Part shown: one piece after another, positions 1 through 64,000 of the stretch
Layout of the letters: every line of letters begins with the position of its first letter
Position numbering within the stretch: position 1 is the first letter of the stretch
Assembly (NCBI GenBank): GCA_027021385.1
Contig: JALUUL010000037.1
Span: 1 to 64,000 of the forward strand
Origin: Planctomycetota bacterium
GTDB taxonomy: Bacteria; Planctomycetota; UBA1135; GCA-002748355
Direction: 5' to 3'
DNA length: 64,000 nucleotides
Notes under the pieces: generated by a model
What the model saw: the letters and a program-made list of their open reading frames with translations, nothing else
Told to the model about the DNA's origin: nothing
Database searches by the model: none
Made by a program: the position numbers and the translations under genes

Positions 1-75
1 CTGGGAAACCCCCCGGGGGGGGGGGGGGGGGGGGGACACTGGGGAAAGAAGAATCATTCAAGAGGAGGGGGGCTC

Positions 76-1656
76 TCAGCGCCGGGTGATTCGGGCAGTG
101 GAACCCGGGCCGAGGCGATCGAGGGCCCGCAGGACCGGACCGAAGGCGGGCAGGACCCCGAGGATCCGGAAGGAGGAGGATTCGAGACGGTATACGGGCT
201 CCCTCGACGGCCGCCAGAAGGCGGACCGGGGGGCCAGTCCCGCCATGGGGGTCTTACGCGGGGGAGCGGCCAGGACGGCGAAGGTCCCCGACCCCTGGAT
301 CCCGGCCACGAGGCGGAGCCCTTCTCCCGAGGGCTCGATGCGGAGCCTCTCGAGAAAGGCCCGGGGGGCGGGAGGGCCGGGGTAGAGAAGCGCCTCGGGA
401 AGGCGGCCGAGACCTTCCCGGGAGAGACGGTCCGAGGGCCAGGGACGCCCCCGCTCGGAGACGGCGACCCGATCGGGGACCGGTTCGAGAGCCAGGAGAT
501 CCTCGAAGACCATCGGGACCCACCGGGCCCTACGCCAGGCGAGGACCGGAGTCTGTAGGGGCCAATCCCAATCCTCGTCGACCTGGGCCTGAGCGCCGAG
601 GTCGAGACTCTCGAGAAGGACGAGATCGCGCCCCGGTTCGGAGGAGATCCGCCAGCGCAGGAACGGAACGAGCGCACGCGGAGGATTCCAGGCGAGGAGT
701 CCGCCGAGGGGGGGCAGCTCCGCAAGCGCATCGACACAAGAGGATTGCTGATTCCGGAGCCAGACGCCGACCCGCTCCAGGGCGCGGATCCTGAGTTCAG
801 CGGCGAGGACGACGAGGACGGCAGGACCCAGGAGCAGGACTCGAAGAGGAACCCTCAGGCGGTGGAGGAACAGAGGGGTTCCCAGCAGGAAGAACCCGAA
901 CTCCCGGAACCAGAAGTCGGTCGCCGGGCCCGAGGATCCGAGGTCGCTCCAGAAACTTCGAGGACGGCCGATCCAGGACGGAAGGTCGGGATGCAGGAGA
1001 CGGCCGCATAACCAACCCGCGCAGAGCAAGGCCAGGGCCGGAAGAACGCTCGTCCGACCGCGGCGTCCGGAGAGGCCGTAGAGAAGGAAGAACAGGAACT
1101 GTCCCCAGGGGATCCCGGAGACGGGATCTGCGAAGCCCGCGGCCAGACCTGCGACTGGCGCGAGGAAGGGCAGGAGTCCCGGCCTCGAGGACCCGAGGAG
1201 CAGGAGCGGCCCGAGCACCAGGGGGACGCAGAGCCAGGCCTCCTGGATCGTCGCCGGAGAGGCTCCGAGCACCCATGCCCAGGCCCCGAGGGTGAACCCC
1301 GCCGCGAAACCGCCGAGCGCGGAGGGCGCCAAACGCAGCACGAGAACAGAGAGAGAGGCGGCGAAACCCGGCAAGGCGAGGGCCGCGAAGACCGCCCGCT
1401 GGACATGGAGATCGACGGCGAAGCTCCGGCAGAGGCCGGCGAGGGTGGAGGCGAGAGCGGGAGGGTCGAAGGACTCCCCCCCCGTCGCCCGGATGAAGAA
1501 CCAGTCCTCGGGCCAGGCGGAGAGTCCCGCGGTCCGCCATGCTCCGAGCATGCTGGAGAGGACCAGCCCGAACATCCCGGCGAGGAAGGCCCCCGTGGGG
1601 AATCTCTTCTCTCTCCCTTCGGAGTCCGCCTTCCTCCCGCCCTCGCCACCGTCCAT
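76..1656 (-). CDS. Multi-pass membrane protein, hypothetical (glycosyltransferase/DUF2723-like topology)
   Basis: 526-aa ORF with many hydrophobic segments; ATG at 1656; no catalytic motif recognised. Confidence 0.7.
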   Translation of the reverse strand: MDGGEGGRKADSEGREKRFPTGAFLAGMFGLVLSSMLGAWRTAGLSAWPEDWFFIRATGGESFDPPALASTLAGLCRSFAVDLHVQRAVFAALALPGFAASLSVLVLRLAPSALGGFAAGFTLGAWAWVLGASPATIQEAWLCVPLVLGPLLLLGSSRPGLLPFLAPVAGLAAGFADPVSGIPWGQFLFFLLYGLSGRRGRTSVLPALALLCAGWLCGRLLHPDLPSWIGRPRSFWSDLGSSGPATDFWFREFGFFLLGTPLFLHRLRVPLRVLLLGPAVLVVLAAELRIRALERVGVWLRNQQSSCVDALAELPPLGGLLAWNPPRALVPFLRWRISSEPGRDLVLLESLDLGAQAQVDEDWDWPLQTPVLAWRRARWVPMVFEDLLALEPVPDRVAVSERGRPWPSDRLSREGLGRLPEALLYPGPPAPRAFLERLRIEPSGEGLRLVAGIQGSGTFAVLAAPPRKTPMAGLAPRSAFWRPSREPVYRLESSSFRILGVLPAFGPVLRALDRLGPGSTARITRR

Positions 1657-1690
1657 CGACAGGGATCCTACCGCCCCCTCCCGGAGTTCC

Positions 1691-3400
1691 CTACCAGGTC
1701 GGATGCGATTCGCGGCTTACCGGCAGCGTGAAGTGGAAACTCGCACCCCCGAGTTCCCCGGAGGCTCCGCACCAGATCCGTCCACCCATCTTGTCGAGGA
1801 TCTCCCGGCAGATCGGCAACCCCAAGCCCGTTCCCTTCGGTTTCTCCGTCAGGGAATCCCCGACTTGCTGGAACTTCTCGAAGATCCGCCTCCTCTCCTC
1901 CTCCGGGATCCCGGGGCCGCTGTCCTCGACGCGGAAGAACACCTCCTCGTCGCGGACCTCGACCGAGAGCTTGACGGTCCCCTTCTCCGGAAGGAACTTG
2001 CAGGCGTTCCCGACGAGGTTCGTAAGAACCTGATGCAGGCGGTCTCGATCCGCGTGCACAGGCGGCAGTTTCTCCGGGAGGTCCAGGACGAGTTCCCCCT
2101 TCTTCTCCTTGAGGAGGGGATCGAAGACCGCCCCCAGGGTCCGTAGGGCGTGCTCCACGTCCACCGGCCCGAAGTTGAACTCCATCTTCCCCGCCTCCAT
2201 GCGGGCGAGATCCAGGATCTCGTTCACGAGGCGGGTCAGGCGTTCCGCTTCCGTAGAAACGATGCCGAGGAACTCCTTCCAGGTGTCCTCGTCCTCCGGG
2301 GTCATGTGGAGGAGGATCTCGGTGTAGGAGCGGATCGAGGTCAACGGGGTCCTGAGTTCATGGCTCACCGAGGACAGGAACTCGTCCTTCATCCTCGAGA
2401 TCTCGACCGACGCCGTGATGTCGAGGAGAACGATCGCGACCCCTCCCTCTTCCCCGACCTCGTTCCCCCCGATCCCCGTGTCTTTGATCGGAGCGATCGA
2501 GACGTGGAAATGGCGGTCCTCGATCACGACCCCATCGACGAACTCGGTCCTTCCCCCGCGCCGGGCCCGGGAGATCGCTTCCTGAAGATCTTCTCGGGAT
2601 TCCCTCGGAAAGAGATCGCAGACGGGTCTCCCCTTGAGGTCGGAGGTTTCGCTTCCGAGGATCATCGAGGCCGAAGGGTTCGCGAGCACGACCTCCCCTC
2701 CGCGGTCCGTCACGAGCACCCCCTCGCCCAGGGAATGAAGGACGGCCCGGATCTTCTCGAAGGCCATTTCGAGGGCGAGATAGTTCGCCTGCGAGGTCCG
2801 GTTCCTCTCGACGAAATGGGCGGCCAGCCCCTTGATCTCCCGGGCGAGTTCCTCGATCTCCAGTAGTGACATCTCCGGGAAATCGATCTGCGCGTGATCC
2901 TCTCCCAGCCTGGGGATCATCCTCCTTATGAGATCGAGGGGCCTGCGGACCCTCGTCTTCAACCAGACCAGGAAGGCCAGAAAGACCGCGAGGGCGCCGG
3001 CCGCGGCATGGGCGGCCCGCCTCCACCACGTGGACGGGCGGGGGCGTAGGAGCGCTTCGAAACGGAGCCCCTTCGGGAGTTCGACGGTCTGAAGCCCTTC
3101 CTCCCCCTCGAACTCCAGATCTCCGGGAACCTGCTCGACGACGAGACCCTGGCCCGCGAGCAGGCGGACTCCGCGGATCCTGGAGGCGAGGGAATCGACG
3201 AGCGCCTCCGCCTCCTGCACGAAAGACGCTCGGTCCCCGGTCTCCACGGCCTCCACTCCCCGCAGCCGGAGCGACTCGAGCGCGACCTCGAGCCCCGGAT
3301 CCTTCCCTTCCTCCGGAAGCAAGGCCACGAACAGGACGCCCAGGAAGGCCCCGAGGATTCCGACCCGGACCCCCCCGGAAAGGAGGCTCCACGAGAACAT
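1691..3400 (-). CDS. Membrane-bound PAS-domain sensor histidine kinase
   Basis: N-terminal TM, HAMP-like linker, PAS region, H-box SSVSHELRTPLTSIRSYTE, N-box NLVGNACKF, G-boxes VEDSGPGIP and GTGLGLPI. Confidence 0.95.
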   Translation of the reverse strand: MFSWSLLSGGVRVGILGAFLGVLFVALLPEEGKDPGLEVALESLRLRGVEAVETGDRASFVQEAEALVDSLASRIRGVRLLAGQGLVVEQVPGDLEFEGEEGLQTVELPKGLRFEALLRPRPSTWWRRAAHAAAGALAVFLAFLVWLKTRVRRPLDLIRRMIPRLGEDHAQIDFPEMSLLEIEELAREIKGLAAHFVERNRTSQANYLALEMAFEKIRAVLHSLGEGVLVTDRGGEVVLANPSASMILGSETSDLKGRPVCDLFPRESREDLQEAISRARRGGRTEFVDGVVIEDRHFHVSIAPIKDTGIGGNEVGEEGGVAIVLLDITASVEISRMKDEFLSSVSHELRTPLTSIRSYTEILLHMTPEDEDTWKEFLGIVSTEAERLTRLVNEILDLARMEAGKMEFNFGPVDVEHALRTLGAVFDPLLKEKKGELVLDLPEKLPPVHADRDRLHQVLTNLVGNACKFLPEKGTVKLSVEVRDEEVFFRVEDSGPGIPEEERRRIFEKFQQVGDSLTEKPKGTGLGLPICREILDKMGGRIWCGASGELGGASFHFTLPVSRESHPTW

Positions 3401-3786
3401 CAGAGCCCTCCCCCTCGGAACGCACGGAGGTCCCGGTCAGGGTCAGGGTGATCCGACATGTACCGGACCGCCCATGGTCTCGGAAAAAGAAGAACCATGG
3501 TCATGGAAGCGGCTTCGAATCGGGCTCGGATAAGGTTGACGGTTCCGGGTCCTTGGCCCCGGAGTACTTCGGCCGCCCCGGGGCCGGACTTGCGTCCGAA
3601 ATCGAGAATCCCCGGTCATCCCCCCTTCTCCCCCCAGCTCATAATCCCCAGCGGCCGGAAATCCTTACTCCGCCTTTCCCTCGCTCCCAAAGGCTTGAAG
3701 TTCTCGGAAGCCCCCGAGCCCGGGACCGGCCCGCTTCCTCGCTTGCGCCGGAATCGGAACTTCCGGTAGCATGGGATGTTCCTGCC

Positions 3787-6700
3787 ATGGTTAGGGAGTC
3801 GGAAGGCAGGTCCGTCCCGCGAAGGACCAGAGTCTTCGATCTCGCGGCGCTCCTCCACGAAGCGGCGGAGCCCCTCCCGATCGAGGTCCTGACCTCCGCC
3901 TTGGGGTTGGGCCCCGCGGAGTTGGAGGCGGCCCTAGGGCGCCTCCCCGCCCTCCTTCCCGGCGCCAGGATCCACAGGACGCGCGGGGGGATCCGTCTCT
4001 TCTTCCGCGGAAAGGACCCGGAGGAACTCCGGCAGCGGGGAGGACGCATCCGGAGGATGCTCGGACACCACCACCCCGACCCCGCCCGTCGTCTCGGTCT
4101 CCTTCGGGAGGCCGGGGACCTGAGGCGTGCCAGGGCCCTCCTCAAAACCCTCCCCCCTCCCCCTCGGTGCAGACCCGAGACCAGGATCCGATTCCTCAGG
4201 GAGGCTCTCGAACTCGCCGGAGACAACGGTGAGCGCAGAGACCGCGCCTGCAAGCTCTCGGAGGAACTCTGGTCGGAGGGACGGATCGCGGAACTTACCG
4301 ATCTCTGCGGACGCCCCTGGTTCCGGAGGAGCCGCGACCCGAGACTCCGTCTCTGGCGCGCGCGCCTCCTCCACCGCCTCGCCAGGTATTCCGAATCCCT
4401 GGAACTCACGACCTCCCTCCTTCGGTCGCGGGACGAGGCGGAGGACCTTCCCGAACTCCATGCCCGGAATCTCCTCTTCTGCGGGCGCGGGAGACGGGCC
4501 CTCTCCTACCTCGAGGCAGCCCTCCACCCCCCGTCCCCGACCTCGACGAAGGCCGAACTAGCACTCCACCTGGCCTACGCCCGCTGCCTACAGGAAGTCT
4601 CCCCGGGACGGGCCGCGCACCTCCCGGTCCTAGCGAGGATCGTCCGCGAGGCGAGACGCCGCCGGGATTCCGAACTCGAGGCCAGAGCCTCCCTTCACGT
4701 GGGCCTCGTCCTGGCGGAGCGGGATGCGGGTCCCGCGGCGGCCCGCTGGTTGGGGAGGGCGCGGCGGGCCTTCATCACGGGAGGGGACGCGTTCTATGCA
4801 GGAGAGACCGAGAACCATCTCGGCCTTCTCTTCCACCGCTCAGGGAACGGCCGTCGGGCGCGGGAATTCTTCGAATCCGCAATCCGCCGCCTGCAGGAGG
4901 GAGGGGAAAGCCGGGCGATCGCCCTGGTACGTCTGAATCTCGCGTCCCTCCTCCTCGACCTCGAGGATTTCGAACGGTCGAGGGAGACCCTGGACCTCGT
5001 CCTGGAGACCCTGGACCCCGGCCTCCTCCGCGTCCGGGCGGAGGCGCTCGGTCTCCGCTGCGACCTCGGGCGGGGCGCCGCGCCGGACCGGATCCTCGAA
5101 GCCCTCGATCGTCTCGAACGGAGAATCCCCGAGCCCGAATCCTCGCCGGTCCTCGCCTCCATCCGGGGAATCCGCGCCGAGGCCCGGATCCTCGCCGGGG
5201 ATCCTCTCGGCGCCCGGAACGAACTCGAAGGGGCTCTCGAAATCCTCGGCCCCGAACCCCCGCCGAAGCTCGAGGCCGAGATCCTCGCCGAACTCGCCGG
5301 TCTCGAATCCGATCTTTACAGGGCGAGGACGAGACTCGCCCGGGCCTTATTCCGGACGCGGAGCGACCCTCCCCTCGCCGTCCGTTCGGCCCGCGCCGCC
5401 CTTCGCGGGAAACCGCCTCTCGAGGGCGGGGCGCTCCCTCTTCCCCTGCGCCGTGCCCGGGAACTCCATGCACGCCTTCTCGCCCTCCGCTCCGGGGGCC
5501 CCCCGCCCCCGGTCTTCACGAACCGGCGCCTCCCCCTTCTCGAATCGATGTGCCGCACCCTTCTCGGCGCCGACCGGGGACTCCTGCTCAAAGCCCTCCC
5601 CGCGTTCTTCCGATCGGCCTTCGAGGCCGACTCCTGGCTCCTCCTCTCGAGGGGGCCGGCCGGGAGTTGGCGGCGGACGGCCGGGGGCGGGAACCTGGAT
5701 CCCGCCAGAGTCCTCCACTGGAATCGTTCCGGATTGCCGGAGGCGGGGGAGGGGAGCCTCCTCCTCGTCCGGAGTCCGGGGGGCGGACTCCTCCTCTGCC
5801 TCGGAAACTCGAGCCTCCGGTATCGGTACGGGACGGCCGAACGCGAGGCCCTCGTCTTCCTCCTGTCCATCCTCGAAGAACGCGGCATCTTTCTCTCAAG
5901 GACTTCCCAGGAGGCTCGCCCGGCCCCCGCCTCCCGAGGGGCACCCTCTCTTCCCGCAGCGGAGGGCGCGGAGCCCTCGTTCCTCCTTCCCCGCCCCTCG
6001 GTCCCTCCGGCCCGGGGAAGGGAAGGGAGCCGTCTCTCGAGCCCCCACCCCCCCCTCGACGGAAGGGATGCGAGGATCCGGGCGGCGATCCGCCTCGCGG
6101 AAGAGACCGCGGCCTCCACCCTTCCCCTCGTCATCCTGGGTGAGACGGGAACCGGCAAGAGCCGTTTCGCGGCCTGGATCCACGAGACCTCCGACCGCCG
6201 CGACGGGCCCCTCATCGTCCTCGACGCCGCGACCCTGCGCAGCGGACTCGGCGAGGCGGAACTCTGCGGGCATTGCAAGGGAGCCTTCACCGGAGCCGAG
6301 CAGGACCGTCCCGGTCTCCTCGAACAGGCCTCGGGCGGAACCCTGATCCTCGACAACCCCGAGATGCTCCCGGAAACCCTCCAGTCGATCCTGCTCGGCG
6401 CCCTCGAACGGAAGGAGATCCGGAGACTGGGCTCGACCCGGCCCCGCCCCCTCGATCTCCGCTGCATCACGACGAGCAGGGAAGCCCTCGAGCACTGGGC
6501 CCGCCGGGGTCTCCTCCGCCAGGACCTCCTCTTCCGCCTGCAAGGAGTCGTCTTCCATCTGCCCCCCCTCAGGGAGCGGATCCAGGACCTGCCCCTCCTC
6601 CTCACGGCGATGTGCCGGGAGGAATCCCCGAACGACCGCCCCCGGGCGGTGGATCTCTCCGCCTGCGAGGCCTTGATGCGGGAGGATTGGCCGGGGAACC

Positions 6701-6999
6701 TCCGAGAACTGCGCAACCGGCTCCGGAGGGCCCTCCTCCTCGACCCGGACCGTGAAGTCCTGGGTCCCTCCCTCCGGAACCCGGCGGGGCCGATTCCTTC
6801 CGGTCGCCCTCCCTCCCTGCGCGCGGCCCTGGAACTGGAGGAGCGGCGGCTCCTGTCCGAGAGCCTCGCGGCCTGCGGGGGGCACAGGGGAAAGGCCGCC
6901 GAAGCTCTCGGCATTTCGAGGCGCTGGCTGCAGGAGCGCTTGAAGGCCCTCGGACTCCAGGACCTTCCCCGGGACCTCCGAGTCCTCGCGAAACTCTGA
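3787..6999 (+). CDS. TPR/GAF/AAA+ sigma54-activator-like regulator with C-terminal Fis-type HTH
   Basis: In-frame ATG at 3787 preferred over 3448; winged-helix-like N-term, long TPR array, Walker A GETGTGKS, GAFTGA loop intact, HTH GKAAEALGISRRWLQERLKALGL. Confidence 0.85.
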   Translation: MVRESEGRSVPRRTRVFDLAALLHEAAEPLPIEVLTSALGLGPAELEAALGRLPALLPGARIHRTRGGIRLFFRGKDPEELRQRGGRIRRMLGHHHPDPARRLGLLREAGDLRRARALLKTLPPPPRCRPETRIRFLREALELAGDNGERRDRACKLSEELWSEGRIAELTDLCGRPWFRRSRDPRLRLWRARLLHRLARYSESLELTTSLLRSRDEAEDLPELHARNLLFCGRGRRALSYLEAALHPPSPTSTKAELALHLAYARCLQEVSPGRAAHLPVLARIVREARRRRDSELEARASLHVGLVLAERDAGPAAARWLGRARRAFITGGDAFYAGETENHLGLLFHRSGNGRRAREFFESAIRRLQEGGESRAIALVRLNLASLLLDLEDFERSRETLDLVLETLDPGLLRVRAEALGLRCDLGRGAAPDRILEALDRLERRIPEPESSPVLASIRGIRAEARILAGDPLGARNELEGALEILGPEPPPKLEAEILAELAGLESDLYRARTRLARALFRTRSDPPLAVRSARAALRGKPPLEGGALPLPLRRARELHARLLALRSGGPPPPVFTNRRLPLLESMCRTLLGADRGLLLKALPAFFRSAFEADSWLLLSRGPAGSWRRTAGGGNLDPARVLHWNRSGLPEAGEGSLLLVRSPGGGLLLCLGNSSLRYRYGTAEREALVFLLSILEERGIFLSRTSQEARPAPASRGAPSLPAAEGAEPSFLLPRPSVPPARGREGSRLSSPHPPLDGRDARIRAAIRLAEETAASTLPLVILGETGTGKSRFAAWIHETSDRRDGPLIVLDAATLRSGLGEAELCGHCKGAFTGAEQDRPGLLEQASGGTLILDNPEMLPETLQSILLGALERKEIRRLGSTRPRPLDLRCITTSREALEHWARRGLLRQDLLFRLQGVVFHLPPLRERIQDLPLLLTAMCREESPNDRPRAVDLSACEALMREDWPGNLRELRNRLRRALLLDPDREVLGPSLRNPAGPIPSGRPPSLRAALELEERRLLSESLAACGGHRGKAAEALGISRRWLQERLKALGLQDLPRDLRVLAKL

Positions 7000-7143
7000 G
7001 GAGGATCGGAAGGATCCTTCCGATTTCCCGGCCCCTCCTGCGGGTGGGCAAGGATTCCGGGGCGGATAAGACTCAAGAAAACCCTACCAGAAAAGGGGTT
7101 ACGAGCTCAACCAGGAAGCCACTCCATTGATGGCACATCCTTT

Positions 7144-7398
7144 GCTCTGTCTCGGTCTGCGACGGTCCCCCGTCGCTGTGGAGAGAGAGAGCAGAAGGGT
7201 CGTTCCCCGTCACCGTGGATCGGCCGCTTCTTGCCTTCGGATGTCCGTTTCAGAGGCACGCAGGGCCTTCGGACGACCAGATGGAGGTCGCCGAAGGTGG
7301 ACTCCGGAGGCATGTCCCTGATGGCAGACAGGGACACCCCCCGGAGGGGTGGGGCGGGAAGCCGCAGGCAGGGCTTCCATCCATCCGACCCCACCCTT
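7144..7398. ncRNA. Candidate structured RNA / multi-hairpin intergenic element
   Basis: Hand-folded helices: 7144-7153/7183-7192 (9 of 10 bp), 7159-7165/7170-7176 (7 bp), 7266-7278/7286-7297 (12 bp, one bulged A), 7313-7320/7329-7336 (8 bp), 7345-7354/7389-7398 (10 bp incl. one GU) enclosing 7357-7363/7372-7378 (7 bp). Confidence 0.4.
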
Positions 7399-7514
7399 CC
7401 ACCTTCCGCCCGCGCCAGGGCGCCTTCGGGACTCCGTCAAGATCCCCACTCCCCCACCCGATAGGGCACCTGCCGTCGGGTCCGGAGCCCGGACGGTCGG
7501 AGGGGGGAGCATCC

Positions 7515-8792
7515 ATGGCGCTGAAGCATATCCGACGAATCGCCTGCGCGATCGTTCTGGTTCCGGCCCTCGTTCGAGGAAGCCTGGAAGCACAGGACCC
7601 GGCCGGGCGGGAGTCCGCCCTCGAGGCTGCCCTCGAGATCCTCGACATCTCCGAATCCCTCGAGGGCGGCACGAGAGCAATCGAGGAGGCCTACCGGCGA
7701 AAGGACCCGGAAGCCATCCGGCCCTATCTCACCCACGGACGCAAGGAGGTCCGAACCCTGGCCGTCCACCGTCTGGGCGACCTCAAGGACGGGGGGAGCG
7801 CCGGCGTTCTCGGCGCCCTCCTGCGGACCTCGAAGGACGAGGACCTGCGCGCGCAGGCGGCACGTTCCCTGAGCCTTCTCGAACGGGGAGCGGGACGGCC
7901 CTGGCTCAAGAAGGTCCTGACCGACAGGAATCCCCGTGTCCGCCTGCACGCCGCGACCTCCTTCCTCGGCGGAGCGGCCGGGCCTTCCGAGATCCAGGGG
8001 CTGCTCGAGGCGATCGACGCCTACGTCTCCGACGAGGCCGGGGCCCGGGCCCAGGCCGTCCTCGCCCTGCACGACGAAGGGGACCCCTCGGTCCTCAAGC
8101 CCCTGGCCGCGACCCCGGCCGGCGGTCCCCGCTTCCAGCAGGCCCTCGTCTATACCTTCCAGGATCTGAGTCCGCGCCTCGAGGAGGAGGCACGCCTCCG
8201 GATCCTCGGCGCGGCCCTCGCCTCCCCGAACAAACCCCTGCGTCGTTACGCGATCCAGGCCCTCGGGGCGAGCCATGATCCGAAGGCCCTACCCCTCCTG
8301 CGCGACGCGGTGGCCCGCGAACGGGATCCCGGGCTCGTCAAACTCTGCGAACTTGCGGTCCAGGCCCTCGCCCCGAAACCGCGCGGCAAACTGGGCGAGA
8401 GCTGGGCCCGATTCGTCGCGGCCTTCCGGGCGCAGCTCACATCCGCGAAGACATGGTTCGCTAACCTCCCCAGTGGCCTGCGCCTCGGCCTGCTCGGGCT
8501 CCCCGCCGGTCTGGCCCTCCTCTTCCTCGCATTTCGGATCCTGCTGCGGAGAGCGAGATCGCGGCGCTCCCGCGCCGACCTCGAGGCGATGCTCCTTCCG
8601 AGCGGGGAGGTCGAGGAGGGAACGCCCCTCTCGAAAAGAGGACTCGAATCCGAGGACCCGGCCGCCGAAAGCATTCTCGACCCCGAACTCGAGGAACTCC
8701 CGGGGCTCGCCTCCCTCTACGAGGACGAGGAAGAGGAAAGGGACGAGGAGCGGGCCATCCCGGCCGATGGCCGGAACGAAACCCGCTCCTGA
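7515..8792 (+). CDS. Secreted/membrane-anchored HEAT-repeat protein
   Basis: ATG at 7515 gives signal peptide MALKHIRRIACAIVLVPALVRGSLEAQ; HEAT-like helical repeats; TM near C-term (GLRLGLLGLPAGLALLFLAFRILL). Confidence 0.8.
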   Translation: MALKHIRRIACAIVLVPALVRGSLEAQDPAGRESALEAALEILDISESLEGGTRAIEEAYRRKDPEAIRPYLTHGRKEVRTLAVHRLGDLKDGGSAGVLGALLRTSKDEDLRAQAARSLSLLERGAGRPWLKKVLTDRNPRVRLHAATSFLGGAAGPSEIQGLLEAIDAYVSDEAGARAQAVLALHDEGDPSVLKPLAATPAGGPRFQQALVYTFQDLSPRLEEEARLRILGAALASPNKPLRRYAIQALGASHDPKALPLLRDAVARERDPGLVKLCELAVQALAPKPRGKLGESWARFVAAFRAQLTSAKTWFANLPSGLRLGLLGLPAGLALLFLAFRILLRRARSRRSRADLEAMLLPSGEVEEGTPLSKRGLESEDPAAESILDPELEELPGLASLYEDEEEERDEERAIPADGRNETRS

Positions 8793-8838
8793 CCACCGCC
8801 AGGAACCGGGGGCTCCCGGCCGGCGCCGCTCCCCGGCC

Positions 8839-9960
8839 TCAGACCGAGGAGAAGAAGAAGATCAGGCCGAAGTTCCGCGTGACGCCCGCGGCGGTCGTGT
8901 AGTTGTCGGGATTCCCGGTAGTGGATCCAGAACGAAAGAGGCGGGTCGCTTCGGTGCCTCCGGACGCTCCGCGTCCCACGGTCTGGATCAGGCCCCTCGA
9001 AGTCGTCAGGCCGAGCTTGTTCGCCCCGGGCTGGACCCAGAGCATCTGGGTGAACAGCTTCTTTCCGGCGAGGCTCTGGTTGTTCGGGATCGGCACGGGA
9101 ATCCTCGTGAACCCGCTGGCCCCGGAGGAGACCCCCGTGAGCAGGAAAAGGATGTCCTGGACCATGTAGCAACTCGTCCCGGGGAGTTGTCCGCTCATCG
9201 CCTTCGACCCCAGGAAGATGACGGAGGGGAGATTCGCCGCCCTGCCGTAGCCATAGAAGTAATGGGACGGGCTGTTGACCTTGAAGAGAGAAGTATTCCC
9301 GTAGTGGGAGACCCGGGCTCCGCTCTTCGAGAGACATCCGGCATACGTGCCGTTCTGCGTGTAGCTTCCGTTCCCTGCACTCCGCCCCCACCAGGCGTCG
9401 AGAGGATAGGTGAAGGGGCGGTTGTTGCTCGTGTTCCCGTAGGTCCTCGCCTCGAGAACGAGGGACCGCTTCCCCTTCAGTCCGAGCCACACGAAGATCG
9501 CTCCGGTGTCGAAGGGGAGCTTGAAACCGAAGTTCTGGTTGTTGAGCTTCGGGAGCAGGATCTTCTTCTTGTTGATGACGAGCTTCGTCGTCGTCGAGTC
9601 GAGGTTGTTCGCAAAGGTCGAGGAATAGTTCGCCGGGGTGACGGGAACGCCGTTCAGGCTCTTGTTCGCGAGCGACAGGTAGAGGGAAAGAGTCACGGTT
9701 TGCCCTCCATACCTCCCGTTCGCGAAATTCTTGTTCATCCGGAGAGCGACCGAGCGCATCGGGATCAGGTTCGTCTTCGTGAAGGCGTCGGGGGCGAAGA
9801 TCTGCTGATAACGGGTCGGATACCAGGAGAAGGGGATGTTGTTGTTCGTGTTGCCTCCGGGGGCGCCGCTCTTCGGGGCGATCGCGGTCAGCGCCTGTGC
9901 AGGCAGGATCGGAGCGGCGGCACCCGTCACGAGAAGGAGGAGGGGGATCAGTTTCGACAT
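8839..9960 (-). CDS. Secreted beta-rich protein with shared C-terminal module (family A)
   Basis: Signal peptide [22 protein letters not shown]; paralogous to 49153-50250. Confidence 0.85.
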
Positions 9961-10172
9961 GGCGGACTCCTGGGGTCGGGGAAAAAGGAATAGAAGAAGG
10001 CTCGGGAATCGGGGGAAGAACCCGCATCAAGAGGGGCTCCGATTCTACAAACATGAGGACGGTCCGGGAAGCCTCCACGCCTCCAGCCCGGCGGATAAGA
10101 ATAAGGAATGTCCTGTCCGAGGCGGCGACTCTGGGCATGGAGGCGGGCCCGTTCTCCTCCGGAGGTTGGCCC

Positions 10173-10189
10173 CCCGGCGACCCGCCGGG
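10173..10189. other. Hairpin upstream of carboxyltransferase gene
   Basis: CCCGGCG-ACC-CGCCGGG, 7-bp perfect stem. Confidence 0.4.
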
Positions 10190-10238
10190 TACCTTGCGCC
10201 GAATCCGCGGGCCTCGTACCCGCAAGGAGCGATCCCGC

Positions 10239-11849
10239 ATGGCACCGAGAATTCCCAGCCGAATCCAGACCCGCAGCCCCGAGTTCCGGGCGAATCGGGA
10301 ACACCACCTCTCGCTCGCGGGCGAACTCCGGGAACGCCTCGCGAAGGTCCGTGAAGGGGGGTCCCCGAAGGCCGTGGCCCGCCACCACGCCCGAGGGAAG
10401 CTGCTCCCGAGGGAGCGCATCGACCGGGTCCTCGACCCCGGCAGCCCGTTCCTCGAACTCTCGCCGCTCGCGGCGAACGGGCTCTATGACGACAAGGCGC
10501 CTTCAGCGGGAATCGTGACCGGAATCGGACGGGTCCACGGACAGGAGGTCATGTTCGTCGCGAACGACGCGACCGTGAAGGGAGGCTCCTATCTCCCGAT
10601 GACGGTCAAGAAGCACGTGAGGGCCCAGGAGATCGCCCTCGAGAACCGGCTCCCCTGCGTCTATCTCGTCGACTCGGGAGGGGCCTTCCTCCCTCTCCAG
10701 GACGAGGTCTTTCCGGACCGGGACCATTTCGGCCGCATCTTCTACAACCAGGCCCGGATGTCCGCGGCCCGCATCCCCCAGGTCGCGGTCGTCCTGGGTT
10801 CCTGCACGGCCGGGGGCGCCTATGTCCCGGCGATGAGCGACGAGACGATCATCGTCAAGGAGAAGGGGACGATCTTCCTCGGAGGCCCGCCGCTCGTGAA
10901 GGCGGCGACCGGAGAAGAGGTATCGGCCGAGGAACTCGGAGGCGGAGACCTGCACGCCCGGAGATCGGGAGTCGTCGACCATCTCGCCCCCGACGAGGTC
11001 TCCGCCCTCGCGACCTGTCGCGACATCCTCGAGATGCGGAACCGCCCGGAGAGGACGCGGCTCGACATCGTCGAGCCCGAGGAGCCATGCTACGATCCCG
11101 AGGAGATCTACGGGATCCTGCCGAGGGATCCGCGGCAGACCTACGAGGTGCGGGAGATCATCGCCCGCCTTGTCGACGGCTCGCGCTTCCACGAGTTCAA
11201 GGCCCTCTACGGGACGACCCTGGTTTGCGGCTTCGCGCATCTCCACGGGATGCCCCTGGGCATCCTGGCGAACAACGGCATCCTCTTCTCCGAGAGCGCC
11301 GTCAAGGGGGCGCACTTCATCGAACTCTGCTGCCAGCGCGGGATCCCCCTGCTCTTCCTGCAGAACATCACGGGTTTCATGGTCGGCTCCAAGTACGAGG
11401 CCGGCGGCATCGCGAAGGACGGAGCCAAGCTCGTGCAGGCGGTGGCGACGTCGCAGGTGCCGAGGTTCACGGTCATTATCGGAGGCTCCTTCGGGGCCGG
11501 GAACTACGGCATGTGCGGGCGGGCCTACCAGCCGAGGCTCCTCTTCATGTGGCCGAACGCGCGGATCTCCGTCATGGGGGGGGAACAGGCGGCCAGCGTC
11601 CTCGTCACCGTCAAGCGGGACCAGTACGCGGCCGAAGGCAGGTCCCTGAGCCCGGAGGAGGAGGAGGCCATGCGCCGCCCGATCCTCGAGAAATACGAGA
11701 GGGAGGGGAACCCCTACTATTCCACGGCCCGACTCTGGGACGACGGCATCCTGGATCCCCTCGAAACCCGAAAGGCCCTCGCCCTGGGCCTCGCCGCCTC
11801 CCTCAACGCGGGCATCCCCGATTGGCGCCCCCCGGTCTTCCGCATGTGA
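10239..11849 (+). CDS. mccB: Methylcrotonyl-CoA carboxylase carboxyltransferase (beta) subunit
   Basis: Internal ATG at 10239 with upstream AAGGAG; motifs [66 protein letters not shown]. Confidence 0.92.
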
Positions 11850-11867
11850 CACCGTTTCGGAATCGAA

Positions 11868-12701
11868 ATGACCCGAAAAAGCCTCCTCCAAGCCTCGCCC
11901 CCCTACGAGACCCTCGAGATCTCGGCGCGGGATCCCGGCTTCCTCGTCGTGGCTCTGAACCGCCCCGATCGGCACAACGCCTTCAACGAGACCGTCGTCC
12001 GGGAGCTGCGGGAGGTCTTCGACCTGGCGGGCGGGGATCCCGAGATCCGCGGCGTGCTGCTGCAGGGCCATGGCCCATCCTTCTCGGCCGGAGCGGACAT
12101 CTCCTGGATGAAGGCGAACGGGGAAGGGAACCGGGAGGCAAACCTCGTCTCCGCACGCAGGATGGCGGACATGTTCGAGGCAGTCCATTCCTGCCCGAAG
12201 CCGGTCGTCGCCCGCGTCCACGGTGCGGCCCTCGGAGGGGGGGCCGGCCTCCTGTCCGCCGCCGACATCGCGATCGCAACCGAGGACGCGAAGATCGGTT
12301 TCACCGAGGTGCGACTCGGCATCCTTCCGGCCGTAATCTCCCCCTACGTCGTCGAGAAGATCGGAACGGCCCGGGCCCGGGCCCTCTTCCTCCTCGGGCG
12401 CCGGTTCGACGGAAGGGAGGCACGCCGCTTAGGTCTCGTCTTCGACGCCGTCCCCGAGGCGGAACTCGACGCCTCGATCGACCGCGCACTCGCCGACCTC
12501 ACGAAGGGCGGACCTCACGCCCTTCGTGAAGCCAAAAGGCTCGCACTCTCCTTCCTCGGGGAATCGTATGCGGCCCGCAGGGAGGACACCGCCGCGCGTA
12601 TCGCCGACATCCGGCTCTCGGAGGAGGCCCAAGAAGGCCTCGCGGCCTTCCTCGAGAAACGCCCGCCGAACTGGGTCCGGAAAACGGAGGGTGGACGGTG
12701 A
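11868..12701 (+). CDS. Enoyl-CoA hydratase/isomerase, probable methylglutaconyl-CoA hydratase
   Basis: Crotonase motifs GHGPSFSAGADISWM and VHGAALGGGAGLLSAADIAIA; operon context between MCC subunits. Confidence 0.88.
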   Translation: MTRKSLLQASPPYETLEISARDPGFLVVALNRPDRHNAFNETVVRELREVFDLAGGDPEIRGVLLQGHGPSFSAGADISWMKANGEGNREANLVSARRMADMFEAVHSCPKPVVARVHGAALGGGAGLLSAADIAIATEDAKIGFTEVRLGILPAVISPYVVEKIGTARARALFLLGRRFDGREARRLGLVFDAVPEAELDASIDRALADLTKGGPHALREAKRLALSFLGESYAARREDTAARIADIRLSEEAQEGLAAFLEKRPPNWVRKTEGGR

Positions 12702-14230
12702 CTCCGAAGCCTCTCGAACGCATCCTGGTTGCGAACCGCGGAGAGATCGCCGTCCGGATCCTCCGCGCGGTCCGGGAGGCCGGAGGCGTCGGGCTGGCTG
12801 TCTACAGCGAGGCCGACGAGGAGGCCCTCCACGTCCGCATCGCCGACGAGGCGCGGCTCCTGGGCCCCCCCGCCCCGAAGGATTCCTATCTCGACATCGA
12901 CCGCCTGCTCGAGGCCGCGAAGGAGATGAAGGCCGAGGCCGTCCACCCGGGCTACGGCTTCCTGGCGGAGAACCCGGAGTTCGCGCGCCGCGTCCGCGAG
13001 GCGGATCTCGTCTTCCTCGGCCCGGATCCCGAGACGATGGAGGCCCTGGGTTCAAAGCAGGAGGCGAAGGCGGTCGCCGAGGAGGCGGGCGTGCCGGTCG
13101 TCCCCGGCTTCCGGAAAGCGGGGGCGACGGACGAGGAACTCATCTCCGCGGGGGATCGTTGCGGCTTCCCCCTTCTCGTCAAGGCCTCCGCCGGAGGCGG
13201 CGGCAGGGGCATGCGGCTCGTCGAGAGCGCGACGGAGCTTCCCGGCGCGATCCGTGCCGCCCGCCGCGAGGCCGAGCAGGCCTTCGGGAACGGAGAACTC
13301 CTCCTCGAACGAAGGATCCACCCGGCCCGGCACGTCGAGATCCAGATCCTCGGAGACGGTAAGGGTGGGGCCCTGGCCTTTCCCGAGCGCGAATGCTCGA
13401 TCCAGCGCCGCCATCAGAAGATCCTGGAGGAGAGCCCCTCCCCCGCCGTCGACCCGGATCTGCGCGGACGCATGCAGGAAGCCGCCCTCGCCCTGGCGCG
13501 GCGCGTCGCCTATCTCGGAGCGGGAACCGTCGAGTTCCTCCTCGACGAGGACGGCGCCTTCTACTTCCTGGAGGTCAACACACGCCTCCAGGTCGAACAC
13601 CCCGTCACCGAATGGGTCAGCGGCCAGGACCTCGTGCAGGCCCAGATCCGAATCGCCCGGGGCCGGGCTCTCGAGGAAGCCGTACCCGAGCACGACCCCA
13701 CCCCCCGCGGCTGGGCCCTCGAAGCCCGGATCTGCGCCGAAGACGTGGAACGCGACTTCCTCCCCTGCGCCGGAAGGATCGAACTCTGCCGCGAGGCGAC
13801 GGGACCCGGAGTTCGGATCGACAGCGGCGTCTACGAGGGCTTCACCGTCCCGATGGAATACGACTCCCTCCTCGCGAAGGTCATCGTCCACGCGCCCGAT
13901 CGGCCCTCCTGCCTGCGTCGGATGGAGGACGCCCTCCGCCGCTCCGCCTGGCTGGGACTCCCGACGAACCTCGACTTCCTGATCGACCTCGTCCGTCACG
14001 AGGACTTCCGGAAAGGAAGGCTGCGCACCGATTTCCTCGGAGTCCACGCATCGGATTTCACCGGGCGCGCCGGGACTCCTCCCGAGGAGGTCGGAATCGC
14101 GGCTGCTCTCGCGCCCCTCTTCCGGAAGGAGCCGAACGGAACCGTCTCCGTACCGGGTCGAACGGCCCCCCCCTCTCCCTGGAACCTCGCCGACGGCTTC
14201 CGTCTCGGGACGGGAGGTCCGGCCTCATGA
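12698..14230 (+). CDS. Biotin carboxylase subunit of acyl-CoA (methylcrotonyl-CoA) carboxylase
   Basis: GTG start in GTGA overlap; ILVANRGEIAVRIL, KASAGGGGRGMR, EVNTRLQVEHPVTE. Confidence 0.93.
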   Translation: MTPKPLERILVANRGEIAVRILRAVREAGGVGLAVYSEADEEALHVRIADEARLLGPPAPKDSYLDIDRLLEAAKEMKAEAVHPGYGFLAENPEFARRVREADLVFLGPDPETMEALGSKQEAKAVAEEAGVPVVPGFRKAGATDEELISAGDRCGFPLLVKASAGGGGRGMRLVESATELPGAIRAARREAEQAFGNGELLLERRIHPARHVEIQILGDGKGGALAFPERECSIQRRHQKILEESPSPAVDPDLRGRMQEAALALARRVAYLGAGTVEFLLDEDGAFYFLEVNTRLQVEHPVTEWVSGQDLVQAQIRIARGRALEEAVPEHDPTPRGWALEARICAEDVERDFLPCAGRIELCREATGPGVRIDSGVYEGFTVPMEYDSLLAKVIVHAPDRPSCLRRMEDALRRSAWLGLPTNLDFLIDLVRHEDFRKGRLRTDFLGVHASDFTGRAGTPPEEVGIAAALAPLFRKEPNGTVSVPGRTAPPSPWNLADGFRLGTGGPAS

Positions 14231-14739
14231 ATCGATTCCCTGAGAACCTGAAACTCGGGGACCGCGAGGTCCATCTCTCCGCGATCCGGCTCGACGGGCA
14301 TCGGTTCCGGGTGCGGGTCGGGGAAGCGACCTTCGAAATCGAGGCACGCGACCTCGGGGAGGGAGCCTTCGCTTTCCGGGACCCTGCGGGCCGCAGGCAT
14401 CACGCTACGGCGGCCGTCGTCGAGGGAAGGGTCCAGATCCGCCTCGACGGGCGAACCTGGATTCTCGACTCCCCCGAACGTAAACAGGAGAGCGGACCCG
14501 GGGAGGACGCCCCCGGCAGGATCCTGGCTCCGATGACGGGAACGATCGTCAAGGTCCGGGTCGAGGAGGGAACGGAAGTCGAAGAAGGGGAGGAACTCTG
14601 CGTCCTGACTGCGATGAAGATGGAGCACAGGCTGTGTGCGACCTTCGCGGGCAGGGTCGCGGAAGTCCGCGCCCGCGAGGGGGAGACGGTCGAGGCGGGA
14701 ACCCTCCTAGTCCTCCTCGAAGCCCCGCAGGGGGACTGA
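14227..14739 (+). CDS. Biotin carboxyl carrier protein (split MCC alpha C-terminal part)
   Basis: ATGA overlap with upstream BC gene; biotinylation motif TAMKMEH. Confidence 0.92.
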   Translation: MNRFPENLKLGDREVHLSAIRLDGHRFRVRVGEATFEIEARDLGEGAFAFRDPAGRRHHATAAVVEGRVQIRLDGRTWILDSPERKQESGPGEDAPGRILAPMTGTIVKVRVEEGTEVEEGEELCVLTAMKMEHRLCATFAGRVAEVRAREGETVEAGTLLVLLEAPQGD

Positions 14740-14757
14740 AACCGCCCTCCTGTAGGA

Positions 14758-14795
14758 GACGCGGGGCCCGCGGGCTTTCCCGCGGACCCCGCGTC
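14758..14795. terminator. Bidirectional terminator-like hairpin between convergent genes
   Basis: GACGCGGGG-C-CCGCGGG-CTTT-CCCGCGG-A-CCCCGCGTC, 9+7 bp with one mismatch; no T-tract. Confidence 0.65.
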
Positions 14796-14841
14796 GAGAT
14801 CCTGGCCCCGCGGAAGGGATGCCCCTCCGCGAAGCACGGGA

Positions 14842-15084
14842 TCACAGATCCTGCGGTCGCAGAGTCGCGCGCTTGTTCGCTGCGGCCCGTTCGGAAGCCT
14901 TCTCGAGAAGCTCCCGGACGGCGTTGTCGAGGGCGCCGTAGAAATCCGAGGAGACCTTGAGGTCCACCGCGTTCTTCGTGCGGCTCTTCGAGATGATCAG
15001 GTCGACCGGCTTGGCCTTCCGGCTGGTCTTGCGACGCGCGGTCTTCTTCGTGGCCTTCTTCTTGGCCTTCCTTCTTGCAGCCAT
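14842..15084 (-). CDS. Histone-fold-like protein with Lys/Arg-rich N-terminal tail
   Basis: 80 aa: MAARRKAKKKATKKTARRKTSRKAK tail, then ...SSDFYGALDNAVRELLEKASERAAANKRATLRPQDL, ending with the histone RxTxxxxD motif. Confidence 0.75.
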   Translation of the reverse strand: MAARRKAKKKATKKTARRKTSRKAKPVDLIISKSRTKNAVDLKVSSDFYGALDNAVRELLEKASERAAANKRATLRPQDL

Positions 15085-15422
15085 GTGAAACCTCGGTGCG
15101 TTTGAGAACAATCGAGTTCGGGTTACCCGGAAAGAAAGGTGACGAACCGGCGCACGCGTCCGAACCGCTCCTCCCCATCGAGGGGCCGGAAACGGCCCAA
15201 AACCCGTCGAAACCGCCGAATTCGACGTGCTAGATACGGAATTGGAGGCAGTGCTGCAACGGAAAAGCGGAGCTTTCTTCACCCTCGTTTCCCGCCCCAT
15301 CTGCCCGATCCCGCCTCCCTCTGCTATCCTCATCCCTTCCGGAGTCCCGCCCGGTGGCTCAGGATCTCTCTTCCTCAACTTCCTTCCCCGCGAGTCTCTC
15401 GTACCGAATCGGAGGTCATTCG

Positions 15423-16418
15423 ATGCGCATCCCTCTCCTTTCGACCGCTGTCCTCTTCGCCGGCCTGCTCCCGGCCCAGACCCCCTATCTCCAGGCCGAC
15501 TCCTCCCTCGGAGTCTTCGCGAAGGACCCCAAGAACCTCGCCCACCAGAGCACGAAGACCGGCACCAAGATCCTGAGCGCTCTGAACCTGCAACAGAACA
15601 CGGTCACCGGCGTCCGGGCCTCATCCCAGTTCCAGATCCGTGACACCGACGGATTCGTCGTCGTGACGATCGCCGACCGGGGAGCGGCGACGAGCCAGAA
15701 CCCGACCGCCTTCACGGAAGCCGGGACGACCGCCACCCCGAAGGGCACGAATCCCGTCCAGGGGGCCAATGTCGTGCTCCTCGTCCTTCCGGTCAAGGCG
15801 GGATCCAGGGGCAGGGTCCGTGTCCGGTATTCGGGCGTCCTGACCGGCAACGGCTTCGGAAACGCCCTCGTCGACATCGGAAACGACGGACGGGTGGAGT
15901 TCCGGGCCAAGGCGGGCGCGGAGGTCCAGAAGGACTTCCGAGCCGTCGCGGGCCCCAAGGGCGTGACGATCAAGATCTCGAGCAGCTCGGGGGCGAGCCT
16001 CAAGGGTAAGGGCACGTCGAGTTACGAGAACGGTCTCGTCGTCATGTGGATTCCGGAACCCAGCTGCTCCTACACGAACTACGGCAAGAGCTGCGGCCCC
16101 CTCCTCAGCGGAAGCGCGAAGGCCACTCCGGGCGGGGCGATCGTCTTCCTCAAGTTGACGAAGGCTCCGAAGGCCTCGCCCGTCGGACTCTTCCTCGGAG
16201 CCCGGGCAGTCAACAGGTCGATCCCCGGAACGGCCTGCTTCCTGCTCGTCGACCCGGTCATCTTCTTCCCCTTCTTCACGAACAGTCTCGGAGAAGCCAC
16301 GATGGTGCCCGGGGCGACCCCCTTCACACCGATCAGTTTCTACGCCCAGACCATCATCCTGGACCGCGTGACGCTGAAGGTCTCGAGCAGCCAGGGTCTC
16401 CTCGGCGACTGCCGCTGA
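15423..16418 (+). CDS. Secreted protein with shared C-terminal module
   Basis: Signal peptide MRIPLLSTAVLFAGLLPAQ; C-term GTACFLLVDP...FYAQTIILDRVTLKVSSSQG. Confidence 0.85.
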   Translation: MRIPLLSTAVLFAGLLPAQTPYLQADSSLGVFAKDPKNLAHQSTKTGTKILSALNLQQNTVTGVRASSQFQIRDTDGFVVVTIADRGAATSQNPTAFTEAGTTATPKGTNPVQGANVVLLVLPVKAGSRGRVRVRYSGVLTGNGFGNALVDIGNDGRVEFRAKAGAEVQKDFRAVAGPKGVTIKISSSSGASLKGKGTSSYENGLVVMWIPEPSCSYTNYGKSCGPLLSGSAKATPGGAIVFLKLTKAPKASPVGLFLGARAVNRSIPGTACFLLVDPVIFFPFFTNSLGEATMVPGATPFTPISFYAQTIILDRVTLKVSSSQGLLGDCR

Positions 16419-16458
16419 TCCCTTCCAAGGACTCCGGCGGACCCGCCGGAACGGAATG

Positions 16459-16489
16459 CGAGGCCGCGCCCTCCCGGGGCGCGGCCTCG
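16459..16489. terminator. Terminator-like hairpin
   Basis: CGAGGCCGCGCCC-TCCCG-GGGCGCGGCCTCG, 13-bp perfect stem just after a stop codon. Confidence 0.65.
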
Positions 16490-16562
16490 TCCGCATCCCG
16501 CCCTCCCCGGCGGGATCCAAGGGAGGCCGCGGACCCTCGGGTCGGTATCATCCCCTCCCCCG

Positions 16563-19500
16563 ATGAAGCGCCCGAAGATCCTCCGCACGACCCTCCTCTT
16601 CCTCATCCTCCTGGCCGGAGGCACCTGGGGTCTCCTCCGCTACAGCGGAATCCCGGCTTCCCTGATCCGGGATACTCTCTCCCGGCTCCTCCGCGGGGAG
16701 TTCGACCTCGGAAGTGTCTCCCTCGACCCCCTCGGAGGAACGGTCGAGATCCGGAACCTCGAGATCGGGGAACGGAACCCCGTCCGGAAGAAGGGGGACC
16801 GGAAGGTCCTCACGGTCCCGAAGGTCGTCGTCGGCGTCTCCATGAATCCCCTGTCCTCTCCCGGCCGGATCCGCAGGGTCCTCGTCGAGCGCCCGGAATT
16901 GGATCTCTGGCTCGGAGACAGTACCCCCTTCGACCTTTCCCGGATCCTCGACCTGAAGAACCTGGAGGGTGATGAGGGCGGGAGGGGGGAACCCTTTCCC
17001 GTCCTCGAGATCAGGGACATGGTCGTGCGGCTCCATCTCCCGGGTCTCGAGAACGGCGTCCTCGTCCTTTCTTCGATCCACCTTCTCGCGACCCCGAGTC
17101 GAGAGGAACCCCAGAGAATCCTCCTGGAAGGCTCCTGTCCGCACCCCCTCGGGGGAACCGTGACGATCAAGGGAACCGGAGACGCGGAGAAGCGGGAGTT
17201 CCGTCTCATCGCGGAGACCGGAGGGTTTCGGATCTCCGAGGAACGAGCGAAACCCTTCGGCGAGGCGATCCAGAGACTCGTGCGGAGACTCGGCCTGAAG
17301 GGGTGGGTGGAACCGACGCTCTGGGTCCGGTATCCCGACGGGCGGGGAGGGTTGGCGGTCGGCGTCCGAGCGAAGGTAGCGGAGTTCTCCGTGCGCCCCC
17401 CGACCTTCCGCTACCTCTTCACGCACCTGCAGGGCGAGGTCGCCTGGATCCCCGAGGGCAGGGTCCTCCAGGTCCGAGCGGAACGCACCGGCACCGACAT
17501 GAGCCTGAAGGGATCCTTCCGCCTCGAGGATCTCGGAACCGAGAACGAGACCCTCCGCCTCTCCGCCGAAGCGGACGGGGTCCTGATCGACAGGAGGATC
17601 CATCGCGCGCTCGAGGGCATTCCGGCGACCCGGCGCCTGCTTCGGGCGCTGAACCCGGAGGGGGGACGCGCGAGGGTCGCGATCCATCTCGTCTCGGGAC
17701 GCCCGAGGAACGGAGACCTGCCGACCCTCCAGCTCGACCTCGGCCTCCGCGACATCTCGCTGCGTTTCGACGGCTTTCCTTCCGGGGAGGAAGGAGGCCG
17801 GAGGATCGCCTTCCCCTATCCCCTGCGGGAGGCCTCGGGCGAGGTGCGGATCCGGGACGAGAGCATCCGCTTCACGGATTTCCATGCAAGAGGAGGGAAT
17901 GGAGGCCGGATCCGCGGAGAGGGATCGATCCTTCCCGGAACCGGCGAGGTCCGACTCTCCTTCGAGGCCGATGACCTGCCTTTTTCCCCGCTCCTGCGTT
18001 CATGTCTCGACCGGGCCGTGGTCCGCGGGGCGGAGATCTACGACGACTACGCGCCCAGGGGACGGACCTCGCTCAGCCTGGACCTCGACCTCGGTGGGAA
18101 CGGCGGGGAACCGAAACTCGATCTCCGGCTCAGGCCCCGGGGGGCAAGCGCCGCGTGGAAGGATTTCCCCTACCGCATCCACAACCTGACCGGGGAGGTC
18201 CGGATCACGACGAAGGAGGTCTCCTTCCGCCTGAACGGCAACCGGGGCCCCGAGACGCCGATCCGCGCCCGCGCCCGCTTCGTCTTTCCCGGCGAGGGAA
18301 AGGACGGCTCGGACGAGATCCACATCACCGCCAGTCGCCTACCTCTCGATGATGCGTTGCGGCGGGGCCTCGTCGGCTTCCGCGGATCCTTCGGAGAACG
18401 CTGGAAGACCTTCTCCCCCGAGGGGACGGCGGACCTCGACTTTCTGGGGTGGCGCAAGGGAGGCGGAGTCTTCCAGTACGACCTGCGGGCGGATCTAAAG
18501 GACGGGAGGATCTTCCTCGAGGCCTTCCCGACTCCGGTGACCTCCCTCCGGGGAACGATCGCCCTCCACGGGGACGGGGAACGCTCGCGGGTCGACCTCC
18601 TCGGTCTCGAGGGCCGCGGTCTCGGCGCGGACCTCCTCTTCGAAGGAGTCGTCAGGGAAGGCCCCCCCGGGGACCCGGACGACCGGAGCCCGGCCGCGGA
18701 TCTGACGATTGCCGCCAAAGGGGTCCGCGTGGACGAGAACCTCGCAGAGGTCCTGATCGCGAAAGGGATCCTGGATCGCGAGGTCTGGAAGCTCTGCCGC
18801 GCGACGGGCAGGGTCGACGCGGTCGACCGCATCCGTCGCGCCTACGGAGAAGAGGAGTTCCGTCACGAAATCCTTCTCGACCTCCGGGAGGCGGAGTCGA
18901 CGGCCGCGTTCCTCCCCGACCGGCTCCATGGACTGTCCGGGCGGGTGCGCATCGACGAAGAGCAGAGGATCCGTCTCGAGGACTGCAAGGGCTACCTGGG
19001 GGAGGCCCTCGTCCGCTGCCACGAGGGGACGATCTACCGAAAGGGCGAAAGGACGATCCTCGATCTCCTCCTGAGCGCGACCGAATACCCGGTCGACGAG
19101 CGGCTGGCCCGCCTCCTCGAGGGGGAAGTCAAGAAAGCCTACCTCGCCCGCAAGCCCCGCGGGAGGGTCTCGGTCGCGGATTGGAGGATCCATCTCGAGA
19201 TCCCGTCCACCCCCCCTGACGGCGTGGAGGGGCTCGGGCTCGTCGCACGCTTCGGCGAGGGGGAGTTCCTCGCGCACAACCTGGCGATGGAAGTCGGCAT
19301 CCCCCTGACCGGAATCCAGGGGCGGGCGCGCTTGAGGAGCGGGTTCTTCAACCCCTACGGCGCGGAGTTCCGAGGCTCGTTCAACGGTCTGAACCTCCAG
19401 GCCCTGGGCCAGATCCTGAGAGACACACGGGGCCGCTTCCTCACGACGCACGAAGATTTCGTCATCGAGGAAGGGAGTATGCGGCTGGGCCGGGGACGGA

Positions 19501-20159
19501 TCCGCGGTCCGGTCCCCCCTGCCGAGGGGGATCGGCGATCCCCTCTCCTGCGTTACGGGTTCGGAAGGAAGGGGCGCCTCGACCTGAACCTCGCCCTCGA
19601 CGACCTGCGCCTCGCTCCCCTCCTCAAGGACTTCTCCAGGAACCAACGCTACGACGGCTTCCTCAGGGGAACGATCGATCTCGGGGTGGAGACGGAGGAC
19701 CTGTCGACCCTCCGCCTCGATGCGAAGCTCGGCATCTCCAAGGGGAAGCTCGGCGACGTCCCGATCTTCCGGACGATCTACTCGTTCCTAAAGCCGAGCA
19801 AACGCCAGAACTTCAACGCGGCCGCCCTCGAGGTCCGGGGGAAGGACGGGGTCTTCCGGATCGAGCACCTGATGCTGAAATCCCCGATCTTCAAGATCGA
19901 GGGGCGCGGAACGCTCGGATACGACGGCTATCTGAAGCTCCACGTCGATTTCCCCGACCTCTTCCCCCAGGCCGAGTCCTATTTCATCCTCCCGGGGATC
20001 TACCGCTTCCTCGCGAACAGTCTCGTCAGCTACGAGATCTGGGGCTACATCGGGAACACGAGGACCGGTCCCCGCTTCCTCTTCGAACGGAACCCGAAAC
20101 ACCTTCCGATGGGCCCCCTTCCCGGAAGCCCAGTCCCCCGCCCCCCCGTCTTCCGCTGA
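16563..20159 (+). CDS. AsmA-like / DUF748-type large envelope protein
   Basis: 1198 aa, N-terminal TM anchor, repetitive beta-rich body, AsmA_2-like C-term (FRTIYSFLKPSKRQNFNAAALEVRGKDGVFRIEHLMLKSPIFKIEGRGTLGYDG). Confidence 0.8.
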   Translation: MKRPKILRTTLLFLILLAGGTWGLLRYSGIPASLIRDTLSRLLRGEFDLGSVSLDPLGGTVEIRNLEIGERNPVRKKGDRKVLTVPKVVVGVSMNPLSSPGRIRRVLVERPELDLWLGDSTPFDLSRILDLKNLEGDEGGRGEPFPVLEIRDMVVRLHLPGLENGVLVLSSIHLLATPSREEPQRILLEGSCPHPLGGTVTIKGTGDAEKREFRLIAETGGFRISEERAKPFGEAIQRLVRRLGLKGWVEPTLWVRYPDGRGGLAVGVRAKVAEFSVRPPTFRYLFTHLQGEVAWIPEGRVLQVRAERTGTDMSLKGSFRLEDLGTENETLRLSAEADGVLIDRRIHRALEGIPATRRLLRALNPEGGRARVAIHLVSGRPRNGDLPTLQLDLGLRDISLRFDGFPSGEEGGRRIAFPYPLREASGEVRIRDESIRFTDFHARGGNGGRIRGEGSILPGTGEVRLSFEADDLPFSPLLRSCLDRAVVRGAEIYDDYAPRGRTSLSLDLDLGGNGGEPKLDLRLRPRGASAAWKDFPYRIHNLTGEVRITTKEVSFRLNGNRGPETPIRARARFVFPGEGKDGSDEIHITASRLPLDDALRRGLVGFRGSFGERWKTFSPEGTADLDFLGWRKGGGVFQYDLRADLKDGRIFLEAFPTPVTSLRGTIALHGDGERSRVDLLGLEGRGLGADLLFEGVVREGPPGDPDDRSPAADLTIAAKGVRVDENLAEVLIAKGILDREVWKLCRATGRVDAVDRIRRAYGEEEFRHEILLDLREAESTAAFLPDRLHGLSGRVRIDEEQRIRLEDCKGYLGEALVRCHEGTIYRKGERTILDLLLSATEYPVDERLARLLEGEVKKAYLARKPRGRVSVADWRIHLEIPSTPPDGVEGLGLVARFGEGEFLAHNLAMEVGIPLTGIQGRARLRSGFFNPYGAEFRGSFNGLNLQALGQILRDTRGRFLTTHEDFVIEEGSMRLGRGRIRGPVPPAEGDRRSPLLRYGFGRKGRLDLNLALDDLRLAPLLKDFSRNQRYDGFLRGTIDLGVETEDLSTLRLDAKLGISKGKLGDVPIFRTIYSFLKPSKRQNFNAAALEVRGKDGVFRIEHLMLKSPIFKIEGRGTLGYDGYLKLHVDFPDLFPQAESYFILPGIYRFLANSLVSYEIWGYIGNTRTGPRFLFERNPKHLPMGPLPGSPVPRPPVFR

Positions 20160-20182
20160 ACCCTCCGAACCGGATCCATACG

Positions 20183-21256
20183 ATGAACAAGGCCCTGCAT
20201 CTCTTCATCATGGCCGGAGGCGCCGGCACCAGGCTCTGGCCCTTCGGCCGGAAGGACCGGCCGAAGCAGGTGCTCCCGATGCCCGACGGCAAGCCCCTGC
20301 TGCAGCGGGCCGTCGATCGCGCGCGCAGGATCGCGGACCGCGGTTCCTTGAGAGTGATCGCCGGACGGAGTCTCGAGACCCCGATCCGGCGGGCGGCCCC
20401 GGGGCTCAAAGCGGAAGAGTTCCTTCCCGAACCGGAAGCCAGGGACACCGGGCCTTGCGTCGTCCTCGCCCTGGCCGACCTCGGGAAACGCGCCGGTCCG
20501 GACGACCTCGTCGTCTTCATGCCCGCCGACCACCGCTTCGTTCCGGAAGAGCGGCTCGCGGAAGCCTTGAAGACCGCCGCGGAAGCCGCGGCTGCGGGAG
20601 AGCGGCTCTGGCTCCTCGGGATCCGCCCTACGAGGGCCGCGACCGGATTCGGCTGGCTCGCGTTGGGGGACGACCTGGGCCTGGGGCGGTTCGCCTGCGA
20701 GGGTTTCGTCGAGAAACCCGGGCCCGACCTGGCGCGGACCCTCCTCGAGGGAGGGAAGCACCTCTGGAACGCTGGCATTCTCGTCGCCCGGCGCGATCTC
20801 CTCGAACGCGAACTCGCAGCCAAGGCTCCCGACCTCGGGAAGGGCCTGCGTGAAATCCGGGAGTGGAAGGCTTCTGGAAGGGACTGGACGGCCCGTTTCC
20901 GGAACCTTCCCAGACGCTCGATCGACCATGCCCTCCTCGAACTCGGTCCGCCCCTCGGCGCGGTCGCGGTCGAGGTCGACTGGAAGGATGTCGGGGGCTT
21001 CGAGGCCCTCGCCTCCCTTTGCCGGGAGGAGGACGGCGGGAATCGACGCTGGTGTCTCGAAGGAGGGGTCGCGCGGATCTCCGAGGGGGGGGACAACTTC
21101 GTTCTCGTCGAGGGGAAGCACGAGGTCCTGCTCCACGGGGTCGACGGCCTGGTCGTCGTCCATTCGGGAGGCAGGACCCTGATCCTCCCCAAGGAGCGTT
21201 CCGAGGAAGTCCGCAACCTCGCAGCGGAGTCGGTGGATTCCGAAGGGGACCGGTGA
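20183..21256 (+). CDS. manC: Mannose-1-phosphate guanylyltransferase
   Basis: IMAGGAGTRLWPFGRKDRPKQVLPM nucleotidyltransferase signature; FVEKPG. Confidence 0.88.
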   Translation: MNKALHLFIMAGGAGTRLWPFGRKDRPKQVLPMPDGKPLLQRAVDRARRIADRGSLRVIAGRSLETPIRRAAPGLKAEEFLPEPEARDTGPCVVLALADLGKRAGPDDLVVFMPADHRFVPEERLAEALKTAAEAAAAGERLWLLGIRPTRAATGFGWLALGDDLGLGRFACEGFVEKPGPDLARTLLEGGKHLWNAGILVARRDLLERELAAKAPDLGKGLREIREWKASGRDWTARFRNLPRRSIDHALLELGPPLGAVAVEVDWKDVGGFEALASLCREEDGGNRRWCLEGGVARISEGGDNFVLVEGKHEVLLHGVDGLVVVHSGGRTLILPKERSEEVRNLAAESVDSEGDR

Positions 21257-21675
21257 AGGAGAAACGTCGTTTCCTCGCCCTCGACCTCGGCGAACGCCGA
21301 ACCGGCCTCGCCGCGACGGACGAGACGGGAACGATCGCCCTCCCCCTGCCCCGCCTCGAGCATTCCTCGATGGACGAGGTCCCCGACCTTCTCGTCCCGA
21401 TCCTCGAGGAGCGCCGCCCCGAGGTCCTCGTCGTCGGCCTCCCTCTCGCCCGTGACGGGGGCATGACGGCGATGGCCGCCCGCATCCTCGAAATCGTCAC
21501 CGTCCTCAAATCCCGCCATCCCGGTCTCGAGATCCGCACCGAGGACGAGGCGCTGACGACGGACCTCGCCCACGACCGCTTGAAGCGGAACGGCTTGAAG
21601 GCGGCGAGGCGCAAGCGCCTGGCCGATTCCCAGGCCGCGCTCGCGATCCTGGAACGCCACCTCGGGTGGGCCTGA
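21253..21675 (+). CDS. ruvX: YqgF/RuvX-family putative Holliday junction resolvase
   Basis: GTG start in GTGA overlap; LALDLGERRTGLAATD, VVGLPLARDG, TEDEALTT, DSQAALAIL. Confidence 0.8.
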   Translation: MKEKRRFLALDLGERRTGLAATDETGTIALPLPRLEHSSMDEVPDLLVPILEERRPEVLVVGLPLARDGGMTAMAARILEIVTVLKSRHPGLEIRTEDEALTTDLAHDRLKRNGLKAARRKRLADSQAALAILERHLGWA

Positions 21676-21684
21676 TCCGGAAAA

Positions 21685-22226
<542 letters not shown>

Positions 22227-22321
22227 GTTCAGCCTCCTTACGCCGCGCCGCCCGGGAACCATCCCGAGCCCCCGGACCGAAGCCGCTACAATGCCGCGGG
22301 GAGGCGTGGAAAGTAAGGACG

Positions 22322-23731
22322 ATGCATCGACGACGGATCCAAGCCGCGGGAACCTGGCTCGCCTGGAACGGAAGGCAGGCCCCGATGGTCGTGATGGACG
22401 TCGATCCGCTCTGCCGGCCGCCGAACAGTCCGACCGTCTCCACTCTCCGCCAGTGGCGGGAGACCGGTCTCCACGGACTGGTCGTCCGTGACCCCACCCG
22501 CATCTCCCCCGAGATCCTCGACGCCCTCGGGCGGTCCTCCTCCGAACTCGGTCTCGCCCTCGGGATCGCTCTCGACCCCGACCGGCCCTCGAGCATGCCC
22601 GACCGTTCCCCCCGGTTGCGGCTCGTCTTCGAGGGACTCTCCCGCAGCCACCCGGGCCTCTTCGCCCTCTGTACGATCCCTCTCGACTTCGACCAGGAAG
22701 CCTTCGACCACCGGATCGACGACGGACTTCAGCCCTTCCTGTCGCGCCTCGGAGTTCCGTTCTGCGTCCTGTCGAGCGATCCGCTCGGCCCCCCCGGGAC
22801 CCTGCTCCGGGGGTCGGGCTTCCTCGCCGACATGACGGGCACGGACCTCGACCCCGATCTCGAGACCCCCTCGGGCAGACTCGCCCCCCTCCTCGCGGCC
22901 CGGCTCCCCGACCGCCCCCTCTGCGTGCGGATCGCCCCGGGGAAGGGACTCGACCGGCGCCGTTCCGACCTCGCCCTCGCGACCGCACTCGGGGGGGGGG
23001 CCGCCCTCATCCAGCTTCCCTGGAACCCCGACCCGGACTTCCTGAAACGGTGCTGCGCCCCCTTCCGCGAACTGCCCCCGCAATGGCCGGACCGCAGGCC
23101 CGAGGAGGCCGCCGTGCTCTGCCGCGAGTTCCCCGGGGGGATCCCCCACGGCGCACCGCCCCGCGCCCTCCACGGCGCCCTCGACCTCTGCCACCGCGCC
23201 GCCCGCATCGAGGCGGGTCTCCGGCCCGAGACCCGGCCCGCGGCCCACAAGGCCCAGTCCTTCCTCTGGATCCCCGCCCACGGCCCTCTTCCAAACAACA
23301 TCTGGAACCTCGCCTGGAGCCAGGCGCGCAGGGGCGCAACCGTCCTGATCACCGGGCTCTGCATCGACGAGACCCTCGACCGCAAGAGGATCTCCCTCCT
23401 CGGCATTCCCGAAGTCGCGGTCCGCGGCGCCCTGCGCGGCGAACTCCCTCCCTGGTTGCGCGAGAACAAGGTCCTCGCGACCGGGCCCAACGGACTCGAA
23501 CTCCCGATGGAACTCGGCCGCCTCGTCTTCCGGCATCGCTGCCCCGAATGTGAACCCGAGGACGAAGAATCGGAAACCCTGATCCGCCGCCTCTGCCGGA
23601 CCGCGGGCCTGGAGGTTCCCGAAACGGGATCCGGCTCCCCCGGGTTCCTCTACCCCAGGAGCCTGGACACCGGCGAAGGAAGACTCGAACTCGACCTCGA
23701 ACGAGGAGTCTGGAGGGAAATCCCCGCTTGA
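22322..23731 (+). CDS. Hypothetical protein, possible TIM-barrel-like
   Basis: 469-aa ORF with consistent coding composition; CPEC motif near C-term; no confident family. Confidence 0.7.
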   Translation: MHRRRIQAAGTWLAWNGRQAPMVVMDVDPLCRPPNSPTVSTLRQWRETGLHGLVVRDPTRISPEILDALGRSSSELGLALGIALDPDRPSSMPDRSPRLRLVFEGLSRSHPGLFALCTIPLDFDQEAFDHRIDDGLQPFLSRLGVPFCVLSSDPLGPPGTLLRGSGFLADMTGTDLDPDLETPSGRLAPLLAARLPDRPLCVRIAPGKGLDRRRSDLALATALGGGAALIQLPWNPDPDFLKRCCAPFRELPPQWPDRRPEEAAVLCREFPGGIPHGAPPRALHGALDLCHRAARIEAGLRPETRPAAHKAQSFLWIPAHGPLPNNIWNLAWSQARRGATVLITGLCIDETLDRKRISLLGIPEVAVRGALRGELPPWLRENKVLATGPNGLELPMELGRLVFRHRCPECEPEDEESETLIRRLCRTAGLEVPETGSGSPGFLYPRSLDTGEGRLELDLERGVWREIPA

Positions 23732-23747
23732 ATCGATCGCGGCGGGT

Positions 23748-24179
23748 TCAGCCGAGCATCTCCCCCGTCCGTCGATCGCGCACGTAGCCCTGGAACGATA
23801 CCCAGAGCTTCCGGGTCCGAGGGCCGTCGAACTCGCAGAAATAGATCTCCTGCCAGCGTCCGAGTTTCGGTCGCATGTCCTCGACGAGGACCTGCACCGA
23901 GGACCCGAGGAGGCTCGCCTTCGCGTGCGCGGCGGTATTCCCCTCGAAATGCCGGTAGTCGGCGTGCTTCCAGGGGATGAGGCGGTCGAGCAGCCTCGAC
24001 AGGTCTCCGGTGACGTCGGGATCCGCGTTCTCCTGGATCGTGATCCCGGCCGTCGTATGGGGGACGAAGAGGGTCAGGACCCCGCTCATCCAACCAAGCG
24101 AGCGGCAGCGCTCCCCGATTTCTCCGGACAACGGCAGGAAGGCGCAGCGTTCCGGAGTCCGGACCTCGACCTCGATCAT
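23748..24179 (-). CDS. YjbQ/UPF0047 family protein
   Basis: GVLTLFVPHTTAGITIQENADPDV...GNTAAHAKASLLGSSVQVLVEDMRPKLGRWQEIYFCEFDGPRTRKLWV. Confidence 0.92.
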   Translation of the reverse strand: MIEVEVRTPERCAFLPLSGEIGERCRSLGWMSGVLTLFVPHTTAGITIQENADPDVTGDLSRLLDRLIPWKHADYRHFEGNTAAHAKASLLGSSVQVLVEDMRPKLGRWQEIYFCEFDGPRTRKLWVSFQGYVRDRRTGEMLG

Positions 24180-25276
24180 CCGGCGGGGACCCCGGCCCCG
24201 GACGCCGCGCGGTAGGCTTCGAGGTCGAAGCCGCCGTCCGGGCGCAGGTAGCGTCCGAGCCGGCGGGGACGGCGGGCGGTTCCGGCCCGCCGCTCGAGCA
24301 GGGCGCAGACCAGGAGCGGGAAGGTCACGGTCGCCTCCCCGTAGACCATCTGCTCGAAGGTCGTCGAGACCTTGCCCCAGCTCGCGGCCTCCCTCAGGGT
24401 GCTGCCCGAAAGGGCGCCGTCGCGCTCGTCGGCGACCGTCAACTGCACCGCGTACTTGTGCATCGGCACCTCGTCGCCGAGGACCTCGGCCGCGACGACC
24501 GTGTCCTGCGCGAAGTTCTTCGGAACTCCCCCGCCGACCATCAGGAGGGCGGACTCCCTCGCGGCGTGCATCTTGAGATAGGAGAGTTCGAGGAAGTCCC
24601 GCGCCGTGTCGAGGCTCACCGGGTCCTGCCCCTCGAGACGGCGCCGGTGCTGGTGCAGGACGAAACCGAAGCCGGCCGAGGAATCGGACAGAGCGGGGAC
24701 GAAGACCGGGACCTCCTTGCGCGCGCAGGCCTCGACGAATCCCGTGTGGTCCTTCCCCTCGACCCGGAGATACTCGCCCATCGCCCGGACGATCTCCCGG
24801 CTCGAATGCGGGCGCGCCTCGAGCCCGTCGAGCAGGCGCGTCATCGTCTCGTCGCAGACCCTCAGTTCGTCCTCGTCGATGTAATGGTCGTAGATCCGGT
24901 CGATCCTGAGTTCCCGGAGGAGATCGTCGTCGGCGGACGGACTTCCCTGGTAATGACGGAACCCCAGGCCCTCGAAGAAGTCCTGGTCCACGACGTTCGC
25001 CCCTGTCGAAACAACCGCGTCGACGAGGTCCTCCTCGATCAGGGAGGCGATCACCCGCTTCAGCCCGGCCGAGACGAGGGAACCCGCGAGACACAGGACG
25101 ACGAGGCAATCGGGCTCCGAAAGGGCGCGCTCGAGGATGTCGGCCGCGCGGGCGAGGTTGCGGGCCTGGAAACTCGTCCCCCCCATCGCCCGCAGGAGGG
25201 CGTCGATCCCCCGGTGCTCTCCGGGTTCGAGATGCCGGATGGCCCGGTCGGGATTCAGAAAGTCGGACTTCTCCAT
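24176..25276 (-). CDS. Deoxyhypusine synthase-like protein
   Basis: VVSTGANVVDQDFFE, LMVGGGVPKNF, REAASWGKV (catalytic-Lys context of DHS); ATG at 25276; ATGA overlap with YjbQ gene. Confidence 0.88.
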   Translation of the reverse strand: MEKSDFLNPDRAIRHLEPGEHRGIDALLRAMGGTSFQARNLARAADILERALSEPDCLVVLCLAGSLVSAGLKRVIASLIEEDLVDAVVSTGANVVDQDFFEGLGFRHYQGSPSADDDLLRELRIDRIYDHYIDEDELRVCDETMTRLLDGLEARPHSSREIVRAMGEYLRVEGKDHTGFVEACARKEVPVFVPALSDSSAGFGFVLHQHRRRLEGQDPVSLDTARDFLELSYLKMHAARESALLMVGGGVPKNFAQDTVVAAEVLGDEVPMHKYAVQLTVADERDGALSGSTLREAASWGKVSTTFEQMVYGEATVTFPLLVCALLERRAGTARRPRRLGRYLRPDGGFDLEAYRAASGAGVPAG

Positions 25277-25320
25277 GGCGGGTCTCTCGGGAAGAGGATC
25301 GTCGGACCTGAGCCGGGATT

Positions 25321-28038
25321 CTACGGAAGCGTGAAGCTCTGCGTGACCCCGGACACGGCCTCGATCTCCATGTCTCCGAAGCGGAAGCTCTGCAGGTTGC
25401 CGAGGATCCTCTGGTAGGAGTCCTGGAAGGCCCGGAGGATCGACCCGGACCCGTAGCGATAGGCCTTGAGGGTCATCACGTAGGTGCGTCCGGATTTCAA
25501 CGGATTCGGGGCCTCGGGAACGAGATCGCCGAAACGGAATTCCCCCCGATCCCCGGGAAGGAGGACGCGCCAGACGAGGCGGTCGGCCGTCCCCTCGCTC
25601 TCGATCTCGAGCGTCTGGAAATGCGCGCCCGGGGGAGGGGTCCACCGGACATCGACGAAGTCCGCGGAGGGAGTCTTCGAGCCCGCCGCCGGCAGGGCGG
25701 GGAAGGGAACGGCGAGGAAGGATGGGGCCTTCGCCTCGCTCCCGTTGCTTTCGACGAAGATCTGCTGGAAGAAGTCCGCCCCCCCGGGAGCCGAGCCTCC
25801 AGCCTTCACCGCGCAGAGGAAGGCGGCCCCTCCGAGGAGGGGGCCGTTGCGGTCGGGCACCCGGAGGGTCAGGTCCCCCCCGCTCACGGTGATTCCTCCC
25901 GATTCCGGCAGCAGGGTCAGGACACTCCCGTCCTTCCTCCGGGCCGCCAGGAGGTAGCGGTAGGCGCCGGAGTTCAGGGAGGGATCGAGCCCCCGGATCC
26001 CCCGGATCCCGATGGTCTTGTCGAGGGGGAACGAAAGATCCAGGTCCTTCGAAAGGACGTTCCCCGCGGAGGCGACCAGGTCCCCGAGCAAGCCGAGGCG
26101 TTCGGGGAGGAAGACGCCGCCGCTCTCCGTTCCGAGCACGGCCGTGACCGAAGCCCTCCCGGGAGGGATCCCGAGGTCGAAGGGAGGAGACCCGCTCTTC
26201 CCGGGCTCGACGAAGCGAGGGAGTCGTCCGAGGTCGGCACTCCCGCTCAGGACCTCCTGCCGCCACCCCCCCCCGTCTAGGGCGCCTCGCACGAGGATCC
26301 GGACCTCCTTCCCGACCAGGGCGGCCCCCGTCAGGGATCCCCGCAGCCGGGCGAAGGGATCGAAGTTTCCGAGCGGAGGGCGATGCGCCGCTGCGAGGGG
26401 AAACTCCGGACTGTTGTGATCGACGAGGACGAGGGAACGCGCGGCGACGACCTTCTTCGATCCCGGAAAGCTCGATTCGAAGGCCGCGGTCGAAACGCCC
26501 CCCCTCTCTCCCCCGACGAAGACGCGCCCGTTCTCGTCCGAAGTGCCCTTGTCCCCGGTGTTCGCATCGGCCCTCCCCTGGAGGATCGCCCCGGACAGTG
26601 GCCCGCCGCCGTCCTCGTCCAGGAGCGTCGCCGACATCCTCCCCCGGAATTCCGCGGGGCGGAGGTTCTTCGGACCCGCGAGCGTCAGGAGGTCTCTCAG
26701 CGGATCCCGGCCATCGATCCGTCCCTGGTTGAACCCCGCGAAGAGGTCCTTCGCCTCGATCCACGAGATCCGCGAGGCGACCATCCCATACGGCAGATCA
26801 TGAAGGACCCCCTTGCCGGCGGCGTCGGCGGTGACGGTCATACCGAAGCCGGAGGCCGAGCCGACCTCCACCCGGATCCAGGGTTTCGACCTCCCCCGGG
26901 ACGCGGTCAGGAAACGCATCGACCCGACCGGCCAGGTGTCGAGGTCCTTCGCCCCGGCATCGACCGAGGAGGAGTCCATCGACACCGAGAAATCGAGGAG
27001 CTTCGGGGCATGGTCGAAGGGGGCGAGGATACGGACCGCGAGGGTGGGGCTCCCGCCTCCCCCATCCCGGAGCGGAAGCCCGTCCACCCGGAAGCGGCCC
27101 GCGGCGTCCGTGAGAGCCGAGAAGCCTCCCTGGACGGTGACGACGGCGCGGGCAAGGGGGCGTTGGAGCGTGTCCCGGACCACCCCCGTCAGGCTTCCCG
27201 TCACCGCGACATTGACCGCGAAGACATAGAGGCCGCCGCCCGGAAGGAGGGCCTGATCCTGGACGAGTTTTCCTCCCGAGGTCTCGACCGTCGCGCCCCC
27301 GACGTCCTTCCAGGTCCCCGTGTAAGGATCGAGGCGGTAGAGCCGCGCCTTCCCCCCCGCCGGAAGGCCGAGATCGTTCGAGGCCTGGAGGCGCGCCCCC
27401 GAACCGAAGGAGAGCGTGATCGGGGAGAGCAGCAGGGGAGCCCCGGCCAGCCGCGCGCCCGTGGAGGGCGGCGGAAGGGGCCGGGGGAAGCCCGTCTTCG
27501 GAAGGCCGACGAGGTCCACGCGCACGATTCCCTGTACTGCCCCCTCGAGGCCGATCGCGGTCCCTGCGGCGAGATCGAGCCGTCCGCCCGAGTTCGGGCC
27601 GTCGTCGAGGACCCTGGCCCCGGGAAGGACGCCGAGGTCCAGGGTCGACCCGCTGCCGGCGTTCAGGTCGGGGAGCACGACCGGCAGGGAGAGCCGATGC
27701 TCGCCTCCCGGGTAATGCAGGCGGAAGCGGAGGAAGGGGAGGCGGTCCGTTCCGTCCGCGCTGCCGCCCCTCCCGTCGACCGAGAGGAGCAGATCCCCGC
27801 GGATCGGATTCTCGAGACGGAAGCGGCCGACCCGGTTGCTGGCCGTGACCGGAAGCGTGCGCCCGTGCATCCGGATCTCCGCGGAGACGACGGGGGTCCC
27901 CGAAGCGTCGAGCACGAAGCCGGCGAGCACCTCTCCGGTCGGGCGCCGGAGGGCGGGATCGATCTCGCTGCCGTCCCCGACGCTGCAGGAGAACGGGAGG
28001 AGAAGCAAGGGGAACAGGGTGGAAAGGTATCCGCGCAC
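25321..28038 (-). CDS. Large lipoprotein with carboxypeptidase-regulatory-like domains
   Basis: GTG at 28038 gives signal ending in lipobox LPFSC; repeated regulatory-like segments (GEVLAGFVLDASGTPVVSAEIRM; GSLTGVVRDTLQRPLARAVVTVQGG...TDAAGRFRVDGLPL). Confidence 0.75.
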   Translation of the reverse strand: MRGYLSTLFPLLLLPFSCSVGDGSEIDPALRRPTGEVLAGFVLDASGTPVVSAEIRMHGRTLPVTASNRVGRFRLENPIRGDLLLSVDGRGGSADGTDRLPFLRFRLHYPGGEHRLSLPVVLPDLNAGSGSTLDLGVLPGARVLDDGPNSGGRLDLAAGTAIGLEGAVQGIVRVDLVGLPKTGFPRPLPPPSTGARLAGAPLLLSPITLSFGSGARLQASNDLGLPAGGKARLYRLDPYTGTWKDVGGATVETSGGKLVQDQALLPGGGLYVFAVNVAVTGSLTGVVRDTLQRPLARAVVTVQGGFSALTDAAGRFRVDGLPLRDGGGGSPTLAVRILAPFDHAPKLLDFSVSMDSSSVDAGAKDLDTWPVGSMRFLTASRGRSKPWIRVEVGSASGFGMTVTADAAGKGVLHDLPYGMVASRISWIEAKDLFAGFNQGRIDGRDPLRDLLTLAGPKNLRPAEFRGRMSATLLDEDGGGPLSGAILQGRADANTGDKGTSDENGRVFVGGERGGVSTAAFESSFPGSKKVVAARSLVLVDHNSPEFPLAAAHRPPLGNFDPFARLRGSLTGAALVGKEVRILVRGALDGGGWRQEVLSGSADLGRLPRFVEPGKSGSPPFDLGIPPGRASVTAVLGTESGGVFLPERLGLLGDLVASAGNVLSKDLDLSFPLDKTIGIRGIRGLDPSLNSGAYRYLLAARRKDGSVLTLLPESGGITVSGGDLTLRVPDRNGPLLGGAAFLCAVKAGGSAPGGADFFQQIFVESNGSEAKAPSFLAVPFPALPAAGSKTPSADFVDVRWTPPPGAHFQTLEIESEGTADRLVWRVLLPGDRGEFRFGDLVPEAPNPLKSGRTYVMTLKAYRYGSGSILRAFQDSYQRILGNLQSFRFGDMEIEAVSGVTQSFTLP

Positions 28039-28229
28039 GATGGGCGGAAATCCTAACTCCTTGTCCTCGTCGCCGCACCCCCGAGCGGCACAGACCGGCC
28101 TCCGCGGCCGCCTCGGCGTCCGCGGCCAGGCCCCGGGCGGAGCTCCTTCCCGGGGAATCGGAACCCACGCGGCCGGAATCCCCCCATGTTCGAGGTACGA
28201 GAAGAACCGCACGTAGCCGTCCTCCCGGC

Positions 28230-28491
28230 GGCCGTCCCCGACCCGTCATCGTTCGCCCCGTGGGCGTCCCGCGTCCCGTCGCGCCGCTCCTCGTTCCGAG
28301 AGTCATAGTGGGCGGAGACGAGGAAGAAGTGAGCGGAGCGATCCCCGGATCGTCGCCGAGATGTTGACAACCTCGACCGGCTCCTCCCTCCCGCGGATCA
28401 CCGAGCGATACCGGTCGACCTCCACCCTCATGCGTCCCCCGCTGCGCGCGGCCGCGGTCCGGAGGCGGGATTCGATGAACCTCCTCTCCAC
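28230..28491 (-). pseudogene. Decayed M28-family metallopeptidase fragment
   Basis: RRFIESRLRTAAARSGGRMRVEVDRY...PVEVVNISATIRG in one frame; FFLVSAHYDSRNEE...DAHGANDDGSGTA in another. Confidence 0.65.
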
Positions 28492-28694
28492 TCCTATCCC
28501 GCGTTTCCCCGGACCCGGATCCTAAAAGCTGTTGCGTGTGCAGGAGGAGACGAGATCCCTGATCGTTCGCTCGAGGGCCTCGGGACGGATCCTCGCGGGG
28601 AGAGGGAGGAGCACTTCCATCCGCCGCGGCGGCCCGCAGCGGTCGGAGGGCGCTTGGGCCGGGCGCGGCCGGTCTCCACGGCATCCGGGGCTCC

Positions 28695-30233
28695 TCAAGC
28701 CTCGAGGACGAGATCCCTTCCCGTCATCGCCTCCGGCGGGTCGAGCCCGAGGAAGGGCAGGAGGGTCGGGGCGATGTCGGCCAGGGACCCGCCCTCCCGA
28801 AGCCCCCGGATCCGGGATGCCCCCTCGCCATAGAGCAGGAAGGGGACGGGACCCGTCGTATGGGCCGTCATCGGTCCTCCGGTCTTTGGATCGATCATCT
28901 CCTCGCAGTTGCCATGGTCGGCCGTCAGGCAGACGAGTCCCTTCCGTTCGACGACATCCGGAACGATCCTCTCCAGGCAGCGGTCCAGGGCCCTGACGGC
29001 CTCGATCGCGGCCTCGAGCACTCCGGTGTGCCCGACCATGTCCCCGTTCGCGAAGTTCAGGACGAGGAGCGCGTGCCGGCCTCTCCGGATCTCCTCCAGG
29101 AGCCGATCCGTGACCTCGAAGGCCGACATCTCGGGCTTCAGGTCATAGGTCGCGACCTTCGGGCTCGGCACGAGGATCCTGTCCTCACCCTCGAAGGGCT
29201 CCTCCCGCCCACCGTTGAAGAAGAACGTGACGTGCGCGTATTTCTCGGTCTCGGCGATGTGGAGCTGCCGCTTCCCGGCCCTCGAAACGACTTCGGCGAA
29301 GAGATCGGGGATTTCCTGCGGAGGGAAGCAGACTTTGCAGGGAAAGTCCTTCCGGTACTCCGTCATCGTCAGGAAGTCGACCTCGGGACGCCGGCCTCGC
29401 TCGAAACCGTCGAACTCCGCGAAGAGGAAGGCCTGCGAGAGTTCCCGCGCCCGATCCGCGCGGAAGTTGAAGAAGAAGCAGGCGTCCCCGTCGTCGATCC
29501 CCTCATGACCATCGAGAACCGTCGGGCGCACGAACTCGTCGTTCTCCCCCCGCGCATAGGCCGCCTCGAGGGCGGTCCGGGCGTCCGGGGCCCGCGGACC
29601 CTCCCCCTGCGCGAGGGCGGCCCAGGCGAGCGCGACCCGGTCCCAGCGCTTGTCCCGATCCATCGCGTAGAAGCGCCCCGAGATCGTCGCGATCCGACCG
29701 CCGATAGCTTCGAGTCTTCGATGGAAACGCTCGAGGAACGGACCCGCGCTGCGCGGCGGCGTGTCCCTGCCGTCGAGGAAGGCGTGGAGGCGGCAACGCG
29801 GACCCAATCCCCGTTCTTCGACCGCCGCGAGGACGCCCTCGAGGTGCCGGTCGCTCGAATGCACGCCGCCGTCCGACACCAGCCCCATCAGGTGCAGCTC
29901 CCCTCCTCTCGTGGCGACCCCGTCGAGCAACGCGGCGAAGGCGGGGTTCCGACCGAAACTCCCGTCCTCGATCGCGAGATCGATGCGCACGATGTCCTGA
30001 TGCACGACTCTTCCCGAGCCGATCGTCAGGTGTCCGACCTCGCTGTTCCCCATCTGCCCCTCGGGCAATCCGACTCTGAGCCCAGAGGTCCGGATCGTCG
30101 TCCATTTCCCTTCACGGCGCATCCGTTCATAGAAGCGCGGCTCCGCAGCGGTGACAGCGTTCGACGGGGACGGGGGAGCCTCCCCGAAACCGTCCAGGAT
30201 GGCCAAGAGCACCGGACCTTCGACCGTTCGCAT
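28695..30233 (-). CDS. gpmI: 2,3-bisphosphoglycerate-independent phosphoglycerate mutase
   Basis: LLAILDGFGEAPPSPSNAV, GLPEGQMGNSEVGHLTIGSGRVVHQD, DGRDTPPRSA, TADHGNCEEM. Confidence 0.95.
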   Translation of the reverse strand: MRTVEGPVLLAILDGFGEAPPSPSNAVTAAEPRFYERMRREGKWTTIRTSGLRVGLPEGQMGNSEVGHLTIGSGRVVHQDIVRIDLAIEDGSFGRNPAFAALLDGVATRGGELHLMGLVSDGGVHSSDRHLEGVLAAVEERGLGPRCRLHAFLDGRDTPPRSAGPFLERFHRRLEAIGGRIATISGRFYAMDRDKRWDRVALAWAALAQGEGPRAPDARTALEAAYARGENDEFVRPTVLDGHEGIDDGDACFFFNFRADRARELSQAFLFAEFDGFERGRRPEVDFLTMTEYRKDFPCKVCFPPQEIPDLFAEVVSRAGKRQLHIAETEKYAHVTFFFNGGREEPFEGEDRILVPSPKVATYDLKPEMSAFEVTDRLLEEIRRGRHALLVLNFANGDMVGHTGVLEAAIEAVRALDRCLERIVPDVVERKGLVCLTADHGNCEEMIDPKTGGPMTAHTTGPVPFLLYGEGASRIRGLREGGSLADIAPTLLPFLGLDPPEAMTGRDLVLEA

Positions 30234-30248
30234 CTCTTCCTCGGATTC

Positions 30249-30875
30249 CTAGCAGGACATGGCCGTCAGGGCCGTGTCCAGGATCTTCTTGTGCGCCGCC
30301 CGGATCGACTCCTCGATCCGATCGACCTCCTCGATCGCCCCGTCGGCATGGTCGCGGTCGGCCATCTGCACGGCATTCGAACGGATGGCGAGCGCCGCGC
30401 AGGACCCCGCGGCCTCGAGAAGGCAGGCGCCAGCGGCGAGGTCCCCGATCAGGTTCGTATTGCTCTGATCGGCGATCGCGGCCATCGAATCGAGGGCGTC
30501 CAGGACGAGGGAAAGAACTTCGAAGGGGACCGCGATGGCCTCCTTCAGGACCTCGTCCAGCCGAGGGCGGGGCTCCAATCCCTCCTTCCAGGCCTCGAGA
30601 ACCCCCCGATAGGCCTCGGCGTCCCGATCCGCAAGCTTGGTGCAGAGTTCTCCGACCCGGGCGAGGTCCGTCTCCGCCCGGTCGAGTCTCCGATCGGTCT
30701 CGAGCAGCACCTCGCTTCTCCCCTTGCGACCGCGGGAATACCGCACCGCCATCGAACCGAGAGCGGCCCCGAGGGCGGCCGCCAACGCGGCTCCGGACCC
30801 GCAACCCGGAACGGGCCGCCGTTCGGCGAAGACCCGAAGAAGTTCGATGAAGGGCAGGGATCCTAGGGGTTCCAT
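30249..30875 (-). CDS. Cyclodeaminase/methenyltetrahydrofolate cyclohydrolase (FTCD C-domain family)
   Basis: PVPGCGSGAALAAALGAALGSMAVRYS; DQSNTNLIGDLAAGACLLEAA. Confidence 0.85.
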   Translation of the reverse strand: MEPLGSLPFIELLRVFAERRPVPGCGSGAALAAALGAALGSMAVRYSRGRKGRSEVLLETDRRLDRAETDLARVGELCTKLADRDAEAYRGVLEAWKEGLEPRPRLDEVLKEAIAVPFEVLSLVLDALDSMAAIADQSNTNLIGDLAAGACLLEAAGSCAALAIRSNAVQMADRDHADGAIEEVDRIEESIRAAHKKILDTALTAMSC

Positions 30876-31243
30876 CGGGGCTCCGGCAAAGGTCGAGAGC
30901 GCTCCAAGGTCCCCTCGCGCCTTCCCGAACGCAAGGACCTTCGGGAGATAAGGGCCGGCCGGATCGGAGAAACGGAAGTTCGGATCTTCCGTGTCATCGG
31001 GCGGAGAGACGAGGGCGGATTTTTTCTCAAGTCGGAAAGGCCTGCCTGACGAACAACCGATGCCCCGCAAAAGGCGCGGAAAACGCCCGGCGCGGGGCCT
31101 CGGGATCCGGGGGATCCCGGAATGCCGAACAGGCATAGCTCTGCGACAGGCCGGTTTCGACGTCTCCGCCCTCCCGGATCGCCCGCTGGGCTTCATGCAA
31201 GCCCGACGGATCCGCACTTTGGCACGACCACAGGGAGGGAGCC

Positions 31244-32926
31244 ATGAGGAAGCCGGTCCTGGCATTCCTGCTGGCGCTCGCGCCGCCCCTGGCGGCGCAA
31301 GGGCACCCGTTCGGAACGGAACGTATCGTCCGGGGAAGCAGAAACTTCCCCGGTTCCGTCCAAATCGCGGATTTGGACTACGACGGGCGCTCGGATCTCC
31401 TTGTCGCCAACGCCTTCGGCTTCGACGTGTTGCGGGGGGTGGCCAGCGCCTACCTGCTGGATGCGAACTACAAGATCCGCAACGAAAACGACCTTCCTCC
31501 ATCCGGCGAGCCCGGACTCGTCGCGCAGGCCGGAATCCTCCTCGAAGACCTGAATGGGGACCGGCTCGTCGACCTCGTATCGATCAGCGACCGAGCCGTT
31601 CTCACGGTCTTCCTCCACGACGGAATCGAGTCGAAGAAGAGAAAGGGAGTTCCGAGATACCGGAAGAACGGCAAGTCCTTCGTCCTGAAGGTCGGAAAGA
31701 ACCCAAACCTCTCGGTCGCCGGGCTCAAGCTGCACGGAGCCCTCCTCGTCGACCTCGACGGACTCCCCCCCAAGGAGATGGTCTTGACCGGCGACCTCGT
31801 CTCGTTCTTCGAGATCGTCCAGAGTACGGGGATCTCCCTCGTCAAGTTCGACAAGAAGGGCAATCCGGTCTCGGAAACGGTACTCCAGCCCGGGCGATAC
31901 ATCGACCTCGCCGCGGGGGACCTCGACGGGGACGGCGACCAGGACCTCGTCGCCTTGAACTCCTCGAACAAGGTCACGGTTCTCAGGAACATGGGATCGG
32001 GGAAGTTCATCCCAGCCGCATTCAGTCTCGGCGGATCGGGGCGCGGAAAACGGATCGAGCTACGGGACCTGAACCGGGATGGAAGGGCCGACGTCCTCGT
32101 AGGATCGACCGGGCCCGTCCCCCGTCTCCGGATCTACCCCGGGACGCGCAACGGGACCCTCGCGAGCGCCGTATCGGTCCCTCTTCCCAAGTTGCCAAAA
32201 CATGCGATCGAAGGAATCGTCGCCCGTGATTTCGATCGGGACGGAAAGCAGGACCTCGCCCTCCTGATGTCCTCCGACACATCCCAGGCCGCGGTCCTCC
32301 ACCTCGCCGGACGGGGCAAGTTCGTCTTCACCGGCGCCTCGGTCCTCGGGTTGTCCCAAAATATCCCGACCCACGAGACCCCGACCTTCGTCAACCTGAT
32401 CCAGGCCGCCGACCTCGACGGCGACCTGGCCGAAGAACTCGTTCTCGGGTCGATCAACGATCCAAGAAACCAGAAGATGGTTCAGATCCTCTTCCCGAAC
32501 CTGACGAAAACGGGAGTCGGGGTGCGCTGGAGGGGGAAGGGAGTTCGAGGAAGCGACGGGATCATCCCGGCCATCGCGGTCCGGAGCGGGCGGCCGGTGC
32601 TCGGCGATGCCTCCTTCGCGGTAGGTCTCTCCTATGCAAAGGGTGGAGGAAGCCACGCGATCCTCTTCCTGAGTCCCCGCTACATCCCCCTGACCTACAT
32701 GGGGTTGACCTGGCAGAGCTTCCCCTCGTTCGTTCTCGTGACGAAGACGACGGGCGCGGGAAGAGGAGGAGGAATGGCCTTCGTTCCGATGAGCATCCCG
32801 AAGGATCCCCGTCTGCCCGGGATCACCTGGTTCATGCAATGGGTCGTCGCGGACCGGGGGGCGGGCAACCTCCCGAGGCTCGCGCTCAGCCCCTCCCTCG
32901 AGGTCAGGGTCGCGAAGTCCCGCTGA
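31244..32926 (+). CDS. Secreted FG-GAP/VCBS-repeat protein with shared C-terminal module
   Basis: Signal MRKPVLAFLLALAPPLAAQ; repeats ADLDYDGRSDLLVAN, LEDLNGDRLVDLVS, GDLDGDGDQDLVALN, RDLNRDGRADVLVG. Confidence 0.88.
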   Translation: MRKPVLAFLLALAPPLAAQGHPFGTERIVRGSRNFPGSVQIADLDYDGRSDLLVANAFGFDVLRGVASAYLLDANYKIRNENDLPPSGEPGLVAQAGILLEDLNGDRLVDLVSISDRAVLTVFLHDGIESKKRKGVPRYRKNGKSFVLKVGKNPNLSVAGLKLHGALLVDLDGLPPKEMVLTGDLVSFFEIVQSTGISLVKFDKKGNPVSETVLQPGRYIDLAAGDLDGDGDQDLVALNSSNKVTVLRNMGSGKFIPAAFSLGGSGRGKRIELRDLNRDGRADVLVGSTGPVPRLRIYPGTRNGTLASAVSVPLPKLPKHAIEGIVARDFDRDGKQDLALLMSSDTSQAAVLHLAGRGKFVFTGASVLGLSQNIPTHETPTFVNLIQAADLDGDLAEELVLGSINDPRNQKMVQILFPNLTKTGVGVRWRGKGVRGSDGIIPAIAVRSGRPVLGDASFAVGLSYAKGGGSHAILFLSPRYIPLTYMGLTWQSFPSFVLVTKTTGAGRGGGMAFVPMSIPKDPRLPGITWFMQWVVADRGAGNLPRLALSPSLEVRVAKSR

Positions 32927-32927
32927 A

Positions 32928-32959
32928 GGCCCGACGGCGAAGCCTCCGGCTGTCGGGCC
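32928..32959. terminator. Terminator-like hairpin between convergent genes
   Basis: GGCCCGAC...GTCGGGCC, 8-bp perfect stem. Confidence 0.6.
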
Positions 32960-32974
32960 ACCCCTCCGGGGGCC

Positions 32975-33964
32975 TCACACCCCCCGGCGCAGGATCCGAT
33001 CGAGCCACGCGTAGGCGCGGCTCCCTTCCTTCAGCTTGCGGACGGAACGCGCCCCCAGGAACTGGGCGAGGTTCTGGGAGAAGGCGTAGGGGATGACCTT
33101 GCTCCACCAGAGGAGCCTCCCCGGAGGGCTCAGCCCGGGGTCCCGGGCCACGACCTTCAAGAAATGGCCGATCCCGTGCAGGCTGCAGTTCCAGACATCC
33201 CTCCAGCGGGGGATCGTATGCACCCCGAAGAGCTGGTGGAGGTTGTGGTGGTCGAGATAGATCCTCTTGAACTCGTACCAGATCGAGTTGTTGTGCGAAT
33301 GGACGACCTTGGATCTCGGTTCGAAGACGACCTTCCAACCCGCAAGGACGACCCGGTGCCCCCAGTCGAGATCCTCCCCGAATCGCCGCTTGCGGAACGG
33401 GATCTCAAGGGCGGTCGCGCGGCGGACGCTCGAACTCACGTTGTCGAAAGCGACCCGCGCGAGTTTCTCGAGCGGGGGAAGGGCTTCGAAGCTCGAGGGA
33501 TCCTCGATTTCCTGGACCCGCGGCTCCTCCCGGGACGCGACCCAGCTCGAGAGGCGGTCCTTGATGAAGGGGTTCGCGTCGGGACGGGGCAACTGGCGGC
33601 TGTAGGCCCCCGCGACGCGGGGATCGTCGAAGCAGTCGACGAGACGCTGCATCCAATGTTCGTCGAAGGGCATCGCGTCCTGCGTCGCCAGGATGACGAT
33701 TTCCCCCTTCGCCTCGCGAATGCCCAGATTCCTCGTCAGGCCATGATCGAACTCGTGGTTCGGGATCCGGATCAGGCGCACGGGCCGTGATTCCAGGAAC
33801 TCCACGGTCCCGTCCCCGGATCCCGAATCGATGCACAGGATCTCGTAGGGCCGGTCGCAGTTCTGGGCCATCATCCGTTCCAGGATCGCGGGGAATTCCT
33901 TTCCCGCGTTCCAGGTCGGAATCACGATGCTGACTCCGGGTTTATCCTCGGGGGCGAACGGCAT
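32975..33964 (-). CDS. Glycosyltransferase family 2
   Basis: VSIVIPTWNAGKEFPAILERMMAQ...ILCIDSGSGDGTVEFLES. Confidence 0.92.
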   Translation of the reverse strand: MPFAPEDKPGVSIVIPTWNAGKEFPAILERMMAQNCDRPYEILCIDSGSGDGTVEFLESRPVRLIRIPNHEFDHGLTRNLGIREAKGEIVILATQDAMPFDEHWMQRLVDCFDDPRVAGAYSRQLPRPDANPFIKDRLSSWVASREEPRVQEIEDPSSFEALPPLEKLARVAFDNVSSSVRRATALEIPFRKRRFGEDLDWGHRVVLAGWKVVFEPRSKVVHSHNNSIWYEFKRIYLDHHNLHQLFGVHTIPRWRDVWNCSLHGIGHFLKVVARDPGLSPPGRLLWWSKVIPYAFSQNLAQFLGARSVRKLKEGSRAYAWLDRILRRGV

Positions 33965-33967
33965 GAA

Positions 33968-35287
33968 CTACCCTCCGGCCCTCGCCCGCAGCTCCTCGTA
34001 GAGGGCGCAGGTCTCGGCGGCGCACTCCTCGATCGAACGGACGAGCCCGCCCTTTCCGGCCATCTCCCTGCGGAGTTCGCGGTCCCCGCAGAGCCGCTCG
34101 AGCACACGCGCGAGGTCCCCGGCGTTCCCGGCCTCGAAACCGAGTGCGAGCCCCTGTTCGACGGCTTCCCCGACGCCCCCCAAGCGTCCCGCGACGACCG
34201 GAAGACCGGCGAGGGCCCCTTCCCGGGCGGTCAGACAGAAGGTCTCCCACCAGATCGAGGGGACGACGAGGAGATCGAGCCCTTTCAGGATCCCGGGGAG
34301 TTCCCCGCTCCGATATCCTCCGTGCAGGCGGAGTTCGATGTCATCGCCTGCGAGTTCCCGGAGCCGGTCCCCGTATCCGCGGTCCCCGTGGTAATCGAGC
34401 AACTCTCCGTGGATGTCGAGGACTATCCCCTCCCGTTCGAGCCTCTTGCAGGCCTCAACGAGGACGTGGACGCCCTTGCTCGGAATCACCGAGCCCAGGA
34501 AGCCGATGTGCCGGACCTCATCGCAATCGTGCGGAGGGGCCTCGAGCCCCTCACGGGGCAGGCCGTGCTCGATGAAACGACAGCGGGCCCCGTCCAGCCC
34601 CCACTCGAGGAAACGGTCCCGGTGGAATCGGGAGGGGGCGATCGTCGCATCGCAGAGGTCTAGCATGCGTTTCACGAAGGCCTCGCGCCAGGCGTAGTTC
34701 TCCTCGGCCTCCCCCGGACCGTGGAACCATGCGCGGATCCTCCCGAGGAGCCCGCCCTGCGGATCGCCGCCCGGGAGGAGATGCGGCCAGAGCCTCCGCA
34801 GGCACGGAAGGCAGCGTTTCCGCTCGATCCTCGTGCAGATCTCCAGATCCTCCGGGCGGATCCGCTGGCCCCGCGGGCATTGGAGCCAGTAATCGTGGAG
34901 GGTCATGACGAGGGGAAGCCCCCTCTCCTTGACTTCCCGGAGGATCGAGCAAGAGAGGCAGGTCAGGTGATGGACATGGACGAGATCGGGCCTGCATTCC
35001 TCGAGGACCTCGACGAACTTCGCATCGATCCCCGGGTGCTCGAAGAGAAGGGAGAAGCGATCGACATCCAGGAAGTTGTTCCGGAGGCGGTGGACGGGTA
35101 CGCCCTCGAACTCGTCCCGCTGGATCTCGAACTCGGGACCCTCCCCGTCCTGCCGCGTGAAGATCACCGGCTCCCAGCCGAAGGATCCCTGCGCCCGGCA
35201 GAGATCCCGAAGATGGAGCTGCGTGCCCCCCGCGTCCCCGGGGAGGTAGCCGCTGACGACGTGCAGGACCCTGCGGGGGGCGCTCAT
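33968..35287 (-). CDS. Glycosyltransferase family 4
   Basis: PGDAGGTQLHLRDL, GFLGSVIPSKGVHVLVEAC, VPSIWWETFCLTAREGALAGLPVVA. Confidence 0.92.
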   Translation of the reverse strand: MSAPRRVLHVVSGYLPGDAGGTQLHLRDLCRAQGSFGWEPVIFTRQDGEGPEFEIQRDEFEGVPVHRLRNNFLDVDRFSLLFEHPGIDAKFVEVLEECRPDLVHVHHLTCLSCSILREVKERGLPLVMTLHDYWLQCPRGQRIRPEDLEICTRIERKRCLPCLRRLWPHLLPGGDPQGGLLGRIRAWFHGPGEAEENYAWREAFVKRMLDLCDATIAPSRFHRDRFLEWGLDGARCRFIEHGLPREGLEAPPHDCDEVRHIGFLGSVIPSKGVHVLVEACKRLEREGIVLDIHGELLDYHGDRGYGDRLRELAGDDIELRLHGGYRSGELPGILKGLDLLVVPSIWWETFCLTAREGALAGLPVVAGRLGGVGEAVEQGLALGFEAGNAGDLARVLERLCGDRELRREMAGKGGLVRSIEECAAETCALYEELRARAGG

Positions 35288-36657
35288 CGTTCGGGAAGCC
35301 CCCCGTCACGGAGGATCCGGTACCTCTCCTCCATCAGGTCCGTGTCCTCCCCGATGGTCTTGACCTTCGGAAATCGGCCCCGCAGGGACTCGAGGAGGCC
35401 CGGCTCTTCGAGCAGTCGGCGGATCTTCCGCGCGAGGTCAGCCGCGTTCCCCATCTCGAAGTGCAGGCCGTGGACTCCGTCCTCGACGAGTTCCGCCATT
35501 CCTCCCCGGTCCGCGGTCAGGACCGGAACTCCGGCGAGGAAGGCCTCGTGGATCGTCAGTGGGCTGTTCTCGAACCAGAGCGAGGGGACGACGAGGACAT
35601 CGAGCCCGGCGAGCACCTCGCCGATCCTCGCATTGTCGAAGCGCCCTTCGAAGCTCAGGTTCGAGGGCCGCTCCATCGCCTCGAGTTCCTCCCCGTAATC
35701 GGGGAAGGTCCGCATGTCCCCGTAGATCCGGCACTCGATCCCGGGAAGATCGAGATCCCGGAAGGCCTCGACGAGCAGGTGTACGCCCTTGTAGGGTGCG
35801 ATCGTTCCGATGTAGCCGATCCGGAGGCGATCGGAGGGGACCCGCTCGACCTTGTGGAAATGAGCGATCTGGAACCCGTTGTCCGAATGGAGGATGCGCT
35901 CGGGAGCCATCATTCGGTTCTCGAGGAAGAGCTTCCTGAGGAAGGCGGAGGGAGATAGGAAGAGATCGACCTTGGAGAGCCGCCTGCGCACCTCGACCAG
36001 CCTCCTCGAGACGGCCGCGACATAGGGGTCCTCCCCGTTCCCGGGGACCGGGGGGGCGGCCTCCCGGCGGAAGAGCCCGCCGATTCCGCTGCGGAGCCCC
36101 TTCGGAAGGAGGCGCTTGGCCCATCGCTCCAGGGGACCCGGGGGGGGAACCGGCGGGGCGTCGGGCCGGGGGAGGAAGGTCGCGCAGGCGGCGCAGAGTC
36201 CCGGATCGGGGGCCTCGCAGACCCCTCCGTCAGGCCGGAGCAGCTGTCCCCCGCGCAGGCACATCAGGATGTATTCATGGAGGGTGTAGACCATCGGCAG
36301 CCCCCGGCGGTGAACCTCGTCGATGTAGCCCAGGCTGTGGAGATGGAGATGCTGGAAATGCACGAGGTCAGGGGGGAACGAGGCAAGGACCTTCCGGAAG
36401 TTCTCCTCCTGGCGCGGATCGAGGTAATGGGCCTCGAAACGATCGAAGGCGTGGTTGTGCACGGCCTCGTGGATCCAAAGGCCCTCGTGTTCCCGTTCCC
36501 CCAGTTCGTATTGGGGACGTTCGGGATGGATCTCGGTCGTGAAGATCCGCACCTCGTGGCCGCGGGCCTGGAGTTCCTTCGCGAGCACGAAGGTGTAGAT
36601 CTCCGTGCCGGCGGCGTGCCGGGGGAGGAACTGGTGGACGACGAAGAGAATCTTCAC
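35284..36657 (-). CDS. Glycosyltransferase family 4
   Basis: HAAGTEIYTFVLAKEL, GYIGTIAPYKGVHLLVEAF, VPSLWFENSPLTIHEAFLAGVPVLT; ATGA overlap downstream. Confidence 0.92.
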   Translation of the reverse strand: MKILFVVHQFLPRHAAGTEIYTFVLAKELQARGHEVRIFTTEIHPERPQYELGEREHEGLWIHEAVHNHAFDRFEAHYLDPRQEENFRKVLASFPPDLVHFQHLHLHSLGYIDEVHRRGLPMVYTLHEYILMCLRGGQLLRPDGGVCEAPDPGLCAACATFLPRPDAPPVPPPGPLERWAKRLLPKGLRSGIGGLFRREAAPPVPGNGEDPYVAAVSRRLVEVRRRLSKVDLFLSPSAFLRKLFLENRMMAPERILHSDNGFQIAHFHKVERVPSDRLRIGYIGTIAPYKGVHLLVEAFRDLDLPGIECRIYGDMRTFPDYGEELEAMERPSNLSFEGRFDNARIGEVLAGLDVLVVPSLWFENSPLTIHEAFLAGVPVLTADRGGMAELVEDGVHGLHFEMGNAADLARKIRRLLEEPGLLESLRGRFPKVKTIGEDTDLMEERYRILRDGGLPER

Positions 36658-39600
36658 TTCGCGAAGCGTACCCGGATCGCCGCCCCGAGGTCGAGGACGC
36701 GGTTCAGGGGCCAGGTTAGCGGAAGTAGGATGAGGTGCACCCTCCGGTAGCGCCGGTTTTCGCGTTGGGTCGCGGCCAGGACTTCCCGGGTCGCCCGGAT
36801 TTCCTCGGCCAGACGGTCGCGCTCCTTCGTCCGCAGGGCGAGATCGGCCGCGAGCCTGTCACGCTCCTCCGTCCGCAGGGCCAGTTCCGATTCGACACGT
36901 TCCCGGGCCTCCCGATTCTCCCTGAGAGCTTCCTCGACCTCGGCGTATTCCCTCCGGACGCGCGCGAGTTCCCGGCGGTGCTCCGCCAGGTCCTCCCGGT
37001 GCTCGTCGAGGCTCCTGCGATGCTCCTCGAGACTCTTGCACAACTCGGCCCGCTCGGCCTCGTAACTCTCCTCGAGGTCGACCAGCCTGCGCCTGTGCTC
37101 TGCGAGATCCGCTTCCTGGTCCTCGACCCGTTCCCGGTATTCCTCGACGCTCCTCTCGAGTTCGGCCAGGGCTTCGGCCAAGGCCGCCCGTTCCGATTCG
37201 GCCTTTTCGCGCAAACCGTCGAGTTCGCGGCAACGGTCCTCGAATCTCCGGGCCGTATCCTCCCATCTGGCGAGTGCTCGCATGTCTTCCTCCGATCCCG
37301 CCACGGGCGGGGGGGGGCCGCCTTCCGTCTCCCGGACCGCGGCGTACAGGGTTTTTAGTTCGTTCCAATGTTCGGCCATGCTCCGGGGCGCGGGCAGCCT
37401 CTCCCTCCAGGCCTCGAGCCTTGCCGGGTCCTCGAGCACGGATTCGAGCAGGGCGGCCAGGGCGCCGGCGTCCCCGGGAGGAAACAGGGCTCCGGCCCCC
37501 CCGATCCGCTCGGGCAGGGCGCCCCTCTCCGAGCCCAGGACGGGAAGGCCCAGGGCGAAGGCCTCGTCGAGGACGAAAGACCAGCTCTCGTGCGCGAGGG
37601 TCGGAAAGACCGCGAGGTCGGCCTCGAGTTCGGCGAGGTCTTCCCTGCGGAAGGCGGACCTCCGCCGAACCTCGATCCCTTCGAGGAGGGAGGCGAGACC
37701 GTCACCGTATTTCGCCTCGACCGCCTCTCCCCAGAGTTCGAGAACGACCTGTCCGGGACGTTCCAGCCGGTGGAGGGCCTCGAGAAGGAGATGTACCCCC
37801 TTGACCTCCTGGAGATGCCCCCAATGGGCGATCCGCAGAGGGCGCCCGGCGTCGAAGGCCGGCGGGAGGGGACGGGTCGCGCGGCGCTCCCCGTCGAAGA
37901 GCGCTCCGTGCGGCAGGACGGTGATCCGACCCTCGAGGTCGGGCCGGAATCGGGTGAGGAGTCGGGCGTGAGCGCGGCTCGGAGCCAGCAGGAGGGAGGC
38001 GGCCCCGGTCTCGGCCGCGAAGTCCTCGTCGAACCATTCGAGAAGGGCGTCAAGATCCTCCTCCCGCATCCAGCGCTCCCTAGGAACACAGTCCCGGCAG
38101 CCCTCGGGCCCGAGCGGCCTCATGCAGAAGGACTCCCCCTCCCTGATCCGGACGATCCGGGGACAGGTCGTGAAGAGATCGTGAAGATGGAGGACGACCG
38201 GAAGCCCGGCATCCCGGCAGAGGCGGACCAGGGAACGCGAAAGGCGCAACCACTGGTGCACATGGACGAGGTCGGGCCGTTCCTCCTCGAGGATCCCCAG
38301 GATCGTCGACTCGAGACGCGGGCAGGGTACGTGGTCCCAGCGTTCGTGGAACATTCCGGGATGCAGGCAGCGCCAGACCGAGATCCCCCCTTCCTCCTCC
38401 CTTCGGGCGAGGGGGATCGTCTCACCCTCCGGCGCCCCCGCTCCGCTTCCGGCGGCGACCGCGACTTTCCAACCGGAGGCCCGCTGCTCCTCCGCGAGGA
38501 GACGCACGTAGGACTCGGTGCCCCCGACGAACTCCGGCGGGAATCCGTGACAGAAATGGAGGACCTTGGGCCGGGGCGGAGCTTCTTCCCCCTCCGGTTC
38601 CGGTGCGCCTCGAGGTTCCGGCCGGGTCCCCCAGGAAAACCGGACCTCCCGCCTCGCCGGGCGGCCCTCCTCCCCTTCGAAGTCGAGGACCAGGGCCCCG
38701 TCCCGAATCTCCGCCCCCTCGACCCTTGTGGGCCTCTCCCCGCGGAGGCGGAGACGGACGCTCCGGCGGCCGGGCGGGGCCTCGAAGAGGAAGCGGCATT
38801 CCCGTTCCCCGAGTTCCCCCTCCCGTTCGAGGAGACGGACATCCCCCTTCCCGGCGGTCTCGACGAGGATCCGGGGGCGGATCCGGAACTCGAGCCCGAG
38901 TTCGAGCCCCGGCCGGAGTTCCCGATCCCTGAGCCAGAGGAGGCAGCCCCCCGGAAAGGTCTCGCATTCGTTAGGCAGCGCGCGATCCCCCTCGAAGACG
39001 CCCTCGACCTCGGAAGGGGCGGGCGCGAAGATCCCCAGGTCGGCCACGCCCTCCCCCTCCCCCTCGACGGTGAGCCGCAGGAGGAATCCTTCCTCCTCCC
39101 TCTGGATCTCGCCCGAGAGTTCGAGATCCCTCCAGCGGAGACGGCGGAAGGAAAGGCGGTCGAGTTCGTCGGGCAGCCGGGGAGCCAGTTCGAACCGGCC
39201 CCCATCCCCCGGACGGGCGCCGAGAAGGCCCGTGACGAGGGGGCCGAGCAAGGCGGCGTGGCTCCAGGCCTGGTGGGGACAGACACCCCGCGGTTCGTAG
39301 CGTTCTCCGTCGAGTACCTCTGCGAGAAGCCCCCGGTCGAAATCGAGGACCAGCCGGAGCAGGGCCTCGGTCCTGAGCCAACCGAGGTCCGGGCGGCCGT
39401 AGAGATAGGAAGCGAGCGCCGCGAAGCCCCCGAACAAGGGCCAGACACTCCCGCCCTGGTAGGAACGAGGGTCGTAGCGCGGATCCCCCGCCGGGAGCAG
39501 GCGCTGTCCCCAGGGAGCGAGGGCCGCCAGGGTCGAGGCCTGGGCAAGCGCTCGGGCCGCTCTCCGCCCGTCCCGCCCGGGGAGGAGAAAGGGTTGCAGA

Positions 39601-41864
39601 TGGAGGGCCGAGGGCGAGGGGTCGAAGGACCCGTCGGTCTTGAGCGCATGCGCATAGCGGCCGCGCTCCTCGTCCCAGAAGCCCTCCTCGATCGCCTCCC
39701 GGATCCGGCGGGCCTGCGCGGCCCATTCGGCCGCGCGCCCCGGTTCCCCGAAATCCCCGGCGAGCCGTGCCCCTGCCCGATAGGCCTCTTCCTGCCGGAC
39801 CGCGTGGTAGAGCTCGACCCGCACCCCGTCACGGAGCGGCCCCCCCTCGATCCAACCGTGCCCGACCCCCTCGTTCTCCGAGAGACCGTCACCGTCCCGG
39901 TCCCGTTCGCTCAGGAAGGTGAGGGCGCGTTCGACGGCCGGGAAGAGTTCTCGGGCGAGATCGCGGTCGCCTGTCCAGTCGAGATGGTCCGCGACCCCGG
40001 CGACGAACATCGGGGTTGCGTCGGCCGCGTCGTAGTGTGCGGTGCCCGCAGGCGTGATCTCGTGGGCGATCTCCCCCCGCGGTCCCTGCGTCCGGGCGAG
40101 CAGGCGCAGGTGATCGGCCGAGCCCTCGCGATCCCCGAAGGGCAGGAAGGCGCGGGCGCACCAGAGGCCGTCCCGCCCGAACCACCAGGCGTAGCCGGGC
40201 CTCGCCGCGTTCCAGCCCGGACGGCAGAGCGCGAAGCCCGCGAACCAACCCCGGGCGCCGGGCAGGACCGGGGCGTCCCCGGCCGTGCCAAGGCGGAAGT
40301 CCCAGCTCTTGTCCAGCGCGAAACGCAGTCCTCGGTCGCGCCGCGGATCCCCGAAGGAGATTTCGAGCCTAGCAGACCGCCTCTCCCGGACCCGCCGGCG
40401 ATGGGCCTCGAGCATCGAGTGCATTGGAATGGACCGGAGGTCCATCAGCGCGCGGACCGCCCCTCCCGCCTTCCGTCCGGCGGCCAGCCTCCAACCGCAC
40501 AGCTCCCCGGCCGGGAGGTCGACCTCGAAACGGATTTCGACCCCCGGTCCTCCGTCCTCCGGTTCCCCGGCCTCGAGGGACCGGAGCAGGTCTTCGCGGT
40601 CGAGGGCGAGGGCGAAGGCGCCGAGGCCGGACTCGCACTCACAGAGAACCGCCCCCCCGCCCCCATCCCCGAGGAGGAGCCCCCCCTGGGCTCCTTCCGG
40701 ATAGGGCCAGTAGAGCCTGAGATCGGCTACGAAGCGGAACCGGATGCGGAGATCCCGTTCCGCGTGGAGGAAGCCCGCGAGGCTCCGGGGCTCCGACCCG
40801 GGAAACCAGGTCTCGACGAGCCCCGCTTCGCTCCTCCTCGAGGCGACGAGGGGATGCAGGTCGAGCCTGCCCCCTTCGAGTGGAACCGGCTCCCCCTCCC
40901 CTTCCGCCGCCTCGACCGACAGGGCGCGCAGCAACCGCAGCGGAGGAGCCCAGACCTCGGCCAGCCCAAGGTCGGCCCGCCCGAGCGCGAACAGCTCCCC
41001 CTCGGGGTCCACTAGGTCGAAGAACTCGTTCCCGGCCCCCTCGCCGGGAAGGCCGTCCTCCCGGAACAGCGACGAACGGGTCTCGAGCAAGGCCTCGGGA
41101 TCCTCCTCCGCGCAGGGGCTCGCAGCGAAGGTCTCCCCTCCCCAGCCCCCGAAGGCCTTTCCCCGCCGCATCCTCCAGGCCGGACCCTCTCCTCCCCGTC
41201 CCGCCATCAGGTAGTCGCAGAGGTCTCCTGTGAAGCGCAAGCGGGCTTCGAGGAACGGATCCTCGACGACCTCCCCGGGATCGAAGACGAGATGCGCCCC
41301 GACCGACAGGACGAGACCGCGGCCGGGACGGTGTTCGGCCAGGAGCCCGGTATGCGCATCGATGCCGAGGAAGACCCTCTCGACGGCGAGCAATCTCCCG
41401 TCCTCGGGGCTCTCCCCTCCCCACCACCCGGCCCCACCGACCCTGCATCCTCCATACGGACGGCGGAGGTCCACTCCTCCGGGAAAGCGGTGGAAGAGCG
41501 GCGCTCCGGGCATCGGTGCGAGGCCGAGCCGGTCCTCGGGCCGGAGCGGGCCCTCCCAGACCCGGACCCTCGGGACCGGGGGGCGACGTTCGAAGCCGAG
41601 CGGACCCAGGAGGGCCGCGGCCGTCCCGCTCAGAAGGAGCCGCCCTCCCTCCCGGACCCAATCGGCCAGGGCCTCGCAGGCTAAGGGATCCGGCGTGAAG
41701 GGCTCCTCCCCGGGTCCGAGATGGATCCAACAGAGATCCAGCTCCGCGAACTCGGCCGGAATCCCCGCGGCAAGGCCGAATTCCTGCCTCTTACCGAAAT
41801 CCCGAACCAGGGCCCTCCGTTCGGGGCCCTCTCTGGCGACCAGGAGGATTCGGGCCGTTCCCAT
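36654..41864 (-). CDS. Fusion: (alpha/alpha)6 glycosidase (amylo-1,6-glucosidase-like) + GT4 glycosyltransferase + long coiled coil
   Basis: 1736 aa. GH part: GYAWWFGRDGLWCARAFLPFGD, DGDGLSENEGVGHGWIEGG, SYQGGSVWPLFGG, CPHQAWSHAALLG. GT4 part: FCHGFPPEFVGGTESYVRLLAEE...AHWGHLQEVKGVHLLLEAL...PTLAHESWSFVLDEAFALGLPVLGS. C-term heptad-rich EERDRLAADLALRTKERDRLAEEI. Confidence 0.85.
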   Translation of the reverse strand: MGTARILLVAREGPERRALVRDFGKRQEFGLAAGIPAEFAELDLCWIHLGPGEEPFTPDPLACEALADWVREGGRLLLSGTAAALLGPLGFERRPPVPRVRVWEGPLRPEDRLGLAPMPGAPLFHRFPGGVDLRRPYGGCRVGGAGWWGGESPEDGRLLAVERVFLGIDAHTGLLAEHRPGRGLVLSVGAHLVFDPGEVVEDPFLEARLRFTGDLCDYLMAGRGGEGPAWRMRRGKAFGGWGGETFAASPCAEEDPEALLETRSSLFREDGLPGEGAGNEFFDLVDPEGELFALGRADLGLAEVWAPPLRLLRALSVEAAEGEGEPVPLEGGRLDLHPLVASRRSEAGLVETWFPGSEPRSLAGFLHAERDLRIRFRFVADLRLYWPYPEGAQGGLLLGDGGGGAVLCECESGLGAFALALDREDLLRSLEAGEPEDGGPGVEIRFEVDLPAGELCGWRLAAGRKAGGAVRALMDLRSIPMHSMLEAHRRRVRERRSARLEISFGDPRRDRGLRFALDKSWDFRLGTAGDAPVLPGARGWFAGFALCRPGWNAARPGYAWWFGRDGLWCARAFLPFGDREGSADHLRLLARTQGPRGEIAHEITPAGTAHYDAADATPMFVAGVADHLDWTGDRDLARELFPAVERALTFLSERDRDGDGLSENEGVGHGWIEGGPLRDGVRVELYHAVRQEEAYRAGARLAGDFGEPGRAAEWAAQARRIREAIEEGFWDEERGRYAHALKTDGSFDPSPSALHLQPFLLPGRDGRRAARALAQASTLAALAPWGQRLLPAGDPRYDPRSYQGGSVWPLFGGFAALASYLYGRPDLGWLRTEALLRLVLDFDRGLLAEVLDGERYEPRGVCPHQAWSHAALLGPLVTGLLGARPGDGGRFELAPRLPDELDRLSFRRLRWRDLELSGEIQREEEGFLLRLTVEGEGEGVADLGIFAPAPSEVEGVFEGDRALPNECETFPGGCLLWLRDRELRPGLELGLEFRIRPRILVETAGKGDVRLLEREGELGERECRFLFEAPPGRRSVRLRLRGERPTRVEGAEIRDGALVLDFEGEEGRPARREVRFSWGTRPEPRGAPEPEGEEAPPRPKVLHFCHGFPPEFVGGTESYVRLLAEEQRASGWKVAVAAGSGAGAPEGETIPLARREEEGGISVWRCLHPGMFHERWDHVPCPRLESTILGILEEERPDLVHVHQWLRLSRSLVRLCRDAGLPVVLHLHDLFTTCPRIVRIREGESFCMRPLGPEGCRDCVPRERWMREEDLDALLEWFDEDFAAETGAASLLLAPSRAHARLLTRFRPDLEGRITVLPHGALFDGERRATRPLPPAFDAGRPLRIAHWGHLQEVKGVHLLLEALHRLERPGQVVLELWGEAVEAKYGDGLASLLEGIEVRRRSAFRREDLAELEADLAVFPTLAHESWSFVLDEAFALGLPVLGSERGALPERIGGAGALFPPGDAGALAALLESVLEDPARLEAWRERLPAPRSMAEHWNELKTLYAAVRETEGGPPPPVAGSEEDMRALARWEDTARRFEDRCRELDGLREKAESERAALAEALAELERSVEEYRERVEDQEADLAEHRRRLVDLEESYEAERAELCKSLEEHRRSLDEHREDLAEHRRELARVRREYAEVEEALRENREARERVESELALRTEERDRLAADLALRTKERDRLAEEIRATREVLAATQRENRRYRRVHLILLPLTWPLNRVLDLGAAIRVRFAK

Positions 41865-42001
41865 CTCGAGGCGCGAGACTAGCCCGGGAAGCCCCGGAAT
41901 CCACGCCGGTCCCTTTCTCCGGGCCTCCCGGTTCCTGTCCTATACTTCTCCACGAATCCGCCGTCCTCTCTCCTCTTCCGTCGCGATCCGACGCCTCGCC
42001 G

Positions 42002-43594
42002 ATGCGCATCACGCTGATCCACCCTCCGGTCTTCCTCAACGTCCACGCGATGACGGCCCTGCGGCCCGCCCTCCCCCTGGGACTCGCCTACGTGGCTGGC
42101 AGCCTGCGCGCGGCCGGCCACGAGGTCTCTCTGATCGACGCGGTCGCGGAGGCCCCCGACCGGGTGACCCGCGACGACCTCGACCCCCGAATCTTCCGCC
42201 TGGGCCTTTCCCCCGAGGAGATCTCCGCCCGCGTCGGGAAGGACTGCGACGCGATCGGACTGACGAACATGTGGTCCTTCTCCTGGCCGCTCGTCCGCCG
42301 GATCGTGAAACGCCTGAAGGCCGACCACCCCGAACTCCCCCTCGTTTGCGGCGGCGAACACTTCTCGGGGCTTCCCGAGTTCTCGATGTCCCAGGCCCCG
42401 ATCGACGTCATCGTGCGGGGCGAGGGCGAGGAGGCCGCAGTCGAGGTCTTCGCCGCCCTCGAGAAGGGACGCCGGACCTTCGAGGACATCCAGGGGGTCG
42501 TCTACCACGAGGGCGGAACCCTCGAGGGCCGGCCCGTCCGGACCCCGGATCGGACGCGCCGCCGCGAACTCGACGAGATCCCCTGGCCAGCCTGGGACCT
42601 ATTTGACGTCAAGGCCTACGACGAACACGACCTCGTCGCGGGCTTGCACGCCGGCAACACGATCCCGATCCTTGCGACCCGCGGCTGTCCCTACCAGTGC
42701 ACGTATTGCTCCAATCCCGGCATGTGGACGACCCGCTGGTACGCCCGCAACCCCGCGAAGGTCGTCGACGAGATCGAGTACTACGTCCGCCGTTACCAGG
42801 CCCGGAACTTCCCGTTCCAGGACCTGACGGCCATCCTGAAGAAGGATTGGATCGTCGCCTTCTGTGAGGAACTCCTCCGCCGCAACCTCCGGATCACCTG
42901 GCAGTTCCCCTCGGGCACGCGCTGCGAGGTCATCGACGACGAGGTGGCCCGCCTGCTGCGCCTGACCGGAGGTCGTTCGCTGGCCTTCGCCCCCGAAAGC
43001 GGCAGCGAACGGACGCGCAAGCTGATCCGCAAGCAGATGAAGGAGGAGTCCCTGATGGATGCGGTCCGCGCCTCCGTCCGCCACGACCTGAACATCACCT
43101 CCTTCACGGTCATCGGCTTCCCCCACGACACGAAGGAGGACCTGAGGGAGACGACCCGCCTCGCCCGACGTCTCGCGGCGGCAGGGATCGACGACATCGC
43201 GATCGGCTTCTTCTTCCCGATCCCGAACACCCGGCTCTTCGACGAACTCCTGGAACGCGGGCGGGTCGACCTCTCCGACCGTTTTCTGCTGACTCCGATC
43301 TTCGCGAACGACGAGCGCTGCGAGGAGGAGAACAACTACTGCGACCACCTCACGGCCAAGCAGCTCACTTCCTGGAAATACCGGATCCTCCTCAACTTCT
43401 ACCTCGTCTCCGTCCTGACCCATCCCTGGCGGGTCTTCTCCCTCCTCTGGAACGTCCTTCGGGGCCGGGAAACGCGGAAGATGGAGACCTTCCTGATCGA
43501 GTTGAAGCGCAAGGGTTGGATCTGGATCCGCTCCAAACTCGGTCTCGAGGGCGTCCCCGCCCGGAATTCGGGAGCCGAGGCCTCCGCTACCTAG
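42002..43594 (+). CDS. B12-binding-domain radical SAM protein (BchE/P-methylase-like)
   Basis: LIHPPVFLN...LPLGLAYVAGSLRAAGHEVSLID; radical SAM CPYQCTYC. Confidence 0.92.
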   Translation: MRITLIHPPVFLNVHAMTALRPALPLGLAYVAGSLRAAGHEVSLIDAVAEAPDRVTRDDLDPRIFRLGLSPEEISARVGKDCDAIGLTNMWSFSWPLVRRIVKRLKADHPELPLVCGGEHFSGLPEFSMSQAPIDVIVRGEGEEAAVEVFAALEKGRRTFEDIQGVVYHEGGTLEGRPVRTPDRTRRRELDEIPWPAWDLFDVKAYDEHDLVAGLHAGNTIPILATRGCPYQCTYCSNPGMWTTRWYARNPAKVVDEIEYYVRRYQARNFPFQDLTAILKKDWIVAFCEELLRRNLRITWQFPSGTRCEVIDDEVARLLRLTGGRSLAFAPESGSERTRKLIRKQMKEESLMDAVRASVRHDLNITSFTVIGFPHDTKEDLRETTRLARRLAAAGIDDIAIGFFFPIPNTRLFDELLERGRVDLSDRFLLTPIFANDERCEEENNYCDHLTAKQLTSWKYRILLNFYLVSVLTHPWRVFSLLWNVLRGRETRKMETFLIELKRKGWIWIRSKLGLEGVPARNSGAEASAT

Positions 43595-43751
43595 CGAAGA
43601 CTTGGAGATCGGCGCAGTCCGGGCCGATCAGGAGGTTCTCGAGCCTGTCGATCCGGAGCGCGCAGTCCTCCCCCCCGAACCGGAACGAGACCTCCCCGCC
43701 TTGACGGATGGAGCGCGGGGGGAGGAGGATCCGGCCCTCGCCGTCCACCAC
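43587..43751 (-). CDS. Small ORF, possibly continuation of the upstream ORF after an in-frame TGA
   Basis: GTG 43751; VVDGEGRILLPPRSIRQGGEVSFRFGGEDCALRIDRLENLLIGPDCADLQVFAR; same frame as 43752-44066. Confidence 0.4.
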   Translation of the reverse strand: MVDGEGRILLPPRSIRQGGEVSFRFGGEDCALRIDRLENLLIGPDCADLQVFAR

Positions 43752-44066
43752 TCAGAGGAGCACCTGCCCCCTCGTGATGTCGTCGAGCACGACGCGGGCC
43801 CATCCGCGGAAACCCGGAATCTCCGCCGTGTGGCGCTGTTCGACGAGGAAGGTTCCGGTCGCCTTTCCGAGGTCCCATTTCCGGGGCCGCCAGCGGAGCA
43901 CGATCGGCTCGAAGTCCCCCCCTCGGATCTCGAGACGGCCCGCGGCCTCCCAGGCCTTCCGGATCTCTCGGGTCAACGCCAGGCGGGCCCGGCCCTTCCC
44001 CTCTCCCGGGCGGAAGCTCCAGGAATCCCCTTCGGCCCGCGCCTCGAAGCCCCCCCGCGGGGGCAC
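43752..44066 (-). CDS. Hypothetical protein
   Basis: 104-aa ORF with good codon composition; start uncertain (GTG 44066, coding-like sequence extends to the TAG at 44157). Confidence 0.5.
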   Translation of the reverse strand: MPPRGGFEARAEGDSWSFRPGEGKGRARLALTREIRKAWEAAGRLEIRGGDFEPIVLRWRPRKWDLGKATGTFLVEQRHTAEIPGFRGWARVVLDDITRGQVLL

Positions 44067-44156
44067 GGCCCCCGGCGCCTTTCCCTTCCCGAAATGCAGT
44101 TCGAGGCGCAGGACCCCTTCCCCCTCGACCCAGCGGTGGAGGCCCGGAGCGGGAAC

Positions 44157-45164
44157 CTACTCGGAACCGCCGCCGGTGACGATCTCGAGCGAAGGCTCCC
44201 CCCTCCGGACGTCCGGCCAGGGGAGGAAGGTCGGATCCTCGATCTGGAAGCTCCCGTCGGGATGGAGCCGGTGCATCTCGAGCGAGATCCCCCCCTTCTC
44301 GATCTTTCCGCAGATCAGGTGGCGCGCCGGAACGGCGGCCAGCAACTCCGCGCCCGCGGGCAGGCCCGGGCCCTTCGTGAAGTAGAGGGGAGCCCCCCCT
44401 CCCCCGGTGACGAAGGCGTGACGGCCGTCGATGCGGATGTGCTGGTAGTCGTGATGATGCCCGCTGAAGACCGCGACGACCTTCGAGAAACGCATCGCGG
44501 GATCCCAGAAGAGCCGGCGCACCCGCTCGTTCCCGCCGCTCATGTGCGCCGAGAACGGAGGGTGATGGACGACGAGCATGACAGCGCGCACCTCACCGTC
44601 GCGTTCCGCCTCCTCGAGGCTCCGGACGAACCACTCCTGCTGGACCCGGATCTCTTCGGCGCTCATCTCCCCGAAATTCGAATCCAGCATCAGGAAGGCC
44701 AGGGGCGGCCGCCGCAGGAGATAGAAGCGCCGGCCCTTCAGCCTCGGATGGATCGAGAAGAAGGAGGCGAGGGCGACGAGGTTCGACCCGAAGAGGTCGT
44801 GATTGCCGAGAACGGGCCAGAACGGCAGGTCTCGGTACTCCTTCCGGTAGGCCCTCCAGTAGATCCGGAGCCCCCCGTAGGTCACGATGTCCCCCGCGTG
44901 CAGGCGGAGGTCCGGCCTCAGTTCCCGGATCCTCCGGCGGATCCTCTTCCGCTCCAGGGGTCCCCCCGCCACGAGCTTGTCGACCACGGGCAACTGCTGC
45001 GTGTCCCCTACGACGACGAAGCTCGAGAGCGGAGTCCCGGCCTCCTCCTCCGTCAAGGATACGGCCCGCTCGTAGGCCCGCCGCTGGAGGACCGAGGGAT
45101 CCGTCGTCGAGCCGCCCGCCCCGAATCCCACGCACAAAACCGTGATCACAAGGGTGATCTTCAT
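44157..45164 (-). CDS. Secreted calcineurin-like metallophosphoesterase
   Basis: VVGDTQQ, HAGDIVTYGG, VLGNHDLFG, VVHHPPFSAH, FSGHHHDYQH; ATG 45164 with signal MKITLVITVLCVGFG. Confidence 0.9.
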   Translation of the reverse strand: MKITLVITVLCVGFGAGGSTTDPSVLQRRAYERAVSLTEEEAGTPLSSFVVVGDTQQLPVVDKLVAGGPLERKRIRRRIRELRPDLRLHAGDIVTYGGLRIYWRAYRKEYRDLPFWPVLGNHDLFGSNLVALASFFSIHPRLKGRRFYLLRRPPLAFLMLDSNFGEMSAEEIRVQQEWFVRSLEEAERDGEVRAVMLVVHHPPFSAHMSGGNERVRRLFWDPAMRFSKVVAVFSGHHHDYQHIRIDGRHAFVTGGGGAPLYFTKGPGLPAGAELLAAVPARHLICGKIEKGGISLEMHRLHPDGSFQIEDPTFLPWPDVRRGEPSLEIVTGGGSE

Positions 45165-45374
45165 CGTCCCGCCGGGCGGATCAGGGAAGGGGAGAGCGGC
45201 CTCGTCCGAGGCCGTCCGAGCCCGGAGGGTCCTCCTTTTCAGGGGCGCGGTCAACCCCTCCCCCGTCCTTCCGTCCGAGGCGGAGGGGTTCGGGTTTCCG
45301 TCCGTACATGCGAACGGCCGGACGCGTCCGGCCGTCGGGGGGAAGCGGAGGAGGGGAACCGCTTCCGCTCGGAC

Positions 45375-45788
45375 TCAGCGGCCCTCGCCGGTCTCGACGT
45401 CGCCGTCTTCCCCGGGCTGCTCGTCGAAGAAGGTCCCGGTGTAGATCTGCAGGGGCTGGATATCCGGACCGTTCGGATGCAGCTCGGCGAGCCCGTAGAG
45501 GGGCGTGGCGACGAAGTCCAGGGCGTGCAGCGCGCAGGAGAACGTATGGTCGACGAGCCGGTAGGCGAAGGTGAAGGGGAAGAAAACGACCTGGGTCGCG
45601 TCGCTCCCCTCGAAGCCTTTCTGGATGTTGGCCGCGTCGGCGGCCCCGTCGGTCCCGGCCCCATAGAGGACGATCAGCGGGGAGCCGGCGGTGATCAGGA
45701 GGTCCTTCCCCGCACGGCGGACGGTTCCGCAGCTGGTCAGGGAGAAGAGGAAGGATCCGAGCAGTGCAGCGAGGAGGAGCTTCTTCAT
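45375..45788 (-). CDS. Small lipoprotein
   Basis: MKKLLLAALLGSFLFSLTSCGTV lipobox LTSC. Confidence 0.75.
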   Translation of the reverse strand: MKKLLLAALLGSFLFSLTSCGTVRRAGKDLLITAGSPLIVLYGAGTDGAADAANIQKGFEGSDATQVVFFPFTFAYRLVDHTFSCALHALDFVATPLYGLAELHPNGPDIQPLQIYTGTFFDEQPGEDGDVETGEGR

Positions 45789-45842
45789 GTCCTTGGATTC
45801 CTGCAGAAGGCTTGAGCCCAACGGGCCTTAGGGGCGTCTCCG

Positions 45843-45879
45843 GTCGGGGTCCGGGAGAGGAGTCCCTCTCCCTTCCGAC
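45843..45879. terminator. Terminator-like hairpin
   Basis: GTCGG...GGGAGAGG-AGTC-CCTCTCCC..CCGAC; 8-bp inner and 5-bp outer helices. Confidence 0.45.
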
Positions 45880-45998
45880 GTGGAAGGCTCATATCAAAGG
45901 GGGGAGGCGGATCGGAGACAAGTACCGTTTCCCCTCCAAGTCGCCTCCCGGCCGGGCGGGAACTCCGCAGGAAAAGGGATTCCCTCCCTGGGGGGACC

Positions 45999-47363
45999 TC
46001 AGCCGCCGACGACCGTGCAGCGGGGCTCGACCCGGTCCTTGGAGAGGAGGGCCGGCCAGTAGCCGACGACTTCCTGGGGTTTCGGCCGTCCTCCGGCGAA
46101 GCCGGTCACTCCGGGTGGCCCCGAGGTCACGAGGGGGACGATCTCCATGCCGAAACGGGCGACCTTGGCCCGGTCGGGGTCCCGAACCCCGATCCGGAGC
46201 ACGACTTCCGGGGGATCCCCGGGGGCCTCAACGATGCCCCGATGGCAGACTCCGGTTCCGAGGAACTCGACCGTCTTCCTCTCCTCGGGGAACTCGACCC
46301 CGTCCATCGCCGCCCTTTCGAAGACGATATCCGCACAGAGGCGGGCCTTGGCCAAGGCGTCGGGGCCCGAAATCACGAGCTGCCCGCTCGCCTTCCAACC
46401 GTCCCTGTAGGAAATCGAGACCTTGTAGGTATCGGTCGGCGGGCGGCCGCGGACTCCGTGCACCCGTACCCGGTCGGGTCCTTCCGGATCGAGCCGGATG
46501 CTCGTGAAGTCCGCGACGACATCGGGGCCGATGTAGGCGGAAGGATCCCCCATCTCGTAGACGAGCTGGGAACTCACGGTCTCGCGGGTCACGAGACCGC
46601 CGGTCCCCTCGTGCTTCGTCACGACGAACGAGCCGTCCGGACGGGCCTCGATGATCGGGTAACCGATCCGGGCCATGTCAGGGACCTTCCTCCAATCCGA
46701 GAAGTTCCCCCCCGTGCACTGCGGGCCGCATTCGAGGATGTGCCCCGCGACGGTCGCGGAGGCGAGTTCATCCCAGTCGTCCATCGACCAGCCGAACTCA
46801 TGGATCATCGGAGCCATGACCAGGGAAGGATCCGTCAACCTGCCGCCGACGATGATCTGCGCGCCCCGCCGAAGACATTCGACGATCGGAGCCGCCCCGA
46901 GGTAGACGTTCGCGCTGCTGATGCGGTCACGGATCGCGTCGAGAGCCTCTCCATCGTCCATGTTCCGGAGTTCTTCCCCCGAGGCCCGCAACTCGTCGAG
47001 CCGATCGAGGATATCGTCGCCCTCGATCCTCCCGACCTTCAGCCCCTTGCACCCGTGACGGGCCGCGACCTCGAGCACGGCCTCGACACAGGCTTGAGGA
47101 TTCACCCCCCCTGCGTTCGCGATGACCGTGACGCCCTTCTCGACGATCTCCGGAAGGAGACGGTCCAACATCCGGATGAAATCGGTCGCGTACCCGGCCT
47201 CGGGGTTCCGGGAACGTTGCTTCTGCAGGATGCTCATCGTGACCTCGGCCAGGTAGTCGAGGGTCAGGTAGTCGAGGGGGCCCTCGCGAAGGAGGCGGAC
47301 CGGACCGAGGATCGAATCCCCCCAGAAACCCTGCCCGTTGGCGATGCGCACCAGGTCCTTCAT
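45999..47363 (-). CDS. AtuA/DUF1446 family (acyclic terpene utilization) protein
   Basis: GQGFWGDSILGP, LDYLTLDYLAEVTMSIL, VTVIANAGGVNPQACVE, IIVGGRLTDPSLVMAPMIHEFGW. Confidence 0.92.
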   Translation of the reverse strand: MKDLVRIANGQGFWGDSILGPVRLLREGPLDYLTLDYLAEVTMSILQKQRSRNPEAGYATDFIRMLDRLLPEIVEKGVTVIANAGGVNPQACVEAVLEVAARHGCKGLKVGRIEGDDILDRLDELRASGEELRNMDDGEALDAIRDRISSANVYLGAAPIVECLRRGAQIIVGGRLTDPSLVMAPMIHEFGWSMDDWDELASATVAGHILECGPQCTGGNFSDWRKVPDMARIGYPIIEARPDGSFVVTKHEGTGGLVTRETVSSQLVYEMGDPSAYIGPDVVADFTSIRLDPEGPDRVRVHGVRGRPPTDTYKVSISYRDGWKASGQLVISGPDALAKARLCADIVFERAAMDGVEFPEERKTVEFLGTGVCHRGIVEAPGDPPEVVLRIGVRDPDRAKVARFGMEIVPLVTSGPPGVTGFAGGRPKPQEVVGYWPALLSKDRVEPRCTVVGG

Positions 47364-47502
47364 CTCGACGATCCCGCCGCGGCGAAGTCCGCGGCCACGA
47401 GGCCGTGCATCCCTGCAACCCGGAATGCGAAGGGGCCGACCGCCCGAACGATCGACCCTGGGAACCTAGCCCCCGCGCGTGGAACGCGGAAGGGCGGACC
47501 TC

Positions 47503-48915
47503 TCAGCGCCGGCGCAACGGTGTGTGTGTGTGGCTCCCGAGCCGGGTCGGCCCCCTGTTCTTCCAGACGCCCGAACCCCGCCCTTTCCCGGGACGGTTCG
47601 TCTCGATCTTCCGGCCTCTCGACGGGGCCTGGCCCCGGGGCGGCCGGGCCTTTCGGTCCCATCCCGGCAGATTCCCGGTCGCGCTTTCCGCCGGAGCGCT
47701 CCGTCTCCGCGCTGAGGTGCCCCGCCCCGCGACTTCGACCCTCGGCGGCGCCTCGACCGGGAGGGCCAGTGCCCGGATCAAGGCGGGGCGGTGCGCGTAG
47801 AAGAGCCGCCCGAGCATCCGGGAAAGAATCATTCCCTGCAGGACAAAGAACGGTCCGGCCATGCCGATTCGCAGAAGGATCGGCGCATTCCCGAGCAGGA
47901 GAAAAACGAAGGCCACCGGCAGAAGGCTGAGGGCGGTTCCGAACGCAAGGAGGAGCGATCCGCCGGGAGCCGCCCGATAGGCGGCGAAGATCCGGGTCGG
48001 GATCACCGCGTCGAAGGTTCGACCGACGACCAGGCCTCCGGTCGCCATTGGAAGCCACGCGACGCCGAGGGCGGCCAGGGTGATCCATACTCCGGGCGCG
48101 AACCCCGCGAGGGCCGCGAGGACGGCAGGGACCCCGGCGAAGGAAAGCAAGGTCGAGAACCCGAGAAGAGCCTTCCAGGTCCCATCGGTGAAATCCCTCG
48201 TCAGGACCGGAGCATCCTCCATTCCCTCGGAGGACGCCTGGAGGACCCTCCGCATGCAGTGCAGGCTCATGCCCAGCGCAATCAGGGTCGGAAGGGCGCG
48301 CAGCATCTCGTCCAGCAGGGGCATGCCCGGCGCCGGGTGATAGAAGCTGAGAGCCGCCGCGAAGGGGAACGAAAGGATCAGGCAGACCGAGGCGAAAGGC
48401 ATGTGCTCGACGAAGAGATAGTGCACGCCGTCGAGGATGCGGGCCGCCGCGGACTCCCGCGCGACCTCCCGCCTCCGCGACTGGATCCTTCTCGCCCGCT
48501 GCAGGGCCGAGGAGATCCTCGTCCGGTTGCGCCGCTGCGGTTCAGGCGAGGCCGGCCGACCCATCCCGGACGATCCGCGCGGCGCGGGAGCGCCTCCCCG
48601 CTTCCGCGAGGGCGGGGCGGCCGGCCTTCCGGGAGGTCCCTCCTTGCGCTCCAGCAAAAAATGAACGCCGCGCTTCTCGAGCTTCCGGGTCAAATCGATC
48701 GCAAGTTCGGGAGAAGAGATATGGCGGAGGGCCTTTGCAGCCTCACCGAGCCGATCGGTCTCGAGGCAGACCTCGCAGTACGCCGCCCAGGTCTCGTCCT
48801 TCGCGAACCCCTTCTCGATGTCCTTCTTGAGCTTCGCATAACGGACCTCCGGCTGGACTTCGGCCCGGAAGTCACCGAGTGCCTCGATCTCGAGGTGTTT
48901 TCCGACCTCCCCCAT
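47503..48915 (-). CDS. Membrane protein with soluble N-terminal helical domain
   Basis: ATG 48915 (MGEVGKHLEIEALGDFRAEVQPEVRYAKLKKDIEKGF); several TM segments. Confidence 0.7.
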   Translation of the reverse strand: MGEVGKHLEIEALGDFRAEVQPEVRYAKLKKDIEKGFAKDETWAAYCEVCLETDRLGEAAKALRHISSPELAIDLTRKLEKRGVHFLLERKEGPPGRPAAPPSRKRGGAPAPRGSSGMGRPASPEPQRRNRTRISSALQRARRIQSRRREVARESAAARILDGVHYLFVEHMPFASVCLILSFPFAAALSFYHPAPGMPLLDEMLRALPTLIALGMSLHCMRRVLQASSEGMEDAPVLTRDFTDGTWKALLGFSTLLSFAGVPAVLAALAGFAPGVWITLAALGVAWLPMATGGLVVGRTFDAVIPTRIFAAYRAAPGGSLLLAFGTALSLLPVAFVFLLLGNAPILLRIGMAGPFFVLQGMILSRMLGRLFYAHRPALIRALALPVEAPPRVEVAGRGTSARRRSAPAESATGNLPGWDRKARPPRGQAPSRGRKIETNRPGKGRGSGVWKNRGPTRLGSHTHTPLRRR

Positions 48916-49152
48916 TCCGTCCTCCCTCGTCGTTTCCGGACCGTGGTGTCGCGGATCTCGTCGATCCCTCCCTCCTGTGTCGGAATTCCCTACAGTCGAC
49001 TTGAATCGGCGCCCGATACGAAAGAAGCGGACGGCGCGCCGGAAACTCCGTGGCCCCGGTCCCACGGCGCCTTCGGGCCTGGAGCCCTCCCTTCCATCCT
49101 TCAGAAGATGGGCCCTTTTTTCCGATCCCAGCGGAAGAAAGGATCCCCTCCG

Positions 49153-50250
49153 ATGCCGAAACGAGTCCTCATCCCCGTTCTTCTCTTCGCGGCGGGACTT
49201 CCGCCGCGTGTCCCCGCCCAGGGCGGCAGCCTCGTCTACCCAAAAGAGTTCCGCGGGCAGGAAGGAATCGGAGGCACGAGCATCCCCTTCGGCCTTTCCG
49301 GTCCGGTCCGGCTCCAGACCCTTTATCAAAGCTGGGTCGTCGACCAGGTTCCCCGGACGATCACTTCCCTCGCCATCCGTCCCGATTGGTCCCCGGTGAA
49401 AGGTCAAGACGTGATCCGGGGCAAACAGTGGGTACACCTACAGATCTACATGTCCCACAGCCGGAAGACCTTCGACACGGTCTCCAGCGACTTCGGCCTG
49501 AACCGCGGCAAGGACGCGGTCATGGTCTTCAAGGAGAAAGCCGTCGCCCTCCCGACCCAGGGGCGGCTCACCCAGGGCCCGCGCCCCTTCGGCCTGGTTT
49601 TCAAGCTCGACACGCCCTTCGTGCACGTTCAGACCAAGGGCCCCCTCCTCATCGAATACGTCATCACGAGACAGCCGGCCGGCGACTACCGGCTCGACAC
49701 GACCCTGACCTGCCGCAGCGTCGCCGCCGATTTCGGCCGGCGCGGACCCCGCTGCGTGCTCTCCTCCTCGAAGAAGCCCCTCCTCCTCGGGAACGGGCCG
49801 AGCTTCATGGTCGGACAGCGCATGGATTGGCGCCTCTCAGGCGCGGAGGCAGAGGCGGTCTGCGTCTTCACTCTCGGTTCCCACGAGCCTCCCGGAAAGG
49901 CCCTCGGACTCCCGACCCCCCTGGATCTCGGAAAGTGGGGCGGAACCGATTGCTACATCAACACCGACTGGCTCTTCGTCACCGGCCGGGTGGCCTCGGC
50001 CGCGGGTACCGCAGGCTTCACCTTCCCGATCCCGAAGGGACGGGAATTCTGGAGACGGTGGTTCTACTGCCAGGCCCTGACCGTCGACGTGAAGGCCAAC
50101 AAACTCGGGTTCGTGACCAGTCTCGGCCGGAAAGTCCGCTCCTGCGGTCCGATCCGGACCGCGCGGATCTTCCGGATCGGGGACCTCAAGGCCAGGACCG
50201 GAACCGTCCAGGTCGGCGCCGCTCCGGTCGTTTCCCTGACCTGGAAGTAA
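49153..50250 (+). CDS. Secreted beta-rich protein with shared C-terminal module (family A)
   Basis: Signal MPKRVLIPVLLFAAGLPPRVPAQ; similar layout to 8839-9960. Confidence 0.85.
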   Translation: MPKRVLIPVLLFAAGLPPRVPAQGGSLVYPKEFRGQEGIGGTSIPFGLSGPVRLQTLYQSWVVDQVPRTITSLAIRPDWSPVKGQDVIRGKQWVHLQIYMSHSRKTFDTVSSDFGLNRGKDAVMVFKEKAVALPTQGRLTQGPRPFGLVFKLDTPFVHVQTKGPLLIEYVITRQPAGDYRLDTTLTCRSVAADFGRRGPRCVLSSSKKPLLLGNGPSFMVGQRMDWRLSGAEAEAVCVFTLGSHEPPGKALGLPTPLDLGKWGGTDCYINTDWLFVTGRVASAAGTAGFTFPIPKGREFWRRWFYCQALTVDVKANKLGFVTSLGRKVRSCGPIRTARIFRIGDLKARTGTVQVGAAPVVSLTWK

Positions 50251-50294
50251 GCCGGAACTTCCACGGAACGACGCGGAACCCGATACTCCGGAGA

Positions 50295-50747
50295 ATGACG
50301 CCCGGGGAAAAGCGGCTGCGGAGGATCTTCGAAGCGGACCCCGAGGCCCTCCGGGAACTCCGGGCCCTGGCCGGGCGCTTCCTGAGGATCTGCGCCCATC
50401 GACTCCGGGACCGTGACCTCCAGGAGATCCTGCTCGCCGTCGACGAGGTCGTGTCCAACATCGTTCGTCACGGAGACCTTCCGGAGGGGGGAAGCATCGA
50501 ACTACGGATGCGGGCCCTCGAGGACGGCGTCGAGATCGTCCTGATCGACGAGGCTCGGAACGCTCCTCCGCGGACCCTCGCGATCGAACCTCCCGGCGGT
50601 TGCGAGGAGAGCGGCAGGGGGCTGCCGATCATCCGCGCGACCTTCGACCTCGTGGAGTTCCGAAGCCTGCCCGGAGGAGGGACGCATTGCCGATTGTTCC
50701 GCAGCTTCTCCCACCGCCCCTGGACCCGGTCCGGAAGGAACCCATGA
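50295..50747 (+). CDS. RsbW-like anti-sigma regulatory factor (HATPase_c_2)
   Basis: LLAVDEVVSNIVRHGD, LIDEARNAPP, ESGRGLPIIRATFD. Confidence 0.85.
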   Translation: MTPGEKRLRRIFEADPEALRELRALAGRFLRICAHRLRDRDLQEILLAVDEVVSNIVRHGDLPEGGSIELRMRALEDGVEIVLIDEARNAPPRTLAIEPPGGCEESGRGLPIIRATFDLVEFRSLPGGGTHCRLFRSFSHRPWTRSGRNP

Positions 50748-51817
50748 CCCCGCCCGTCATTCTCTCGGTCCTCTTCGGGATCCTGCCCGGAACGGGAACC
50801 GGACAAGCCGGTGGGGAGGCCTGGCGCATCGACCACAGGCAGCTCCCCGAGATCAGCGGTCTCGTCGCCTCGCGCCGGAGGAAGGGTTGGTTCTGGGCCC
50901 ACAACGACTCCGGCGACGGCGCCTACCTCTACCTGATCGACCCCGCGCACCGCCTGCGCTGCCGGTTCAAGCTCCAAGGAGCGAAGGCCCTGGATTGGGA
51001 GGACCTGACCCTTGGGATCGGACCCGGCGGACGTCCCTGGATCTACGTCGCGGACACCGGAAGGAATCTCTTCCCGAAACAATCCTTACCCGTCCCGAAG
51101 GTCTACGCCTTCCCTGAACCGGATCCCGGGGCCCTCGCGGCGGGGCTCCCCCTCCCAGACGGCGGGGATGCACCGCTTCCCGTCCTTCGCGGCCCCTATG
51201 TCCATACTTTGGAACTCCGCTTCCCGGATCGGACCTATCCTCCGAACATCGAGGCCGTGACGCTCTCTCCGGACGGGAGCCGCCTTTGGCTGTTCCAGCG
51301 ACGGGGGGCGGACCCCTCGGCGATGTACGAGGTCCGCCTCTTCGAGAGCCCGCCGCCGGCCGCCCCCCCCTGGAAGGAGGACCAGGTCCTCACCGCGCAC
51401 AGGCGTGGCCGGATCCGGACCCGGGCCTCCCGACCCCACGGACGCCTTATCACGGCCGCCGCCACCCTCGGAGATCGGAAGCTCCTCGCGATCCTGACCT
51501 ATTCGGAAATCCTCATTCTTCCGTTGCCGCCCGGCCCGGACTCCTCCGGACGCACGGAGTTCTGGGCCTCCCCGAAAATCCTTCGGAGGATCCCCCTGCC
51601 CCCGATGCCCCAGGCCGAAGCGCTGGCCTACGTCGAGGAAAAGGGCATCCTTTGCGCGGCCAGCGAGGGCCGGCCCGTCCTCTTCCGGACCTTCCCGCTC
51701 GAGGAAAGAGAGAAAGTCGATCGGAAGCGGGAAGCCCCGCGGGGAAAAGGACCGGAATCCAAGAAGGAGCCGGAGCAGGGCTCCCGGGGAAGCCCGAGGG
51801 GAGGGAGAAAACGGTGA
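50744..51817 (+). CDS. Hypothetical secreted beta-propeller-like protein
   Basis: ATGA overlap; ISGLVASRRRKGWFWAHNDSGDGAYLYLID...DWEDLTLG...WIYVADTGRN. Confidence 0.75.
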   Translation: MTPPVILSVLFGILPGTGTGQAGGEAWRIDHRQLPEISGLVASRRRKGWFWAHNDSGDGAYLYLIDPAHRLRCRFKLQGAKALDWEDLTLGIGPGGRPWIYVADTGRNLFPKQSLPVPKVYAFPEPDPGALAAGLPLPDGGDAPLPVLRGPYVHTLELRFPDRTYPPNIEAVTLSPDGSRLWLFQRRGADPSAMYEVRLFESPPPAAPPWKEDQVLTAHRRGRIRTRASRPHGRLITAAATLGDRKLLAILTYSEILILPLPPGPDSSGRTEFWASPKILRRIPLPPMPQAEALAYVEEKGILCAASEGRPVLFRTFPLEEREKVDRKREAPRGKGPESKKEPEQGSRGSPRGGRKR

Positions 51818-53076
51818 GGGCGACGGTCCTCTGCGGTTACGGTCTCCATCCACCGCGTTCCGCGGGACATCTCGCGGTCCTCGCGCCGCTCCTCCGGCTC
51901 GCGGAGCGCGGACATGTATTCGAGATCTGCAGCTTCGGGTGGCGCCGCGGTGACGGAATCTGGCCCCGATCCCACCGCAGGGAGATCGCCCCGGGCCTGA
52001 CCGAACATCGTGTCGTCGACCGGCGTGGCCTCTTGCGCTCCTTCCTCGGCGGAAGACTCCGCCTGCCCCCCCTCGGTCTCTCGGAGACCCTCGAGGCCCG
52101 GATCCCCCCTTCCCTCCTCCGGGAACTCGAGAAGGCGGACATCTGGTGGTGCGAAGGCCCCTGGGGCTACGCCTTCGCTCGGAAACACGCCGGCGGACCG
52201 GTGGGCCTCGTCGCCCACAATGTCGAATCCGACCTGCACGGAGACGCGCTCGAGGCCGCGGGCGGCCCGGGGATGCGGGGTCGCGCGTTCGAACTCGAGG
52301 GGCGGGCCTTCCTCGAGGCGGATTTCGTCTGGGTCTTCCACGAGAACGATGCCCGGAGGCTGCGCGAACTCCACGGGAAGCCGAAGGGTTTCCTCGCGGT
52401 CCGCCCCCTCGGGGCCGATCTCCCCGAGGGCGCCCCCTGGGACCCGCGGGTCCGCGCGCGCGCGCGCCGGAGCCTGGACCTGCCCGAGGACGGTCGTTAC
52501 GCCCTCTTCCCCGCCTCCGCCCACGCTCCGAACCGCGAGGCCGCGACCTGGATCGTCGAGGTCCTCGCCCCCCGGCTCGCGGAACGAGGCGTCTGGACCG
52601 CAGTCCTCGCGGGCTCGGTCCTTCCCCGTCGCGTCTCGGGAAAGGGCTGGCTCGCGACCGGTCCTCTCCCCGACCTCCTCGAAGCCTTCCGGGCCGCCGA
52701 CCTCGCCCTCAATCCGATGACCGAGGGCAGCGGCATGAACCTCAAGGTCGCCGAATGCCTGGCCCACGGGCTTCCGGTCCTGTCCACACCCTTCGGCGCG
52801 CGGGGATACGCAGCTCTTCCGGAGCACGGCATCCTCCTCGCAGGGACGGACGGGGAGGAAGGGGGATCCCCCCGGGATCCCGAAGCCTTCCTCGAGATTC
52901 TCGGGGACCTCGAAGACCCCGCGCGGCTCGCCGAGGCCGGACGGGCCGCGCGGGCCTACGCCTCCCGCGCCCTCTCCTGGGAAAGCATCGCCGAGGGGCG
53001 CCTCGCCGATCTCTCGCGCTGGTTCGAGGACCTCAGGATCCCCGCGCCTCCCGCTCCCGCCGCCGCCGGATCATGA
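51814..53076 (+). CDS. Glycosyltransferase (GT4/GT1-like)
   Basis: GTG in GTGA overlap; VAHNVESDLHGDALE, FRAADLALNPMTEGSGMNLKVAECLAHGLPVLSTPFGARGY. Confidence 0.85.
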   Translation: MRATVLCGYGLHPPRSAGHLAVLAPLLRLAERGHVFEICSFGWRRGDGIWPRSHRREIAPGLTEHRVVDRRGLLRSFLGGRLRLPPLGLSETLEARIPPSLLRELEKADIWWCEGPWGYAFARKHAGGPVGLVAHNVESDLHGDALEAAGGPGMRGRAFELEGRAFLEADFVWVFHENDARRLRELHGKPKGFLAVRPLGADLPEGAPWDPRVRARARRSLDLPEDGRYALFPASAHAPNREAATWIVEVLAPRLAERGVWTAVLAGSVLPRRVSGKGWLATGPLPDLLEAFRAADLALNPMTEGSGMNLKVAECLAHGLPVLSTPFGARGYAALPEHGILLAGTDGEEGGSPRDPEAFLEILGDLEDPARLAEAGRAARAYASRALSWESIAEGRLADLSRWFEDLRIPAPPAPAAAGS

Positions 53077-53578
53077 AGGCCGCCGCGGCCCCGACCGCCG
53101 CGCCCCCCAGGGCGTGGAGCACGGCGGTCAAGGCGTCCCCGTAATGCTGCAGGAAGACCTGCGCATCGAGGAGTTCCCTCAGCGCCCGGGCTCTTTCCTC
53201 CTCCCCGAGGCCCTGGAAATACCCGAGACGTTCGAGGGTCTCCCGCGCCCTCTCTACGGCCTCGTCGAGAGGGATCGACTTCCAGGATCCGAGCCCGAAG
53301 GCAAGGGCGAGCAGGACACGGAGCACCGCAGCCCCTCCGCCGACCAGGAACCCGATCCTCGCCCCCTCGAGGGGGACCGGGCGCTCCCGGGTCGCGACGA
53401 GCCGGGTTGCAAGGATGACCCCCGGCCAGACGCCGAGCCCCATGCAGGCTCCCCCCATTCGGAAGCAATCGAAGAACAGGATCGGGAACAGCGCGAAGAA
53501 CAGACCGATCGTAATCGCCGCCCGGCGGACGAGCCTGGGCGGCGGCGGGTCTCCGGTCTTCCTTCCTTCGTCCCACAT
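53033..53578 (-). CDS. Membrane protein, hypothetical
   Basis: 181 aa with several TM segments; overlaps 3' end of convergent glycosyltransferase gene by 44 nt. Confidence 0.65.
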   Translation of the reverse strand: MWDEGRKTGDPPPPRLVRRAAITIGLFFALFPILFFDCFRMGGACMGLGVWPGVILATRLVATRERPVPLEGARIGFLVGGGAAVLRVLLALAFGLGSWKSIPLDEAVERARETLERLGYFQGLGEEERARALRELLDAQVFLQHYGDALTAVLHALGGAAVGAAAAFMIRRRREREARGS

Positions 53579-53636
53579 GATCCGATTCCCGCTCGAACCC
53601 GGAAGACCTGGAGCGCCCGCGGTCGGAGCGGCAGGT

Positions 53637-54089
53637 TCAACCCGCCCTGAACACGGCGATCTTCCACGACCAGGACCCGAGGAGGACGACCGTAGCGGTC
53701 ACCAGGATCCACGACCAGGGCCAGAAGGCCATGCGGGCGAAGAGGCTGCGCCCCCGGACGACATGCCGGAGGGCCAGCAGCCCGAACCAGATCCCCGCCA
53801 GCGTGAATAGGGCCCCGAAGGGCTGGATCCGGAAGGCGGTGAGGGGATCGAGATGCAGCAGGGCCACCGCGGAGGTCGTCACCCCGCAGGTCGGGCAGGG
53901 CATATCGTATTGAATCGGCCAGGAACAGGGGGCCATGCCGAGCTGTTCGTGCGTTCCCATGCCTCGGGGGTCCGGCTCCAGCGAAGCCAGCAGGGAAAGG
54001 ACGTAGACGAGAACCGTCACGAGGAGCAGTAGGACGAGACGCTCCCAGAACGGCATCGGAAAGGGCAGGTCTTTTCCCGGAACCTCCAT
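53637..54089 (-). CDS. DUF2752 family membrane protein
   Basis: ATG 54089; [34 protein letters not shown]. Confidence 0.85.
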
Positions 54090-54229
54090 CGGCCCTAAGC
54101 CTAGGGCGGAGGGCCTTCGCTTTCCTCCCGCCTTCCCCCAAGGCTTCGATCTCCCTTCTCCCGCCTGTCCCCCGCCGGCCCGCCTGCTATCCTCTTCCGC
54201 TTCGTTTCCCGGGAGGACGAGCGCTGGCC

Positions 54230-56878
54230 ATGGCCCGACAGAACTACAGACCCTCCGAAATCGAACCCCGCTGGCAGGCCTTCTGGGCCGAACGTGAGGT
54301 CTTCCGCTGCCCGAACCCCGGGGATCCGGATTTCGACCCGGACCGGCCAAAGTTCTACGTCCTCGACATGTTCCCCTATCCCTCGGGGGCGGGTCTCCAC
54401 GTCGGCCATCCAGAGGGCTATACGGCCACCGACATCATCGCCCGATGGAGGCGGATGCAGGGATACAACGTCCTGCATCCTATGGGCTGGGACGCCTTCG
54501 GCCTCCCCGCCGAACAGTACGCGATCCAGACCGGCACCCATCCGGCCGAGACAACCGCCAGAAACATCGAGGGCTTCAAGGCCCAGCTCCAGAGGCTCGG
54601 ATTCAGCTACGACTGGAGCCGGGAGATCACGACGACGGATCCGAAGTACTACCGCTGGACGCAGTGGATCTTCGCCCGCCTCTTCGAGAGGGGTCTGGCC
54701 TACATGGCGGAAGTCCCGGTCTGGTGGTGCGAGGCCCTCGGAACGGTCCTGGCCAACGAGGAGGTGATCGACGGCCGGAGCGAACGGGGAGACCACCCCT
54801 GCGAACGGCGGCCGATGAGGCAGTGGATGCTCAGGATCACCGCGTACGCCGATCGGCTTCTCGAAGATCTCGAGGAATGCGACTGGCCGGAGTCGGTCAA
54901 GGCCATGCAACGGGAATGGATCGGGCGCAGCGAAGGGGCCGAGGTCAAGTTCCGGGTCGCGGATCGCGAAGACCTCGAGTTCGAGATCTTCACGACCCGG
55001 CCGGACACCCTCTTCGGGGCCACCTTCATGGTCCTCTCACCCGAGCATCCCCTCGTGGATCGGATCACGACCGGCGAACGACGCGAAACGGTGCGGGCCT
55101 ACAAGGAGCAGGCGGCCAGGAAGAGTGACCTCGAACGAGCGCAGTTGCAGAAGGAGAAAACGGGGGTCTTCACCGGAGCCTACGCATTGAACCCCGTCCA
55201 TCCCCCCGAGGACCCGAAGGCGAGGATCCCGATCTGGATCGCGGATTACGTGCTGATGTCCTACGGGACCGGAGCGATCATGGCGGTCCCGGGAGGCGAT
55301 GAACGGGACTTCGACTTCGCGATGCGATACGGCTTGCCGATCCTGAAGGTCTGCGACGGCGGGCCGAAGCCACAGGATCCCAAGGAGGCCGAACGTCTCG
55401 GGTTCCTTCGCGAGGCGGAACGGGACGGAGAGGTCCTCGAATGCTTCGTCGGCGAGGGCCGCGCCGTCAACTCCTCGAACGCGGAGATCTCGCTCGACGG
55501 TCTCCCGAAGGCAGAGGCGGTCCGGAAAATCACCGAATGGCTCGAATCGAAGGGACTCGGCAAGGCGAAGGTCAACTACCGCCTCCGCGACTGGTTGTTC
55601 TCGAGACAGCGCTACTGGGGCGAACCCTTCCCGATCCTCCACGACGCGGAGGGGAACCCCAGGCTCGTCCCCGACGAGGACCTGCCGGTCACCCTTCCCG
55701 AACTCGACGACTTCTCCCCCTCGGGTTCGATGGAGCCGCCGCTCGCAAGAGCGAAGGACTGGATCGAGGTCGAGGACCCCTCCGGCGGCCCCCCGCTCCG
55801 CAGGGAGACGAACACGATGCCCCAATGGGCCGGATCGTGCTGGTACTACCTGCGCTTCATGGACCCCCGCAACGAAGAGGAGGCATGGTCGAAGGAGGCC
55901 GAGGATTACTGGGGACCCGTGGACCTCTACGTCGGCGGCGCGGAACACGCGGTCCTGCACCTGCTCTACGCGAGGTTCTGGCACAAGGTCCTCTACGACC
56001 TGGGTCTCGTACACACGAAGGAGCCCTTCAAGAAGCTCTTCAACCAGGGGATGGTACTCTCCTTCGCCTACAAGGACGCCCGCGGCGCGCTCGTTCCGAC
56101 CGACGAGGTCGAGGAACGCGGGGAGGGGAGGTTCTTCCGGAAGGGAAGCGACGAAGAACTGACCAGGATCGTCGCGAAGATGTCCAAGTCCCTGAGGAAC
56201 GTGGAGAACCCCGACCGCGTGATCGACGCCTGGGGCGCGGACACGATGCGGCTCTACGAGATGTTCATGGGTCCCCTGGAGGCAAGCTGTCCCTGGAACC
56301 CCGACGACCTCCCGGGCGTGCATCGCTTCCTGAACCGATCCTGGAGACTCGTCGTGCCCGAGGACGAGGAGGACGGCCGCGCGCATCCATGGCTCGGCGG
56401 GGAGGGGCCCGACGACCCCACCCTCGAACGGGCTCTCCACCGCTGCATCGCCAAGGTCACGCGGGACCTCGAGGAAATGCGGTTCAACACCGCGATCTCC
56501 GCGATGATGGTCTTCGTCAACGAGGCCACGAAGGACCCCGAACGGCTCTCCCGCTCCCAGGCCGAACGCTTCGTGAAGATCCTCTCCCCCTTCGCCCCCC
56601 ACCTCGGCGAGGAACTCTGGAACCGCCTCGGTCACAAGGATTCGCTCGCCTACGAGGATTGGCCGGACTTCGATCCCGAACTCCTCGTCGAGAACGAGAT
56701 CGAGATCGCGGTCCAGGTGCTCGGCAAGGTCCGGGGCCGGATCCGGATCGGCTCCGACTGGGAGGAGCGGCGCGTCCTGGAGGACGCCCGCCGGGCCGTC
56801 TCGAAACATCTCGAAGGAAAGCGGATCCTGAAGGAGATCCTCGTCCCCGGAAGGCTCGTCAATTTCGTTGCGAAGTGA
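54230..56878 (+). CDS. leuS: Leucyl-tRNA synthetase
   Basis: [17 protein letters not shown] (HIGH-like), AKMSKSLRN (KMSKS), LeuRS editing-domain architecture. Confidence 0.97.
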
Positions 56879-56882
56879 ACAC

Positions 56883-56899
56883 CGCCCCCCCCGGGGGCG
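56883..56899. terminator. Terminator-like hairpin after leuS
   Basis: CGCCCCC-CCC-GGGGGCG. Confidence 0.5.
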
Positions 56900-57121
56900 C
56901 TGCCGGCCTGCGGCCCCGCTTTTCCGATGGCACCGGAGTTTCCGGTCTCCTCCGGGATTCCCGTCGATTCCCCGGCCTTCCGAGGGAGGATCGGGGAAGC
57001 CCTGACACCCTCATCTTTTCGCCCCGGGAGGGTTCCTCGCCGCCGATTGGCGTATCCTTGTTTCGGACCCCTGCCGGCCCAAGGGCCGTCCCCACGACCG
57101 ATTCTCCGGAGTTCTCCTACG

Positions 57122-58123
57122 ATGCGAATCCCCCTGACTCTTTCCGCCGCGGGCCTCCTCGCCCTGCCCTCGATCGCCCAGACCCGCACCGGTCTCAACG
57201 AAAAGATCTTCCACAACGCCGCTCATACGAGCGCCACGACGCGCGTGAGCGCCAACGCGGTCGATACGATCTACTTCATGCAGCCCGGCGCCTTCCATAC
57301 CGGTTACGGAATGGTTTCGGGATGGCGCGGAATCTTCCAAGATCAGAACCAGGCCACGAGCGAGCAGGTCTCGATCGCCGTCGTCAAGTACGCCGCGAAC
57401 GGGGTCTCCCCCGACATCACGCCGGCGGGAACCGTGACCGGCAGCAAGACGACCTTCACCCTCTTCGGTTCAGGGACCGGGGCGGCCGCCTACTCATGGA
57501 CCTTGACCATGCTCAAGCCGGTCACGATCCCGGCGAAGGCGGGCATCGCCCTGACCCTTGCAGCCCCACGGGGCTGGCCGAACGACGGGGTCTCGATCCA
57601 CTATCAGGCCGGCACGACCTTGAAACTCCCGGCCGGGGTCTCTCCCGCCCGCTACACGTTCTACAAGACGACGACGAACACCCTCGGTAACTTCGCGACA
57701 GCGGGATCGACCCTCGCCCTCGGGTTTCTGCTCGAACGCCCGATCCTCCAGGTCTTCACGAATTCCTCGGCCTACGGGACCGCCGAGAACCTCTACGGCC
57801 CCGAGTCCCTGTTCCCCGGTCAAAGCCGAGGCGACAAGATCGGCTTCCGCTTCGAGGGCGACGCCTTCCCCTCCCAATTCGTCATCCTCATGCTCGCGAA
57901 GAACATTCTCTCGAAGGGCATCACCTCCCCCTTCGGAATGATCCTGATCGACCCCCTCTCGGTCGTGTCGGTCCCCCCGATCGCGCTGGACAAGAAGGGG
58001 AAGGCCGTGACCCCGTCCTTCGCGATCCCAGCCCAAACGACCCTGGCGGCCCAGTCGATCTTTGTCGATGTCAAGAACCTCAAGCTCGTCACCTCCGACG
58101 CACAGTCCTTCCAGGCTCGCTGA
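57122..58123 (+). CDS. Secreted protein with shared C-terminal module (family E, tandem copy 1)
   Basis: Signal MRIPLTLSAAGLLALPSIAQ; paralogous to 58146-59189. Confidence 0.85.
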   Translation: MRIPLTLSAAGLLALPSIAQTRTGLNEKIFHNAAHTSATTRVSANAVDTIYFMQPGAFHTGYGMVSGWRGIFQDQNQATSEQVSIAVVKYAANGVSPDITPAGTVTGSKTTFTLFGSGTGAAAYSWTLTMLKPVTIPAKAGIALTLAAPRGWPNDGVSIHYQAGTTLKLPAGVSPARYTFYKTTTNTLGNFATAGSTLALGFLLERPILQVFTNSSAYGTAENLYGPESLFPGQSRGDKIGFRFEGDAFPSQFVILMLAKNILSKGITSPFGMILIDPLSVVSVPPIALDKKGKAVTPSFAIPAQTTLAAQSIFVDVKNLKLVTSDAQSFQAR

Positions 58124-58145
58124 AACAAGTCCCGCTACTTCCCGG

Positions 58146-59189
58146 ATGTCCCCCCCGAAGCTCCTTCTCCTCGCCCTTTCCGCCCTGACCTTCCTCGGGA
58201 TCCGGGCCAGGGGACACGGTTTCTTCGAGAAGCCGCTCTGGAACCAGGGCAAGGAGAACGGGACCTCCCGCGGGCAGGCGGGAACGAATGCCGTGAGTCT
58301 CTGGATGATGCAGCCGGCGAGATACAGCACCGGCAGGCACCAGACCGTCGGCTTCAAGCTGACCGCCCAGGACGAGGAGGCCTCGACCCCGGAAACCGTG
58401 ACGATCGCCTACGTCCCCTACGCGAAGAACGGGATCCTCCCCGATCCCTCGCAATCCTTCGCCCGTTCGACCTTCCGGCTCTTCGGAATGGGGGACAAGG
58501 GGATCAAGGCCTACGCATTCCTCGTCACGATCGGATTCCCGAAGAAGGTCCCCGACCGCTTCGGCATCCAGGTGGACCTCCCCCCGGCTCCGAAATGGCC
58601 GTCGGACGGCATCAGCATCCACGGCCAGTTCAATCTCCCGAAGGACTCCCGCAGGCCGCGCGTCCCCCCTCCCTGGGACAAGCAGGTCTTCGCGTTCCAG
58701 CGCCCTTCCGGGACCAAGAGCCCGGCCCCCCATCACGGACGGACTCTCGACGTGCTGCAGATCACGGGGGTCTACTTCGAGCCCGCTCTCAGGACCTATC
58801 TGCGCTCCCCGGCCTACGGCCTCGGCACCGAGACCCTGCACGGACTCGAGGCCGTCCATCCGGTCGCCTCGAGGAAAGACGCCTTCGGCTTCGAGTTCCA
58901 GGGCGGGCAGATCGGCTCCTCCGGTTTCGGCTTCCTCTTCCTGTCCAACGCCCTGAGCCCGAAGCCGATCCCCGGACCCGTCGGCGCGTTCTTCCTCGCG
59001 ATCAAACCCCCGTTCCCGATCCTCCTCGACGTCCTGAAACTCGATGGAATCGGCAACGGGAAGACCGGGACCTGGCCGGTCTCTCTGCTACCGGCCGCAC
59101 TCGGCGATATCTGGTTCCAGATCATGGTCGTGAATCCGGTCACCCGGGAATACGAGTATTCCGACGCGGTGGCGATCCGCAGGGTCTGA
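58146..59189 (+). CDS. Secreted protein with shared C-terminal module (family E, tandem copy 2)
   Basis: MSPPKLLLLALSALTFLGIRARG; WPSDGISIHGQ and YGLGTETLHGLEAVHP match WPNDGVSIHYQ and YGTAENLYGPESLFP of copy 1. Confidence 0.85.
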   Translation: MSPPKLLLLALSALTFLGIRARGHGFFEKPLWNQGKENGTSRGQAGTNAVSLWMMQPARYSTGRHQTVGFKLTAQDEEASTPETVTIAYVPYAKNGILPDPSQSFARSTFRLFGMGDKGIKAYAFLVTIGFPKKVPDRFGIQVDLPPAPKWPSDGISIHGQFNLPKDSRRPRVPPPWDKQVFAFQRPSGTKSPAPHHGRTLDVLQITGVYFEPALRTYLRSPAYGLGTETLHGLEAVHPVASRKDAFGFEFQGGQIGSSGFGFLFLSNALSPKPIPGPVGAFFLAIKPPFPILLDVLKLDGIGNGKTGTWPVSLLPAALGDIWFQIMVVNPVTREYEYSDAVAIRRV

Positions 59190-59253
59190 GGCTCGGGAGG
59201 AACCCCCGGGAAGGATCGAGGGGGCCCGCTGCGGGGCCGAGGGTCCGCGGCGG

Positions 59254-59859
59254 TCAAGCGGAACCGGAACCGAAGAGCGAGCCTTCCCCACTCGCCGCCC
59301 GTTTGGCCTCCTGTCCTTCGCGAAAGCACCGAGCACAACGGGGCTCGTAGTAGTCGCCGGCGCCGACGAGCACCCGTTGGACCCTTTCGGCCGGGGCTTC
59401 CGCCCTGCGGAAGGTGAAATACGCATCGGCCTTGCAGACCGCGCAGACCGCGGGACACTTGACGACTTCTTCCGCAATTCCCAGGAGTTCGCCGACGCTC
59501 TCCCAGACCTTTCCCTCCGAATCCATGTCGAGGGTCGAGACGACGACCTTGATCCCCAAATCGTTCATCGTTCGGACGGCCCCGAAGGCTCCCTCGATCA
59601 TGAAGAACTCGTCGATCCCGACGACCTTGGGCCGCTCCTCCCTTACCGTCTTCAGGATGTCCGCGCCCTTCCCGACCGGGACCGCCGGGAAACCCGCCCC
59701 GGAATGGGCCCGGATGTCCCTCGTCCCGAACCTCGTGTTGGAAACGGCGTTGAAGGCCAGGGTCGGGATCTCCTGGATCCGGGCCCGGACGAGTCTCGAG
59801 ACCAGGGCCTCGGTCTTTCCGCCCCACATTGGACCGCAATAGACGATCGGCGAACGCAT
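59254..59859 (-). CDS. tdk: Thymidine kinase
   Basis: YCGPMWGGKTEALV, GIDEFFMIEG, CPAVCAVCKADAYFTFR, YEPRCARCF zinc ribbon. Confidence 0.95.
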   Translation of the reverse strand: MRSPIVYCGPMWGGKTEALVSRLVRARIQEIPTLAFNAVSNTRFGTRDIRAHSGAGFPAVPVGKGADILKTVREERPKVVGIDEFFMIEGAFGAVRTMNDLGIKVVVSTLDMDSEGKVWESVGELLGIAEEVVKCPAVCAVCKADAYFTFRRAEAPAERVQRVLVGAGDYYEPRCARCFREGQEAKRAASGEGSLFGSGSA

Positions 59860-60145
59860 GGGACCGTTCTACCAGAGGCCGGCCGGCCTTCCAGGCCGAG
59901 GGAGGGATCCTCCCCCTCCCAAGCGGGTCCCTCTTCGGAATTCTCCGGCGGATACGTTAGAGTGTTCCGCTGGGATGCGTCGCGACGCGTCCCGAATCTC
60001 CGGATCCGGCAAGCCCTTGCCTCCGGAACCGGCCCCGGTCGCCGGCAACCGGGCCCTCGGTTCCCCTTCGGGATTTTTCCATCCTTCCGCGCCGGCTCTC
60101 GTATGGAAGGGGCTCCCCCGCCTTCCGCCCTCGACGAGGCTAGCG

Positions 60146-61780
60146 ATGAGGTCGAACCGTCTTTTCGTTCTCCCCCTCCTGTTCCACCTCGGGTCCGCCC
60201 CCTCTCTCCTCCAGGGACAGGACTCCCGGGAACCCGTCAATATTGCGGTCGGGATCGCATCCCCGAATGAGCTCCAGAATCTCCTCCGGGACGAGAACGT
60301 CCTCTTCATCAAGACCTCCGCCTTCTTCGACCCGACCAGCGCGGGCAAAGGTTCCCGCGAGCCCGTCTGGCTGGCCTTTCGCGGCAGAGAGAGGGTCGGC
60401 GTCTTCTCGATGGACGAAGTCCCCCCCCGGGGAGAGGGGGAGGAGGCGAAGCGGATGGACTTCACGAAGGACGCCCCCGGCTCCTGGCTCACTCCGGGAT
60501 TCTGCGACGCGCTCAGCGCCTGGTTCCTCGACCCGGCTTCCTGGAAGGAACGGGGCCTCGATCTCTCGGTAAAGGCCCGGGAACGACTCCAGCCCTGGCA
60601 GAAAGGCTGGGACGAGCTTCCGCTCGGATCCGGCATCACGACCGTCTACGTCCCCCCATCCTTCGGGGCGGATCAGGCGGGCCCCGGCGCCCTCGTGAAG
60701 CTCGATTCGGGCGGGGATCCCGAGGCCGGACCTGGCGGCGCGCTCTTCCTGCGCCTGGCCTCCCCGACGCGCAAGGCCACGAACCTCGACCGGGGCAAGG
60801 TCGCGAAGACCCTGGCCTCCCTCCTCGACGCAGCCAAGGCCTACGAGAAGGCCCGCCGGAAATGGAAGAAGGAACGGAAGGAATACGAGAAGAAACGGAA
60901 GGCCTTCCTCGACTGGTATCGGAAGAACCCCTTGAAACCCGGGGACAAGGAGCCCTCCGGCGCGACCCCGGCGAAGAAGGGGAAGGGCCGTCGGAGCGGA
61001 AGACGCATGGCAAAACTGACGCCGGAGCTGATCGAGAAGATCCTGAAACGCTACCCTCCTCAGCTCCGCGACCGGATCCGCAAGCAACTCGAGGCCCAGA
61101 TGAAGCTGCAGCAGGCCCGCGCCGCGAAGGCGAAGGCCGAGGCGGCTCCGAAGGACGGGAAGAAGACGGCGTCGGCGAAGGACCCCAAGAAGAAGACGGC
61201 GCCGAAACGCCCCGCGTTCCCGAAGGAACCGAAGCGGGACCCGGTGAAGGAAGCCCTGCTCGAGGTTCTCGCCGGCAAGCGCCTCCTGCGCGTCGAGGTC
61301 CATCGTGCCGAGGAGATCCGCGCGGTCCTAGCTCTCGCAAAGGAACGGAAGATCGGCAAGATGGTCCTCGTCGGGGCGAGCGAGGCCTGGAAGGTCGCGA
61401 AGGAGATCCGCCGGGCCGGGGTCTCGGTCCTTCTCCTACCGGAGACCGTCAAGCAACCCGGCCTCGAACTCCTCCCCGATCACGCCGCGGCCAACGCCGC
61501 GGCCCTCGCCCGCGAAGGGGTCGAGTTCTGCTTCGGCTCGGCCGGCCGGGAATCCGCCCGTCTCCTTCCGGTGCTCGCGGCGGCGGCCGTCGCCCGGGGC
61601 GCGGACGAGAACGCGGTCCTGACCGCCCTCAGCCGAGCGGCCTACGAAAGTTCGGGACGGGACTGGAAATCGGGGGCGACGGGCTGGGTCGTCTGGTCCG
61701 AGGACCCCTTCGCCCCGACGGCCCGGGTCCTGGGGCTCTTCGACGGACGGAAGCTCCGGTTGCTCGGAGGTGGACGATGA
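60146..61780 (+). CDS. Secreted amidohydrolase-like pseudoenzyme with Lys-rich insertion
   Basis: Signal MRSNRLFVLPLLFHLGSAPSLLQG; C-terminal amidohydrolase-like half (LRVEVHRAEEIRAVLALAKERKIGKMVLVGASEAWKVAKEI). Confidence 0.7.
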   Translation: MRSNRLFVLPLLFHLGSAPSLLQGQDSREPVNIAVGIASPNELQNLLRDENVLFIKTSAFFDPTSAGKGSREPVWLAFRGRERVGVFSMDEVPPRGEGEEAKRMDFTKDAPGSWLTPGFCDALSAWFLDPASWKERGLDLSVKARERLQPWQKGWDELPLGSGITTVYVPPSFGADQAGPGALVKLDSGGDPEAGPGGALFLRLASPTRKATNLDRGKVAKTLASLLDAAKAYEKARRKWKKERKEYEKKRKAFLDWYRKNPLKPGDKEPSGATPAKKGKGRRSGRRMAKLTPELIEKILKRYPPQLRDRIRKQLEAQMKLQQARAAKAKAEAAPKDGKKTASAKDPKKKTAPKRPAFPKEPKRDPVKEALLEVLAGKRLLRVEVHRAEEIRAVLALAKERKIGKMVLVGASEAWKVAKEIRRAGVSVLLLPETVKQPGLELLPDHAAANAAALAREGVEFCFGSAGRESARLLPVLAAAAVARGADENAVLTALSRAAYESSGRDWKSGATGWVVWSEDPFAPTARVLGLFDGRKLRLLGGGR

Positions 61781-62976
61781 AGGCCGGCGCCGTTGCGTTC
61801 CTCGTCCTGCCCTTCCTCCTCACCTCTCTCCTCGATGCGCAGCGAAGCCTCGCCCTGAGGGTCGGACGCGCCTGGCTCGGCCCCGACCAGAAGCTCGAAA
61901 GGCCGGTCTTCCTGATCGACGGGGGAAAGATCGTGGACGTCGCGCAACGGGGGAAGGACGGTTCCTCGTCCCCCTTCGCCTCCCAGGCGGAACGGGTCCT
62001 GGACTTCGGGGAGGCGGTCGCGACCGCGGGTTTTCTCGATCTCCAGAACCTGACGGCGCCCCCGGGCGAACTCCATGAACGCGTCGAGTCCCTGACGCCC
62101 AGGCTCAGGGCCGAGGACGCCTACGACCCCTTCCTTCCTTCCTGGAAGGAACTCTGGCGACGGGGCGTGACCTCGATCTGCCTGAGTCCGGACGACCAAA
62201 ACCTGGCCGGGGGACTCGCCGCCTTCCTCAAGCCCGGACCGACCGAATGGAAGGCCCGCGAGGAGGCCTTCCTGAAGATGAGTCTGACCCGCTCGATGCT
62301 GAACCGGGAACGCCGGCCAACCAGCCTTCTCGGCGCCGTCGACTATCTGCGGGAGGTCTTCGAGGGGATCGGCCGGACGGAACCCCCGGCGTGGGACCCC
62401 CTGCAGCGGGCGATGGCCCCCTGCCTCGAGGGCGGGAGGACGGTGGGGATCGCGGCCTCGACGAGGGCCGAGATCCGCGCGGCCTTGAACCTCGTCAAGG
62501 AGTTCCGACTGCGCGCCTTCCTGATCGGGGTCGAGGAGGGGGCGGACGAGATGGAGGCTCTCCGCGCCGCGGGGATACCCGTCGTCCTCAGGGCCTTCGC
62601 CCCCTCCGCCCCGAAACGGGCCCTCGAACTCCCCGCCCGCCTCGCGAAGGCCGGGATCCCGGTCGCCTTCTGCGGCGAGAGCACCGACCGCTACGGGCTC
62701 TCTCGCCTACGGACCTCGATGTATTTCGCGATCCGGAACGGACTCCCCCCCTCGAAGGCGCTGGCCGCGGTGACCTCGGTCCCGGCGGAAATCCTGAAGC
62801 TCAAGGACCGGGTCGGGGGCCTGTTCAAGGGGAGAGACGCCGACGTCTGCATCTGGTCGAGAGCCCCCTGGGACCCCCGCGCCCGCTTGCTCGCGGTTCT
62901 CAGGGACGGGACCCTCCTGTGGAAAGCCCCCGGGAAGGACGCGACGAAGGTTTCGACCCGCACCGGAGCACGCTGA
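61777..62976 (+). CDS. Secreted amidohydrolase-like protein lacking HxH
   Basis: ATGA overlap; amidohydrolase N-term (RVGRAWLGPDQKLERPVFLIDGGKIVDV...ATAGFLDLQNL) and C-term (AVTSVPAEILKLKDRVGGLFKGRDADVCIWS). Confidence 0.8.
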   Translation: MKAGAVAFLVLPFLLTSLLDAQRSLALRVGRAWLGPDQKLERPVFLIDGGKIVDVAQRGKDGSSSPFASQAERVLDFGEAVATAGFLDLQNLTAPPGELHERVESLTPRLRAEDAYDPFLPSWKELWRRGVTSICLSPDDQNLAGGLAAFLKPGPTEWKAREEAFLKMSLTRSMLNRERRPTSLLGAVDYLREVFEGIGRTEPPAWDPLQRAMAPCLEGGRTVGIAASTRAEIRAALNLVKEFRLRAFLIGVEEGADEMEALRAAGIPVVLRAFAPSAPKRALELPARLAKAGIPVAFCGESTDRYGLSRLRTSMYFAIRNGLPPSKALAAVTSVPAEILKLKDRVGGLFKGRDADVCIWSRAPWDPRARLLAVLRDGTLLWKAPGKDATKVSTRTGAR

Positions 62977-62978
62977 AC

Positions 62979-64000
62979 ATGATCCATTCGAAGATCCCCC
63001 TGGTCCTCTCCATCCTTTTGGCTCCGGCCTTCCTCCACGGCCAGACCTCGCCGCTCCTGCTGCGCGGAGCCCGGGTCTTCACCGGAGAAGGCCCGTTCCG
63101 AGAGGGCCTCTCGATCCTCGTCGACGGGGGGAAGATCCGCGCAGTCGGCAAGGACTTGCCCGCCCCGAAGGGGGCGCGGATCCTCGACCTCGAGGGGACC
63201 TGGATCACCCCGGGCCTGATCGACGGCAACACGAGCCTGGGCCTCCCTTCCCCCCACGAGAACGAGGAATCCTCGGAGGTCACCCCCCAGATCAAGGTTT
63301 CGGAGGGCCTGGACCTGGGTTCGGCGGACTTCCGCTTCGCCCTTCACGGCGGCGTGACGACCGCCTGCGTCTCCCCCGGCGGAAAAAACGTCTTCGGCGG
63401 CCTCGACGTCCTCGTCAAGACCGCGGGAGGCCCCGAGGGGGCGAGAATCTTCAAGGACGCGGTCGGCTTGCGCATCACGCTCGGAACGATGCCGGGAATG
63501 GGCAATCTCGCCTTCCGCGGTGGAAGGAGCGACAGCATGTATTTCCGGCGGCCGACGACGCGCATGGGGACGATCTGGGAGATCCGCAGGGCCTTCTACG
63601 AGGCGCAGAAGAACCGGGAATCCTTCACCGGGAAGGAACCCGACCGCGCGACGAGGGTCCTGCTCGCCGCCCTCGACCACAAGATCATGGTCCGGATGAC
63701 GGCACGTTCGGACGCGGATCTGCGGACCGCCCTTCGGCTGGCCCGGGAGTTCAAGCTCCGGCTGGTCCTCGACGAGGCGGTGGACGCGTACTACCTGTGC
63801 GACGTCCTCGCCGCAGCGGGTTTTCCCGTCATCGCCGCCCCACCCTCGGTGCCGCAGGCCGGGGACCAGGCAACCCCCCATCTCGACACGATCGCGCTGC
63901 TCGCGAAGGCCGGAGTCAAGGTGGCCCTCCAGACCGGACAAGGCCTGGGCGCCCAAGCCCTGATCCGCGAGGCCGCCTTCGCGGTTCGCGGAGGCCTCCC
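62979..64000 (+). CDS. Secreted amidohydrolase-like protein lacking HxH (truncated at window end)
   Basis: MIHSKIPLVLSILLAPAFLHGQTSPLLLRGARVFTGEGPFREGLSILVDGGKIRAVGKDLPAPKGARILDLEGTWITPGLIDGNTSLG. Confidence 0.85.
   Translation, partial: MIHSKIPLVLSILLAPAFLHGQTSPLLLRGARVFTGEGPFREGLSILVDGGKIRAVGKDLPAPKGARILDLEGTWITPGLIDGNTSLGLPSPHENEESSEVTPQIKVSEGLDLGSADFRFALHGGVTTACVSPGGKNVFGGLDVLVKTAGGPEGARIFKDAVGLRITLGTMPGMGNLAFRGGRSDSMYFRRPTTRMGTIWEIRRAFYEAQKNRESFTGKEPDRATRVLLAALDHKIMVRMTARSDADLRTALRLAREFKLRLVLDEAVDAYYLCDVLAAAGFPVIAAPPSVPQAGDQATPHLDTIALLAKAGVKVALQTGQGLGAQALIREAAFAVRGGL

Follow-up and report, generated by a model that had tools for sequence, protein, structure and literature searches.

The minus-strand gene at positions 14842-15084 of the window, by which we mean the whole 64,000-nucleotide stretch of the Planctomycetota contig JALUUL010000037.1 that was analysed, very probably encodes a single-domain face-to-face (FtF) alpha3 histone (a probability of about 85%). 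This nucleoid protein would form a homotetrameric ring with some 60 bp of DNA wound round it, and its disordered tails would add DNA contacts. It is a known kind of protein, since the FtF type has already been described; the original prediction of a bacterial histone with an H1-like tail named the broad class correctly and overstated its rarity. The new details are an archaeal-side core, tail lengths that are specific to families, and a partly conserved neighbourhood by an AsmA/GspN-like gene.

The gene comprises 80 codons and a stop, as defined by open reading frame calling and homologs, and its product, MAARRKAKKKATKKTARRKTSRKAKPVDLIISKSRTKNAVDLKVSSDFYGALDNAVRELLEKASERAAANKRATLRPQDL (80 aa), consists of a tail of Lys, Arg, Ala and Thr (residues 1-27) followed by the histone fold (residues 28-80). 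On re-reading, the coordinates and peptides first quoted for it proved exact. That this is a real gene follows from homologs across the Planctomycetota class, present in 123 of 154 genomes and nearly always in single copy, and from a pN/pS of 0.24-0.42 over the last 36 codons in comparisons with four members of the same family. In the phylum as a whole, a profile search recovered the histone in 151 of 392 genomes. The start is placed at 15084, and not at that of a longer TTG open reading frame, because relatives begin with M-A-[AKR]-K/R at the same place and because a GAGG, the probable ribosome binding site, lies at 15091-15094 on the minus strand. A tentative sigma-70-like promoter on the same strand (TTGCAG-17-TATCTA, 15231-15259) was picked out by eye; it is weak, and the promoter scan made no call for it.

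In the AlphaFold2 model, assigned with DSSP, alpha1 spans residues 33-39 (KSRTKNA; 14968-14988, minus strand), alpha2 residues 46-69 (14878-14949, minus strand; pLDDT above 90) and a truncated alpha3 only the three residues 77-79, while the tail is poorly ordered; the core modelled on its own reaches a pLDDT of 95.7. FtF histones are characterised by R48, N52, R54, T56 and D61 (Schwab et al., 2024; PMC11390915). In the alignment, the first two, which serve tetramerisation according to that work, correspond to R66xxxN70 (14875-14889, minus strand), with the same spacing as R41 and N45 of the haloarchaeal protein D4GZE0. The remaining three fall in the RxTxxxxD motif, which together with alpha3 occupies 14848-14871 on the minus strand and reads R72-A-T74-L-R-P-Q-D79. 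This motif, on which the histone assignment had first been based, is genuine and not a chance occurrence: R72, T74 and D79 are invariant among 32 aligned sequences, and the full pattern recurs in 88 of 89 relatives from the class, taken as proteins from fetched loci. R66 and N70 are likewise invariant in that alignment, and 88 of the 89 relatives combine all five signature residues with [LI]-stop. Two further FtF features were found, namely the basic DNA-contact residues of alpha1 (K33, R35 and K37, invariant among the 32 sequences) and a shortened alpha2 followed by a short alpha3, with the C-terminus at L80, one residue past D79. The five signature residues, the short alpha3 and the chain end just after D79 together point to an FtF alpha3 histone, a category defined by its torus-shaped homotetramer.

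Curated family models contribute little to this assignment, the protein being too short and too diverged for them: NCBIfam and PHROGs gave no match, and in Pfam only DUF1931 and Histone appeared, both below the cut-off. A pseudodimeric histone of the DUF1931 kind was rejected, as the protein holds a single 53-residue fold and the Pfam match is partial (14.5 bits against a cut-off of 21.8). An archaeal nucleosomal histone was rejected as well, since end-to-end stacking of the HMfB kind needs an alpha3 of about ten residues, and here it has three and the chain ends at residue 80. The initial comparison was with HMfB, but FtF alpha3 histones are nearer to this protein than nucleosomal ones of the HMfB type.

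The basic N-terminal tail and linker (residues 1-27; 15004-15084, minus strand) carry most of the charge, with +13 over residues 1-28 against +3 for the core, and residues 1-20 are predicted to be disordered (pLDDT about 50). Its description as H1-like is apt for the composition and does not extend beyond it; a search of the organism's own genome found no other protein bearing this tail peptide. Among the 89 class proteins, a basic tail of 13-52 residues is present in 88, the tail length over all of them spans 3-52 residues, with a median of 31, and the composition averages 44% K, 27% A, 9% R and 8% T, figures that are biased by the choice of starts yielding acid-free basic tails. Median lengths differ between families (28 in f1, 32 in f2, 44 in f7 and 15 in f8). 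In f7, where tails are otherwise the longest, the protein of locus L088 (genome G117) has none, and that of genome G116 matches only from query residue 25 and is apparently tail-less. Relatives from other phyla have 1-17 tail residues, and the tails of HLp-type histones in other Planctomycetota range from almost none to more than 45 residues, so tails come and go. The suggestion that such a eukaryote-like tail is uncommon did not hold up, given its presence in nearly every relative sampled and the published observation that bacterial FtF histones commonly bear tails, most of them positively charged (Schwab et al., 2024; PMC11390915).

So strong a charge asymmetry raises the question whether the protein is chiefly a condenser like H1, Hc1 or Hc2, in which the basic tail binds DNA and the small fold merely dimerises. 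The K/A/T-rich composition of the tail is alike, and Pfam HC2 matches 2 of 32 relatives (best E 4e-4) and an NCBIfam H1-like model 1 of 32, presumably through the tail. The folded cores are unrelated, however; the tail varies freely in length (3-52 aa) and is unconserved in sequence, while the DNA-contact residues of the core are invariant, and orthologs with a short tail or none exist. We consider this alternative unlikely. Membership of the H1/Hc1/Hc2 families was rejected for the window protein itself, which has no HC2 or H1 match at E-values up to 10. A SET-domain methyltransferase, considered as a possible tail modifier, was not found in the genome.

The FtF reading agrees with the comparison with solved structures. 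A profile search returned HTkC of Thermococcus kodakarensis (PDB 9F2C) with an E-value of 1.2e-10, HLp of Leptospira (9QT0) with 1.6e-6 and HBb with 0.78, and Foldseek with the core model ranked the same two FtF proteins first (query-normalised TM-scores of 0.89 for 9F2C_A and 0.93 for 9QT0), ahead of HBb (0.81-0.85) and of the other listed histone folds (below 0.65), with E-values that are weak for so short a domain (best 0.003). Model, alignment, profile and fold matches together support both the histone fold and a tail that is basic and disordered. HTkC, a solved FtF tetramer, is about 43% identical over the compared segment, and its solved chain lacks a tail. It carries a Glu where the window protein has N70, which implies that N52 is not strictly needed for the FtF tetramer. 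HLp (PDB 9QT0-9QT2), also bacterial, shares the signature, and an N-terminal tail is common to Leptospirales FtF histones and the window protein, but the identity to HLp is only about 30% in the structural alignment.

The same comparisons bear on a rival reading, in which the protein belongs with the bacterial-dimer histones of the HBb (Bd0055, Bdellovibrio) type and bends DNA as a dimer. The alpha3-truncated histone fold and superfamily are common to both, alpha1 contains the SK motif, HBb is the next fold match, and bacterial dimers have been reported from Planctomycetota too (PMC11390915). These dimers lack R48 and N52 (PMC11390915), however, both of which are present here, and the profile match to HBb is far weaker than that to HTkC, which makes a dimeric DNA bender quite improbable. 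It is highly improbable that the fold serves a purpose other than DNA packaging, for instance as a complex subunit of the NF-Y or TFIID kind. In favour of this, NF-YB appears among the lower profile and fold matches, HU is present alongside and the histone has been lost in some genera; against it, the basic DNA-contact residues are conserved, the tail is basic, chromatin histones head the fold matches and no conserved partner subunit was seen.

Returning to the FtF histone, a mode of action can be proposed by analogy with HLp and HTkC. Two copies would pair into a handshake dimer, and two dimers would join into a ring-shaped tetramer, held together by R66, N70 and the terminal carboxylate of L80. 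About 60 bp of DNA would run around this ring, as reported only for the HLp tetramer (Hu et al., 2025; PMC12701072), touching S32, K33, R35 and K37 of alpha1 and R72, T74 and R76 of the L2 loop. The four disordered, lysine-rich tails would leave the ring and, to judge from their charge, may add non-specific electrostatic contacts with the same or neighbouring DNA.

The histone is not universal in the class. It is missing from some genera, including all seven genomes of one of them (G006-G012, g11), and even at a lax threshold none was detected in these or in G032/G033 (g20) and G041/G042 (g25); it is therefore dispensable there. The organism's own genome encodes three HU-family proteins, so that DNA packing need not fall mainly to the histone, and no comparable lysine-rich tail was seen in the open reading frame lists around the three HU genes. 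One genome holds a second histone copy (L045 on G056:C424; also L107), a 160-residue protein that lacks the FtF R/N pair (KKALRGGRKT) and is extended at the C-terminus by a long acidic stretch, partly coiled-coil in appearance.

Towards other lineages, the core is closest to relatives in Methylomirabilota, Myxococcota, Acidobacteriota, Gemmatimonadota and others (65% identity). Haloarchaeal FtF histones (Haloferax volcanii D4GZE0 and plasmid copies in Halorussus, Halobaculum and Natrinema) share the signature and the C-terminus, but have more acidic residues and no basic tail: five of them, read as proteins, begin right at the fold, with core identities of 55-58% (median 57%). A tblastn search of plasmids gave only partial matches below 60% identity; those listed are haloarchaeal and cover residues 27 or 28 to 80 at 54-57%. 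Phages gave no tblastn match, and none of ten pattern matches in viral contigs was confirmed. The HTkC segment shares 43% of its residues with the core, and the HLp-type group, made up of HLp and 15 other Planctomycetota sequences, shares 40%. In a tree of only 56 columns, rooted at the midpoint and with bootstrap values that had not settled, a 98/83 branch separates HLp and 14 Planctomycetota sequences from the window group, the haloarchaea and HTkC, and one further Planctomycetota sequence (L209) groups with the latter side. Bacterial and archaeal FtF histones have been described as distinct clusters (Hu et al., 2025; PMC12701072). Two FtF branches would thus coexist in Planctomycetota, one lying on the archaeal side, which complicates the published clean separation and deserves a check.

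A broader scenario is doubtful, though conceivable: an archaeal-side FtF histone may have become a general chromatin protein in the class, its K-rich tail of family-specific length tuning bridging or compaction much as eukaryotic tails do, and evolving independently of the tails on HLp-type histones of the same phylum. The family offers a natural series in which one histone with a nearly constant core bears tails of 3 to 52 residues, so that the effect of a basic tail on DNA wrapping could be measured outside eukaryotes. The series includes genomes matching named strains with complete genomes, Pla86 (CP036296.1) and Pla163 (CP036290.1).

The proposal that the gene is monocistronic was borne out, as a convergent biotinyl-domain open reading frame ends at 14739 on one side and the next plus-strand open reading frame diverges from 15354 or later on the other; the latter has no family match. 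The biotinyl-domain frame closes a plus-strand cluster (9897-14739) that also encodes carboxyltransferase, enoyl-CoA hydratase and biotin carboxylase and resembles acyl-CoA carboxylase or leucine or isovalerate degradation clusters. Between the two convergent genes, on the 3' side of the histone gene, lies the GC-rich hairpin that had been called a strong bidirectional terminator (14758-14795). Its existence and great strength were confirmed: the 17-nt arms (14758-14774 and 14779-14795) are 94% complementary, and folding of the intergenic 102 nt gives z-scores of -6.4 for the minus strand and -4.9 for the plus strand. Lacking a T-run, the hairpin was not called by the terminator scan, and a role as a U-less bidirectional terminator is put forward as a possibility; an Rfam search over 13000-17000 found nothing.

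A large AsmA/GspN-like protein, with weak matches to DUF748 and GspN, is encoded at 16563-20159. A gene of this kind lies inside the fetched flank at 45 loci in total (8 of 8 in f1, 14 of 16 in f8, 21 of 42 in f2, the single loci of f4 and f6, and none of 18 in f7) and is divergent from the histone in all listed cases except L036. Long vertical inheritance is the simplest reading of this partly conserved locus. An alanine racemase-like protein sits between the histone and the AsmA/GspN-like gene at several f2 loci, and a phosphoglucosamine mutase-like one is found on the histone's other side at several loci of f7 and f2, both names coming from reading the sequences and not from a family search.
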